Source: an uncultured Pseudomonadota bacterium
GTDB taxonomy: Bacteria > Pseudomonadota > Alphaproteobacteria > UBA9219
Assembly (NCBI GenBank): GCA_903919315.1
Contig: CAIXHP010000007.1
Location: forward strand, 1-37,854
DNA length: 37,854 nucleotides
Direction: 5' to 3'
Shown: piece by piece, positions 1 through 37,854 of the stretch
Layout of the letters: every line of letters starts with the position of its first letter
How positions within the stretch are numbered: position 1 is the stretch's first letter
Translations under genes and position numbers: made by a program
The notes under the pieces: generated by a model
What the model saw: the letters and a program-made list of their open reading frames with translations, nothing else
Database searches by the model: none
What the model was told of the DNA's origin: nothing

Positions 1-125
1 GCCTCGAAACTCTCGCAAGGCTCCTCGCCGGAGCAGAAAACGAAGCCCAAAAAATATTCTTTACCGCCCCCTCAGCCCCCAAAAGACAACCTAACATGCT
101 GATATTACAGGGTGTTCAAAAATGA
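1..125 (+). CDS. C-terminal end of an unknown protein (partial)
   Basis: An open frame enters from the left edge (first whole codon at base 3) and ends at TGA 123-125. About 40 residues are visible, beginning LETLARLLAGAENEAQKIFF and ending LILQGVQK. The stop overlaps the ATG of the racemase gene by four bases (ATGA at 122-125), the usual mark of translational coupling, which is the main reason to believe this frame over the two others that are also partly open here. The family cannot be named from so short a tail. Confidence 0.5.
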   Translation, partial: LETLARLLAGAENEAQKIFFTAPSAPKRQPNMLILQGVQK

Positions 126-895
126 GTCCGGTACTATGGAAAACATTAGGCCTTATCGGCGGAACCAGCTGGACCTCGACCGCCGATTACTATCGATATA
201 TCAACGAAGAAACGGCGCAAGCGCTCGGAGGTCTCCACTCGGCGCGCCTTGTCCTTGTCAGCCTCGACTTTGCGGAACTTATAGAGGCCACCAACGCGAA
301 ACGACAGGGTGCCGTCGTGGACATGCTTAAAACGGCGGCATCCGATCTCTGCGCCGCCAAAGCCGATGCCATTCTGCTTTGCGCAAACACCCTCCACAGG
401 CATTTTGACGATGTTCAAAAGGAAACAAATATTCCCCTCCTTCATATCGCCGATGCCGTCGCGCACGAAATCACGGCGCGTCAATACCAGACGGTCGGGT
501 TGCTGGGAACCGCTCTGACGATGGAAGAACCCTTCTACGCCGACCGGATCAAGCAAAAATCCGGAGCCACCGTCATCGTTCCGTCACCCAAGGAACGCGC
601 CTATGTCAACGAGGCGATTTTTGACAGGATGTGTCGGGACATCTATTCGAATGATGACCGAACCAAATTCGTGAAAATCATTTCAGCCCTAAAGACCTGC
701 GGAGCCGAAGCCGTAATCTTGGGCTGCACGGAACTTCCGGTGCTGCTGCAAGAAGCCCCTTTGCCACTGTTAAACAGCACGCAGCTTCACAGCAGGATGG
801 CCGTCCGTTGGGCGCTATCCCCAGAGACACCGACAACCCTCCGCGCCATCGCCGGACGAACAGTGCGAAGGAAGACACCGGATGGACCGATCTAA
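122..895 (+). CDS. Aspartate/glutamate racemase family protein
   Basis: The protein is 257 residues, normal for the Asp/Glu/hydantoin racemase superfamily, which interconverts L- and D-amino acids by a two-cysteine, cofactor-free mechanism. The glycine-rich N-terminus (LGLIGGTSW) is typical of the aspartate racemase branch. The two expected catalytic cysteines are visible: C87 in LCANT and C202 in ILGCTELP. It is probably cytosolic; no signal peptide is seen. The start at 122 is chosen because it overlaps the upstream stop and gives the conserved N-terminus. D-aspartate or D-glutamate could feed cell-wall or catabolic use; the substrate cannot be read from sequence. It resembles the YgeA-type broad-specificity racemases more than MurI, an inference from the motifs only. 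Confidence 0.9.
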   Translation: MSPVLWKTLGLIGGTSWTSTADYYRYINEETAQALGGLHSARLVLVSLDFAELIEATNAKRQGAVVDMLKTAASDLCAAKADAILLCANTLHRHFDDVQKETNIPLLHIADAVAHEITARQYQTVGLLGTALTMEEPFYADRIKQKSGATVIVPSPKERAYVNEAIFDRMCRDIYSNDDRTKFVKIISALKTCGAEAVILGCTELPVLLQEAPLPLLNSTQLHSRMAVRWALSPETPTTLRAIAGRTVRRKTPDGPI

Positions 896-929
896 CCGCT
901 TCTCGGCAACTCACTCGCGCTTACCAAAT

Positions 930-1004
930 TGGTAGGCAGTGAGGGTTTCGAACCCCCGGCCCTCTCGGTGTAAACGAGATGCTCTACCACTGAGCTAACT
1001 GCCC
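930..1004 (-). tRNA. tRNA-Val (anticodon TAC)
   Basis: A complete cloverleaf reads on the minus strand. The acceptor GGGCAGT pairs with ACTGCCT, the anticodon arm CTCG/CGAG encloses loop TTTACAC with anticodon TAC, the T arm contains GGTTCGAAACC, and the 3' CCA is encoded (bases 930-932). Length is 75 bases. Confidence 0.97.
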
Positions 1005-1401
1005 ATCCGGAACGGATGCCCGACACAGGTATCAGAAACGAAGGCAAAAGCCAAATGGGAGTGAAACGGGGGCAAAAAGCCCGCTGCCGCCGCGCCCGCC
1101 AACGCCTCACGAAACTTGCGGTAACGACAAAAGCCGGCCGAGAGAAGTCACGCCCCAACAACAGCTTGGCAGCACCCGCTCAACCAAAGATGCAAAAACC
1201 CACACCGCCACCATGGTCAACAAAAGATTTAACAACATCGCTCCGTAACGGTTTGAAAACAAAGAAAATAAGGCGTGTTCAACGCATGGTGCCGGAATGT
1301 TGCGAGCGCCCATTATCCAACTTCGCCATAAAATTTCGCGCCATTTCGGTTATCCTAGGCTATTCGCATTAAAGAGCAGGCCACCAACCAAGGAGGACAG
1401 C
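1005..1401. other. Gene-free stretch between tRNA-Val and the DUF465 gene
   Basis: No convincing coding frame. The frames open here lack a ribosome binding site and have unlikely composition. It presumably holds the promoters of the divergent tRNA-Val and DUF465 genes, but no strong -35/-10 pair was seen. Confidence 0.5.
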
Positions 1402-1584
1402 ATGGCACTAGCGCAGCGCATCGAGTCTCTAAGGAAACGTCACGCCGAAATCGAAGACAAACTCCACACCGAAGAGACCCGCCCCGCCCCCGACATTGCG
1501 CTCGTCCAAAAGATGAAAAAGGAGAAACTGACGCTGAAAGAAGAAATCGAGCGGTTGACCGACGAACTGCAACAAGCGGCCTAG
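1402..1584 (+). CDS. DUF465 (YdcH-like) small coiled-coil protein
   Basis: The product is 60 residues, highly charged and almost entirely helical in appearance (MALAQRIESLRKRHAEIEDK and so on), with heptad-like spacing of Leu and Ile. This matches the DUF465/YdcH family of short antiparallel coiled-coil proteins of unknown function that is widespread in alphaproteobacteria. The start is set by an excellent AGGAGG at 1391-1396, five bases before the ATG. The longer open frame starting at 1297 has no ribosome binding site and a non-coding-like N-terminus. It ends just before a strong terminator shared with trcR, so it looks monocistronic. It is probably cytosolic. Confidence 0.88.
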   Translation: MALAQRIESLRKRHAEIEDKLHTEETRPAPDIALVQKMKKEKLTLKEEIERLTDELQQAA

Positions 1585-1610
1585 CGCCGAGTCGCATCGA
1601 CCAAAAGCAG

Positions 1611-1639
1611 AAAGGGGCTCGATTAAATCGAGCCCCTTT
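1611..1639. terminator. Bidirectional rho-independent terminator
   Basis: A perfect 13-bp stem AAAGGGGCTCGAT / ATCGAGCCCCTTT with a TAA loop, followed by CGTTT on the plus strand and CTGCTTTT on the minus strand. It lies between the convergent DUF465 and trcR genes and can end both transcripts. Confidence 0.85.
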
Positions 1640-1687
1640 CGTTTCAGGCAACAAGCGTAGCGCGGAAAGGCGCAACCGCCGAGGCGT

Positions 1688-2359
1688 TTAACCCATGCTC
1701 CGGAACATGGTGTCCGGATCGATGTCGGGCTGATCTTCCTGCGGTTTGCCGAAATCCACAAAACCGTCCTGCCCCGTCGTCTCGCTTTCCTCCTCCACAT
1801 GAGGCGGCTGCTTGCCGGAAGCCTTCATCTCGCGCTCGACGCGCCGCTGGGCGCGCTTGACCGCCGCGTCGAGGTCGGCTTGCTTGCACAGCCCCAGAAA
1901 CACAGGGCTGCGCGGCTTGATGTTCGAGGCGTTCCAGTGCGACCGGTCGCGCACCTTGGCAATCGTGTCCTTGGTCGTGCCCAGCAGCCGCGCGATCTGC
2001 GCGTCCAGCAATTCGGGATGCGTCTTGACCAGATAGGCGATAGCGTCCGGCTTGTCGGCCCGCTTGGACACCGGCGTGTAGCGCGGCCCCTTGGTGCGCG
2101 TCACCGGCTGCGGCAGTTCGCTGCGCAGCATTTTCAGGCGGGCGCGAGGATCGTCCTCGCAGCGCTTGATTTCTTCAGCGGTCAGCTGGCCGTTCATCAC
2201 CGGATCCAAACCGATGATGCCCGCCGCGACTTCGCCGTCCGCGATCGCCTGCACTTCCAGTTTGTGCAAGCCGCAAAAATCGCCGACCTGCTCGAACGTC
2301 AGCGCCGTATTCTCCACCAGCCACACGGCGGTTGCTTTCGGCATCAGGGGTAGCGCCAT
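1688..2359 (-). CDS. trcR: TrcR-like cell cycle transcriptional regulator (DUF1013)
   Basis: The product is 223 residues and matches the DUF1013 family, annotated in alphaproteobacteria as the cell cycle transcriptional regulator TrcR. The N-terminal half (LPLMPKATAVWLVENTALTF, then QVGDFCGLHKLEVQAIADGE) and the central stretch around KTHPELLDAQIARLLGTTK look like two helix-turn-helix-type modules. The C-terminus is acidic and probably disordered. The ATG at 2359 is preferred over upstream in-frame starts because AAGGAG sits about six bases in front of it. The gene stands alone, bounded downstream by the shared terminator. The family is essentially alphaproteobacterial, so it is a useful lineage marker. 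DNA targets cannot be inferred here. Confidence 0.85.
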   Translation of the reverse strand: MALPLMPKATAVWLVENTALTFEQVGDFCGLHKLEVQAIADGEVAAGIIGLDPVMNGQLTAEEIKRCEDDPRARLKMLRSELPQPVTRTKGPRYTPVSKRADKPDAIAYLVKTHPELLDAQIARLLGTTKDTIAKVRDRSHWNASNIKPRSPVFLGLCKQADLDAAVKRAQRRVEREMKASGKQPPHVEEESETTGQDGFVDFGKPQEDQPDIDPDTMFRSMG

Positions 2360-2661
2360 CGTCATCTCCTTGAAAAACACATAGCCTTAGGGGTTCCGGC
2401 CACGCGCCGTGACCGGACGATCCGAGAGGCCAAATTTCCGGGATCGATTAAAGCGGCAGCCTATCCCGCAGGACCAGCGCCGACTTCAGGCGCAATCTTA
2501 CCAGTATATGCGCCGGATTCCATCCTTTTATGCGCGTCGGCAGCGTCTTTTATGGGGAAAACTCGAAAAATCAGAGAGTTAACCTTACCTTGAGCAGCCC
2601 AAAGCCAGCCCCAGAACACGGCTCAAGGGGGCTCCTCGCCGCGCAAATGTCCTCCGGAAAC
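2360..2661. other. Intergenic region upstream of trcR
   Basis: About 300 bases with no credible gene. It holds the trcR promoter region and the downstream flank of the small secreted protein gene. An 8-bp inverted repeat (CCTTGAGC near 2590 and GCTCAAGG near 2623) with a long loop is present but lacks a T tract, so it is not called a terminator. Confidence 0.4.
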
Positions 2662-2949
2662 TCAATCCTCGTTTTCGTCCGCATCCTCGACGCTGCCGCA
2701 GCCGCATTTAGCCCCGGAACAAATCGCGCGTTTCAGCGTCGGAACGATGGACTCGTCGTTGTCGCGCCGTGGCCTAAAGTTGTTTTTGCCGCGCGGGTAT
2801 TCATCAGCGGACGAATCCGTAGCCGTTGTGCCAAAACGCACATTGGTTTGCACGTCAATGTCCGCGCGCCCTTTGCCAAAATCGGCGGCGGCAACGGGCG
2901 AACTCGCCAACAGGAACGCCGCGACCCACAAAGCCAAAACAATCCTCAT
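2662..2949 (-). CDS. Small secreted protein of unknown function
   Basis: The product is 95 residues. It begins with a clear Sec signal peptide (MRIVLALWVAAFLLA, then SSPVAAADFG, with cleavage expected after AAA or VAA), so export to the periplasm is likely. The mature part is polar, with a short Cys-rich stretch (CSGAKCGCGS) and an acidic tail (EDADENED). The in-frame ATG at 2949 is chosen because a GAGGTG precedes it and it places the signal peptide at the very N-terminus; the frame extends five residues further upstream. No family is recognised. The cysteines could bind a metal or form disulphides; that is inference only. Confidence 0.6.
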   Translation of the reverse strand: MRIVLALWVAAFLLASSPVAAADFGKGRADIDVQTNVRFGTTATDSSADEYPRGKNNFRPRRDNDESIVPTLKRAICSGAKCGCGSVEDADENED

Positions 2950-3060
2950 GTCGCACCTCTCCACACAGGGTTACGCAGGTTTCGGATGACCGCAACGAGC
3001 CGGAGCGTTATTATAAGGCGGATTTGGTTTTCTGTCTTCCCTCTTTCCGCGAACAGCGCC

Positions 3061-3243
3061 ATGAACCCCGACGACCTCGACCCGCCCCGCCCGACGCTCA
3101 AACCGCTCGACCTGCAACAAATGTCGATTGGCGAGCTGAAGGATTACATCGTCGCGCTCGAAGCCGAAGCCGCGCGCGCCCGCGACATGATCGCCAAAAA
3201 GGAAGCGCACAAAAGCGGCCTCGCCGGTCTTTTCAAAAGCTAA
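3061..3243 (+). CDS. DUF1192 family protein
   Basis: The product is 60 residues. The N-terminus is proline-rich (MNPDDLDPPRPTLKPLDLQQ) and is followed by the family core MSIGELKDYIVALEAEAARA, a short helical segment. This matches DUF1192, a family of very short alphaproteobacterial proteins of unknown role. The long upstream extension of the same frame is not coding-like, and the ATG at 3061 gives the normal family length. The gene ends eight bases before the convergent traX-like gene. Confidence 0.8.
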   Translation: MNPDDLDPPRPTLKPLDLQQMSIGELKDYIVALEAEAARARDMIAKKEAHKSGLAGLFKS

Positions 3244-3251
3244 GCCCGCGT

Positions 3252-4055
3252 TCAAAACCAACGCAACCGCTCAATGCCCGGCGGCAACAGCCACAGCGCG
3301 AAAACGATCTGAAACGCGACGCGGTGCGCGAAATAATAATACAGCGAATTGCGGGACAGAAACTTGACCATCCCCGCCGCGAACCCATCGCGCAAAGCCG
3401 GAAACGCGCCCTCGCGCTTAAAATCATAGAGCACATAAAAGCAGACGGCCGTTCCCAAAAACGCTCCGATGGCCTCAAGCTCGTCGAACCGGAAATGGTC
3501 AATTTGCCAAGCCATGTAAATGACGAACAAGCCCAGCACATACCAATCATACAACCGCTTGGGCGCTTCAGTCCGCCGCATATAGCCCATCAGGGCGCAA
3601 AGAATAGCCAGCGTGCCGTATTCAAAGATCAGATCGGTGAAGGGAATCAGGATCACGAGCAGCGCCGCGATCTCGATCAAATTCTTGAACATCCAATCGC
3701 GGTAACGATCCAAGACCTGCACAATGTAACGGCAGATCATGATCGAAAAAATTGCGTTGAGAGGAAAGACCGGAAACGCCGCCGCCGGATTGATCGCCGC
3801 CATCAGAACGGCCAGAACGATAAAGCTTCGCGGAAACGCCCCCGCGCGCGCATACCCCGCCAGAAAGAACCAGATAGGGAATCCCCAATGGCCGACGACG
3901 CGATACCAAATCTGGTCGGGGGCAAAGAAAAACCCGATATGGTCGATCGTCATGATGATGATCGCGATGAACTTTATCCAGTCATGCCCATTGACCGCGC
4001 CGCCATAGCGTTCGGTTCGGGCCTGAAGAAACGACACCAGAGATTGCGCCAACAT
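3252..4055 (-). CDS. TraX family membrane protein
   Basis: The 267-residue product is very hydrophobic with about seven or eight membrane segments. It carries the family signature near its N-terminus (GHDWIKFIAIIIMTIDHIGF) and the C-terminal stretch SRNSLYYYFAHRVAFQIVFA. TraX proteins acetylate the N-terminus of F-pilin in conjugative plasmids; chromosomal homologues are common and their substrates are usually unknown. It is the last gene of an operon with fumC and the ribbon-helix-helix gene, four bases after the latter. A link with the pilus cluster 14 kb away is conceivable but not supported by position. The catalytic assignment for this homologue is by family only. Confidence 0.85.
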   Translation of the reverse strand: MLAQSLVSFLQARTERYGGAVNGHDWIKFIAIIIMTIDHIGFFFAPDQIWYRVVGHWGFPIWFFLAGYARAGAFPRSFIVLAVLMAAINPAAAFPVFPLNAIFSIMICRYIVQVLDRYRDWMFKNLIEIAALLVILIPFTDLIFEYGTLAILCALMGYMRRTEAPKRLYDWYVLGLFVIYMAWQIDHFRFDELEAIGAFLGTAVCFYVLYDFKREGAFPALRDGFAAGMVKFLSRNSLYYYFAHRVAFQIVFALWLLPPGIERLRWF

Positions 4056-4059
4056 CCGA

Positions 4060-4293
4060 TCAACCGCCTCTCTTGAGATCCTGCAAAACCATGAGCCGTA
4101 GAGCGCTGGAAAGATTGCCGCCGCGCGCCGCGTCGACCTCCGCCACCAGTTCGTTGAGCGAACGCCCCCTTTGCGCGGCGATGCGCTTTAACTCGCCCCA
4201 GAACGCGCCTTCCAGCGAAACGCTGGTGCGGTGACCCGCGATGCGCACCGAACGCTTGACGATGCCGTCCGCTATGATCGGCGCGTCAGTCAA
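4060..4293 (-). CDS. Ribbon-helix-helix domain protein
   Basis: The 77-residue product matches the short ribbon-helix-helix family common in alphaproteobacteria. The strand segment is [20 protein letters not shown], followed by the helices [20 protein letters not shown] and a C-terminal [14 protein letters not shown]. Members are presumed DNA-binding dimers. Its start overlaps the end of fumC by eight bases and it is followed after four bases by the traX-like gene, so the three are almost certainly cotranscribed. The pairing of this small protein with fumC recurs in alphaproteobacteria to my knowledge. Its target is unknown. Confidence 0.85.
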
Positions 4294-5701
4294 GCGGATG
4301 CACCATATCGTCAGGTTTGATCAGGCGGTCGAAATCCTCAGCGGTCAATAGGCCTAGAGCGACCGCAGCCTGCTTGAGCGTCGTATGTTCCGCATGCGCT
4401 TTCTTCGCGATCTTGGCCGCGTTGTCATAGCCGACATGCGGGTTGAGCGCCGTCACCAGCATCAGCGAGTCGCCGACCAGTTGCGCGATGCGCTCGCGGT
4501 TCGGCTGGATGCCGACAACGCAATTGTCGGTAAAGCTCCGCGCCACATCGGCCAGCAGGCGCACGGATTGCAGCACATTGTGGATGATGACGGGCTTGAA
4601 CACGTTCAGCTCGAAATGGCCGTTGGAGCCCGCCACCGTCACGGCGACATGGTTGCCCATCACCTGCGCGGCAACCATCGTCATGGCCTCGGACTGCGTC
4701 GGATTGACCTTGCCCGGCATGATGGACGAACCCGGCTCGTTCTCCGGCAAGCTGATCTCGCCAATGCCGCAGCGCGGCCCCGACCCCAGCAGCCGGATGT
4801 CGTTGGCGATCTTCATAAAGCTGACCGCCACGGTGTTGAGCATGCCCGACGCCTCGACCATCGCGTCGTGGCTGGCCAAAGCCTCGAACTTGTTTTCGGC
4901 GGTGACGAACGGCTTGCCGGTGATGACGGCGACTTGCTGCGCGAACGCCTCGGCGAAGCCCTTCTTGGCGTTCAGCCCCGTCCCCACCGCCGTCCCGCCC
5001 TGCGCCAACGGATACAGGCGCGGCAACACGTCGCGCGCGCGGGCGATGGCGTATTTCAGTTGCGTGGCGTAACCGGAAAACTCCTGCCCCAGCGTCAGCG
5101 GCACGGCATCCTGCAGATGCGTGCGGCCGATCTTGACGATGTCGCCAAAATCCTCGGCCTTTTTCTGCATCGCTGCGTAGAAATGCTGGAGCGCCGGAAT
5201 CAGTTCGTCCGCGATCTGCGTCACCGCCGCGATATGCATGGCGGTCGGAAAGCTGTCGTTCGAGCTTTGCCCCATATTGACGTGATCGTTCGGATGCACC
5301 GGATTCTTGCTGCCCTTTTCGCCGCCCAGAATTTCGATGGCGCGGTTGGAGATCACTTCGTTGACGTTCATGTTGGTCTGGGTGCCGGAACCCGTCTGCC
5401 AGACAACCAACGGGAATTCCTCGTCCATCTTTCCCGCGATGACTTCGTCGGCGGCCTTGACGATAGCCTCGCCCAGCCGCGCGTCCAGAACCCCCAGTTT
5501 CATATTCGTCTGCGCGGCGGCCTTTTTCAGCACGCCAAAGGCATGAATCAGCGGCAACGGCATCCGCTGCCCACCGATGCGAAAGTTGTGCAAGCTGCGC
5601 TGGGTCTGCGCCCCCCAGTAATGAGCCGCTGGAACCTCAATAGGACCAAACGAGTCGACTTCAAGGCGAACATTTGCCTGTTTGGCCAAAGACTGCGACA
5701 T
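4286..5701 (-). CDS. fumC: Class II fumarate hydratase (fumarase C)
   Basis: Fumarase C reversibly hydrates fumarate to L-malate in the TCA cycle, as a cytosolic homotetramer that needs no iron-sulphur cluster. The product is 471 residues, standard length. The superfamily signature [16 protein letters not shown] is intact, as are the active-site region [19 protein letters not shown] and the [20 protein letters not shown] segment. The ATG at 5701 ([20 protein letters not shown]) is chosen over a 23-residue upstream extension that is not family-like. It is the first gene of an operon with the RHH and TraX-like genes and is transcribed divergently from the nuclease-fold gene. Confidence 0.97.
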
Positions 5702-5829
5702 GATAATCACCTTACTGGATGGGCGCGGCGGCGTGGAGGCGTATATAGCATTCCGCCCCCGAATCATCATCCTTTTTTAGTCACGATGTCATGCCACGGT
5801 TCTGTTGGCGTGTAATCCGGAGCGAGAAG

Positions 5830-6741
5830 ATGACACTCAAAAGTTCAAGCCTGTTCTGCATCATGGCCACGTTGCTGTTCACATCCGCCGCGCGCGCCGA
5901 GGAAGGAACGGCGCTGTTCGGTACGCCCATGGTGCAAAGCACCGGACAGATCCTGTTGGATGGCCATGAAGTCACGCTGTGGGGCATCGCGACTCTCGCA
6001 GGCGATCAGCAATGCTGGCAGAATGATCGAGCGTGGGATTGCGGCGGGCAAGCCGCCACGGCGCTGAAACACTTCATCGAAGCCCAACTGGTTCACTGCC
6101 ATGTGAAATCCGACCTCGGCGGCGGCCGTGTCGTCGGCTGGTGTTTTTGCAAAAAGAACGGCCAATCGCGCGACATCGCGCGCTACCTCGTCGGGCAAGG
6201 CTGGGCCACGGAACAAAAAGACGTCTCCGGCGGCCTCTACACGCTTGAGGAAAACACCGCGCGGCAAAAGCGGCGCGGCATTTGGACGAGCCGTTTCCAG
6301 ACCGCTGCCGATTGGCGCGACGGCACTCAGCGTTTTGTCGCCTATGACATAGCCCCCGAACCTACGCCCAACGTCACCGTGGTCAACCAAACCAACATCA
6401 ACGCCACCACCATCGTCCCGCAAGGCCCGACCAAAATCATCATCCGCACCCCGCACCGTATCGACCGAGCTCATACGGAAAGCGAACCGCGCCCCCGGCA
6501 GCCCGAAGCCGAGACCACCCCCGCCCCTGCGGACGGCAACGTCCCCAAGCAACAAAAACAGCGCCAACAACAGAATCCGGCTGAGTCCAACGCCCCCCTC
6601 AGCGTCTATGACCAACGGCAAGACCGCCTGTCGAAACAACGCTCCGCGCAGCCCATAACCCCCGCCAACATCCACGACCGCCTGCAAAACAAACCGATGG
6701 AACACGACGGCGACCCGGACGAGCCGAAGGAACAACCCTGA
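5830..6741 (+). CDS. Secreted thermonuclease-fold (SNase-like) protein, catalytic site apparently degenerate
   Basis: The 303-residue product starts with a signal peptide (MTLKSSSLFCIMATLLFTSA, then ARAEEG). Residues about 45-165 resemble the staphylococcal nuclease OB-fold: an I-L-L-DGHEVTLWGIATL strand, GRVVGWCF, and ARYLVGQGWA. In true SNases the segment after the first strands reads like RLxGIDAPE; here it is TLWGIATLAGDQ, so the catalytic Arg, Asp and Glu of that segment are not found. The Arg of GRVVG may correspond to the second catalytic Arg. Several Cys pairs suggest disulphides. The C-terminal half is Pro/Gln-rich and probably disordered. The ATG at 5830 follows a GGAG-type site and begins the signal peptide. 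A binding role rather than nuclease activity is my inference. Confidence 0.7.
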   Translation: MTLKSSSLFCIMATLLFTSAARAEEGTALFGTPMVQSTGQILLDGHEVTLWGIATLAGDQQCWQNDRAWDCGGQAATALKHFIEAQLVHCHVKSDLGGGRVVGWCFCKKNGQSRDIARYLVGQGWATEQKDVSGGLYTLEENTARQKRRGIWTSRFQTAADWRDGTQRFVAYDIAPEPTPNVTVVNQTNINATTIVPQGPTKIIIRTPHRIDRAHTESEPRPRQPEAETTPAPADGNVPKQQKQRQQQNPAESNAPLSVYDQRQDRLSKQRSAQPITPANIHDRLQNKPMEHDGDPDEPKEQP

Positions 6742-6756
6742 GCGCCGGGCAAAAGA

Positions 6757-6787
6757 AAAGCCCTCCCGGCGTAAACCGGAAGGGCTT
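6757..6787. terminator. Rho-independent terminator between convergent genes
   Basis: Stem AAAGCCCTCCCGG / CCGGAAGGGCTTT with one mismatch and a short loop. On the minus strand it is followed by TCTTTT, so it best serves the LprI-domain gene; it can also end the nuclease-fold transcript. Confidence 0.8.
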
Positions 6788-6803
6788 TGTCACAAAGAGT
6801 CGA

Positions 6804-7892
6804 TCAGCTAAACGTAAACCGCGCGAAACGGCTAAACACCGCCAGATTATGCGCCCGCGCCTCAGGCCACACAGCGGATGTCGGCTTAACGCCAAACCCC
6901 TTCTCAAGACGTTCGCGGTATTGCCGTTCCAATACCGTCGGATCGGAACTGCGCCGTCCATTCCAACTTTTCTGTTCATTCCGCAAAGCGCGGTTCCCAT
7001 TCCCGCCCTTAGCCTTGTAAGCCTCGTTCATCTGTTGATCCAGCGCTTGCAACACAGGACTCGCGCAAATGGCCTTCTCGACCGCCGTCTGAGCCTGCGG
7101 ACACCAGCCGGGTTGAGACACATTGGCGGGTGGCGCGGCCACAGAAGGATCGGCGGAAGCAGACGCAATCGATGACGCATTGGAAGCACCCGCGTTAACA
7201 GCTTGCAATTCTTGGATACGACTCGCGGTCTTATCCGCAACGCAGGCGGCAACATCAGCGACGCGTCCGCAAACGCTGTCGCGCAGCTTGAGGAAAGCCC
7301 TCTGCTCACCCTTAACCTCGGATCCGCCTCGCTCCAACGCCGCTTTGTAAGCAGCGGTCAGCTTGGCATCCATCTCCCACGCGGCTGCGGTCTTGCAGAT
7401 CACGGACTCAACCTTGTTCAAATTAGAGCTGGCGCACCAAGTCGGCTTGTTGGCGTTGCTATAATCGGGGGCCACCGTGGTGGAAGAAGCCTGAGCAGGT
7501 GCAGAGCCCCCCCCAACCGGAGCCTCCGCAACGGCGGACAGAGCAACGGCAGCGGCAGACTTCGGTTCATCCTGAGCCCCTACAACGGGAGCCGCGCCAG
7601 CCGGAGGATTCGTCTCAACCTGCTGATCGGGAGCCATATAAGGAGTTTGCGTGCTCACAGCGCCGGTAACGATGGAAGGAACCGTCGATTCAACAGGTCG
7701 CGCCGGAACCGAGGCGGGCGCGGCAGGGGTATTGGCCGCGATCCTCGTCTCGACTAACAAACGAAGAATTTCCGCGCCGACCCCCATCATCACAAGCGCA
7801 GACGCTCCCACCACCGTCCACCGATGCCTCTGTGCCCAATTGGGGGCCGTGCGTGCATTCGAACGACGTGATCCGGAAGTATGAGCAACCAT
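6804..7892 (-). CDS. Membrane-anchored protein with two LprI-like (DUF1311) domains
   Basis: The 362-residue product has a short N-terminal cytoplasmic part, one membrane segment at about residues 25-45 (VVGASALVMMGVGAEILRLL), a long Ala/Pro/Ser-rich linker, and two Cys-containing modules. Module 1 begins KPTWCASSNLNKVESVICKT and continues AAYKAAL; module 2 begins QPGWCPQAQTAVEKAICASP and continues MNEAYKA. The WC...VE..IC...L...AYK pattern is that of the lysozyme inhibitor LprI N-terminal domain (DUF1311). The modules would sit in the periplasm. The ATG at 7892 is chosen for its GGAG about ten bases upstream. Lysozyme inhibition is a family suggestion only; many DUF1311 proteins have no known target. 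Confidence 0.75.
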   Translation of the reverse strand: MVAHTSGSRRSNARTAPNWAQRHRWTVVGASALVMMGVGAEILRLLVETRIAANTPAAPASVPARPVESTVPSIVTGAVSTQTPYMAPDQQVETNPPAGAAPVVGAQDEPKSAAAVALSAVAEAPVGGGSAPAQASSTTVAPDYSNANKPTWCASSNLNKVESVICKTAAAWEMDAKLTAAYKAALERGGSEVKGEQRAFLKLRDSVCGRVADVAACVADKTASRIQELQAVNAGASNASSIASASADPSVAAPPANVSQPGWCPQAQTAVEKAICASPVLQALDQQMNEAYKAKGGNGNRALRNEQKSWNGRRSSDPTVLERQYRERLEKGFGVKPTSAVWPEARAHNLAVFSRFARFTFS

Positions 7893-8058
7893 GGAAATTC
7901 TCCAAAATATGTTACAAATGACCAACGAAAGTATAGTACAGCATCCTTTCCCAATCGCAAATGCTTTCATTCAGGCGTGATTTTAAAGCAGGAATAAAAT
8001 GGGATGCCCGCCTTGTTATTCAATGGAAAACAGGGAACCAAACGCCCGTGAAGGCCCC

Positions 8059-9879
8059 CTACTCCACCGTCACGCTCTTCGCCAGATTACGCGGTTGGTC
8101 AACATCGGTGCCTTTGGCCAGCGCGGTGTAATAGGCCAGCAGTTGCACCGGAACGGCGTAAAGCAGCGGCGCGACCACCGGGTCGGACGCAGGCAGCGCC
8201 ATGCTCCAGAACGGCTTCGTGCCGATCTTCGCCTGACCTTCGGCATCAGAGAACAGAACGACCTTGCCGCCACGCGCCACCACTTCCTGAACATTGGACG
8301 CGGTCTTTTCGAACAGCGCGTCGTGCGGCGCCAGCACAACGACCGGCATGAATTCGTCGATCAGGGCGATAGGGCCGTGCTTCAACTCGCCTGCCGGATA
8401 GCCTTCGGCGTGGATGTAGGAAATCTCCTTCAGCTTTAACGCGCCTTCCAACGCCAACGGATAAAGCGCGCCCCGCGCCAGATACAGCACGTCGCGGGCT
8501 TCGGCCAGATGATGCGCCAGTTCCTGAATCTTATGCTCGTCGCGCAAAACCGCGTTGAGCTGCGCCGGAACTTCGCGCACCGCTTGCAAAATCGCGGCGG
8601 CCCGCTTCGCGTCCAGCTTGCCCCGCGCCACGCCCGCCGCGACGGCGAGGCACAGCAAAACGGTCAGCTGCGTGGTGTAGGCCTTGGTGGAGGCGACGCC
8701 GATCTCCGGCCCCGCCAGCGTCGGCACCACGGCATCCGCTTGCCGCGCGATCGAGCTTTGCGGCACGTTCACGACCGCAAGAATCTTTTGCCCCTGCTTC
8801 TTCGCATAGCTGATCGCCGCCAGCGTGTCCGCCGTCTCGCCGGATTGCGACACCGCCAGCGTCACGCCGCCTTGAGGCAGCGGCGCTTCGCGGTAACGAA
8901 ACTCAGACGCGATATCGACTTCGACCGGCAGATGCGCCAGTTGCTCGAACCAGTATTTCGCCACCATGCCGGCGTAATAGGCCGTACCGCACGCGACGAT
9001 AGTCAAACGCGGAACCGTGGCCCAATCGAAAGGCAAATCCGGCAACGCCATCTTGTTGTCGGCGGTGACCAGCGAAGCCAATGTGTCGCCGATGACGGCG
9101 GGTTGCTCGAAAATTTCCTTGAGCATGAAATGGCGGTATTGGCCCTTGCCGATCATCGCGCCGGACAGATTGGTCTGATGGATTTTGCGCTCCACCACCT
9201 GATCGTTCGCATCATGGACGACCGCCTTGCCGGGCGTGAGTTCGATCCAGTCGCCCTCCTCCAGATAACTGATGCAGTTCGTCAGCGGCGCGAGCGCCAG
9301 CGCGTCCGAACCCAGATACATTTCCTGATCGCCATACCCCAAAGCCAACGGACTGCCCCGCCGCGCGCCGATCAACAGGTTCGGATGTCCGGCGAAAATA
9401 ATGCCGATGGCGAACGCGCCCTCAAGCCGCTTGAGCGCCGTCGCCGTCGCCGCTTGCGGCGTCATCCCCTGCTGCAAATAGTCGGTGATCAAATGCGCGA
9501 TGGTTTCCGTGTCGGTTTCGGATTTAAAGCGATGTTGCTTCGCCTCAAGCTCGGCGCGCAACGCGCGATGATTTTCGATGATACCGTTGTGCACCACCGC
9601 CACGCGGTCGGAGAAATGCGGGTGCGCGTTGTCCTCGCTGGGACGGCCATGCGTCGCCCAACGGGTGTGGCCGATGCCGACCGTTCCCGGCAAGGGTTCC
9701 TGTTGCAAACGATCCGCGAGATTTTGCAGCTTGCCGACCGCGCGGCGCGTCGTGATCACGCCATCGACCAGCGTCGCCACGCCCGCGCTGTCATAGCCGC
9801 GATATTCCAGCCGCCGCAATCCGTCCACCAGCAAATCCGCCACCGGACGTTCCGCCAAAATGCCCACGATGCCGCACAT
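8059..9879 (-). CDS. glmS: Glutamine--fructose-6-phosphate aminotransferase (isomerizing)
   Basis: GlmS makes glucosamine-6-phosphate from fructose-6-phosphate and glutamine, the first step toward UDP-GlcNAc for peptidoglycan and lipopolysaccharide. The product is 606 residues, normal length. The N-terminus MCGIVGIL supplies the Cys nucleophile of the class II glutaminase domain, with GHTRWATHG and HNGIIENH further on. Two SIS sugar-isomerase domains follow (VACGTAYYAGM, SQSGETADT, then the ALEGALKLKEISYIHAEGYP segment), and the usual C-terminal LAKSVTVE end is present. The start follows GGGAGA. It lies directly downstream of the rplL terminator, a place normally held by rpoB. No glmS ribozyme-type leader is expected or seen. 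Confidence 0.98.
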   Translation of the reverse strand: MCGIVGILAERPVADLLVDGLRRLEYRGYDSAGVATLVDGVITTRRAVGKLQNLADRLQQEPLPGTVGIGHTRWATHGRPSEDNAHPHFSDRVAVVHNGIIENHRALRAELEAKQHRFKSETDTETIAHLITDYLQQGMTPQAATATALKRLEGAFAIGIIFAGHPNLLIGARRGSPLALGYGDQEMYLGSDALALAPLTNCISYLEEGDWIELTPGKAVVHDANDQVVERKIHQTNLSGAMIGKGQYRHFMLKEIFEQPAVIGDTLASLVTADNKMALPDLPFDWATVPRLTIVACGTAYYAGMVAKYWFEQLAHLPVEVDIASEFRYREAPLPQGGVTLAVSQSGETADTLAAISYAKKQGQKILAVVNVPQSSIARQADAVVPTLAGPEIGVASTKAYTTQLTVLLCLAVAAGVARGKLDAKRAAAILQAVREVPAQLNAVLRDEHKIQELAHHLAEARDVLYLARGALYPLALEGALKLKEISYIHAEGYPAGELKHGPIALIDEFMPVVVLAPHDALFEKTASNVQEVVARGGKVVLFSDAEGQAKIGTKPFWSMALPASDPVVAPLLYAVPVQLLAYYTALAKGTDVDQPRNLAKSVTVE

Positions 9880-10003
9880 GAACCGTCTCCCTCGCGTTTA
9901 AAACACCCCTGTTTCGTGCCGCATCGCGACGCGCAAGGCAAGCGGGTGTCGCAACAATTCTGGCGACCGAATGTTACGCCGCGCGGCTCCGAACGATGGG
10001 CAT

Positions 10004-10038
10004 AAAAAACCGGACGGAAGTTTCCCCCCGTCCGGTTT
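10004..10038 (-). terminator. Strong rho-independent terminator after rplL
   Basis: On the minus strand, an 11-bp stem AAACCGGACGG / CCGTCCGGTTT is followed directly by a run of six T. It closes the rplKAJL transcript about 45 bases after the rplL stop and separates it from glmS. Confidence 0.9.
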
Positions 10039-10083
10039 CTCGTCTTTGTTTGCTCACCGCTTGCGCGGCAAAAGCAAAAAAGC

Positions 10084-10458
10084 TTACTTGACTTCGACGG
10101 CAGCGCCGGCGGCTTCAAGCTGCTTCTTGAACTTGTCGGCATCGGACTTGGAAACGGCTTCCTTGACGGTCTTCGGCGCGCCTTCGACGAGGTCCTTGGC
10201 TTCCTTCAGACCCAAGCCGGTGATGGCGCGGATTTCCTTAATGACTTCGATCTTCTTGTCGCCAGCCTTGGCGAGGACGATCGTGAACTCAGTCTGCTCT
10301 TCCGCCGCAGGACCAGCCGCCGCGCCGCCGACCGCCGCAACCGCGACAGGAGCCGCAGCGCTAACGCCCCACTTTTCTTCCAACAGCTTCGACAGTTCCG
10401 CCGCTTCGATGACGGTCAGGGCCGAAAGTTCATCAACCAATTTCTCAAGCTTCGACAT
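10084..10458 (-). CDS. rplL: 50S ribosomal protein L7/L12
   Basis: L7/L12 forms the ribosomal stalk that recruits and activates translation GTPases. The 124-residue product has the N-terminal dimerisation helices ([20 protein letters not shown]), an Ala/Gly/Val hinge ([16 protein letters not shown]) and the conserved C-terminal domain ([18 protein letters not shown]). AAGGAGA precedes the ATG. It is the last gene of the rplK-rplA-rplJ-rplL series and is followed by a strong terminator rather than by rpoB. Confidence 0.98.
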
Positions 10459-10539
10459 GTTAGTCTCCTTATGTTGAACGTCGTTTGTTGTTACCGATTA
10501 CCCTTTTCCGAAGTCCCGAAAGGAACCCCAGGAAACTCT

Positions 10540-11058
10540 TTAAGCCGCCTGCTTGCTACGCGCGGACAAAACCCGAGCCAACTGGCCCGCCGGAGCCTGC
10601 AAAACGCCCGCGATCTTCGTCGCCGGAGCCTGCAACAAGCCAACCAGCTTGCCGCGCAGTTCGTTGAGCGACGGCAAGGTCGCCAACGCCATCGCACCCT
10701 TAGCGTCCAGAATCTGTTCGCCCAAAGCCGCCGCAATCAGCTTCAGCTTGGGATTCTTCTTGGCGAATTCCGCCGCGATCTTGGCCGCCGCCACGGGATC
10801 TTTCGAATAGGCCAGAACGGTCGGCCCCTTCAGATAGGGCTCCAGACCAGCAAGCTTGGTGTCCTTGATCGCGCGCTTGATCAGCGTGTTCTTGCCGACC
10901 TTGACCGACACGCCTGCGGCGCGGTTCTGGCGGCGAAAATCCAAAGTCTGATCGGCGTTGAGGCCGCTCTGCTCCAGAATGACCAACAGCTCGGCATCCT
11001 TGATGTCGGCACCGAGAGCCTCGGTCAGATTCTGTTTGGCGGTGCGCTTTGCACTCAT
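10540..11058 (-). CDS. rplJ: 50S ribosomal protein L10
   Basis: L10 anchors the L7/L12 dimers to 23S rRNA. The 172-residue product shows the family pattern: NLTEALGADIKDAELLVILE, KVGKNTLIKRAIKDTKLAGL, LKGPTVLAYSKDPVAAAKI, and a C-terminal helix that binds L12. It starts at the ATG at 11058, preceded by GGAGGAAAC; the upstream in-frame extension is leader sequence. In bacteria generally the L10-L12 complex represses its own mRNA by binding the rplJ leader, and the 268-base gap upstream is the expected place for that. Confidence 0.97.
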   Translation of the reverse strand: MSAKRTAKQNLTEALGADIKDAELLVILEQSGLNADQTLDFRRQNRAAGVSVKVGKNTLIKRAIKDTKLAGLEPYLKGPTVLAYSKDPVAAAKIAAEFAKKNPKLKLIAAALGEQILDAKGAMALATLPSLNELRGKLVGLLQAPATKIAGVLQAPAGQLARVLSARSKQAA

Positions 11059-11326
11059 GTTTCCTCCAAATATAAAAACCGTCATGCCCACGAAGGTGGG
11101 CATCTCATTCCTTGTTCGTGCTGTCCGGGATCGATGAGTCGAAATGTGCGTCGGAGGGAACCAGCCCTGCTGGGCGAACACCGTTCGCCGGACGCACGAT
11201 CATTTCAACCCGTCTATGCTGGCACATTTAAGCCGGTTCACACCGGCACCCGCAGTCTCGGACAGGATGCCCCGTTTCCGGGGCGGCCTTTCTATAGACG
11301 AAACCAACCCACAAAGGCAAGCGCTT
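11059..11326 (-). promoter_or_regulatory. Probable rplJ (L10) mRNA leader with autoregulatory structure
   Basis: A 268-base untranslated gap separates rplA from rplJ, the position and size of the known L10 leader where L10-L12 binds. Several hairpins are visible on the minus strand: GCCCCG/CGGGGC with a 4-base loop (11269-11284), GGCGAAC/GTTCGCC with a 3-base loop (11173-11189), and, next to rplJ, a REP-like hairpin with a TTCG-type loop followed by TTTTTATATTT. The exact L10-binding kink-turn was not confirmed by eye. Confidence 0.45.
11080..11111. repeat. REP-like palindromic repeat in the rplJ leader
   Basis: CGTCATGCCCACGAAGGTGG then GCATCTCATTCC. The core ATGCCCAC / GTGGGCAT is an inverted repeat. 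Related copies occur at 34103-34184 and 37047-37167. On the minus strand the hairpin is followed by a T-rich run and then the rplJ ribosome binding site. Confidence 0.75.
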
Positions 11327-12034
11327 TTACGCCGCCTCGGTGAGCGTCGTCATATCAACCTTCACGCCCGGCCCCATCGTGGACGAGAGCGAAACGCGGT
11401 TGATGTAAGTTCCCTTCACGCCGTTCGGACGCGCCTTGGCAATCGCGTGGACGAACGCGCGGATGTTTTCCACCAAAGCCTGCTCCGAAAAGCTGAGCTT
11501 GCCGACGCCCGCATGGACGATGCCGCCCTTTTCCGCGCGGAATTCGATGGAGCCGGCCTTCGCCGCCTTCACCGCATCCGCCACGTTCGGAGTCACGGTG
11601 CCAAGCTTCGGGTTGGGCATCAGGCCGCGCGGCCCCAGCACCTTACCCAGCTTGCCCACCACGCCCATCATGTCGGGAGTCGCGATCACGCGGTCGAATT
11701 CGGCGAAACCCGCCATAATCTTTTCCGCCAGATCATCGGCACCGACAATGTCCGCGCCCGCCGCCTTGGCCGCATCGGCCTTGTCGGCCTTGGCGAACAC
11801 CGCGACGCGCACGGTCTTGCCCGTGCCGTGCGGCAATTGCACCATGCCGCGCACGGCTTGATCAGAAAGCTTGGGGTCGATGCCGAGATTCATGGCGATT
11901 TCGATGGTTTCATCGAACTTGCGCTTCGCCTCGACCGACGACTTCTTGATGAGCTTCACCGCCGCATCCAAGGCATAAGCCTGCTTGCGATCGACGTTGG
12001 CGCTGATTTTGCGGAATTTTTTACCCTGAGCCAT
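11327..12034 (-). CDS. rplA: 50S ribosomal protein L1
   Basis: L1 binds 23S rRNA at the mobile stalk and, in many bacteria, represses the rplK-rplA mRNA. The 235-residue product carries the signature [17 protein letters not shown] and the typical end ([19 protein letters not shown]). It starts at the ATG at 12034 after GGAGTAAGAAC, four bases downstream of rplK, so the two are translationally close. A non-family extension of the frame upstream overlaps rplK and is rejected. Confidence 0.98.
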
Positions 12035-12038
12035 GTTC

Positions 12039-12467
12039 TTACTCCACCACCTGAACGCCCATCGAACGGGCGGAACCAATCAACATCTGGCACGCGGCAT
12101 CGATGTCGTTGGCGTTCATATCGACCATCTTGTCCTTGGCGATTTCGCGGATCTGCGCCATCGTGATTTGACCGGCGAACGTCGTGCCCGTGGTCTTGGA
12201 GCCGCTTTCGATCTTGGCCGCCTTCTTGATGTAATAGGTGTTCGGCGGCTTCTTGGTGACGAACGTAAAGCTGCGATCCGAGAACGCCGTGATCACGACC
12301 GGAATCGGCATGCCCTTTTCCAAGCCCTGCGTCTTGGCGTTGAACTGCTTGCAGAATTCCATGATGTTCAAACCGCGCTGACCCAAAGCCGGGCCGATCG
12401 GCGGCGACGGATTCGCAGCGCCCGCCGGAACCTGAAGTTTGATGTAACCGACTATTTCCTTTGCCAT
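12039..12467 (-). CDS. rplK: 50S ribosomal protein L11
   Basis: L11 forms the GTPase-associated centre with 23S rRNA. The 142-residue product shows the family start [20 protein letters not shown] and [20 protein letters not shown], and a C-terminal domain with [20 protein letters not shown]. The ATG at 12467 gives exactly the family N-terminus. A 324-base gap separates it from nusG, so rplK probably has its own promoter. Confidence 0.98.
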
Positions 12468-12791
12468 GACGCCCTCCCGGCGCAGCGCCGCCCGCAACAA
12501 CGGACAGCTTCAGTTAAAACACACAACACATCCGCCGCGCTTTCGCGCAACATCACCAAAAGCGCCACAGCCGCAAACGGCCTACGCGCAAAATTCAGAA
12601 GGGGTTTTTGCCCTCCATCCCGCAAGCCGTAAAGCCCACAGGCCGCGTGGTTCGGCATCCCAGGGAACTCTAGGGACCACCTCCCACGCCTTTTGTCCTT
12701 GGCCGACCATAGCCGCGAACCTTACAGGCCGGACTTATAAACGCAAACGGGCGCGTTCGTCCAGCCCTTTGTCGCTTGGTAAAAAAACGGC
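12468..12791. other. Gap between nusG and rplK
   Basis: No gene is seen. It should carry the promoter and leader of rplKAJL. A run of seven T follows GGCCG just after the nusG stop on the minus strand, but no stem precedes it, so no terminator is called. No promoter hexamers stood out. Confidence 0.4.
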
Positions 12792-13322
12792 CTAAACCTT
12801 CTCCACCTGACTGTATTCCAGCTCGACCGGCGTGGCGCGGCCAAAGATGGACACGGCCACCTTGAGGCGCGACTTGCCCTCGTCCACATCCTCGACGACA
12901 CCGTTGAAGGAGGCAAAGGGACCGTCCGACACCCGCACCTGCTCGCCCACCTCAAAGGTGATGGAGGGTTTCGGATGTTCGAAGCCTTCCTGCACTTGGT
13001 TAAGGATCCGCTGCGCCTCTTTCTCGGTGATCGGCGAAGGCTTGCCGCCGCCGCCCAAAAAGCCGGTGACCTTGGCCGTATTCTTGACCATGTGCCAGCT
13101 CTCGTCGGTCAGATCCATCTTGATCAGGACATAGCCGGGGAAAAACTTGCGCTCGGCGTTGACCTTCGCGCCGCGCCGCACTTCGACGACCTCTTCGGTC
13201 GGCACCAGAATCTCGGAGAAATAATCCGCCAGCCCCTTCTTGAGCGCGGATTCGCGAACGGTTTCCGCGACTTTCTTTTCGAAACCCGAATAAACGTGAA
13301 TAACATACCAGCGGTGCGCCAT
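12792..13322 (-). CDS. nusG: Transcription termination/antitermination factor NusG
   Basis: NusG binds RNA polymerase, raises processivity, and links it to Rho or the ribosome. The 176-residue product has the NGN domain (HRWYVIHVYSGFEKKVAETV, PGYVLIKMDLTDESWHMVKN) and the C-terminal KOW domain (VRVSDGPFASFNGVVEDVDE). The ATG at 13322 follows GGAG; the TTG two codons upstream is less likely. It lies 21 bases downstream of secE, and the pair is cotranscribed as in most bacteria. Confidence 0.98.
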   Translation of the reverse strand: MAHRWYVIHVYSGFEKKVAETVRESALKKGLADYFSEILVPTEEVVEVRRGAKVNAERKFFPGYVLIKMDLTDESWHMVKNTAKVTGFLGGGGKPSPITEKEAQRILNQVQEGFEHPKPSITFEVGEQVRVSDGPFASFNGVVEDVDEGKSRLKVAVSIFGRATPVELEYSQVEKV

Positions 13323-13343
13323 AATCAACTCCTCAATCTTCTC

Positions 13344-13541
13344 TTACGAGTTCATGCCCAAAATACGGCCAATGGCGAAACCGAGCGCCGAATCGACGGC
13401 AAGGAAAAACACCCCCGCCACCAACGCCATCACCACGATCATCACCGTCGTCACCACGGTTTCCTTGCGCGTGGGCCACGTCACCTTGGCGATTTCACGG
13501 CGCGTCTCGCGCGCGAATTCGACCACATTGAAGCTCGCCAT
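13344..13541 (-). CDS. secE: Preprotein translocase subunit SecE
   Basis: SecE is the clamp subunit of the SecYEG translocon in the inner membrane. The 65-residue product is the short, single-membrane-helix form usual in alphaproteobacteria: the amphipathic FARETRREIAKVTWPTRKET followed by a membrane segment (TTVMIVVMALVAGVFFLAVD). AAGGGA precedes the ATG. It sits between tRNA-Trp and nusG. Confidence 0.97.
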   Translation of the reverse strand: MASFNVVEFARETRREIAKVTWPTRKETVVTTVMIVVMALVAGVFFLAVDSALGFAIGRILGMNS

Positions 13542-13574
13542 GTTCGTCCCTTTATCTGTCGCACCGCAGCGCGC

Positions 13575-13650
13575 TGGCAGGAGTGGAGGGGCTCGAACCC
13601 GCAGCCTTCGGTTTTGGAGACCGACGCTCTACCAATTGAGCTACACTCCT
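13575..13650 (-). tRNA. tRNA-Trp (anticodon CCA)
   Basis: A complete 76-base cloverleaf on the minus strand. The acceptor AGGAGTG pairs with CACTCCT, the anticodon loop reads TCTCCAAAA with CCA, the T arm is GGGTTCGAGCCC, and the 3' CCA is encoded at 13575-13577. It lies just upstream of secE, the classic location. Confidence 0.97.
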
Positions 13651-13886
13651 ACGGCAAGCCACCGCAGTCCTTGTTCATTCGCAAAGCCGCCCTCAAGGCA
13701 CAACCTCAAACGCGACCCCAGACCCACAAGGCCCCGTCCGGCGGTTGACCGTCGGACTAAGCGTAATATCTTGTAGGGGAAGGCCTATTCCTAGCCGATC
13801 TCGCGCCGCGTTGCCAGTGGAAATTTGGCTCGCCCCAAAACGGCGAAAAACCGCCAATTTCAGGCCCAAGAGACAGGAGAAAGCAA

Positions 13887-14287
<401 letters not shown>

Positions 14288-15208
14288 ATGAAAACAACCT
14301 CATTAGAGGGGCCTCGCACAGCGCCGCGCAAGCGCCCGCCCACAACGCCGCCGCGCCATCACGAATTGCACGTCCAACCCATTGTCCGCCACGAGCGCGA
14401 ACAAGATTTTAGAATCACAGGAGGCGAAATACTTTTTCGTCGCCAAGACCTTCAAAACCCCGGCAGGTTCATGAATCCCGAACCGCTGATTCGGCGAATG
14501 GAGATCGATGGAAACACGCTCGCCTTCGACTGCGCCACCATGCACCGCGCCGCCGATTTTAGTTTGGGCATTAACGCTTCGGGCAGCGACGACCACATCA
14601 TCCACGTTAACGTCTCCGCCCGAACGGTTGCTGATCCCCGTTTCCCGAACTATGTGGCCAAACTGGGCAAACGACCGGGCGTAACAGACGTTCTCCAACC
14701 GGAAATAACCGAAACGGCCGCCCTAGACAGCGAAGAGACGCGCCGTTTCAAGCGCGGGCTTCAGGCTCTCAACAAGGCCGGGTTCGTCACATGGCTCGAC
14801 GACTTCCCTCATGGGCAGCACACAGAGGACCGCTTGATGGAGCTTGCTGCGGACGGCCACATCCACGGTGTCAAGATCGACCGGTGCGACGTGAACAAAT
14901 CGCTTGGTCACGGGAACGGTTGCGCCACGCTCATGAATCATGTGGAAACATTCGTCACGCTCGGCATCAGCTCCGTGGTGTTCGAGGGGATCGAGGACAA
15001 AAAGGGAGCGCACCAGATCGACACCGCCGCAGCAAGGTCAGGCCTGACCGAACACATCAACCTGCGCTATCAGGGATGGGCCTTCGCGAAAGCCCTTCCC
15101 CCGTGCGATTTCGCGCGCATGATCGGGGTTTGCCCCACCTGTCCCAGCCGTCCATGCACAACCGGCAGAACCGCGAGCGCCTTCCGTTATCAGGCCGCCG
15201 GAGCCTAG
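14288..15208 (+). CDS. Stand-alone EAL-domain protein, probable cyclic-di-GMP phosphodiesterase
   Basis: The 306-residue product is a divergent EAL domain, the fold that hydrolyses the second messenger cyclic-di-GMP. The residues known to bind metal and substrate all have counterparts: E47 in GGEILFR (EAL becomes EIL), N108 in HVNVSA, E142 in EITETA, D171-D172 in WLDDFPHG, K196 in GVKIDR, E233 in FEGIED and Q262 in YQGWAFAK. The spacing from E47 to N108 equals that in characterised enzymes. There is no GGDEF, sensor or membrane segment. A short C-terminal tail has CPTCPSRPC, perhaps metal-binding. AAGGAA precedes the ATG. It faces the LD-carboxypeptidase gene with 17 bases between stops. Activity is inferred. 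Confidence 0.8.
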   Translation: MKTTSLEGPRTAPRKRPPTTPPRHHELHVQPIVRHEREQDFRITGGEILFRRQDLQNPGRFMNPEPLIRRMEIDGNTLAFDCATMHRAADFSLGINASGSDDHIIHVNVSARTVADPRFPNYVAKLGKRPGVTDVLQPEITETAALDSEETRRFKRGLQALNKAGFVTWLDDFPHGQHTEDRLMELAADGHIHGVKIDRCDVNKSLGHGNGCATLMNHVETFVTLGISSVVFEGIEDKKGAHQIDTAAARSGLTEHINLRYQGWAFAKALPPCDFARMIGVCPTCPSRPCTTGRTASAFRYQAAGA

Positions 15209-15225
15209 CCCCACTTCGGTTATCG

Positions 15226-16167
15226 TCAAACAAACAAGCGCAACGCCGCGCCGTCGTCGTCCAGCGTCAACCGTGCCCGCCCACCGACCGGCAAAGTCGT
15301 CGCATAGCGCCCATGCCCGCACGGAAAGTTAAAGCACAGGGGAACATCCGGCGGCACATGCTCTGTGACAATCTGCTGCAAGGTTTTTCCATAGGGCTTC
15401 TCGCCCTCACGGTTCGCGCCGGTTTCACCGTCCGTGATGGCGACCATCTCGCCGATCATGACCGCGCGCGCGCCCTTGAATTTCCCGGCCAAGCGAAAGT
15501 GCGTCAGAGTCCGGTCGATCTTGTACAACGGTTCATCGACATCCTCTAGGAACAACAGCGCACCCTCCCCCGACCAATCGTAAGGCGTGCCGATCAGATT
15601 CTGCAAAAGCGCCATATTCCCGCCGACCAAAACGCCTTCGGCCGCGCCCCCACGCGCCACGTCCACGTCCGGATAGCGCAAACCTCCGGCCTCACCCCCC
15701 AGAACCGCCAACAAATCAGCAACGGTGCACGGATCGTTTTCGGATCGCGCGAAACTCACTGCCATCGGCCCATGATAGGTAACCAGTCCGCTTTGTTTCG
15801 TAATTGCCTGCAGCAACGTGGTGATGTCGGAAAAGCCGACAAAGGGCTTGGGGTTCCGCCGAATCGCCTCATAGTCCAGACGATCCAACAGCCGCAACGC
15901 CCCCATGCCGCCACGGGCGCATAGGATGGCATCGATGGCAGGGTCCAGAAACATCGCCATGATCGCCCCGGCCCGCGCCGCGTCGTCGCCCGCCAATTGG
16001 CCGTCCCGCAGGCTGGTCTGAGCGTGGACAACCACGCGATAACCCTGTTTTTCCAGCGTTTCCACCGTCGCCGCGACCCACTCCGGCTTCGGCCAGCGCG
16101 ACGGAGCCACAAGGCCAATTGTGCCGCCCGGACGCAGGGCGGGAGGAAGAACGGCGCTGTTCATCAT
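15226..16167 (-). CDS. LD-carboxypeptidase (peptidase S66 family)
   Basis: S66 enzymes (LdcA, MccF) remove the terminal D-alanine from murein tetrapeptides during peptidoglycan recycling in the cytosol, or cleave microcin C-like compounds. The product is 313 residues, normal length. The nucleophile segment GFSDITTLL follows LCARGGMGALRLLDRLD, and the Glu and His of the triad are probably in LFLEDVDEPLYKIDR and CFNFPCGHGRYATTLPVGG. The ATG at 16167 (or its neighbour 16164) is chosen because upstream sequence in the frame is only reachable from a TTG and does not match the family. LdcA is more likely than MccF given no antibiotic-related neighbours. Confidence 0.88.
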   Translation of the reverse strand: MMNSAVLPPALRPGGTIGLVAPSRWPKPEWVAATVETLEKQGYRVVVHAQTSLRDGQLAGDDAARAGAIMAMFLDPAIDAILCARGGMGALRLLDRLDYEAIRRNPKPFVGFSDITTLLQAITKQSGLVTYHGPMAVSFARSENDPCTVADLLAVLGGEAGGLRYPDVDVARGGAAEGVLVGGNMALLQNLIGTPYDWSGEGALLFLEDVDEPLYKIDRTLTHFRLAGKFKGARAVMIGEMVAITDGETGANREGEKPYGKTLQQIVTEHVPPDVPLCFNFPCGHGRYATTLPVGGRARLTLDDDGAALRLFV

Positions 16168-16237
16168 GCTGTTCCATGCAATTGAGGCGGAAAACAATCC
16201 ATGCTATCAGAGCGCGTTCCAACGCGGGAGGCCCTTT

Positions 16238-17152
16238 GTGATTCTATCATCCGACGATCTTCTGAAAATCATCCACGACACCAAGGCCGTGTCCATCTGG
16301 AACCACAAAACCGGGCCGGTGTTCTGGTACGCCGCCGCCGTGCCGGGGCCATTTTATGTCAACACGGAACTGGCGATCGGCAGCGCTCTGGCCGAAAAGC
16401 TGCTGCGCGACATCACCGCCATCATCGCCGCGACCTCCGACCCCGCCGCCCGCGCCGCGCGGTTGAACGAAGCCATCCTGACCGCCTACGACGCAAACCC
16501 GGTCTATCAGCAAATCGTCAAAACCATGGTCGCCGCCGCCAAAGCGTCCTTCCCGGACGGCAGCTACGCGCTCGTGTCCGGCGGCGAACGGCGCGACTGG
16601 CTGTTCTCGATCCCCTTCGCCCGCGAGGCCGGAGTCCCGCACGCCTTCCTGTTCAAAAATCAGGATCTGTGGTGCGCCACCCCCATCGCGCCGCACGCGA
16701 CGACGCTGCATGTCGCCGACCTGATCAACAACGCCGCCAGTTACTTTGATCTGTGGCTTCCTATTCTGGAAAAGGCGCATCTGCGCTGCATAGGCACCGT
16801 CTGCCTCAACAGCCGTGGCAGCAACGGCCTGCAACGCCTCGCCAAGGCCAACGTCAAGGTCGTCGCGCTCAACGGCATCGACCTGAGTTTCTTTGAAAAG
16901 TCCCGCGCCGGAGGCCTGATCGACGCCGACACGCTGGCGGAAATCGCCGCCTATTTCGCGTCGCCGCAGGAATGGGCCAAACGCTATCTGATCGGCAACG
17001 CAAAGTTGTTCGACGCGCCCCACATCGACGCGAAATCCTTTGAGCGGCTGCGTTCCTTCTTCACCAACGACCCATGGTCGCTGAAGAAAGACAACGAAGC
17101 TTTCTTCGCCGCGATGCGCACCGCCATTGAAGAACGCGCCCGCACAGCCTAG
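16238..17152 (+). CDS. Phosphoribosyltransferase-like protein
   Basis: The product is 304 residues from a GTG start, chosen because GGGAGG lies six bases upstream and the longer frame overlaps the divergent gene. The central motif SGGERRDWLFSIPFAREAGV (residues about 114-133) and the later HVADLINNAASYFDLW (158 onward) resemble the substrate-side and PRPP-binding-loop segments of a group of orotate-phosphoribosyltransferase-like proteins. In canonical PRTases the PRPP loop has two acidic residues followed by T-G; here only one Asp and N-N-A remain, so activity is uncertain. It is cytosolic. Its stop and the stop of the opposing ATPase gene share the palindrome CTAG. Confidence 0.55.
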   Translation: MILSSDDLLKIIHDTKAVSIWNHKTGPVFWYAAAVPGPFYVNTELAIGSALAEKLLRDITAIIAATSDPAARAARLNEAILTAYDANPVYQQIVKTMVAAAKASFPDGSYALVSGGERRDWLFSIPFAREAGVPHAFLFKNQDLWCATPIAPHATTLHVADLINNAASYFDLWLPILEKAHLRCIGTVCLNSRGSNGLQRLAKANVKVVALNGIDLSFFEKSRAGGLIDADTLAEIAAYFASPQEWAKRYLIGNAKLFDAPHIDAKSFERLRSFFTNDPWSLKKDNEAFFAAMRTAIEERARTA

Positions 17153-18180
17153 CGGCGCTGGCCGGGAATCCCGCCGGGCATGCCCGTCGTGCCGCCCGGC
17201 GACGCGCCTTGGCCATGGAGCGTGTTCATGCGCGCGATCTGCTTGTCGATGTAGGAATTGACCATGCCCACGCGATTCTCGCGGATCAGCGCCCGCACCG
17301 GATCGCCGTTGTTGCCATCCTCCGTCACCACATAACGCAAATACGGGCCGGAGGTGTTGAGCGTCTGGTGCATCGCCGAGGTCAACCCCTGCGCCAACAT
17401 GTAATTGGCGGCCGACCCCATGCTCTGCTCGGCCAAATGCATCAGGCCCATCAGGCTCTCTTCGATCGAACCGGCGTGAATGGTGGTGATGACCAAATGG
17501 CCCGTGGTGGCGGCGCGCAGAATCTGCTCGGCCGCGCGGGGCGAACGCACTTCACCCACCAGGATATAGCGCGGCGTCCAGCGAAGAGCGCGTTTGAGCG
17601 GCGTGGCCCAATCTTCGTCGCGCCCGACCTGCACCTGATAGCAATAGCCGTAATCGCCCACCGGCCCGTCGAGATTGTATTCGACCGGATCTTCGATGGT
17701 CACGCCCACGCCGCCGAAATTCTGGAGATAGTCGTTGAGCAGCCCGAAACAAGTCGTCGTCTTACCATGGCCGGTCGCGCCCGACACGATGATCAGACCG
17801 TCGCGCTGGCCCATACGGCGCAAATGGGCGCACATATGCGGAGCGAAGGCCAAGTCTTCCAGCTTCGGAACCTTGGAACTGATGCGCCGCAAGCAGATCC
17901 ACTCCTGCCCGTTCGCCAGCCGCTGGTACGAAAGACGAAAACGCATCCCGTCGTACTGATAGGCCGAATCAGGGTTGTCGATCTGGCCGCGCAATTCGTT
18001 GGCGATCAGATCAATCTCGCCGGAATATTCTTCGGGCATCGCCCGCGTCCAGTTGTTGGTGTAGTCGCGCGCCGCGCTGCGGTACCTCGCTATGCCGACC
18101 TGATCAATCCGGACATAAAGATCCATGAACGACATATCGCGAAGCCGTTTGCTCGTCGGCAGTTTCCCGGACTCCGTCAT
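17149..18180 (-). CDS. PilT/DotB-like secretion ATPase (second of a tandem pair)
   Basis: The 343-residue product belongs to the PilT/GspE ATPase superfamily, cytosolic hexamers that drive pilus retraction or secretion. Visible motifs are Walker A GATGHGKT (134-141), Asp box TIEDPVEY (161-168), Walker B YILVGEVR (205-212) and His box GHLVITTIHA (227-236). The tail is Gly/Pro-rich. Like PilT and DotB it lacks the N-terminal N1 domain and the zinc-binding tetracysteine of assembly ATPases. The ATG follows GGGAGA. It is 16 bases downstream of its paralogue at 18197, so the two form an operon at the end of the pilus cluster. Retraction or a regulatory partner role is inferred. Confidence 0.88.
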   Translation of the reverse strand: MTESGKLPTSKRLRDMSFMDLYVRIDQVGIARYRSAARDYTNNWTRAMPEEYSGEIDLIANELRGQIDNPDSAYQYDGMRFRLSYQRLANGQEWICLRRISSKVPKLEDLAFAPHMCAHLRRMGQRDGLIIVSGATGHGKTTTCFGLLNDYLQNFGGVGVTIEDPVEYNLDGPVGDYGYCYQVQVGRDEDWATPLKRALRWTPRYILVGEVRSPRAAEQILRAATTGHLVITTIHAGSIEESLMGLMHLAEQSMGSAANYMLAQGLTSAMHQTLNTSGPYLRYVVTEDGNNGDPVRALIRENRVGMVNSYIDKQIARMNTLHGQGASPGGTTGMPGGIPGQRR

Positions 18181-18196
18181 GCAACTTTCTCCCGAA

Positions 18197-19192
18197 TCAC
18201 GGTTTCTTTATCGGCGGCAAAGGAAACGACGGCGCCTGCGGATTCATGCCGGGGTTGGCAAGCCGCGCCGAAATACGATCGATGTAGGTCGAAATCATCC
18301 CGATCTTACCCTCGCGAATCAGCGAACGAACAGGATCGCCGGGTGCGTTTTCTTCGGTGTAGAGATAGCGGATAAACGGCCCGGACTCCTTCATGCTCTG
18401 ATAGATCAGCGCCGTGAGGCTGGCCGCGAGCATGTTGCTGCACCCCGGCCCCATCGCCTGCTCGGCCAAAAACAGAATGCCCATCAGCGCCTCTTCGGGC
18501 GCGCCCGCGTGAACCGTGGTGATGACCGTGTGGCCCGTCGAGGCGGCGCGCAGCATCTGCTCCGCCGCCTTGGGCGTGCGAATTTCACCGACATAGATAT
18601 AGCGCGGCGCCCAGCGCAAAGCGCGCTTCAGGCAAATCGCCCAGTCATCGTCCGATTCGACCTCGATTTGATAGCATTGGCCGAAATCGCCGTGACGTCC
18701 GCGCATCATGTACTCGACCGGATCTTCGATGGTGATGGCCGTGCCACCGTTGGTGCGCATGAACTCCGCCAACAAACCGACGGCAGTCGTCGTCTTGCCC
18801 GCGCCCGTAGCGCCGGAAACAAGAATCAAGCCTTCGCGCAAGCCGAGGCTCTTCATGTGATTGTAGATATGTGGCTCAAAGCCGAGTTTGCCCAAATCAG
18901 GCAGGATCGCGTTGATGCGCCGACCGCACACCCACACCGACCCATCCGACATCTTTTGCCGCGACAAACGGCAACGCACGCCCTCAAAGTCAATAGAGCC
19001 GTCGGACGCCTCTTCGCGCATGGCGGACGTAACGGCAACGCCAAATCGTTCGACGGCAGCGAGATAGTCGTCCGGCACGAATTGACTCAACCGCCCCTGC
19101 CCTCTTTCCTTGGAACGGAACATAGGCCTGTCGACCTTGTCCAGCCGGACATACAGGTCGATGAAGGGCAGATCATCCAGCGAAAGGCTCAT
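18197..19192 (-). CDS. PilT/DotB-like secretion ATPase (first of a tandem pair)
   Basis: The 331-residue product is a paralogue of the next gene; both share an N-terminal block reading like F-[IM]-DLYVR-[LI]-D. Motifs are Walker A GATGAGKT (127-134), Asp box IEDPVEY, Walker B YIYVGEIR and His box GHTVITTVHA. No tetracysteine motif is present, so it groups with PilT/DotB rather than PilB. The start at 19192 (MSLSLDDLPFIDLYVR) is chosen by alignment with the paralogue; its ribosome binding site is weak, and an ATG 11 codons upstream is possible. It may form a mixed or alternative motor with its partner. It lies 270 bases after the pilin terminator. Confidence 0.87.
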   Translation of the reverse strand: MSLSLDDLPFIDLYVRLDKVDRPMFRSKERGQGRLSQFVPDDYLAAVERFGVAVTSAMREEASDGSIDFEGVRCRLSRQKMSDGSVWVCGRRINAILPDLGKLGFEPHIYNHMKSLGLREGLILVSGATGAGKTTTAVGLLAEFMRTNGGTAITIEDPVEYMMRGRHGDFGQCYQIEVESDDDWAICLKRALRWAPRYIYVGEIRTPKAAEQMLRAASTGHTVITTVHAGAPEEALMGILFLAEQAMGPGCSNMLAASLTALIYQSMKESGPFIRYLYTEENAPGDPVRSLIREGKIGMISTYIDRISARLANPGMNPQAPSFPLPPIKKP

Positions 19193-19462
19193 AGCGGACT
19201 CAGACCATAAAGGAACATCGGGCATCAGCAGCGCGGCAAGGCGACAGTGCCGCATCGCAAGCGAAGCTTATTTCTGCCCCACGGCCCGTTAAGATCGGCT
19301 TAAAAGAACGCCGAGCACCGCCCCACCGGATAGACAAAGCACATTCGTGCTGTCCACAAAAGCACGACCTGAAGCAACCAACAACCCAACACATTGAGTT
19401 GACTGCATTTTTCTACACACGCCAGCAGACTATACCCGCAGAAGGACAGTAAAGCCACGCCC
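19193..19462. other. Gap between the pilin terminator and the ATPase pair
   Basis: No credible gene. It should contain the promoter of the two-ATPase transcript, if terminator readthrough is not used. No clear hexamers were found. Confidence 0.4.
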
Positions 19463-19497
19463 AAAAACGAAGGCCGGTGGTTGTGCACCACCGGCCT
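19463..19497 (-). terminator. Strong terminator after the prepilin gene
   Basis: On the minus strand, a perfect 10-bp stem AGGCCGGTGG / CCACCGGCCT with a 7-base loop is followed by TCGTTTTT. It lies 34 bases after the prepilin stop. Confidence 0.88.
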
Positions 19498-19531
19498 GCG
19501 CCAACTCGTAAAATCATGGGGAGCGTTCGTC

Positions 19532-20191
19532 TTAGCGGATACCCATGACCTGAAAGAAGAAGTAGACATCATCGGCGTTCTTCTGGCATCCGATCGTCCT
19601 AGTCAAATAGTCCCAGCCTTCCGTCGCCACGTTGACGGGCGCATCAGGATCGCCATTGGCGGTAAGGGTCAGTCCGGCATCCGTCACTGTCGTCCCACCA
19701 TTCGTTCCCGTAAGGGCTGCGCCGTTCGCCTTCACATTAACCTGATCGCAGACATCTGCGGGAATTTCCAGAGTGGCCACCAGATTTCCAGCGGTGGTTC
19801 CCAACCCCATTCCATACAAGTAAAGATAATGCCATGTCTTGGTCGGAACCGCGAGCGCATCAGACGGGAACGAAATGCCGCCGCCGGTCGGCGAGAACAA
19901 ATCCGTAACAGCGGTCGTTCCGGTCAAACCCACGTTCGTCATATCTACCGACGCGTTTATGCGTTCGAAGCCCAATTTGAGGTTTTGCCCGATGTCGATC
20001 AAGGCGGCGGCTTTAAGCTTACTGCCTTCGTTTGCGCCGCTGGTGGTGAACGAGCCGCTTCCGGCGGCAATCGCCGCTGCGAGAACGCCGAGAATGGCGA
20101 CAATGAAGAGAATCGGGCCGATAGCGATACCGGCATCCCCCCGCAGCCGCCGACGCGCACTGGCCTTAATTTCTGCCTCGGCATCAATCAT
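19532..20191 (-). CDS. Type IV prepilin-like major pilin
   Basis: The 219-residue product has a charged leader (MIDAEAEIKASARRRLRGDA), then a prepilin-type junction and hydrophobic stalk helix (GIAIGPILFIVAILGVLAAA), and a globular part with two cysteines near each end of its second half. The long basic leader resembles type IVb or R64 PilS-type prepilins; the expected Glu at +5 is not seen, so the processing site is uncertain. Three consecutive ATG codons occur; the last (20191) is best spaced from AAAAGGGG. Own promoter candidate and own terminator suggest high, separate expression, as expected for a structural pilin. Its place amid pilus assembly genes supports the call. No family match is claimed for the C-terminal domain. 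Confidence 0.72.
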   Translation of the reverse strand: MIDAEAEIKASARRRLRGDAGIAIGPILFIVAILGVLAAAIAAGSGSFTTSGANEGSKLKAAALIDIGQNLKLGFERINASVDMTNVGLTGTTAVTDLFSPTGGGISFPSDALAVPTKTWHYLYLYGMGLGTTAGNLVATLEIPADVCDQVNVKANGAALTGTNGGTTVTDAGLTLTANGDPDAPVNVATEGWDYLTRTIGCQKNADDVYFFFQVMGIR

Positions 20192-20312
20192 CATCATCCC
20201 CTTTTGCTCTTGCGCCCCAGCACACCCGACCAGAAGAACGAAAGCGGTTTTCCCCTTCGCGATCCAGAAGACCCCGGAACAACATTCTACGAGCGTATCG
20301 TTAAGCAAACCT

Positions 20313-20329
20313 TACCGCAGGAAGCGGTA
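20313..20329. repeat. Inverted repeat upstream of the prepilin gene
   Basis: TACCGC / GCGGTA with a 5-base spacer, located between the candidate promoter and the prepilin start. No T tract follows, so it may be an operator or an mRNA-stabilising hairpin rather than a terminator. Confidence 0.45.
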
Positions 20330-20343
20330 TAAAGACCTTTTTA

Positions 20344-20371
20344 TGAATAACAGATTGATTTCCTCAGTCAA
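20344..20371 (-). promoter_or_regulatory. Candidate promoter of the prepilin gene
   Basis: On the minus strand TTGACT (five of six match to the -35 consensus) is followed after 16 bases by TATTCA (weak -10). It lies in the 220-base gap upstream of the prepilin gene. Confidence 0.35.
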
Positions 20372-20411
20372 TAGAGTTCTGAACAAACATCGCTCAACAT
20401 CCGCCCAAACG

Positions 20412-20927
20412 CTATTTTTTGGCTTGGGGTGTCGCAAACGATATCTTTTCCGCCTCAAGAACCGCGCGCATGGGCGACGCGTCCTGACACTTCCCGCCGA
20501 CGCAGAGTTCTTTGACAGACCACCGGTACTGGGGCGAGATCGTATCGACGTAACTGAGCACCGTGAGCCACGAGCGGAATCGGCTGCTGTCGTTGGCAGA
20601 GATGGTCAGCAATTGACCGCGCGCCAACGAAAACGAAATATCAGGGAACCGTTTCTGCAACCGCTCCATCAACGGTTGAATTTCAGAGGCATCGGGAAGC
20701 TTGTTCACCACCTTGGGCAAGCTCGGCTCGGTGGCGGCGGCGGCCAAGGCGGCGCGCTTCGCCGTCACCGACAAGCTGACCGTATAAAGCGCGAACGCCA
20801 TCATCAGCAGCGCCGCGCACCAACACGCCGCCACGACGAACATGGTCGCTCGATCGAACAGGCGCAGAGCCTTTGATACAAGGCGCGGCGCCAGAACGCT
20901 TCCGAGAATTTTCGCGTCTATTTTCAT
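20412..20927 (-). CDS. Bitopic membrane protein of the pilus cluster
   Basis: The 171-residue product has a short basic cytosolic start (MKIDAKILGSVLAPRLVSKA), one membrane helix at about residues 28-51 (MFVVAACWCAALLMMAFALY), and a periplasmic domain of about 115 residues with two cysteines (KELCVGGKCQDAS). The topology is that of PilO/GspM-type inner membrane platform proteins, but no sequence family is recognised. The ATG at 20927 lies one base after the stop of the preceding gene, so they are translationally coupled. A periplasmic link between the platform and the pilin or secretin is inferred. Confidence 0.65.
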   Translation of the reverse strand: MKIDAKILGSVLAPRLVSKALRLFDRATMFVVAACWCAALLMMAFALYTVSLSVTAKRAALAAAATEPSLPKVVNKLPDASEIQPLMERLQKRFPDISFSLARGQLLTISANDSSRFRSWLTVLSYVDTISPQYRWSVKELCVGGKCQDASPMRAVLEAEKISFATPQAKK

Positions 20928-20928
20928 G

Positions 20929-21999
20929 TTATTTACGCCCCGCATCCAACGCCTCGCGCACATTGCCGATCACCACGCCGCGCGGATTGCTGTCCAGCAT
21001 CTTGCCGCCCAATTCGTTGATGCGGTCGGATGTCACGTTGGGCGGCAAAACCGCGCGCCACACCACCTTGCCGTCCTTGATTTGGTATATCTCCAGAAAA
21101 CCGTTGAGGTTCAGCAACCCGTCGTTCACATCCGCGAATTTAGCCAACTGTTCCCGCATGGGGCTGGCGCGTAGATTTTGGACGGATTGCATTAGGCGCA
21201 ACGATTTCTCCTCGCTGCGGGCACGGATCTCGTCAAGATTGGAGCCTGACGCTATCATCGACATGGCAGCCAGAAACCACACGACCAACGCCAACGTCGC
21301 AAACCCCATCGCGCTAATGACCGAGAACGCGGCCAGAATGCGCCGTGCGCGGTCTTCAAACAACGATAACGAATACCACGGCACCGGCGTCAACAGCTCA
21401 ATTCGGTCAAGAGTCAGTTCCACCACCGGCACGCCCAATTCACGCGAGGTCCGTTCCGCTTTCGCCCGCACCACCGAAGCCGTGCCGCGATGAATCTGCA
21501 GCCCGTCCACAGTAACGGTCATCATCGTCGCCGCTTCGTCGCTGTAGTAGGTGGAGCAAGAGGGCGGAGGCGAAGCGTCCTTCATGCCCGGCAGCAAAGC
21601 GGCCAACGGGCACCATGTGTTGGGGTGCGAGCCCATTTCGGAGGAACGCACCGCGAGATACCATATTTTGTCGCCCTTCGCCTGCCAAACGACGTGAAGC
21701 CGCTCGCTATCGGCGGCTTCGGCGGCGGCGTTCCAAACGATGTCCTGCTCCTCGCCGATCACGCGCGGGCAACATCCGCCGATCAGCTCCTGCGGAAAAT
21801 AATACTCGCTCAAAACGCCGACCGGCCCCATAAGGACTTGGCCGATAGAGGTGGACATATCCGGCCCCGCTTCCGCAGCTTCCGCCGCATCCGCATGGGC
21901 ATCCGCCTGAGCCTTTTGGCCAATTCTCTTGAAGACCGCCTCGATCTTGCCGAGACCAAGCCCCATGCGCTTGCTGCGGTCGAGAAAATCATTGGGCAT
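20929..21999 (-). CDS. Inner membrane pilus assembly protein (PilO2-like position)
   Basis: The 356-residue product has a large cytosolic N-terminal domain of about 220 residues (LERLH-type core: SERLHVVWQAKGDKIWYLAV), one membrane segment at about residues 221-248 (ILAAFSVISAMGFATLALVV) and a roughly 105-residue periplasmic domain. A cytosolic actin-like or PilM-like part joined to a PilN/PilO-like part would fit this plan and the R64 PilO2 family, but similarity is not clear by eye. The start is two bases after the PilR-like stop. An Ala/Asp/Glu-rich linker occurs near residues 31-46. Confidence 0.6.
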   Translation of the reverse strand: MPNDFLDRSKRMGLGLGKIEAVFKRIGQKAQADAHADAAEAAEAGPDMSTSIGQVLMGPVGVLSEYYFPQELIGGCCPRVIGEEQDIVWNAAAEAADSERLHVVWQAKGDKIWYLAVRSSEMGSHPNTWCPLAALLPGMKDASPPPSCSTYYSDEAATMMTVTVDGLQIHRGTASVVRAKAERTSRELGVPVVELTLDRIELLTPVPWYSLSLFEDRARRILAAFSVISAMGFATLALVVWFLAAMSMIASGSNLDEIRARSEEKSLRLMQSVQNLRASPMREQLAKFADVNDGLLNLNGFLEIYQIKDGKVVWRAVLPPNVTSDRINELGGKMLDSNPRGVVIGNVREALDAGRK

Positions 22000-22001
22000 C
22001 G

Positions 22002-23222
22002 TTATCCCCGCAGTTCGCTTAGGTTGTTCAGGAAACCCTGATTCTGCAGCATAAGAACATAAATCGCCGTCATCACCGTGATGCCGGACAGCAGCATGAT
22101 GGAGAAGATGCCAAGCTTCACCAGCTTGCGCTGATCCGCCTTGGCCATCAGCGTACGCTCTTCCGCGATCGATTCATAGACTTCGGACAATTGGTCCACC
22201 GACTGGATGGTCACGATCTGGTCGCGCTCCGGCTTGCTGAGCGGCCAGCGCGCCAAGGCGCGCGCGGGCTCGACACCCGCCATCACGCGGTCATGGCAAT
22301 CGCGCCAATACATCCGCGCCGCCGGTTCCACCGTGCTTTCGAGAATGATCGTCAGCGCCTCGGCCAACGGCACCTTGCCGCGCAACAGGCGCGCCATCAG
22401 TTTGCAGGTGTCCTTCAAACTGGTGTTGCGGAGATAGGTGGAGAAAATGGGCAGCTTCATCATGATTCGGCTCGTAAAGTGGTCCGGCTTGTGACGGTTC
22501 ATCCAATACGACAAGCCGAGGAAAACCACGGCGACGAGAAGCGCCATGGTCAAAACCAGCATGGATCCATTGATCCATGTCGCCAATTTCAACCCGTGTT
22601 CGAACTTCGCGGCAGCGTCGGGATCGGTGTTCTTCGTGCCCTGCCCCTTCAGATACGGAATCATGCCGTACTGCATGCCCCAAATCGAGCTGATCACACT
22701 GAAAATATCGAACGAAAACCAACTCAGCGCCGTCGTCAGCGCTTTGTACTGCGAGCCTTTCTGCTCGACGTGTTCGATGGCGTGATGGATGACACCCTTC
22801 AAATCGCCCGCGCGCTCGCCCGCCGTGATGATCGCCATCGTCGCCGCGTCCATCAGCCTGAGTTCGCGCAGCGCCTCGGAAAAGGAACCGCCGCCCTTCA
22901 ACACCGTGCGGGTCGGCAAGAACGCCAACCGCCGCCGAGGATCCTGCTCGCCCTCGATGATGTTCAAAAGAGCCGTACCGGCGGAGGCCGTCCCCGATTG
23001 GAAACGCAGGGCGCGCAACAGCTGGATTTGCCAGGCGCGGGAACGCACGTCCATCCACTCGAACAGCGGCGGCTTTTGCTCCTCGATGGTGATGGGATAC
23101 ATGCCCTTGCCGCGCAGCTGGCGACGCACGGCGTGAACGTCGGGGAGATAAAAATCGTCCTCGTGAATGATGACCGCCCCGCCGGGCATAGGCTGCGTAA
23201 AACGGGCGTGATAAAGCTTCAT
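22002..23222 (-). CDS. Type II secretion/pilus inner membrane platform protein (PilR/GspF-like)
   Basis: The 406-residue product matches the GspF/PilC/PilR family, the polytopic platform on which the ATPase acts. It has the duplicated cytosolic four-helix modules: LNIIEGEQDPRRRLAF through MDAATMAIITAGERAGDLKG in the first, and CKLMARLLRGKVPLAEALTI in the second. Three membrane segments are visible (about 170-190, 220-245 and 375-400). The E-x-AG-E-x-AG-type motif ITAGERAGDLKGV is intact. It starts 12 bases after the ATPase stop, with a GGGGG site upstream. In R64-type systems the order is ATPase (PilQ), PilR, pilin (PilS), as here. Confidence 0.88.
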   Translation of the reverse strand: MKLYHARFTQPMPGGAVIIHEDDFYLPDVHAVRRQLRGKGMYPITIEEQKPPLFEWMDVRSRAWQIQLLRALRFQSGTASAGTALLNIIEGEQDPRRRLAFLPTRTVLKGGGSFSEALRELRLMDAATMAIITAGERAGDLKGVIHHAIEHVEQKGSQYKALTTALSWFSFDIFSVISSIWGMQYGMIPYLKGQGTKNTDPDAAAKFEHGLKLATWINGSMLVLTMALLVAVVFLGLSYWMNRHKPDHFTSRIMMKLPIFSTYLRNTSLKDTCKLMARLLRGKVPLAEALTIILESTVEPAARMYWRDCHDRVMAGVEPARALARWPLSKPERDQIVTIQSVDQLSEVYESIAEERTLMAKADQRKLVKLGIFSIMLLSGITVMTAIYVLMLQNQGFLNNLSELRG

Positions 23223-23234
23223 CGTGCGCCCCCG

Positions 23235-24974
23235 TTACCGGCCGCGCCCTTGGCGCGCCGCCGCCTCTTCCACCATCAGGGACGCGCCCATGTTGGCATC
23301 GATGGCGTTGCGACGAATCAGGTCGCGAATGGATTCACGCCGAGGCATATAAACCGTGCCCGGCACGTCCACCACCGACGATGTCACGTTCGACACCATC
23401 ATTTCCGTGATGGCGCGGCGACTGGCTTGATCTTCCGGCGGAAACATGGCTTCCAGCAATAACGTCCGGCCCAAAAAGCCGGTGTGGTTGCACAGGTCGC
23501 AGCCGGCCTTGTTGGCCAGCGCCAATTGTTCATCGGGAGCGATGCCGATGTCGGCGCAACGCTCGCCGCCGTACACGCGCACCGCCGTGTCCCGCGTGTG
23601 GCACGAAGGACAGACGGTTTTGACGAGGCGCTGCGACAGGCTCGCGATCAGCGCATGGCCCAAAATATAAAGGCCGCTGGTGCGGTACGCGGAACTGAGA
23701 AAGCCGTCGATACGATCAAGCGTGTGCAGCGCGTCCACGGCATGGACGGTGGTGATGACCATGTGGCCCGACTCGGTAGCGCGGAGCGCCGCTTCGACCG
23801 TGTCGTTGTCGCGCATTTCGCCGACGATGATCACATCCGGATCATGCCGCATAAGCGCCCGGATGATGCTGGCGATCGAGTTGGCGGAATTGTCGGTCAC
23901 GGATGTCTGATCCACGAGCGGCATGTCGTATTCGACCGGCGCTTCGACGGAATAGACGGCGCGCGCCGAACGGTCGATTTCCTGAATGATGCCGTACAGC
24001 GTCGTCGATTTACCCGAACCGGTCGGGCCGCTGACGACGATCAGGCCGCCGTCCTTCATGTGGCCGTGAATCGATTTACGCAAACGTTCCGCGACGACGG
24101 GCGCGTGCATGAACAGCTCGTCGAAACTGCGCAGGTTTTCGCGGTCGAGAAGACGAAGCGTGAGCTTCTCGCCCGACGGCGCAACCGGCAAGGCGGCAAC
24201 GCGCACGTCGATCATGCGGCCTTGCCATTCAAAGGCCAAACGTCCGTCTTGGGGATGCTGGCGGTCCGCCGCGTCCATCTTGGCATCGGTTTTGATGCGA
24301 GTAACGATCGGGGCCATCACGCGATGAGGAATGAGATGACGATACACAAGATCGCCGTCAACGCGGTACCGGATCCAGCACCGCGCGTCGTCTTCCTGCA
24401 ACGACAAATGAATATCCGACGTGCGGCTTTGCAACGCTTCGGCCAGGATATCGTTCAAAGCCTGCTCGATCATCATGGCATCGTCCGGATCGCGCGACAG
24501 GGTAGCAAAGATGCGCAACAGCCGCTCGCCCGCGACTTCGCTCTGCTCGCGCATCAACCGCGCGAGTTCCGTGCGATCCCACGGCTCGACTTCGATTTTG
24601 AGAATTTCGCGGTTGGCGCGCTGCAACGAATTGGTGATGCGGATCAGATCGGCATCGTCCAAACGGTCGCCGACAGCGATCCGCAAAACGCCCTGACGCA
24701 AATCCAGCAAGCAAACGCCCATGGCGGCCTGATTGGCCGCCGAGACGTACAGACGCAGCGCCTGCATAGTCAAATCTTCATGTTTACCGCCGCGCGCCTT
24801 GGATCGCGAAGAGGACTCGGACAGAAAGCCGTTGCGGTGCAGTATTTCGTCGACGGTCAGATGGCGTCCGGCCGCGCGCCGCATCACCTGCTCCGCCAGA
24901 GCCAGTTCGTAATGCCGCTGGGGAATGCGGGAGGCCTCGTCGGGAGCGGAACCGGAACCGGGAATTTCGCTCAT
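23235..24974 (-). CDS. Type IVb pilus assembly ATPase (PilQ/GspE/PilB type)
   Basis: The 579-residue product is a pilus extension ATPase. An N-terminal divergent domain is followed by the N2 domain (LQSRTSDIHLSLQED), then Walker A GPTGSGKST (316-324), the Asp box EAPVEY (344-349), Walker B IIVGEMRD (382-389) and His box GHMVITTVHA (403-412). A zinc-type tetracysteine is present as CPSC (455-458) and CDLC (492-495), which marks assembly ATPases and is missing in the two PilT-like ATPases of the cluster. Its ATG overlaps the preceding stop by one base (TAATG). It would power pilin polymerisation through the PilR-like protein. Confidence 0.92.
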   Translation of the reverse strand: MSEIPGSGSAPDEASRIPQRHYELALAEQVMRRAAGRHLTVDEILHRNGFLSESSSRSKARGGKHEDLTMQALRLYVSAANQAAMGVCLLDLRQGVLRIAVGDRLDDADLIRITNSLQRANREILKIEVEPWDRTELARLMREQSEVAGERLLRIFATLSRDPDDAMMIEQALNDILAEALQSRTSDIHLSLQEDDARCWIRYRVDGDLVYRHLIPHRVMAPIVTRIKTDAKMDAADRQHPQDGRLAFEWQGRMIDVRVAALPVAPSGEKLTLRLLDRENLRSFDELFMHAPVVAERLRKSIHGHMKDGGLIVVSGPTGSGKSTTLYGIIQEIDRSARAVYSVEAPVEYDMPLVDQTSVTDNSANSIASIIRALMRHDPDVIIVGEMRDNDTVEAALRATESGHMVITTVHAVDALHTLDRIDGFLSSAYRTSGLYILGHALIASLSQRLVKTVCPSCHTRDTAVRVYGGERCADIGIAPDEQLALANKAGCDLCNHTGFLGRTLLLEAMFPPEDQASRRAITEMMVSNVTSSVVDVPGTVYMPRRESIRDLIRRNAIDANMGASLMVEEAAARQGRGR

Positions 24975-26350
24975 TACCGCGCCCCGCCGTTCAATGACGA
25001 AGCCGCACCGGAAGATCTTGATGCCTTGCCGTCACCTTTCCCCGCCTCCGCTTCGGCGGCGGCCGCCGCCTCAGCCTCCAGCCGAGCCGCCTTGCTGGTG
25101 AGTTCCGAAGCCCTCTCCAGCCGGAGAACTTTCCGCGCACCTTTGATGAAGATATCGGCTTCCTTGGGCAAAACGCTGGTGATCTTGGCGATCTTGCCGT
25201 CGCCATAGGGTATATCCTCGCCGACATCCACCACGCTGGTCGTGCCATCCGGCTTCAACAACACCGCGCGGTGCCCCACCGTGCCGATCAGGTGAAAGAC
25301 CTCGCTGGATGCCGCAGGCGGCACGGCCACCACGCTTCGCGGCAGCATATCCGCCGTGATGGGCGGGATTTTATTGCCCACAGCCCGCTCCAGATCCTCC
25401 GCCGCCGTCAAGGCTGGCGGTTCCTTGCCGCTCGACGGAGCGCTGCTCCCCGCAGTCGCCTGAGCGGACGAAGAATCCTTGGGCGATTCGGCGGCGCTCG
25501 CATTGCCGTGAGCCTTGCCGCGCACAGGCACCACCGCGAATCCCAACTTACCGCTGTGGCGAATGATCAGATCGGTTGAAATGATGCCCTTGGCCTTTGG
25601 CTTCCACACCAACGTCACGGGACACGACTCGCCCGGTTTCAACTCCATGTCAACCGCGCACCCCTGATCCAGCCGCTCCAAACCGTTTTCGGCGGCGATC
25701 ACATCAATCGAGAGCAAGGTAATGGAATCAAAACTGTCGTTGATCATCAAAGCCGAGCGCACAGCCCGCCCTCCATCAACCTCGATGTCGCCGAATTCGA
25801 CAGGCTTCGCTTCTTTGGCGCTGAGCGCAAGACCATTGTCTTTTTTGTCGCCGACGGCCTGAACCCCGGTCTTTCCGGTCAACTTGGCGCGCGCGATGCG
25901 TCCGGCGCTTTTATGAGTCATCAAAACTTCGACCGACCACGCGCCCGGCAACGAAGGCGTGACCTCGACGACGACCGAGCAACGGCTCGACGCGGCGATC
26001 TTTCCTTCCTTCGAGCAATCATCACTCACGACATCGCTGTGCACATTGCCGTCCGCGTTGGTCGCCACGCTCACGACTTCGACAGGCTGCGTCGTGGGGT
26101 TGGCAAAGAACAACGTCGTGCGCCGCGCAACGTTCACCACGGATTCGCCGGTATCGATCTCGCTCTTCGGCTCGACGTTGACGGCTTCGTCGCCGCTTCG
26201 CCCGGCCGCGCCGCCGACGCTGCCCGTCGTCACGCCGGGATCGAGAAAGGCCGCATCGCGCGCCGCCCAAACCTCGCCCGACCCAACGCCAAGCCCCAGA
26301 GCCAACATCGCGACAGCGACAGCCCGTTGAACGAAAGCGCGCGCCGTCAC
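24974..26350 (-). CDS. Exported PilP-like protein with two Ig-like domains
   Basis: The 458-residue product begins with a signal peptide (RAVAVAMLALGLGVGSGEVW, then AARDA). Two similar beta-rich modules follow, each with a paired cysteine and the pattern of HYDIN/ASPM-type Ig-like domains: FFANPTTQPVEVVSVATNAD with CSKEGKIAASSRC, and LMINDSFDSITLLSIDV with CAVDMELKPGESCPVTLVW. The C-terminal part (FHLIGTVGHRAVLLKPDGT, then VGEDIPYGDGKIAKI) resembles the beta-domain of PilP/GspC proteins that contacts the secretin. Ends are Ala/Glu- and Ser-rich. The start is GTG, overlapping the secretin stop (GTGA). R64 PilP is much shorter, so this looks like a fused or extended version. Confidence 0.68.
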   Translation of the reverse strand: MTARAFVQRAVAVAMLALGLGVGSGEVWAARDAAFLDPGVTTGSVGGAAGRSGDEAVNVEPKSEIDTGESVVNVARRTTLFFANPTTQPVEVVSVATNADGNVHSDVVSDDCSKEGKIAASSRCSVVVEVTPSLPGAWSVEVLMTHKSAGRIARAKLTGKTGVQAVGDKKDNGLALSAKEAKPVEFGDIEVDGGRAVRSALMINDSFDSITLLSIDVIAAENGLERLDQGCAVDMELKPGESCPVTLVWKPKAKGIISTDLIIRHSGKLGFAVVPVRGKAHGNASAAESPKDSSSAQATAGSSAPSSGKEPPALTAAEDLERAVGNKIPPITADMLPRSVVAVPPAASSEVFHLIGTVGHRAVLLKPDGTTSVVDVGEDIPYGDGKIAKITSVLPKEADIFIKGARKVLRLERASELTSKAARLEAEAAAAAEAEAGKGDGKASRSSGAASSLNGGAR

Positions 26351-28101
26351 GGCGAACCTCCCGCCGGAGCTAGCAAATTGTCGAACGCGTGGCTGAACCC
26401 GCGCTGCATCAGCCGCCGATCCACCGGCGCGCCTTCGGCATCGGGAGGAGCCGAAACCTGAGGAAGCGGCGCGACGGAAGATGCGGGAGCCATCAACTCC
26501 GGTCTGGACGGAGCGGCCAAGGCCACAGGCTGGCCGCTGGCGACCGGCTCTTCCGGGCTTCCGGGCATCTTCAGGATCTGGCTTCCGTCCTTATCGATCA
26601 CGACGGCATCCATCGGGGTCTTTATCGGCGCGTCGGCCCTCCGTTTTTCCTCTTCCTTGGCGCGCGCATCCGAAAACAGCACCACAGACGGCTTCACCAA
26701 AATGACGAGCTCGCTGTTCTGAAACTGGTTGTCGCCGTACATCGGCAGAACCCCGCCGAACGGCAAAGGAATGCCCTGACGGTCGTTCACGTCGCGCGAA
26801 GACACAAGACCCGCCATCACCAGATTGTCGCCAGGCCGTACGCGGATGGTCGAAGAGATCTTGCGTTCCGACGTTTCCGGCAAATCGATGGTCACGCCGG
26901 AGGACGTGGTGGGATTCAGATTGACGAGATCCTGCGTCGTCAGTTCGAGGATCGCGGAAATAACGCCGCTCTCGTAAGTGCCGCCGACATTGACAGTCAA
27001 ACCCGTTTCGATGGTGTCGGTCGAAACCGTGTTGGTGCCGATGCCGCTGCTGGAGGCGTTGGAGCCGGACACATTGCCGCTCGTCAACTGCCCCACTTGT
27101 GAAATATACCGCTGTTTGCCGCCGACCCGGAATTCGGCGTTCATGCCGGACACAAAAGTCATCTGCGGACTGCTGATTGTCTGCACCTGCCCATGTTTCG
27201 ACAGGAATTGAAGAACGGCGGCCGCGTCCACATGGCCGGTGAAATTCGCTCTCAACGTCGAACCCGCCGACGCGAGGCTGGAAAAAGCTGTACCACTGGT
27301 GAGCAGCGCGTCCTGCAGCTTCCCGCCGATTTTGTCGACATTGAATTTTGTCCAGTTGATCCCCGTGCCGTTTTCGCGGTTGAGCTTCACTTCCCAAATA
27401 TAAAGCTGCATAACCACGAGCGGGCGGCCATTGCGCAATTGCTCCAGATATTCGCGCACGCGATCCTGACCATCGACATCCGCCGTGTAAATCAGGTTGC
27501 CGCCCTGTTGATCGACGCGCGCCTTGTCGCCCGCCAGATCACCGATGGCATCAGCCATGGAATTGGTAGCGGACGCGCTCACGCTCGATTTGGTCGGCAC
27601 GGCCGGCAGTTCGACGATGAAAGTCTCCTTCTCCTTCAGCTCAAGCAAGCCATGGCGATAGCCGCAAAACACGCGCGCCGAGCTGCAAATCTTCTCCACC
27701 ACGCGCGGCAGCGAACCGCTGAGATTCGTGACCGTCACCAGACGATTGTCGAATGTGCCCGCACCCCACGATAAGGATACGTCCGTCCCCGCCAGCACCG
27801 CCTGCAGCGCGGTCGTCACCGGGACGGCATTAAGGTTGGTGGTCGGAATGATGATGTTGCCCGGCAACTCTTCATTGCGCGACAAGCGGCGTTCATGCAG
27901 CCGCACGCCCAACTCCAGAGTCACGATGGGCGGTTCCTCAGAGCCGCGCACCGTCTCGTTGGCGTCAGGCATCTCGGCTACCAGCGGCTGGCGACCCGTC
28001 GTCGACTTGGCGCTAGGCACATCGGCCCCGACGCAGCCCGTCATACAAAGGGCCGCGAGAAACGCCGCTGTGCTGATAAAACCGTAACGTCGAACCCCCA
28101 C
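26347..28101 (-). CDS. Type IVb pilus secretin lipoprotein (PilN-like)
   Basis: The 584-residue product forms the outer membrane pore of the pilus system. It has a lipoprotein signal (FISTAAFLAALCMTGC, lipid site at the Cys), an N-terminal STN/TonB-like short domain (VPVTTALQAVLAGTDVSLSW), and a secretin domain (MQLYIWEVKLNRENGTGINW, FLSKHGQVQTISSPQMTFVS, then VRPGDNLVMAGLVSSRD and LVILVKPSVV). This matches the R64 PilN family of secretins. The GTG at 28101 is chosen over a longer frame because AGGAGG lies eight bases upstream and the lipoprotein signal starts there. A Gly/Ser/Thr-rich stretch in the middle (SGSNASSSGIGTNTVS) may be a gate loop. It is the first gene of the operon. Confidence 0.88.
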   Translation of the reverse strand: MGVRRYGFISTAAFLAALCMTGCVGADVPSAKSTTGRQPLVAEMPDANETVRGSEEPPIVTLELGVRLHERRLSRNEELPGNIIIPTTNLNAVPVTTALQAVLAGTDVSLSWGAGTFDNRLVTVTNLSGSLPRVVEKICSSARVFCGYRHGLLELKEKETFIVELPAVPTKSSVSASATNSMADAIGDLAGDKARVDQQGGNLIYTADVDGQDRVREYLEQLRNGRPLVVMQLYIWEVKLNRENGTGINWTKFNVDKIGGKLQDALLTSGTAFSSLASAGSTLRANFTGHVDAAAVLQFLSKHGQVQTISSPQMTFVSGMNAEFRVGGKQRYISQVGQLTSGNVSGSNASSSGIGTNTVSTDTIETGLTVNVGGTYESGVISAILELTTQDLVNLNPTTSSGVTIDLPETSERKISSTIRVRPGDNLVMAGLVSSRDVNDRQGIPLPFGGVLPMYGDNQFQNSELVILVKPSVVLFSDARAKEEEKRRADAPIKTPMDAVVIDKDGSQILKMPGSPEEPVASGQPVALAAPSRPELMAPASSVAPLPQVSAPPDAEGAPVDRRLMQRGFSHAFDNLLAPAGGSP

Positions 28102-28231
28102 CTTGCGCTCCTCCTGAGCTTTGTCGGATCGGGACAGGGCAACGCCCCGCAACGCGCAACGCGCCGGACAAGCCTGATCCCTGCTCTAAGGTAGTTAAGG
28201 TTAAGTTGGGTTGATAATTCGTTAACCGATC

Positions 28232-28558
28232 TCACATGCAATCGATAACATTATGAACGCTCTGTTCACACCACCGCAGAGTTTCCTTGCACTTCATCAT
28301 ATCCACGCGCACCCCTTCGAAGCACTTACCGTCGACAGCTTCCCTGTAGCCATTCTCTTGCATGACGCGCACGGAAGCAAGGCAACAGGAACTATCGCCG
28401 CAACGTTTGCGTAGCTCTGCGTAATAAGCCTCGCCCGAACGATTGCCCTCATAACCAGACATGCAAGCCCGAGCGCCGCCAGCCCCGACAGGCAAAAGCG
28501 CGACAACAATAAAGAACACACTGACGCTTCGTCGAACCCAAAGCAGGCCGTTATTCAT
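28232..28558 (-). CDS. Small exported Cys-rich protein overlapping ihfB
   Basis: The 108-residue product starts [20 protein letters not shown] followed by [13 protein letters not shown], a signal peptide with possible cleavage at GARA. The mature part has about nine cysteines, including CGDSSCC, KCFEG and DMMKC, so several disulphides are likely in the periplasm. Its ATG overlaps the ihfB stop by eight bases, implying cotranscription with ihfB. No family is recognised. It lies just upstream of the pilus operon, with 130 bases between; a link with that cluster is possible but unsupported. Confidence 0.6.
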
Positions 28559-28850
28559 CCGCCGTGCCTTCAATACCGTTCAGACGGTCGCGCAACTGCT
28601 TGCCCGTCTTAAAGAACGGCACATACTTCTCGGACACCGACACAGTCTGGCCTGTACGCGGGTTGCGCCCTTGGCGCGCGTCGCGGCGCTTGATGGAGAA
28701 AGCGCCAAAGCCCCGCAGCTCGACGCGGTTGCCGCGCGCCAGCGCGTTGGACACTTCGTCGAACACGGTGTTGACGATGCGTTCAATATCCCGCTGCAAC
28801 AGGTGGGGGTACTTTTCCGCAAGGCGCAGGATCAGATCGGATTTGGTCAT
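28551..28850 (-). CDS. ihfB: Integration host factor subunit beta
   Basis: IHF is a heterodimeric DNA-bending protein involved in replication, recombination and transcription. The 99-residue product fits: [20 protein letters not shown], the conserved [20 protein letters not shown] beta-arm region, and [20 protein letters not shown]. Features such as [12 protein letters not shown] and LRDRLN favour the beta subunit over HU. The ATG at 28850 follows GGAGAG at a spacing of about eight bases. In most proteobacteria ihfB follows rpsA directly; here it is about 5.5 kb from rpsA. Confidence 0.95.
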
Positions 28851-28985
28851 CGGGCGCTCTCCACGAGCGGTTGAAGGGAACGTTCCCCGGCGCACGCCGC
28901 CGAGTCGCCCCAAAACTGCCAAAGCCGCGCCGCCAAGTCAAGCAAAGCCTAACTTAACCCCTTGGGAGGAAAAGCGTTTTCGTCA

Positions 28986-29771
28986 TCAACCTTCCGCGCC
29001 ATCCACCAAAGGCTCCGGCGGCCCCATCAAATCCCACACCAAATGAAAGAAAGACCGCAAAGAACGGGCGATCATCGCGTTCTGAATGATGATCCCGCCC
29101 ACCGGTTTATAGGCCGACATGAGAAACAGTTTGTCGTCGTAAATGTTCATCTCGATGTCAAAGGGATAGGCTTTGCCGTCGAACATCTTGGTGACGCGCA
29201 GCTCTTTTTGGCTGCTCGGCCAGGTTTGGTTGGGCGCGTTGCGCACAGCGATCATGCGAACGGCAATGCGGTTCTGCACACGGCGATCAACGAATTGCCG
29301 CTGAAAACGCGGCTGGATTTTTTCGACATCGCGTCCTGACGACACGCAATAATTGATCCGTTCTTTCTCCGGCAGATTTTTCAACGTCACGATCACATCA
29401 TCATAGATCGCCTTGATGCCTTTGGCCCCTTCGTGAAACGTCACGCGCGTCTGCTCGGCGTTCGTGCCGAGGCGCATCAGCATGGGGATGATCGCCCGAA
29501 AATCTTCCAGCCCGCGCTGAAAGCCGAACAACAGACGCTCCGGCGATTCGGCGACGAACTTCCGGCGCGGCCCTTCGCGGAAGCTGCTGAGGAATCCCTT
29601 GGCCAACAAGCGACGGGTGATCAAATCGACGGTACTGCGCTTGACCTTGGTCTGCGCTGTAATCTCGTGCGTGAACACCCCGCCCTTGTCGCGCAGGCAG
29701 ACCAGATAAACCTTGGCCTCGTCCCGCTTGAGGCCAAGCTTACCGAGAGCATCGAACGCGTCCTGATACAT
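28986..29771 (-). CDS. TrmB-like HTH transcriptional regulator
   Basis: The 261-residue product has an N-terminal winged helix-turn-helix of the TrmB type: LGLKRDEAKVYLVCLRDKGG, then HEITAQTKVKRSTVDLITRR and LLAKGFLSSFREGPRRKFVA. The C-terminal part (VTFHEGAKGIKAIYDDVI, MNIYDDKLFLMSAYKPVG, then IIIQNAMIARSLRSFFHLVW) is the effector and regulatory region found in many short TrmB-like proteins. The ATG at 29771 is preferred to an upstream TTG. The gene is divergent from the binding-protein genes, and a palindromic site (29782-29802) starts 11 bases upstream of its ATG, repeated before the second binding protein. Autoregulation and control of both are inferred. Ligand unknown. Confidence 0.82.
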   Translation of the reverse strand: MYQDAFDALGKLGLKRDEAKVYLVCLRDKGGVFTHEITAQTKVKRSTVDLITRRLLAKGFLSSFREGPRRKFVAESPERLLFGFQRGLEDFRAIIPMLMRLGTNAEQTRVTFHEGAKGIKAIYDDVIVTLKNLPEKERINYCVSSGRDVEKIQPRFQRQFVDRRVQNRIAVRMIAVRNAPNQTWPSSQKELRVTKMFDGKAYPFDIEMNIYDDKLFLMSAYKPVGGIIIQNAMIARSLRSFFHLVWDLMGPPEPLVDGAEG

Positions 29772-29779
29772 CCCGCGAT

Positions 29780-29802
29780 AGTAACGCAAATAGTGTTATT
29801 TT
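29780..29802. promoter_or_regulatory. Candidate operator 1 of the TrmB-like regulator
   Basis: AGTAAC, nine bases (GCAAATAGT), GTTATTTT. It matches operator 2 at 19 of 21 positions over 29782-29802, and the half-sites TAAC/GTTA are inverted. The right end overlaps a good candidate -35 TTGCAA (29801-29806) that is followed after 18 bases by TATATT (29825-29830), which would drive the first binding-protein gene. Confidence 0.65.
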
Positions 29803-29871
29803 GCAATGAATATGACGTCCGATTTATATTCCAGAAAGTCATAACCGCTTGATTATTCAAGGAAATCGAAC

Positions 29872-30741
29872 ATGAAGAAAAACATCTGCCCCCTCGCCCT
29901 ATTGATTTTGGCGCTCATCGCCGTGTGGGGCCTGTCCCCGCGCATGGCCAGCTCCACACAAGCCCCCGCCAAGGAATCCGTCTTCGACCGCGTTTTACGC
30001 ACCGGCGTTTTGCGCTGCGCCTACGCCGTCTATCCGCCGGAGACCATCAAAGACCCCAACACCGGCAAACTGTCAGGAACCATCGTTGAGACCACCGAAG
30101 AAGTCGGACGGCAGTTAGGGCTGAAAATCGAATGGACGGCGGAAGTCGGCTTTCTGGATGTTTTCACCGGACTAAAGACCGGAAGATACGATGCCTTTTG
30201 CTCCGGAGCCTATGAAAACCCGCAGCGCGCCAAAGAAGCGCTGTTCACCATCCCGTTCAACTATGGCGCGACCCGCATCTTTGTTCGCGCCGACGACACG
30301 CGCTTTGACGAATCCCCCGATGCCATCAACGATCCCAAAATCACCATCGCCCATATCGACGGCGAGATTACGCAATTCATCATCGACGAAAGCTTCCCCA
30401 AAGCGCGTCATTATTCCCTGCCCGCGCTGACCGACATTTCCCAGACTCTGGAATCCGTCGCCACGCGCAAAGCCGATGTCACATTCCTGCAAGCGGGTCC
30501 GGCGCGCGGCTTTATGGAGCACAACCCCGGCAAGCTGAGAATTCTGCAAAAATTCCCCGCCCGCGTCTTCGCAGCCCCCTTGATCGCCGTGCCGCTCGGC
30601 GAACACGACCTTAAGTACCTGCTCGACGCGACGATCCGCACACTGCAAGAAAACGGGTTCGTGGAGAGCGTGTTGCAGAAGTACGATCCCACGCTGGATT
30701 CCTACCTCCTCGTCGCCAAGCCCTACCGAAAGCCCTTTTGA
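29872..30741 (+). CDS. Periplasmic amino-acid-type solute-binding protein, copy 1
   Basis: The 289-residue product is a family 3 extracellular solute-binding protein (type 2 periplasmic binding fold). A signal peptide (KNICPLALLILALIAVWGLS) leads into VFDRVLRTGVLRCAYAVYPP and DPNTGKLSGTIVETTEEVGR, then the core TGLKTGRYDAFCSGAYENPQ and the end LLDATIRTLQENGFVESVLQ. It would bind a polar amino acid or related solute and deliver it to an ABC permease or a sensor, but no permease or ATPase gene is nearby. AAGGA precedes the ATG. It is a close paralogue of the next gene. The solute cannot be predicted. The conserved Arg and Asp ligands usual in amino-acid-binding members were not checked position by position. 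Confidence 0.85.
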   Translation: MKKNICPLALLILALIAVWGLSPRMASSTQAPAKESVFDRVLRTGVLRCAYAVYPPETIKDPNTGKLSGTIVETTEEVGRQLGLKIEWTAEVGFLDVFTGLKTGRYDAFCSGAYENPQRAKEALFTIPFNYGATRIFVRADDTRFDESPDAINDPKITIAHIDGEITQFIIDESFPKARHYSLPALTDISQTLESVATRKADVTFLQAGPARGFMEHNPGKLRILQKFPARVFAAPLIAVPLGEHDLKYLLDATIRTLQENGFVESVLQKYDPTLDSYLLVAKPYRKPF

Positions 30742-30813
30742 ATCGCTACCGCGAGCAACTTTTCCCATCAATTCAACAAATTGGCAAACATAGTTAATCT
30801 GATGCCTCGCCGG

Positions 30814-30838
30814 AAAATAACGCAAATGATGTTATTTT
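30814..30838. promoter_or_regulatory. Candidate operator 2 of the TrmB-like regulator
   Basis: AAAATAAC, nine bases (GCAAATGAT), GTTATTTT: a perfect 8-bp inverted repeat. It differs from operator 1 at two of 21 positions, even in the spacer. It lies 80 bases before the second binding-protein start, compared with 69 bases for operator 1, and its right end abuts a weak -35 TTGAGA at 30838-30843. Confidence 0.7.
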
Positions 30839-30918
30839 TGAGAACATCCATGGCTCGCTGTAACACTTGTCCACGGGCAAAACACCCGGGAAACGTGCAC
30901 CAAGGGCAGGAGATGCAA

Positions 30919-31797
30919 ATGAACAAATGGGGACAAACCGCCGGGGTTGTCATGATCGCAGCGCTGGCAGCATGGGGCGGAGCCAACTTGTCGCCGGCAA
31001 ACGGCCCGTCCGGCTCCACCGCCAAGGAATCTGTATTCGACCGCGTGACACGCACAGGCACGTTGCGCTGCGCCTACATTCTCTATCGCCCCGAGATAAT
31101 GAAAGACCCCAACACAGGCAAACTATCGGGCTATGTCGTCGACATCACCGAAGAAATCGGCCGCCAACTGAACTTGAAAGTCGAATGGGTCACGGAGCTG
31201 GGCTTTGGGTTCCAAGATGTGGTGGCGGGGCTCAAGAGCGACCGGTTCGACGCAGCCTGCTCCGGCTTTGTCGAAACGCCTTCGCACGCGCGCGGCGCGT
31301 TGTTCTCGATCCCCATCGATTATGCCCCCGAATATATCTATGTCCGCGCCAACGACACGCGGTTCGACCAATCACTAACAGGCGTGAACGCGCCCAGCGT
31401 CAAAATCGCGCAGATCGACGGCGAAGCCACGGCGACCATCGCGCAGGAAGCCTTCCCGCTCGCCGCGCGCTACAGCCTCCCCGAAATGAGCGACATATCG
31501 CTGGCCCTCGAAGCCGTAGCGACCGGAAAGGCCGATGCCGCCCTCTTCCCCATCGCCACCGGCAAAGATTATCTGGCCCGCAATCCGGGAAAGTTGAAAG
31601 TCTTGCGCCAGCATCCCGTCCGGCCATGGATCCAGCCGGTTATGGCGTTCGAGCACGGCGAACACGACCTGAAATACGTCGTCGACGCGACAATCCGCAC
31701 GCTGCAGGAAAACGGCTTTATCGAAAAGACCCTGCGGAAATACGACCCCGAACTGGACTCGTATTTGCTGACCGCCAAGCCCTATCAAATCCGCTAA
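30919..31797 (+). CDS. Periplasmic amino-acid-type solute-binding protein, copy 2
   Basis: The 292-residue product is a tandem paralogue of the preceding gene: ESVFDRVTRTGTLRCAYILY, MKDPNTGKLSGYVVDITEEI, RFDAACSGFVETPSHARGAL, and the nearly identical end VVDATIRTLQENGFIEKTLR, KYDPELDSYLL. A signal peptide is seen (AGVVMIAALAAWGGANLSPA). The ATG at 30919 is chosen because GCAGGAG lies just before it and it matches copy 1 in length; the upstream frame runs through the operator and is not coding. Binding-pocket regions differ between copies (NYGATRIFV versus DYAPEYIYV), so the ligands may differ. The stop is 12 bases from the convergent unknown gene. Confidence 0.85.
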   Translation: MNKWGQTAGVVMIAALAAWGGANLSPANGPSGSTAKESVFDRVTRTGTLRCAYILYRPEIMKDPNTGKLSGYVVDITEEIGRQLNLKVEWVTELGFGFQDVVAGLKSDRFDAACSGFVETPSHARGALFSIPIDYAPEYIYVRANDTRFDQSLTGVNAPSVKIAQIDGEATATIAQEAFPLAARYSLPEMSDISLALEAVATGKADAALFPIATGKDYLARNPGKLKVLRQHPVRPWIQPVMAFEHGEHDLKYVVDATIRTLQENGFIEKTLRKYDPELDSYLLTAKPYQIR

Positions 31798-31809
31798 CCG
31801 CCGCGAGGC

Positions 31810-32784
31810 TCAGGGAGATATCTGGCCAGACAGGCGCAAGGTCTGCTCAAGAAACACCCCCTGCGCCGCCTTCTTCGAAGGCACATCAGGGAGCTTCCCG
31901 GTACGTAGGCTGGCCTCCATGGCGGCGGCAACCCACGCGGTGCCGCGCGGATCGGCATCGGCCAGTTGCCGTCTGAGCGCGGACAGATCCCGCTCATCGA
32001 CACGGGGCGGGCGGTCTTCGCGAAGGAGAGCTTGAGCCGCTTCCTCTGGCGAAGGCCAACAGGAGGGGCCCCTCGTCGTCAAACCGCCCACGGCTTGCTC
32101 GAGAATCGCGCGCCCTCTTCCACGTTTTAGAAAGACATAGCAATTGTGGAGACGATGACCGCGAGGTTGGCCGTGCTGGAGTAAAAACCGCTCGATTTTC
32201 CTCCCTCCCTGCACATCAATATCGGCCAGAACATCCGCCAAAGACGGCTCAGCTTGTTGGAAAGCGCCCCAAACGGCAAGACGAAGCGCCCGGAACGGAC
32301 GCCAACCCGAAACACCGTCCGCATCAACGAGACATTGCGCAAATTTCTTGTCAAATTTCGGCTTTACGGTGCGCGATGCAACGCTCAAGGAATCGGCATC
32401 GGCCAGACTCGCGACAAAATTGTGTGTGGGCGACGACGCGCACACGTCGCGCAAAACTTCCGTGTGATGGATCAGATATTCGGCAAAACCCCACAGCGAT
32501 GTATGGGGCGGCACGCCTTGAACAGGTGCCCAAATGCGGGCGAACCGCATCTCCGGCGGATCCAAAAGATGCTCCACGGACAGGGGATTGCCTCGCGCCC
32601 TCTCGGCAAGCTGGACATAGCGGCAAACGGATCGTTTGGCGTAGCGCCGGGAGTCGTCCGTGCCTTGCTCGACAACGTCGAGAGAACCACGTTTCCTTCG
32701 CGATTCCCAAAAGGACTGCGCCAGCGCATCGACAACATCTTGGGAAAACGGCGTTTCCTGAACGCCTTCCGACAAATCATTCAT
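31810..32784 (-). CDS. Unrecognised protein, paralogue of the gene at 32934 (copy A)
   Basis: The 324-residue product matches no family I know. It is clearly paralogous to the 360-residue product upstream: QETPFSQDVVDALAQSFWES aligns with QETPFSEEFIEKLGRAFWRS, YAKRSVCRYVQLAE with YATQSVRGYLSLAQ, APVQGVPPHTSLWGFAEYLI with APVRDRGPYDLTRSFAQFLV, and the ends ALRRQLADADPRGTAWVAAA and FLEQTLRLSG with corresponding stretches. No signal peptide or membrane segment is seen, so it is probably cytosolic. Basic patches (RGHRLHNCYVFLKRGRGRA) are present. The start at 32784 places QETPF at residue 9, as in the paralogue. The ribosome binding site is weak (GGGG). Confidence 0.7.
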   Translation of the reverse strand: MNDLSEGVQETPFSQDVVDALAQSFWESRRKRGSLDVVEQGTDDSRRYAKRSVCRYVQLAERARGNPLSVEHLLDPPEMRFARIWAPVQGVPPHTSLWGFAEYLIHHTEVLRDVCASSPTHNFVASLADADSLSVASRTVKPKFDKKFAQCLVDADGVSGWRPFRALRLAVWGAFQQAEPSLADVLADIDVQGGRKIERFLLQHGQPRGHRLHNCYVFLKRGRGRAILEQAVGGLTTRGPSCWPSPEEAAQALLREDRPPRVDERDLSALRRQLADADPRGTAWVAAAMEASLRTGKLPDVPSKKAAQGVFLEQTLRLSGQISP

Positions 32785-32933
32785 AATATAGCCCCGACAA
32801 TTTCCGCAAACATTCAAGAACACGCTTTAAAACCACGAACCCGGCAACATTACGTCGCCCCCAAGACCACCGTCAATCGGCGAAACCGCCTGACTTTGCC
32901 GGATGGTTCATACTTGCCGCCCCAACGATGCGG

Positions 32934-34016
32934 CTAAGGCGCAGGGTTGCCGCCCGAAAGGCGCAAAGCTTCGCGGAAGAAATGCGCCTGCAACGCCTTC
33001 TTTGTGGCGGGATCGCTGGGGAAACCCGGCCGCCGCAAGCAGGCTTCACAGGCGGCATCGCTCCACAAAATGCCTCCCGAAACCTGCGCCAGTCGCTCCC
33101 TGAGGGAGGCCAAAGCTTTCGCATCGACATTCTGAGGTAACGATTCAGACTCGACCATTCCAGCCGCGTCTTCCGGCTCCGGCCATCCGGAAGGGGTTGC
33201 AGCTCGACTGAAGGTCACACGCCCCCTCCTGCGATCACGGGATGCATCGGAGGAACGCCCACGAACAGTACCCTCCGGATGGCGCACAGGTTCGGGCGCG
33301 GGCGCGGCCACAGGACGGGGCCGCCCCCCACTCCCATAAACAGCATTTTCGAGATAGGGACGGCCACTCTTTATGGCAAGCGAATCAAAACACGCCTTGT
33401 GCTCGTGATTGGGGCCAAGTTTTACCACCGCCGCCTTGATGAGCCCTTCCGGATTTTCAAAGTCACGCAAAAGCTCACGAGCGGAAAGACTCTCCACGCC
33501 CAAGGTTTTGCAGGCCAAGCGCAGGAACGCACGAAGCGCCTCACCCGCCCCCTCCCGCGTACAGCCTCTTAATCCCGGGCAACAACCAAAGTCACTGTCA
33601 CTTCGCAGCCGGTGAGCCAACGCGCCGAAAAATTCGCCTTCCATCACGCTCGTCCGCGCCGACACCTGCACACTCCGCTCCGTGCGAAGTAAGCAGGAAT
33701 TCCCAACCAAAAATTGGGCGAAGCTGCGCGTAAGATCATATGGGCCACGGTCCCGAACCGGAGCCATCACACGATCGCGCCAATCTTGTGAATCCAGAAA
33801 AGAGTCCAAAGACACCGCTTGTCCGGACTCCGGCTGCGCCAAACTTAGGTATCCACGAACGGACTGCGTGGCATAATACAATGCATCGCCGTCGCTTTGC
33901 CCACGCGAATTCGGATTGTCACGAAACGATTGAGAACGCCAAAACGCCCGCCCCAGTTTTTCAATGAACTCTTCGGAAAAAGGCGTTTCTTGACTATCGA
34001 CAGACCAGCTTCCCAC
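32934..34016 (-). CDS. Unrecognised protein, paralogue of the gene at 31810 (copy B)
   Basis: The 360-residue product has an N-terminal conserved block (residues about 9-110, QETPF to LLR), a middle part with several cysteines (DFGCCPGLRGCTREG), a Pro/Arg/Ser-rich and probably disordered stretch (about 225-275), and a C-terminal conserved block (LASLRERLAQVSGGILWSDA, then FFREALRLSGG). No ATG is available near the conserved start. A GTG at 34016 preceded by GGGGT puts QETPF at residue 9, exactly as in copy A, so I take it as the start. It is 149 bases upstream of copy A; the pair is probably one transcript. No function is proposed. Confidence 0.68.
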   Translation of the reverse strand: MGSWSVDSQETPFSEEFIEKLGRAFWRSQSFRDNPNSRGQSDGDALYYATQSVRGYLSLAQPESGQAVSLDSFLDSQDWRDRVMAPVRDRGPYDLTRSFAQFLVGNSCLLRTERSVQVSARTSVMEGEFFGALAHRLRSDSDFGCCPGLRGCTREGAGEALRAFLRLACKTLGVESLSARELLRDFENPEGLIKAAVVKLGPNHEHKACFDSLAIKSGRPYLENAVYGSGGRPRPVAAPAPEPVRHPEGTVRGRSSDASRDRRRGRVTFSRAATPSGWPEPEDAAGMVESESLPQNVDAKALASLRERLAQVSGGILWSDAACEACLRRPGFPSDPATKKALQAHFFREALRLSGGNPAP

Positions 34017-34102
34017 GGCACCACCCCACAATCGCAAAAACAATCAAAAAAACGATACAGCCAGCGCTGCATAAAATGATCCTCAAGAAGAAATCCAACG
34101 GA

Positions 34103-34184
34103 ATCCCCACCTTCGCGGGGATGACGATGGGCGACTGAATTCAATCATAAATCCCATCATGCCCGCGCAGGCGGGCATCCCATT
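34103..34184. repeat. Pair of REP-like palindromes in opposite orientation
   Basis: ATCCCCACCTTCGCGGGGAT (34103-34122, continuing GACGATGGG) and, 30 bases later, CATCATGCCCGCGCAGGCGG then GCAT. Both are copies of the CGTCATSCCCRCG...GGGCATCC family seen at 11080 and 37047. The pair sits between the accessory genes and the rpsA terminator. Confidence 0.75.
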
Positions 34185-34256
34185 TCTTGAATCATTTTTT
34201 CCGACCCAAACCACAACCAGAACATTAACCCCGTATTCGCGCGAACGTCAACAAAC

Positions 34257-34286
34257 AAAAACCGCCGAAACTTGCGTTCCGGCGGC
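34257..34286 (-). terminator. Terminator after rpsA
   Basis: On the minus strand, the stem AGCCGCCGGAAC / GTTTCGGCGGT (core CCGCC/GGCGG, with small imperfections) is followed by TTTTTGTTTG, about 30 bases after the rpsA stop. It ends the rpsA transcript before the accessory insert. Confidence 0.75.
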
Positions 34287-34314
34287 TGATGTTAAGGTAA
34301 AAGACAAAGCTTTA

Positions 34315-36081
34315 TTAGGCCTTGTCTTCCTCGTTCTTCTTCTGCGCGCGCTTGATGGCGGCGCCGAGGATATCGCCAAGCGACGCGCCCGAATCGGACG
34401 AACCGAATTCGGCCATCGCCTGCTTTTCCTCGTCGGCTTCACGCGCCTTGATCGACAGCGTGACTTTGTGGGCCGCCTTGTCGATGTTGGTGATCTTGGC
34501 ATCCACCTTTTCGCCGACGGCAAAACGGTCGGGCCGCTGTTCCGAGCGGTCGCGCGCCAAATCGTTGCGCTTGATAAAGCCGCTGAAGCCGCCCGCTTGC
34601 TCGCCGAGGCTGACTTCGATGCCGCCTTCGGTGATCGCGCTGACGGTGCAGGTCACGACATCGCCCTTCTTAAAGTTGACGACGACGCTCTCGAACGGAT
34701 CGTTGGTGAGCTGCTTGATGCCGAGGCTGACGCGTTCCTTTTCGGCATCGATGTCCAGCACCTTGACCTCAACGGTCTGCCCCTTTTGATAGGCGGTGAT
34801 GGCTTCCTCGCCGGGCTTGTCCCACGCGATGTCGGACATGTGAACCATGCCGTCGATGTCGCCGGGCATACCCACAAACAAGCCGAATTCGGTGATGTTG
34901 CGGATTTCGCCGGACAGCGTCGTGCCGATCTTGTGGTTGGCGCGGAACTGCTCCCACGGATTCTCGATGCACTGCTTGATGCCGAGGCTGATGCGGCGCT
35001 TGGCCAAATCGACGTCGAGAACGACGACTTCGACTTCCTGGCTGGTCGCGACGATCTTGCCGGGATGCACGTTCTTCTTCGTCCACGACATTTCGGAAAC
35101 GTGGACAAGGCCTTCGATGCCCGGCTCCAGTTCGACGAAAGCGCCATAGTCGGTGATGTTGGTCACGCGGCCCTTGAGCTTCATGTTCGAAGGATAACGC
35201 GACGCGACGCCTTCCCACGGATCGGCTTCCAGCTGCTTCATGCCGAGGCTGATGCGCTGGGTTTCGGCGTTGAAGCGGATGACCTGAACGGTGACCTGCT
35301 GGCCGATTTGCAGCACTTCGGACGGATGGTTGACGCGCTTCCACGCGATGTCGGTGACGTGCAACAAGCCGTCCACGCCGCCCAAATCGACGAACGCGCC
35401 ATAGTCGGTGATGTTCTTGACGACGCCTTGCAGCACTTGGCCTTCCTTGAGGTTGGCTACCAGCTCGGTGCGAGCCTCGGCGCGGCTTTCTTCAAGCACG
35501 GCGCGGCGCGACACGACGATGTTGCCGCGCGCGCGATCCATTTTCAGGATCTGGAACGGTTGCGGTGTGCCCATCAGCGGCGTGATGTCGCGCACGGGAC
35601 GAATATCGACCTGCGAGCCGGGCAAGAACGCCACAGCGCCGTTCAAATCGACCGTAAAGCCGCCCTTGACGCGGCCAAAGATGATGCCCGCGACGCGTTC
35701 GGCCTTGGTAAAGCTCTTCTCCAAAACCGTCCAGCTTTCCTCGCGCTTCGCCTTTTCGCGCGACAGCGAGGCCTGACCGTTGCGGTCTTCCATGCGTTCC
35801 AGATAAACTTCAACCGTGTCGCCGACCTTCAGCTCGGCGGTAACGCCGGGAACGGCGAATTCCTTCAGCGCAACGCGCCCTTCGGATTTCAAGCCGACAT
35901 CGATGATCGCTTCGTCATTCTCAATCGCCACCACGGTGCCCTTGATGACGCTGCCTTCCATGCTGCCGCCCTTGCCGAACGACCCTTCGAGCAAAGAAGC
36001 AAAGCTTTCGCCGCCGTTGCTGGCGGAACTGACCACGTCGTCGTGTTGCGCGACGCGTTTCTGTGATGCACTACGTGCCAT
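34315..36081 (-). CDS. rpsA: 30S ribosomal protein S1
   Basis: S1 helps the 30S subunit capture and unfold mRNA. The 588-residue product has six S1 RNA-binding repeats, recognisable by segments such as GTVVAIENDEAIIDVGLKSE, GVVKNITDYGAFVDLGGVDG, GRVTNITDYGAFVELEPGIE and GEIRNITEFGLFVGMPGDID. The C-terminus is Lys/Glu-rich (AIKRAQKKNEEDKA). This is the usual size for alphaproteobacteria. It lies downstream of cmk, the normal order, and is followed by its own terminator. The start has only a poor purine-rich site (GAGAG) upstream. Confidence 0.98.
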   Translation of the reverse strand: MARSASQKRVAQHDDVVSSASNGGESFASLLEGSFGKGGSMEGSVIKGTVVAIENDEAIIDVGLKSEGRVALKEFAVPGVTAELKVGDTVEVYLERMEDRNGQASLSREKAKREESWTVLEKSFTKAERVAGIIFGRVKGGFTVDLNGAVAFLPGSQVDIRPVRDITPLMGTPQPFQILKMDRARGNIVVSRRAVLEESRAEARTELVANLKEGQVLQGVVKNITDYGAFVDLGGVDGLLHVTDIAWKRVNHPSEVLQIGQQVTVQVIRFNAETQRISLGMKQLEADPWEGVASRYPSNMKLKGRVTNITDYGAFVELEPGIEGLVHVSEMSWTKKNVHPGKIVATSQEVEVVVLDVDLAKRRISLGIKQCIENPWEQFRANHKIGTTLSGEIRNITEFGLFVGMPGDIDGMVHMSDIAWDKPGEEAITAYQKGQTVEVKVLDIDAEKERVSLGIKQLTNDPFESVVVNFKKGDVVTCTVSAITEGGIEVSLGEQAGGFSGFIKRNDLARDRSEQRPDRFAVGEKVDAKITNIDKAAHKVTLSIKAREADEEKQAMAEFGSSDSGASLGDILGAAIKRAQKKNEEDKA

Positions 36082-36315
36082 GTTTTATTTTTCTCTCTGA
36101 CCGTTTCCGGTCGGGAACCTGCGCTCTTTGCAAAGCGCCTCCGGCTCCGTCGCAGGGAGTACCTGCCGCTTTCGCTATGGCCCCAAGGGGCCGTCGTCAC
36201 AATCCGGACACGTCCGTCGGTTGGGGGCTGAAAGCAAGGCCCACGACCGCGCACGGCACATCCGTTGCCAGCACCACGCTAGCGATTCCTCCCGCCCTTT
36301 CGTGTCCACGCAGGA
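36082..36315 (-). promoter_or_regulatory. rpsA leader with hairpins
   Basis: The 234-base gap between cmk and rpsA contains a near-perfect inverted repeat GCGCTCTTTGCAAAGCGC (36121-36138) and GGCCCCAAGGGGCC (36179-36192). It probably holds the rpsA promoter and a structured leader. S1 represses its own mRNA in enterobacteria; the same here is only a possibility. Confidence 0.4.
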
Positions 36316-36990
36316 TCAACGCAGGTGCGGCAGTTTGCCCTGAACAACGGCCAGAGCTTGGGCAAAAGCTTCATCCGCCGTCATGTTCGTGGTGTCGAGC
36401 ATGATCGCGTCGTCCGCCGGTCGCGCCGGAGCCGTGGCCCGATTGGAATCGCGCGCATCGCGCGCCTGCAAATCGGCCAGAACAGCCGCCTCAGTAACAT
36501 TTTCGCCCCGATCCTGCAACTCCCTATACCGCCGGTCGGCGCGAGTCGCCGTGCTGGCGGTCACATAGATTTTCACCGGAGCCTGCGGCGCGATAACCGT
36601 ACCGATATCGCGGCCATCCAAAACGGCCCCCTTTTTGCCGCCGGGCGGCTTCGCCCCAAAATCTTGCTGGAATTTCAATAGGAAGGCCCGCACTTCCGGC
36701 ACCGCCGCCACCTTGGATGCCGCCACCGAAGCCGTATCCGAGCGAATATCCGGGTCGTCGCCCAGCGTCAGCACCGAGGCCGGATCAAGCCGCCCCGCCG
36801 CCCGCGCCGCCGCCGCCGGATCGTCCAGCCCCTCGCCCGCCCGCAAAACGCCCAGCCCCACGGCACGGTACAACAATCCGGTGTCCAGATAGGCAAAGCC
36901 CAAATGCGCCGCCAACCGCCGCGCCACGGTGCCCTTGCCGCTCGCCGAAGGGCCGTCAATCGCAATGATAAGTGAGGATGTGTTGGTCAT
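36316..36990 (-). CDS. cmk: Cytidylate kinase
   Basis: Cmk phosphorylates CMP and dCMP with ATP. The 224-residue product has the P-loop IAIDGPSASGKGTVARRLAA, followed by LGFAYLDTGLLYRAVGLGVL, the DGRDIGTVIAPQAPVKIYVT segment, and the C-terminal DDAIMLDTTNMTADEAFAQA. The ATG at 36990 gives the family N-terminus; no obvious Shine-Dalgarno precedes it. Usually aroA lies just upstream in alphaproteobacteria; here REP repeats and a Cys-rich exported protein gene are found instead. Confidence 0.97.
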   Translation of the reverse strand: MTNTSSLIIAIDGPSASGKGTVARRLAAHLGFAYLDTGLLYRAVGLGVLRAGEGLDDPAAAARAAGRLDPASVLTLGDDPDIRSDTASVAASKVAAVPEVRAFLLKFQQDFGAKPPGGKKGAVLDGRDIGTVIAPQAPVKIYVTASTATRADRRYRELQDRGENVTEAAVLADLQARDARDSNRATAPARPADDAIMLDTTNMTADEAFAQALAVVQGKLPHLR

Positions 36991-37046
36991 GCAGACGTTA
37001 TAATCCCGCCCCGCCAAAGGGCAAGCATCGCCATGTTAAAAAAAAT

Positions 37047-37167
37047 GCGTCATGCCCACGAAGGCGAGCATCCATCACCGAAAGAAGACACCGGAATCGA
37101 AAGAACCAACCCAAGCGCCTATTTTGCGTCCGCAGACGATGGCCCCCACCTGCGCGGGGGTGACACC
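37047..37167. repeat. Inverted pair of REP-like palindromes upstream of cmk
   Basis: GCGTCATGCCCACGAAGGCG then AGCATCC (37047-37073) and, in opposite orientation, GGCCCCCACCTGCGCGGGGG then TGACACC (37141-37167). They are of the same family as the copies at 11080 and 34103; the arrangement resembles a paired REP (BIME) unit. Confidence 0.75.
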
Positions 37168-37191
37168 TATTCTTGAAAGAACGGGCTAAAC

Positions 37192-37344
37192 TTACGCCGC
37201 TGTGCTGCGTTCTTGCGCCTTTTGCAGCTGCTTGCGCAGCTTGCGCGCTGTTTCGCTGAGGCGGCTCATGGGGGTGTTCAGCAACCACGCGTCGATGCCA
37301 CAGAAACGGACGAACGCTCCGCACTTGCGCGACCTTATAGACAT
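37192..37344 (-). CDS. Possible small protein of 50 residues
   Basis: A short open frame ending in a basic amphipathic stretch (MSRLSETARKLRKQLQKAQE, then RSTAA) with GC-rich third positions, which makes it look coding. The start is unclear: ATG at 37344 has no ribosome binding site, and ATG at 37269 would give only 25 residues. It could also be the remnant of a longer gene, since the frame stays open upstream. No family is recognised. Confidence 0.3.
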   Translation of the reverse strand: MSIRSRKCGAFVRFCGIDAWLLNTPMSRLSETARKLRKQLQKAQERSTAA

Positions 37345-37412
37345 GGAGAGCCAAGGCTTGATGATGATGCGTTTGTTATGACAGAAGTGCGCCGCACAGA
37401 TGAGACTAGAAG

Positions 37413-37854
37413 CTATTGACAGATAGCCGAGCAGTGGAGGATATAAGACTCATTTGGGTATCCTGGAGCAGTGTGGGCGATGCAGTACCACCCATTGCCG
37501 GAAGGCATCGATCCATAAATAGAAGGCCAGCCATTCCCCCACACCTGACACCCACCAGACACGACCGAACGATCCTTCGGACACGAAACGCTGCACTCGA
37601 TGTCGAAATCATTTTTGTGCGAAGATGAGTTTGCGGAAACGGTCATTGGGGCTATGCAAGTCGGGACCCCGTTAACGACCTGCCGCAGCACCTGCCCTGC
37701 CGGACAGGAAATGTTAACGCCGGGGGTAGGATTAGTGCATTTCACCGAGTCGCCGCTCCAACCAAGCACCTGACCATCCGTGCAGGAGCCGCCGGTGCGT
37801 TGGTTTTCGGGCGGGAACAATTGCCCTGCCTGCGCCGGAACGGAGCCAAGCGCA
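37413..37854 (-). CDS. Exported Cys-rich protein with GQVL repeats (partial, adhesin-like)
   Basis: The frame runs off the right edge; about 146 C-terminal residues are visible. The first residues (ALGSVPAQAGQLFPPENQ) look like the end of a signal peptide cut after AQA, so the protein is probably exported and nearly complete. Two short repeats follow: CTDGQVLGWSGDSVKC and CPAGQVLRQVVNGVPTC. Then come SCPKDRSVVSGGCQVWG and further cysteines to the end HCSAICQ. The C-x2-GQVL repeat recalls tip adhesins or tail-type binding domains, including PilV-like pilus proteins; this is only a resemblance. The ORF ends at TAG 37413-37415. Confidence 0.6.
   Translation of the reverse strand, partial: ALGSVPAQAGQLFPPENQRTGGSCTDGQVLGWSGDSVKCTNPTPGVNISCPAGQVLRQVVNGVPTCIAPMTVSANSSSHKNDFDIECSVSCPKDRSVVSGGCQVWGNGWPSIYGSMPSGNGWYCIAHTAPGYPNESYILHCSAICQ

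Follow-up and report, generated by a model that had tools for sequence, protein, structure and literature searches.

A probable type IVb-like pilus machine of separate lineage, with pilins lacking Glu5, in an uncultured alphaproteobacterium

Seven genes on the minus strand (28152-19532) of contig CAIXHP010000007.1 from an uncultured alphaproteobacterium are best explained, at a probability of roughly three in four, as the core, inherited vertically, of a pilus machine that is type IVb-like and represents a lineage of its own. The window, meaning the whole stretch of 37,854 nucleotides analysed here, includes in order the genes for a secretin, a PilP-like periplasmic protein, an ATPase, a GspF-type platform protein, two bitopic inner-membrane proteins (A and B), and a pilin. 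This order was identical in all 16 related loci, distributed over three families, and 29 of the 33 genomes from the host's order contain the pilus ATPase (PilQ). Every pilin examined from the lineage lacks the glutamate at position +5 (Glu5). No prior account of this pilus lineage was found in the openly licensed papers searched. The contig carries tRNAs, HU and housekeeping genes, in agreement with the chromosomal location proposed in a first-pass annotation of this DNA.

The seven-gene unit and the neighbouring T1-T2 genes

The secretin (601 aa; 26347..28152, minus strand) was identified by PF00263 (7e-16) and is kept in 16/16 order loci; its reading frame reaches 28152, a little beyond the end at 28101 given earlier. 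Against NCBIfam it scored 113 bits with MshL and 61 bits with PilN, both under the cut-off. Downstream of the PilP-like gene, the extension ATPase of GspE/PilB type with CxxC pairs (579 aa; 23235..24974, minus) and the GspF/PilC/PilR-type platform protein (406 aa; 22002..23222, minus) were assigned by PF00437 (2e-84) and PF00482 (1e-16), respectively, and by their positions in trees. For protein A, protein B and the pilin, neither Pfam nor NCBIfam gave a match above cut-off, and PHROGs gave none for these three or for the PilP-like protein.

The PilP-like protein (458 aa; 24974..26350, minus), compared by alignment, contains two Ig-like stretches below threshold, ASH at 6.5e-5 and choice-of-anchor D (choice_anch_D) at 1.7e-5; ASH exceeds the cut-off in the f138 homologue. 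Its C-terminal beta domain may be of PilP/GspC type, as suggested by gene position and a faint profile similarity. The earlier name 'PilP-like' is qualified by this length and these Ig-like stretches, and hhalign detected no similarity to R64 PilP. Protein A (356 aa; 20929..21999, minus) was modelled by AlphaFold2 as an actin-like cytoplasmic domain, a membrane helix and a ferredoxin-like periplasmic domain. In fold comparison the highest VIA Z scores were obtained with PilO2Bp (4byz, 9.3) and BfpC (3vhj, 8.3), followed by FtsA (6.9), EpsL (6.6) and the periplasmic domain of XcpY/PulL (5.3-5.7). The shared fold, at middling Z, suggests that protein A is an actin-like bitopic protein of PilO2/BfpC type; similarity to R64 PilO was detected in the fold alone, the hhalign probability between the two sequences being 0.3%. 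Protein B (183 aa; 20412..20963, minus) was compared in an order-wide alignment, and is tentatively named GspM-like after its position and topology. As for PilP, this assignment draws on position and weak similarity.

The presence of a GspL/GspM-like pair, together with GspE as the best PDB match of the ATPase (207 bits), would suit an alternative to the surface pilus, namely a pseudopilus exporter resembling type II secretion. The set of four minor pseudopilins is, however, missing, and the 198-aa pilin has a conserved C-terminal Cys. Protein A is nearest to PilO2Bp and BfpC, both pilus proteins, and relatives of the cluster are accompanied by conjugative type IV secretion (T4SS) genes or by a putative surface protein of large size. 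An exporter is thus quite unlikely, and a pilus remains the preferred reading.

Downstream of the pilin gene are T1 (352 aa; 18197..19255, minus) and its tandem partner T2 (343 aa; 17149..18180, minus), two PilT-family ATPases identified by PF00437 (1e-28 and 1.5e-30). All the genes listed in the first-pass annotation, from the secretin to these two ATPases, were found on the minus strand; the genes are real, but their grouping into a nine-gene unit was not sustained, since a terminator and comparative genomics separate T1-T2 from the others. The predicted intrinsic terminator, a strong one (19471..19497, minus) with an 11-bp stem and the tail TCGTTTTT, lies 3' of the pilin gene and parts it from T1; when the 11.7-kb region was replaced by Markov surrogates, none of the 200 contained such a terminator. 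In all 16 syntenic loci T1-T2 are located outside the pilus locus. Among the genomes of the order, they adjoin the pilus in the host alone; in the 28 others with the pilus ATPase, T was never on the pilus contig, and in one of these it was absent. Membership of T1-T2 in the pilus operon was rejected on account of the terminator and the lack of linkage elsewhere.

A single nine-gene system, made up of an R64-like thin pilus with T1 and T2 as dedicated retraction motors, would account for the adjacency and common orientation of these genes in the window, and for the wide occurrence of both parts in the order (T2 in 32/33 genomes, PilQ in 29/33). In both ATPases, moreover, the Walker A is intact, and an Asp box and a motif of PilT type, P-V-R-x-L-I-R-E (PVRSLIREGK in T1, PVRALIRENR in T2), are present. 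Such a system is nevertheless very unlikely: besides the terminator and the restriction of the adjacency to the host genome, T1-T2 are kept in two nearly complete genomes from which the pilus is missing (G010, 99% complete; G020, 98%), and the trees described below contradict its R64 placement. Outside the order, the T family was located inside R64-type clusters in two genomes, G133 and G249. The proposal of a dedicated retraction motor pair accordingly finds no support. T1-T2 probably form a separate neighbouring unit, presumably of retraction type, although an action in trans on this pilus is conceivable. This case cautions that motors are not to be assigned to a pilus from neighbourhood alone.

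As to their family, T1 and T2 scored 115 and 123 bits with TIGR01420 (pilT_fam), 82-83 with TraJ and 56 with DotB, all below every cut-off. Of the former description 'PilT/DotB-like', the first half fits better, the TIGR01420 scores lying above that of DotB; neither DotB nor TraJ was the best profile. In the best tree they formed a clade of their own, borne on a long stem (100/100) and joined neither to PilT/PilU nor to DotB/TraJ; the AU test rejected neither grouping with PilT/PilU (p 0.24) nor grouping with DotB/TraJ.

Phylogenetic position and other filament systems

Trees of the ATPase, secretin and platform protein united the cluster with other alphaproteobacterial clusters and with Rhodoferax and Methylibium plasmid clusters in one lineage (support 93/89, 92/90 and 94/98, respectively), apart from R64, the type IVb reference in these trees. 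R64 grouped instead with another locus of the host genome, on contig C57 (98/98, 100/99 and 99/99 in the three core trees). Branches leading to R64 are long, and for the ATPase a single clade of the lineage with R64-type proteins was not firmly rejected by the AU test (p 0.052). Because the separation was observed in all three core trees, the earlier label 'R64-like' is unsupported. The gene order differs as well from that of R64, to which it had been likened, being N-P-Q-R-A-B-S here and N-O-P-Q-R-S in R64. The suggestion of a new subtype is reasonable, since the machine is type IVb-like, falls outside the R64 subtype and has a distinct gene set; the cluster is accordingly regarded as a new type IVb-like variant.

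Every genome checked contained at least one further filament system. In the host, the C57 locus encodes an R64-type pilus with Dot/Icm genes on a separate contig (DotB, 390 bits; DotD; PilN, 287 bits; pilP_fam). An MSHA-like system (system A, on contigs C20, C35 and C59) has prepilins with Glu5 and falls into a clade of its own in all three trees. The core proteins of the cluster do not group with PilB/MshE, MshL or PilC/MshG of the same genomes. A search of 72,556 plasmids with protein A gave matches in Rhodoferax and Methylibium only. A Bosea plasmid locus, found via the ATPase, lacks proteins A and B and was excluded from the lineage. Some alphaproteobacterial relatives of the cluster sit within Dot/IncI-like T4SS loci.

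Pilins without Glu5 and a candidate prepilin peptidase

The prepilin gene (19532..20191, minus), characterized by alignment, sequence and tally, starts at an ATG at 20191 preceded by AAGGGG, within an open frame that begins upstream at 20308. Its product has a 21-aa leader, MIDAEAEIKASARRRLRGDAG, and a mature part of 198 aa beginning IAIGPILF. The long leader, the non-Phe residue at +1 (Ile), the mature length (about 190-200 aa in this class) and a pair of invariant Cys are traits of type IVb pilins; a further trait, a major pilin with Glu at position +5, is absent, the residue being Pro. Glu5 was found in 0/44 pilins examined from this lineage, and is carried by other prepilins of the host genome and by R64 PilS and PilV. 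The pilin model (pLDDT 58) gave TcpA as best fold match at Z 4.2, too weak to be used alone.

Glu5 is described in reviews as almost invariable in bacterial pilins, and Glu5 mutants form no homopolymeric pili (PMC4471445). Mutant pilins without Glu5 do co-assemble with wild-type subunits (PMC4471445), and Glu5 could here be supplied by minor pilins or by the major pilin of another system. Along this line, the cluster pilin might be a minor or tip pilin, the bulk of the filament coming from a Glu5-bearing pilin of system A, C57 or Tad. Both the behaviour of the mutants and the occurrence of Glu5 prepilins and of another filament system in these genomes are compatible with this scheme. It is rather unlikely, however, for the pilin is of major-pilin size with a conserved C-terminus, and in none of the clusters of the lineage, among them self-contained plasmid clusters that hold 2-4 pilins, was a linked Glu5 prepilin seen. 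A bolder reading, somewhat less likely than not, is that true filaments are built mainly from Glu5-less pilins whose N-terminal helix is entirely neutral; the Glu5 contact considered necessary for homopolymers would then be dispensable in this bacterial mode of assembly, and the lineage would deserve a subtype of its own. As every pilin examined lacks Glu5, this lineage, present across the order and on some plasmids, would offer a natural counter-example by which the role of Glu5 becomes directly testable. The range over which type IVb-like machines are known is likewise extended, a survey having recorded Gammaproteobacteria, Acidithiobacillia and Nitrospirae as carriers of type IVb pili (PMC6668835).

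Prepilin peptidase, lytic transglycosylase and PilV are all missing from within the cluster, as first reported, and a candidate for a matching peptidase was located elsewhere in the genome. This candidate is a short A24 peptidase encoded next to secF on contig C15. Its type forms a clade with 99/99 support, is linked to Glu5-less pilins in four genomes (G002, G008, G009 and G013), and is the sole A24 match in one of them (G009); it is probably the dedicated prepilin peptidase of this pilus. A PilD-type peptidase on contig C17 was rejected as universal partner, because family f3 keeps the pilus and has no peptidase frame of that length; it may contribute to processing where present.

Proposed assembly and comparison with known systems

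In the proposed scheme, processing would begin with cleavage of the prepilin after its Gly, a step assigned to the short A24 peptidase. The GspE-type ATPase, docked via the PilO2/BfpC/GspL-like protein A and protein B, would drive the GspF platform to polymerize pilins whose N-terminal helix is neutral throughout. The PilP-like protein with its Ig-like domains would reach across the periplasm to the secretin, and the latter would serve as exit for the filament. In several relatives the cluster has response-regulator, kinase or EAL genes beside it, which makes regulated surface attachment a likely role, this being the weakest step of the scheme.

The thin pilus of R64 (IncI1; type IVb, PilI-PilV) is likewise encoded in one locus with a secretin, a PilP-like protein, an ATPase, a platform protein, a bitopic protein of PilO2 fold and a pilin. 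Compared with R64, the PilO-like gene has moved to a position after PilR, a GspM-like protein is additional, PilP has Ig-like domains, the pilins are without Glu5, and the locus is without PilT (transglycosylase), PilU (peptidase), PilV and PilL/M. T1 and T2 share with the retraction ATPases PilT and PilU the Walker A, the Asp box, an AIRNLIRE-like motif and the tandem arrangement, but differ in forming a separate clade. Type II secretion and MSHA machines have a similar secretin and ATPase, and the GspL/GspM-like pair is found here too, but the MSHA-like system of the host genome is distinct from this cluster. Type IVb machines containing BfpC (bundle-forming pilus) or PilO2Bp share the actin-like fold of protein A; in comparison with the bundle-forming pilus, the pilin motif differs, and the ATPase is nearer to GspE/PilB than to BfpD (207 vs 90 bits).

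Extent of the pilus unit

Nine open reading frames were found on the minus strand of the window (which makes up all of contig C7, 37,854 bp long, in a genome of 2.40 Mb), from the secretin gene at 28152 to the end of T2 at 17149. The secretin (28152-26347) is followed by the PilP-like protein (26350-24974), the GspE-type extension ATPase (24974-23235), the GspF platform protein (23222-22002), bitopic proteins A (21999-20929) and B (20963-20412), the pilin (ORF 20308-19532, likely start 20191), and the PilT-type ATPases T1 (19255-18197) and T2 (18180-17149). The secretin, the platform protein and all three ATPases were confirmed with Pfam and NCBIfam, and proteins A and B and the pilin gave no above-threshold family match. 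The two bitopic proteins described in the first-pass annotation between the platform protein (PilR) and the pilin are thus present. About 2 kb beyond T2, at 14288-15208, lies a gene for an EAL-domain-like protein (judged by eye from the translation), and on the other side a tandem pair (29872-30741 and 30781-31797) encodes mutually similar proteins resembling periplasmic solute-binding proteins.

The pilus ATPase was detected in 29 of the 33 genomes of the order, with an identity of 70-87% in all but the genome of the window itself. In all 16 loci read (three families) the seven genes from secretin to pilin stand in one fixed order with none missing, and no additional gene is common to either end of the unit across these loci. 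T2 was found in 32 of the 33 genomes, mostly with T1 in tandem, and only in the window's genome do T1-T2 share a contig with the pilus ATPase; on related contigs housekeeping genes such as pyrC or hisS adjoin them. At 35 nt past the pilin stop of the window lies a terminator-like hairpin (11 bp, GC-rich, with a T run), which separates the pilin from T1-T2. When the region was modelled by 200 first-order Markov surrogates, a comparable hairpin appeared in none, and a hairpin with a T run also follows the pilin in five other loci (L056, L058, L059, L063 and L066). Furthermore, two near-complete genomes, G010 and G020, keep T1-T2 and lack both the pilus ATPase and the platform protein. These observations altogether indicate a real, order-wide pilus cluster of seven genes, not the nine grouped previously.

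Lineage of the pilus

The window cluster had been called R64-like. The trees of ATPase, secretin and platform protein concurred instead on a separate lineage (support 93/89, 92/90 and 94/98), consisting of the window cluster, the order, genome G132, family f138, T4SS-linked clusters of G051, G253 and G150, and clusters on plasmids of Rhodoferax ferrireducens T118 and Methylibium petroleiphilum PM1. R64 paired with another locus of the window's own genome, on contig C57 (98/98, 100/99 and 99/99, respectively). This contig encodes DotD, a DotC-like protein, DotB (390 bits), PilN (287 bits), PilP and prepilins with Glu at mature position +5 (Glu5), and its pil cluster (L074:4155-17041) is the genuine R64-type system of this organism. 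The same genome also carries Tad (C18) and MSHA-like (dispersed over C20, C35 and C59) loci. Joining the window lineage and R64-type ATPases in one clade was narrowly not rejected (AU test, p 0.052), so that both may belong to a broad type IVb grouping. We conclude that the window cluster encodes a type IVb-like pilus whose lineage is separate from that of R64.

In the extension ATPase (23235-24974), the Asp-box EDPxE reads EAPxE or ESPxE in the order and G132, and its Asp is retained in every other lineage member. At L112, L113, L114 and L115 (G253, G051, G150 and G064), pilus-core relatives stand amid DotI/DotH- and VirB11/VirB10/VirD4-like genes, as read by eye, and might represent a pilus-T4SS hybrid. 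The Rhodoferax plasmid cluster carries two tandem secretin genes (L131:7839-11223) and, further on, a gene for a 1049-aa hypothetical protein, possibly a surface protein.

Nature of T1 and T2

T1 and T2 were previously described as PilT/DotB-like. Their best profile was the PilT family, with 115 and 123 bits, below its cut-off of 319 bits, and both retain Walker A, the Asp box and a PilT-type motif (PVRSLIRE or PVRALIRE). This motif is absent from the DotB/TraJ and PilU sequences compared. In the tree, T1/T2 form a separate family (100/100) on a long stem, and neither a join with PilT/PilU (p 0.24) nor one with DotB/TraJ (p 0.33) was rejected by the AU test. Judged from the motif, T1 and T2 are retraction-type ATPases.

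A pair dedicated to the window pilus, as proposed earlier, finds no support, in view of its lack of linkage elsewhere in the order and of family members encoded within R64-type pil clusters that also contain Dot/IncI genes, as seen in two other alphaproteobacterial genomes, G133 (L127:1001-9994) and G249 (L158:5264-19472). Four genomes outside the order with a strong T match (G249, G121, G202 and G133) carry an R64-type PilN-PilO-PilQ-PilR cluster; for the fifth, G132, none was found among the ATPases listed. The evidence therefore links the T1/T2 family with R64-type pili no less well than with the window pilus. This link is not exclusive, since G002 and G009 of the order possess T1-T2 with no R64-type pair among the ATPases listed. 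T1/T2 might retract the window pilus in trans.

Proposed assembly and role, and the absence of Glu5

The VIA-align ranking for the AlphaFold2 model of protein A (mean pLDDT 72) was headed by PilO2Bp (Z 9.3, 144 residues, rmsd 4.3), followed by BfpC (8.3), FtsA (6.9) and EpsL (6.6). The model contains an alpha/beta cytoplasmic domain, a long transmembrane helix and a ferredoxin-like periplasmic domain, the periplasmic part resembling XcpY/PulL (5.3-5.7). As the type IVb proteins PilO2 and BfpC have this fold in common despite lacking sequence similarity (PMC3984277), protein A, alike in predicted fold, is read as a PilO2/BfpC/GspL-type docking protein. Protein B is called GspM-like by position and topology only. 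PilP of the T4SS-linked and plasmid clusters is short and devoid of the Ig-like part, which thus appears to have been gained in the order, in G132 and in f138.

As first noted, the cluster lacks a prepilin peptidase. A search of the genome for a matching enzyme gave three candidates of the A24 peptidase family: TadV (C18), a PilD-type protein (C17) and a short protein beside secF (C15). The short C15-type orthologues form one clade (99/99), directly adjoin further Glu5-less pilins of IAIG.ILF type in G002, G008, G009 and G013, and include the sole A24 match of G009, rated 100% complete. These relations single out the C15 enzyme as the foremost candidate peptidase for the window pilin. In f138, a distinct short A24-like protein is encoded just upstream of the cluster.

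In the proposed working, the C15 peptidase would cut the prepilin, the filament would be built by the platform together with the ATPase and proteins A and B, and PilP, which bears Ig-like domains, would link to the secretin. Response regulators or kinases flank the cluster in f138, Rhodoferax and one genus of the order (some identified by eye from translations), in the last together with an EAL protein. Such neighbours suggest regulated attachment, the weakest step of this proposal.

The window prepilin carries a 21-aa leader ending in RLRGDAG, followed by IAIGPILFIVAILGVLAAAIAAGSGSF, with Pro at +5 and a helix free of charge. Search patterns left +5 unconstrained or permitted Glu. Among 44 lineage pilins (19 main and 6 secondary of the order, 2 of G132, 6 of f138, 5 of T4SS-linked clusters and 6 of the two plasmids) this residue was P, L, M, Y, A, V or T, and never E. 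The MSHA-like and C57 prepilins of the same genome possess Glu5. Glu5 is almost invariable in bacteria and often missing in archaea, and pilins mutated at this residue fail to form homopolymers yet are able to co-assemble (PMC4471445). The lineage would therefore either assemble without Glu5 or receive it from a partner pilin. The absence of Glu5 is the point of interest of the window pilus. Both PilS and PilV of R64 carry this residue, which is missing from all the pilins of the window lineage that were read.
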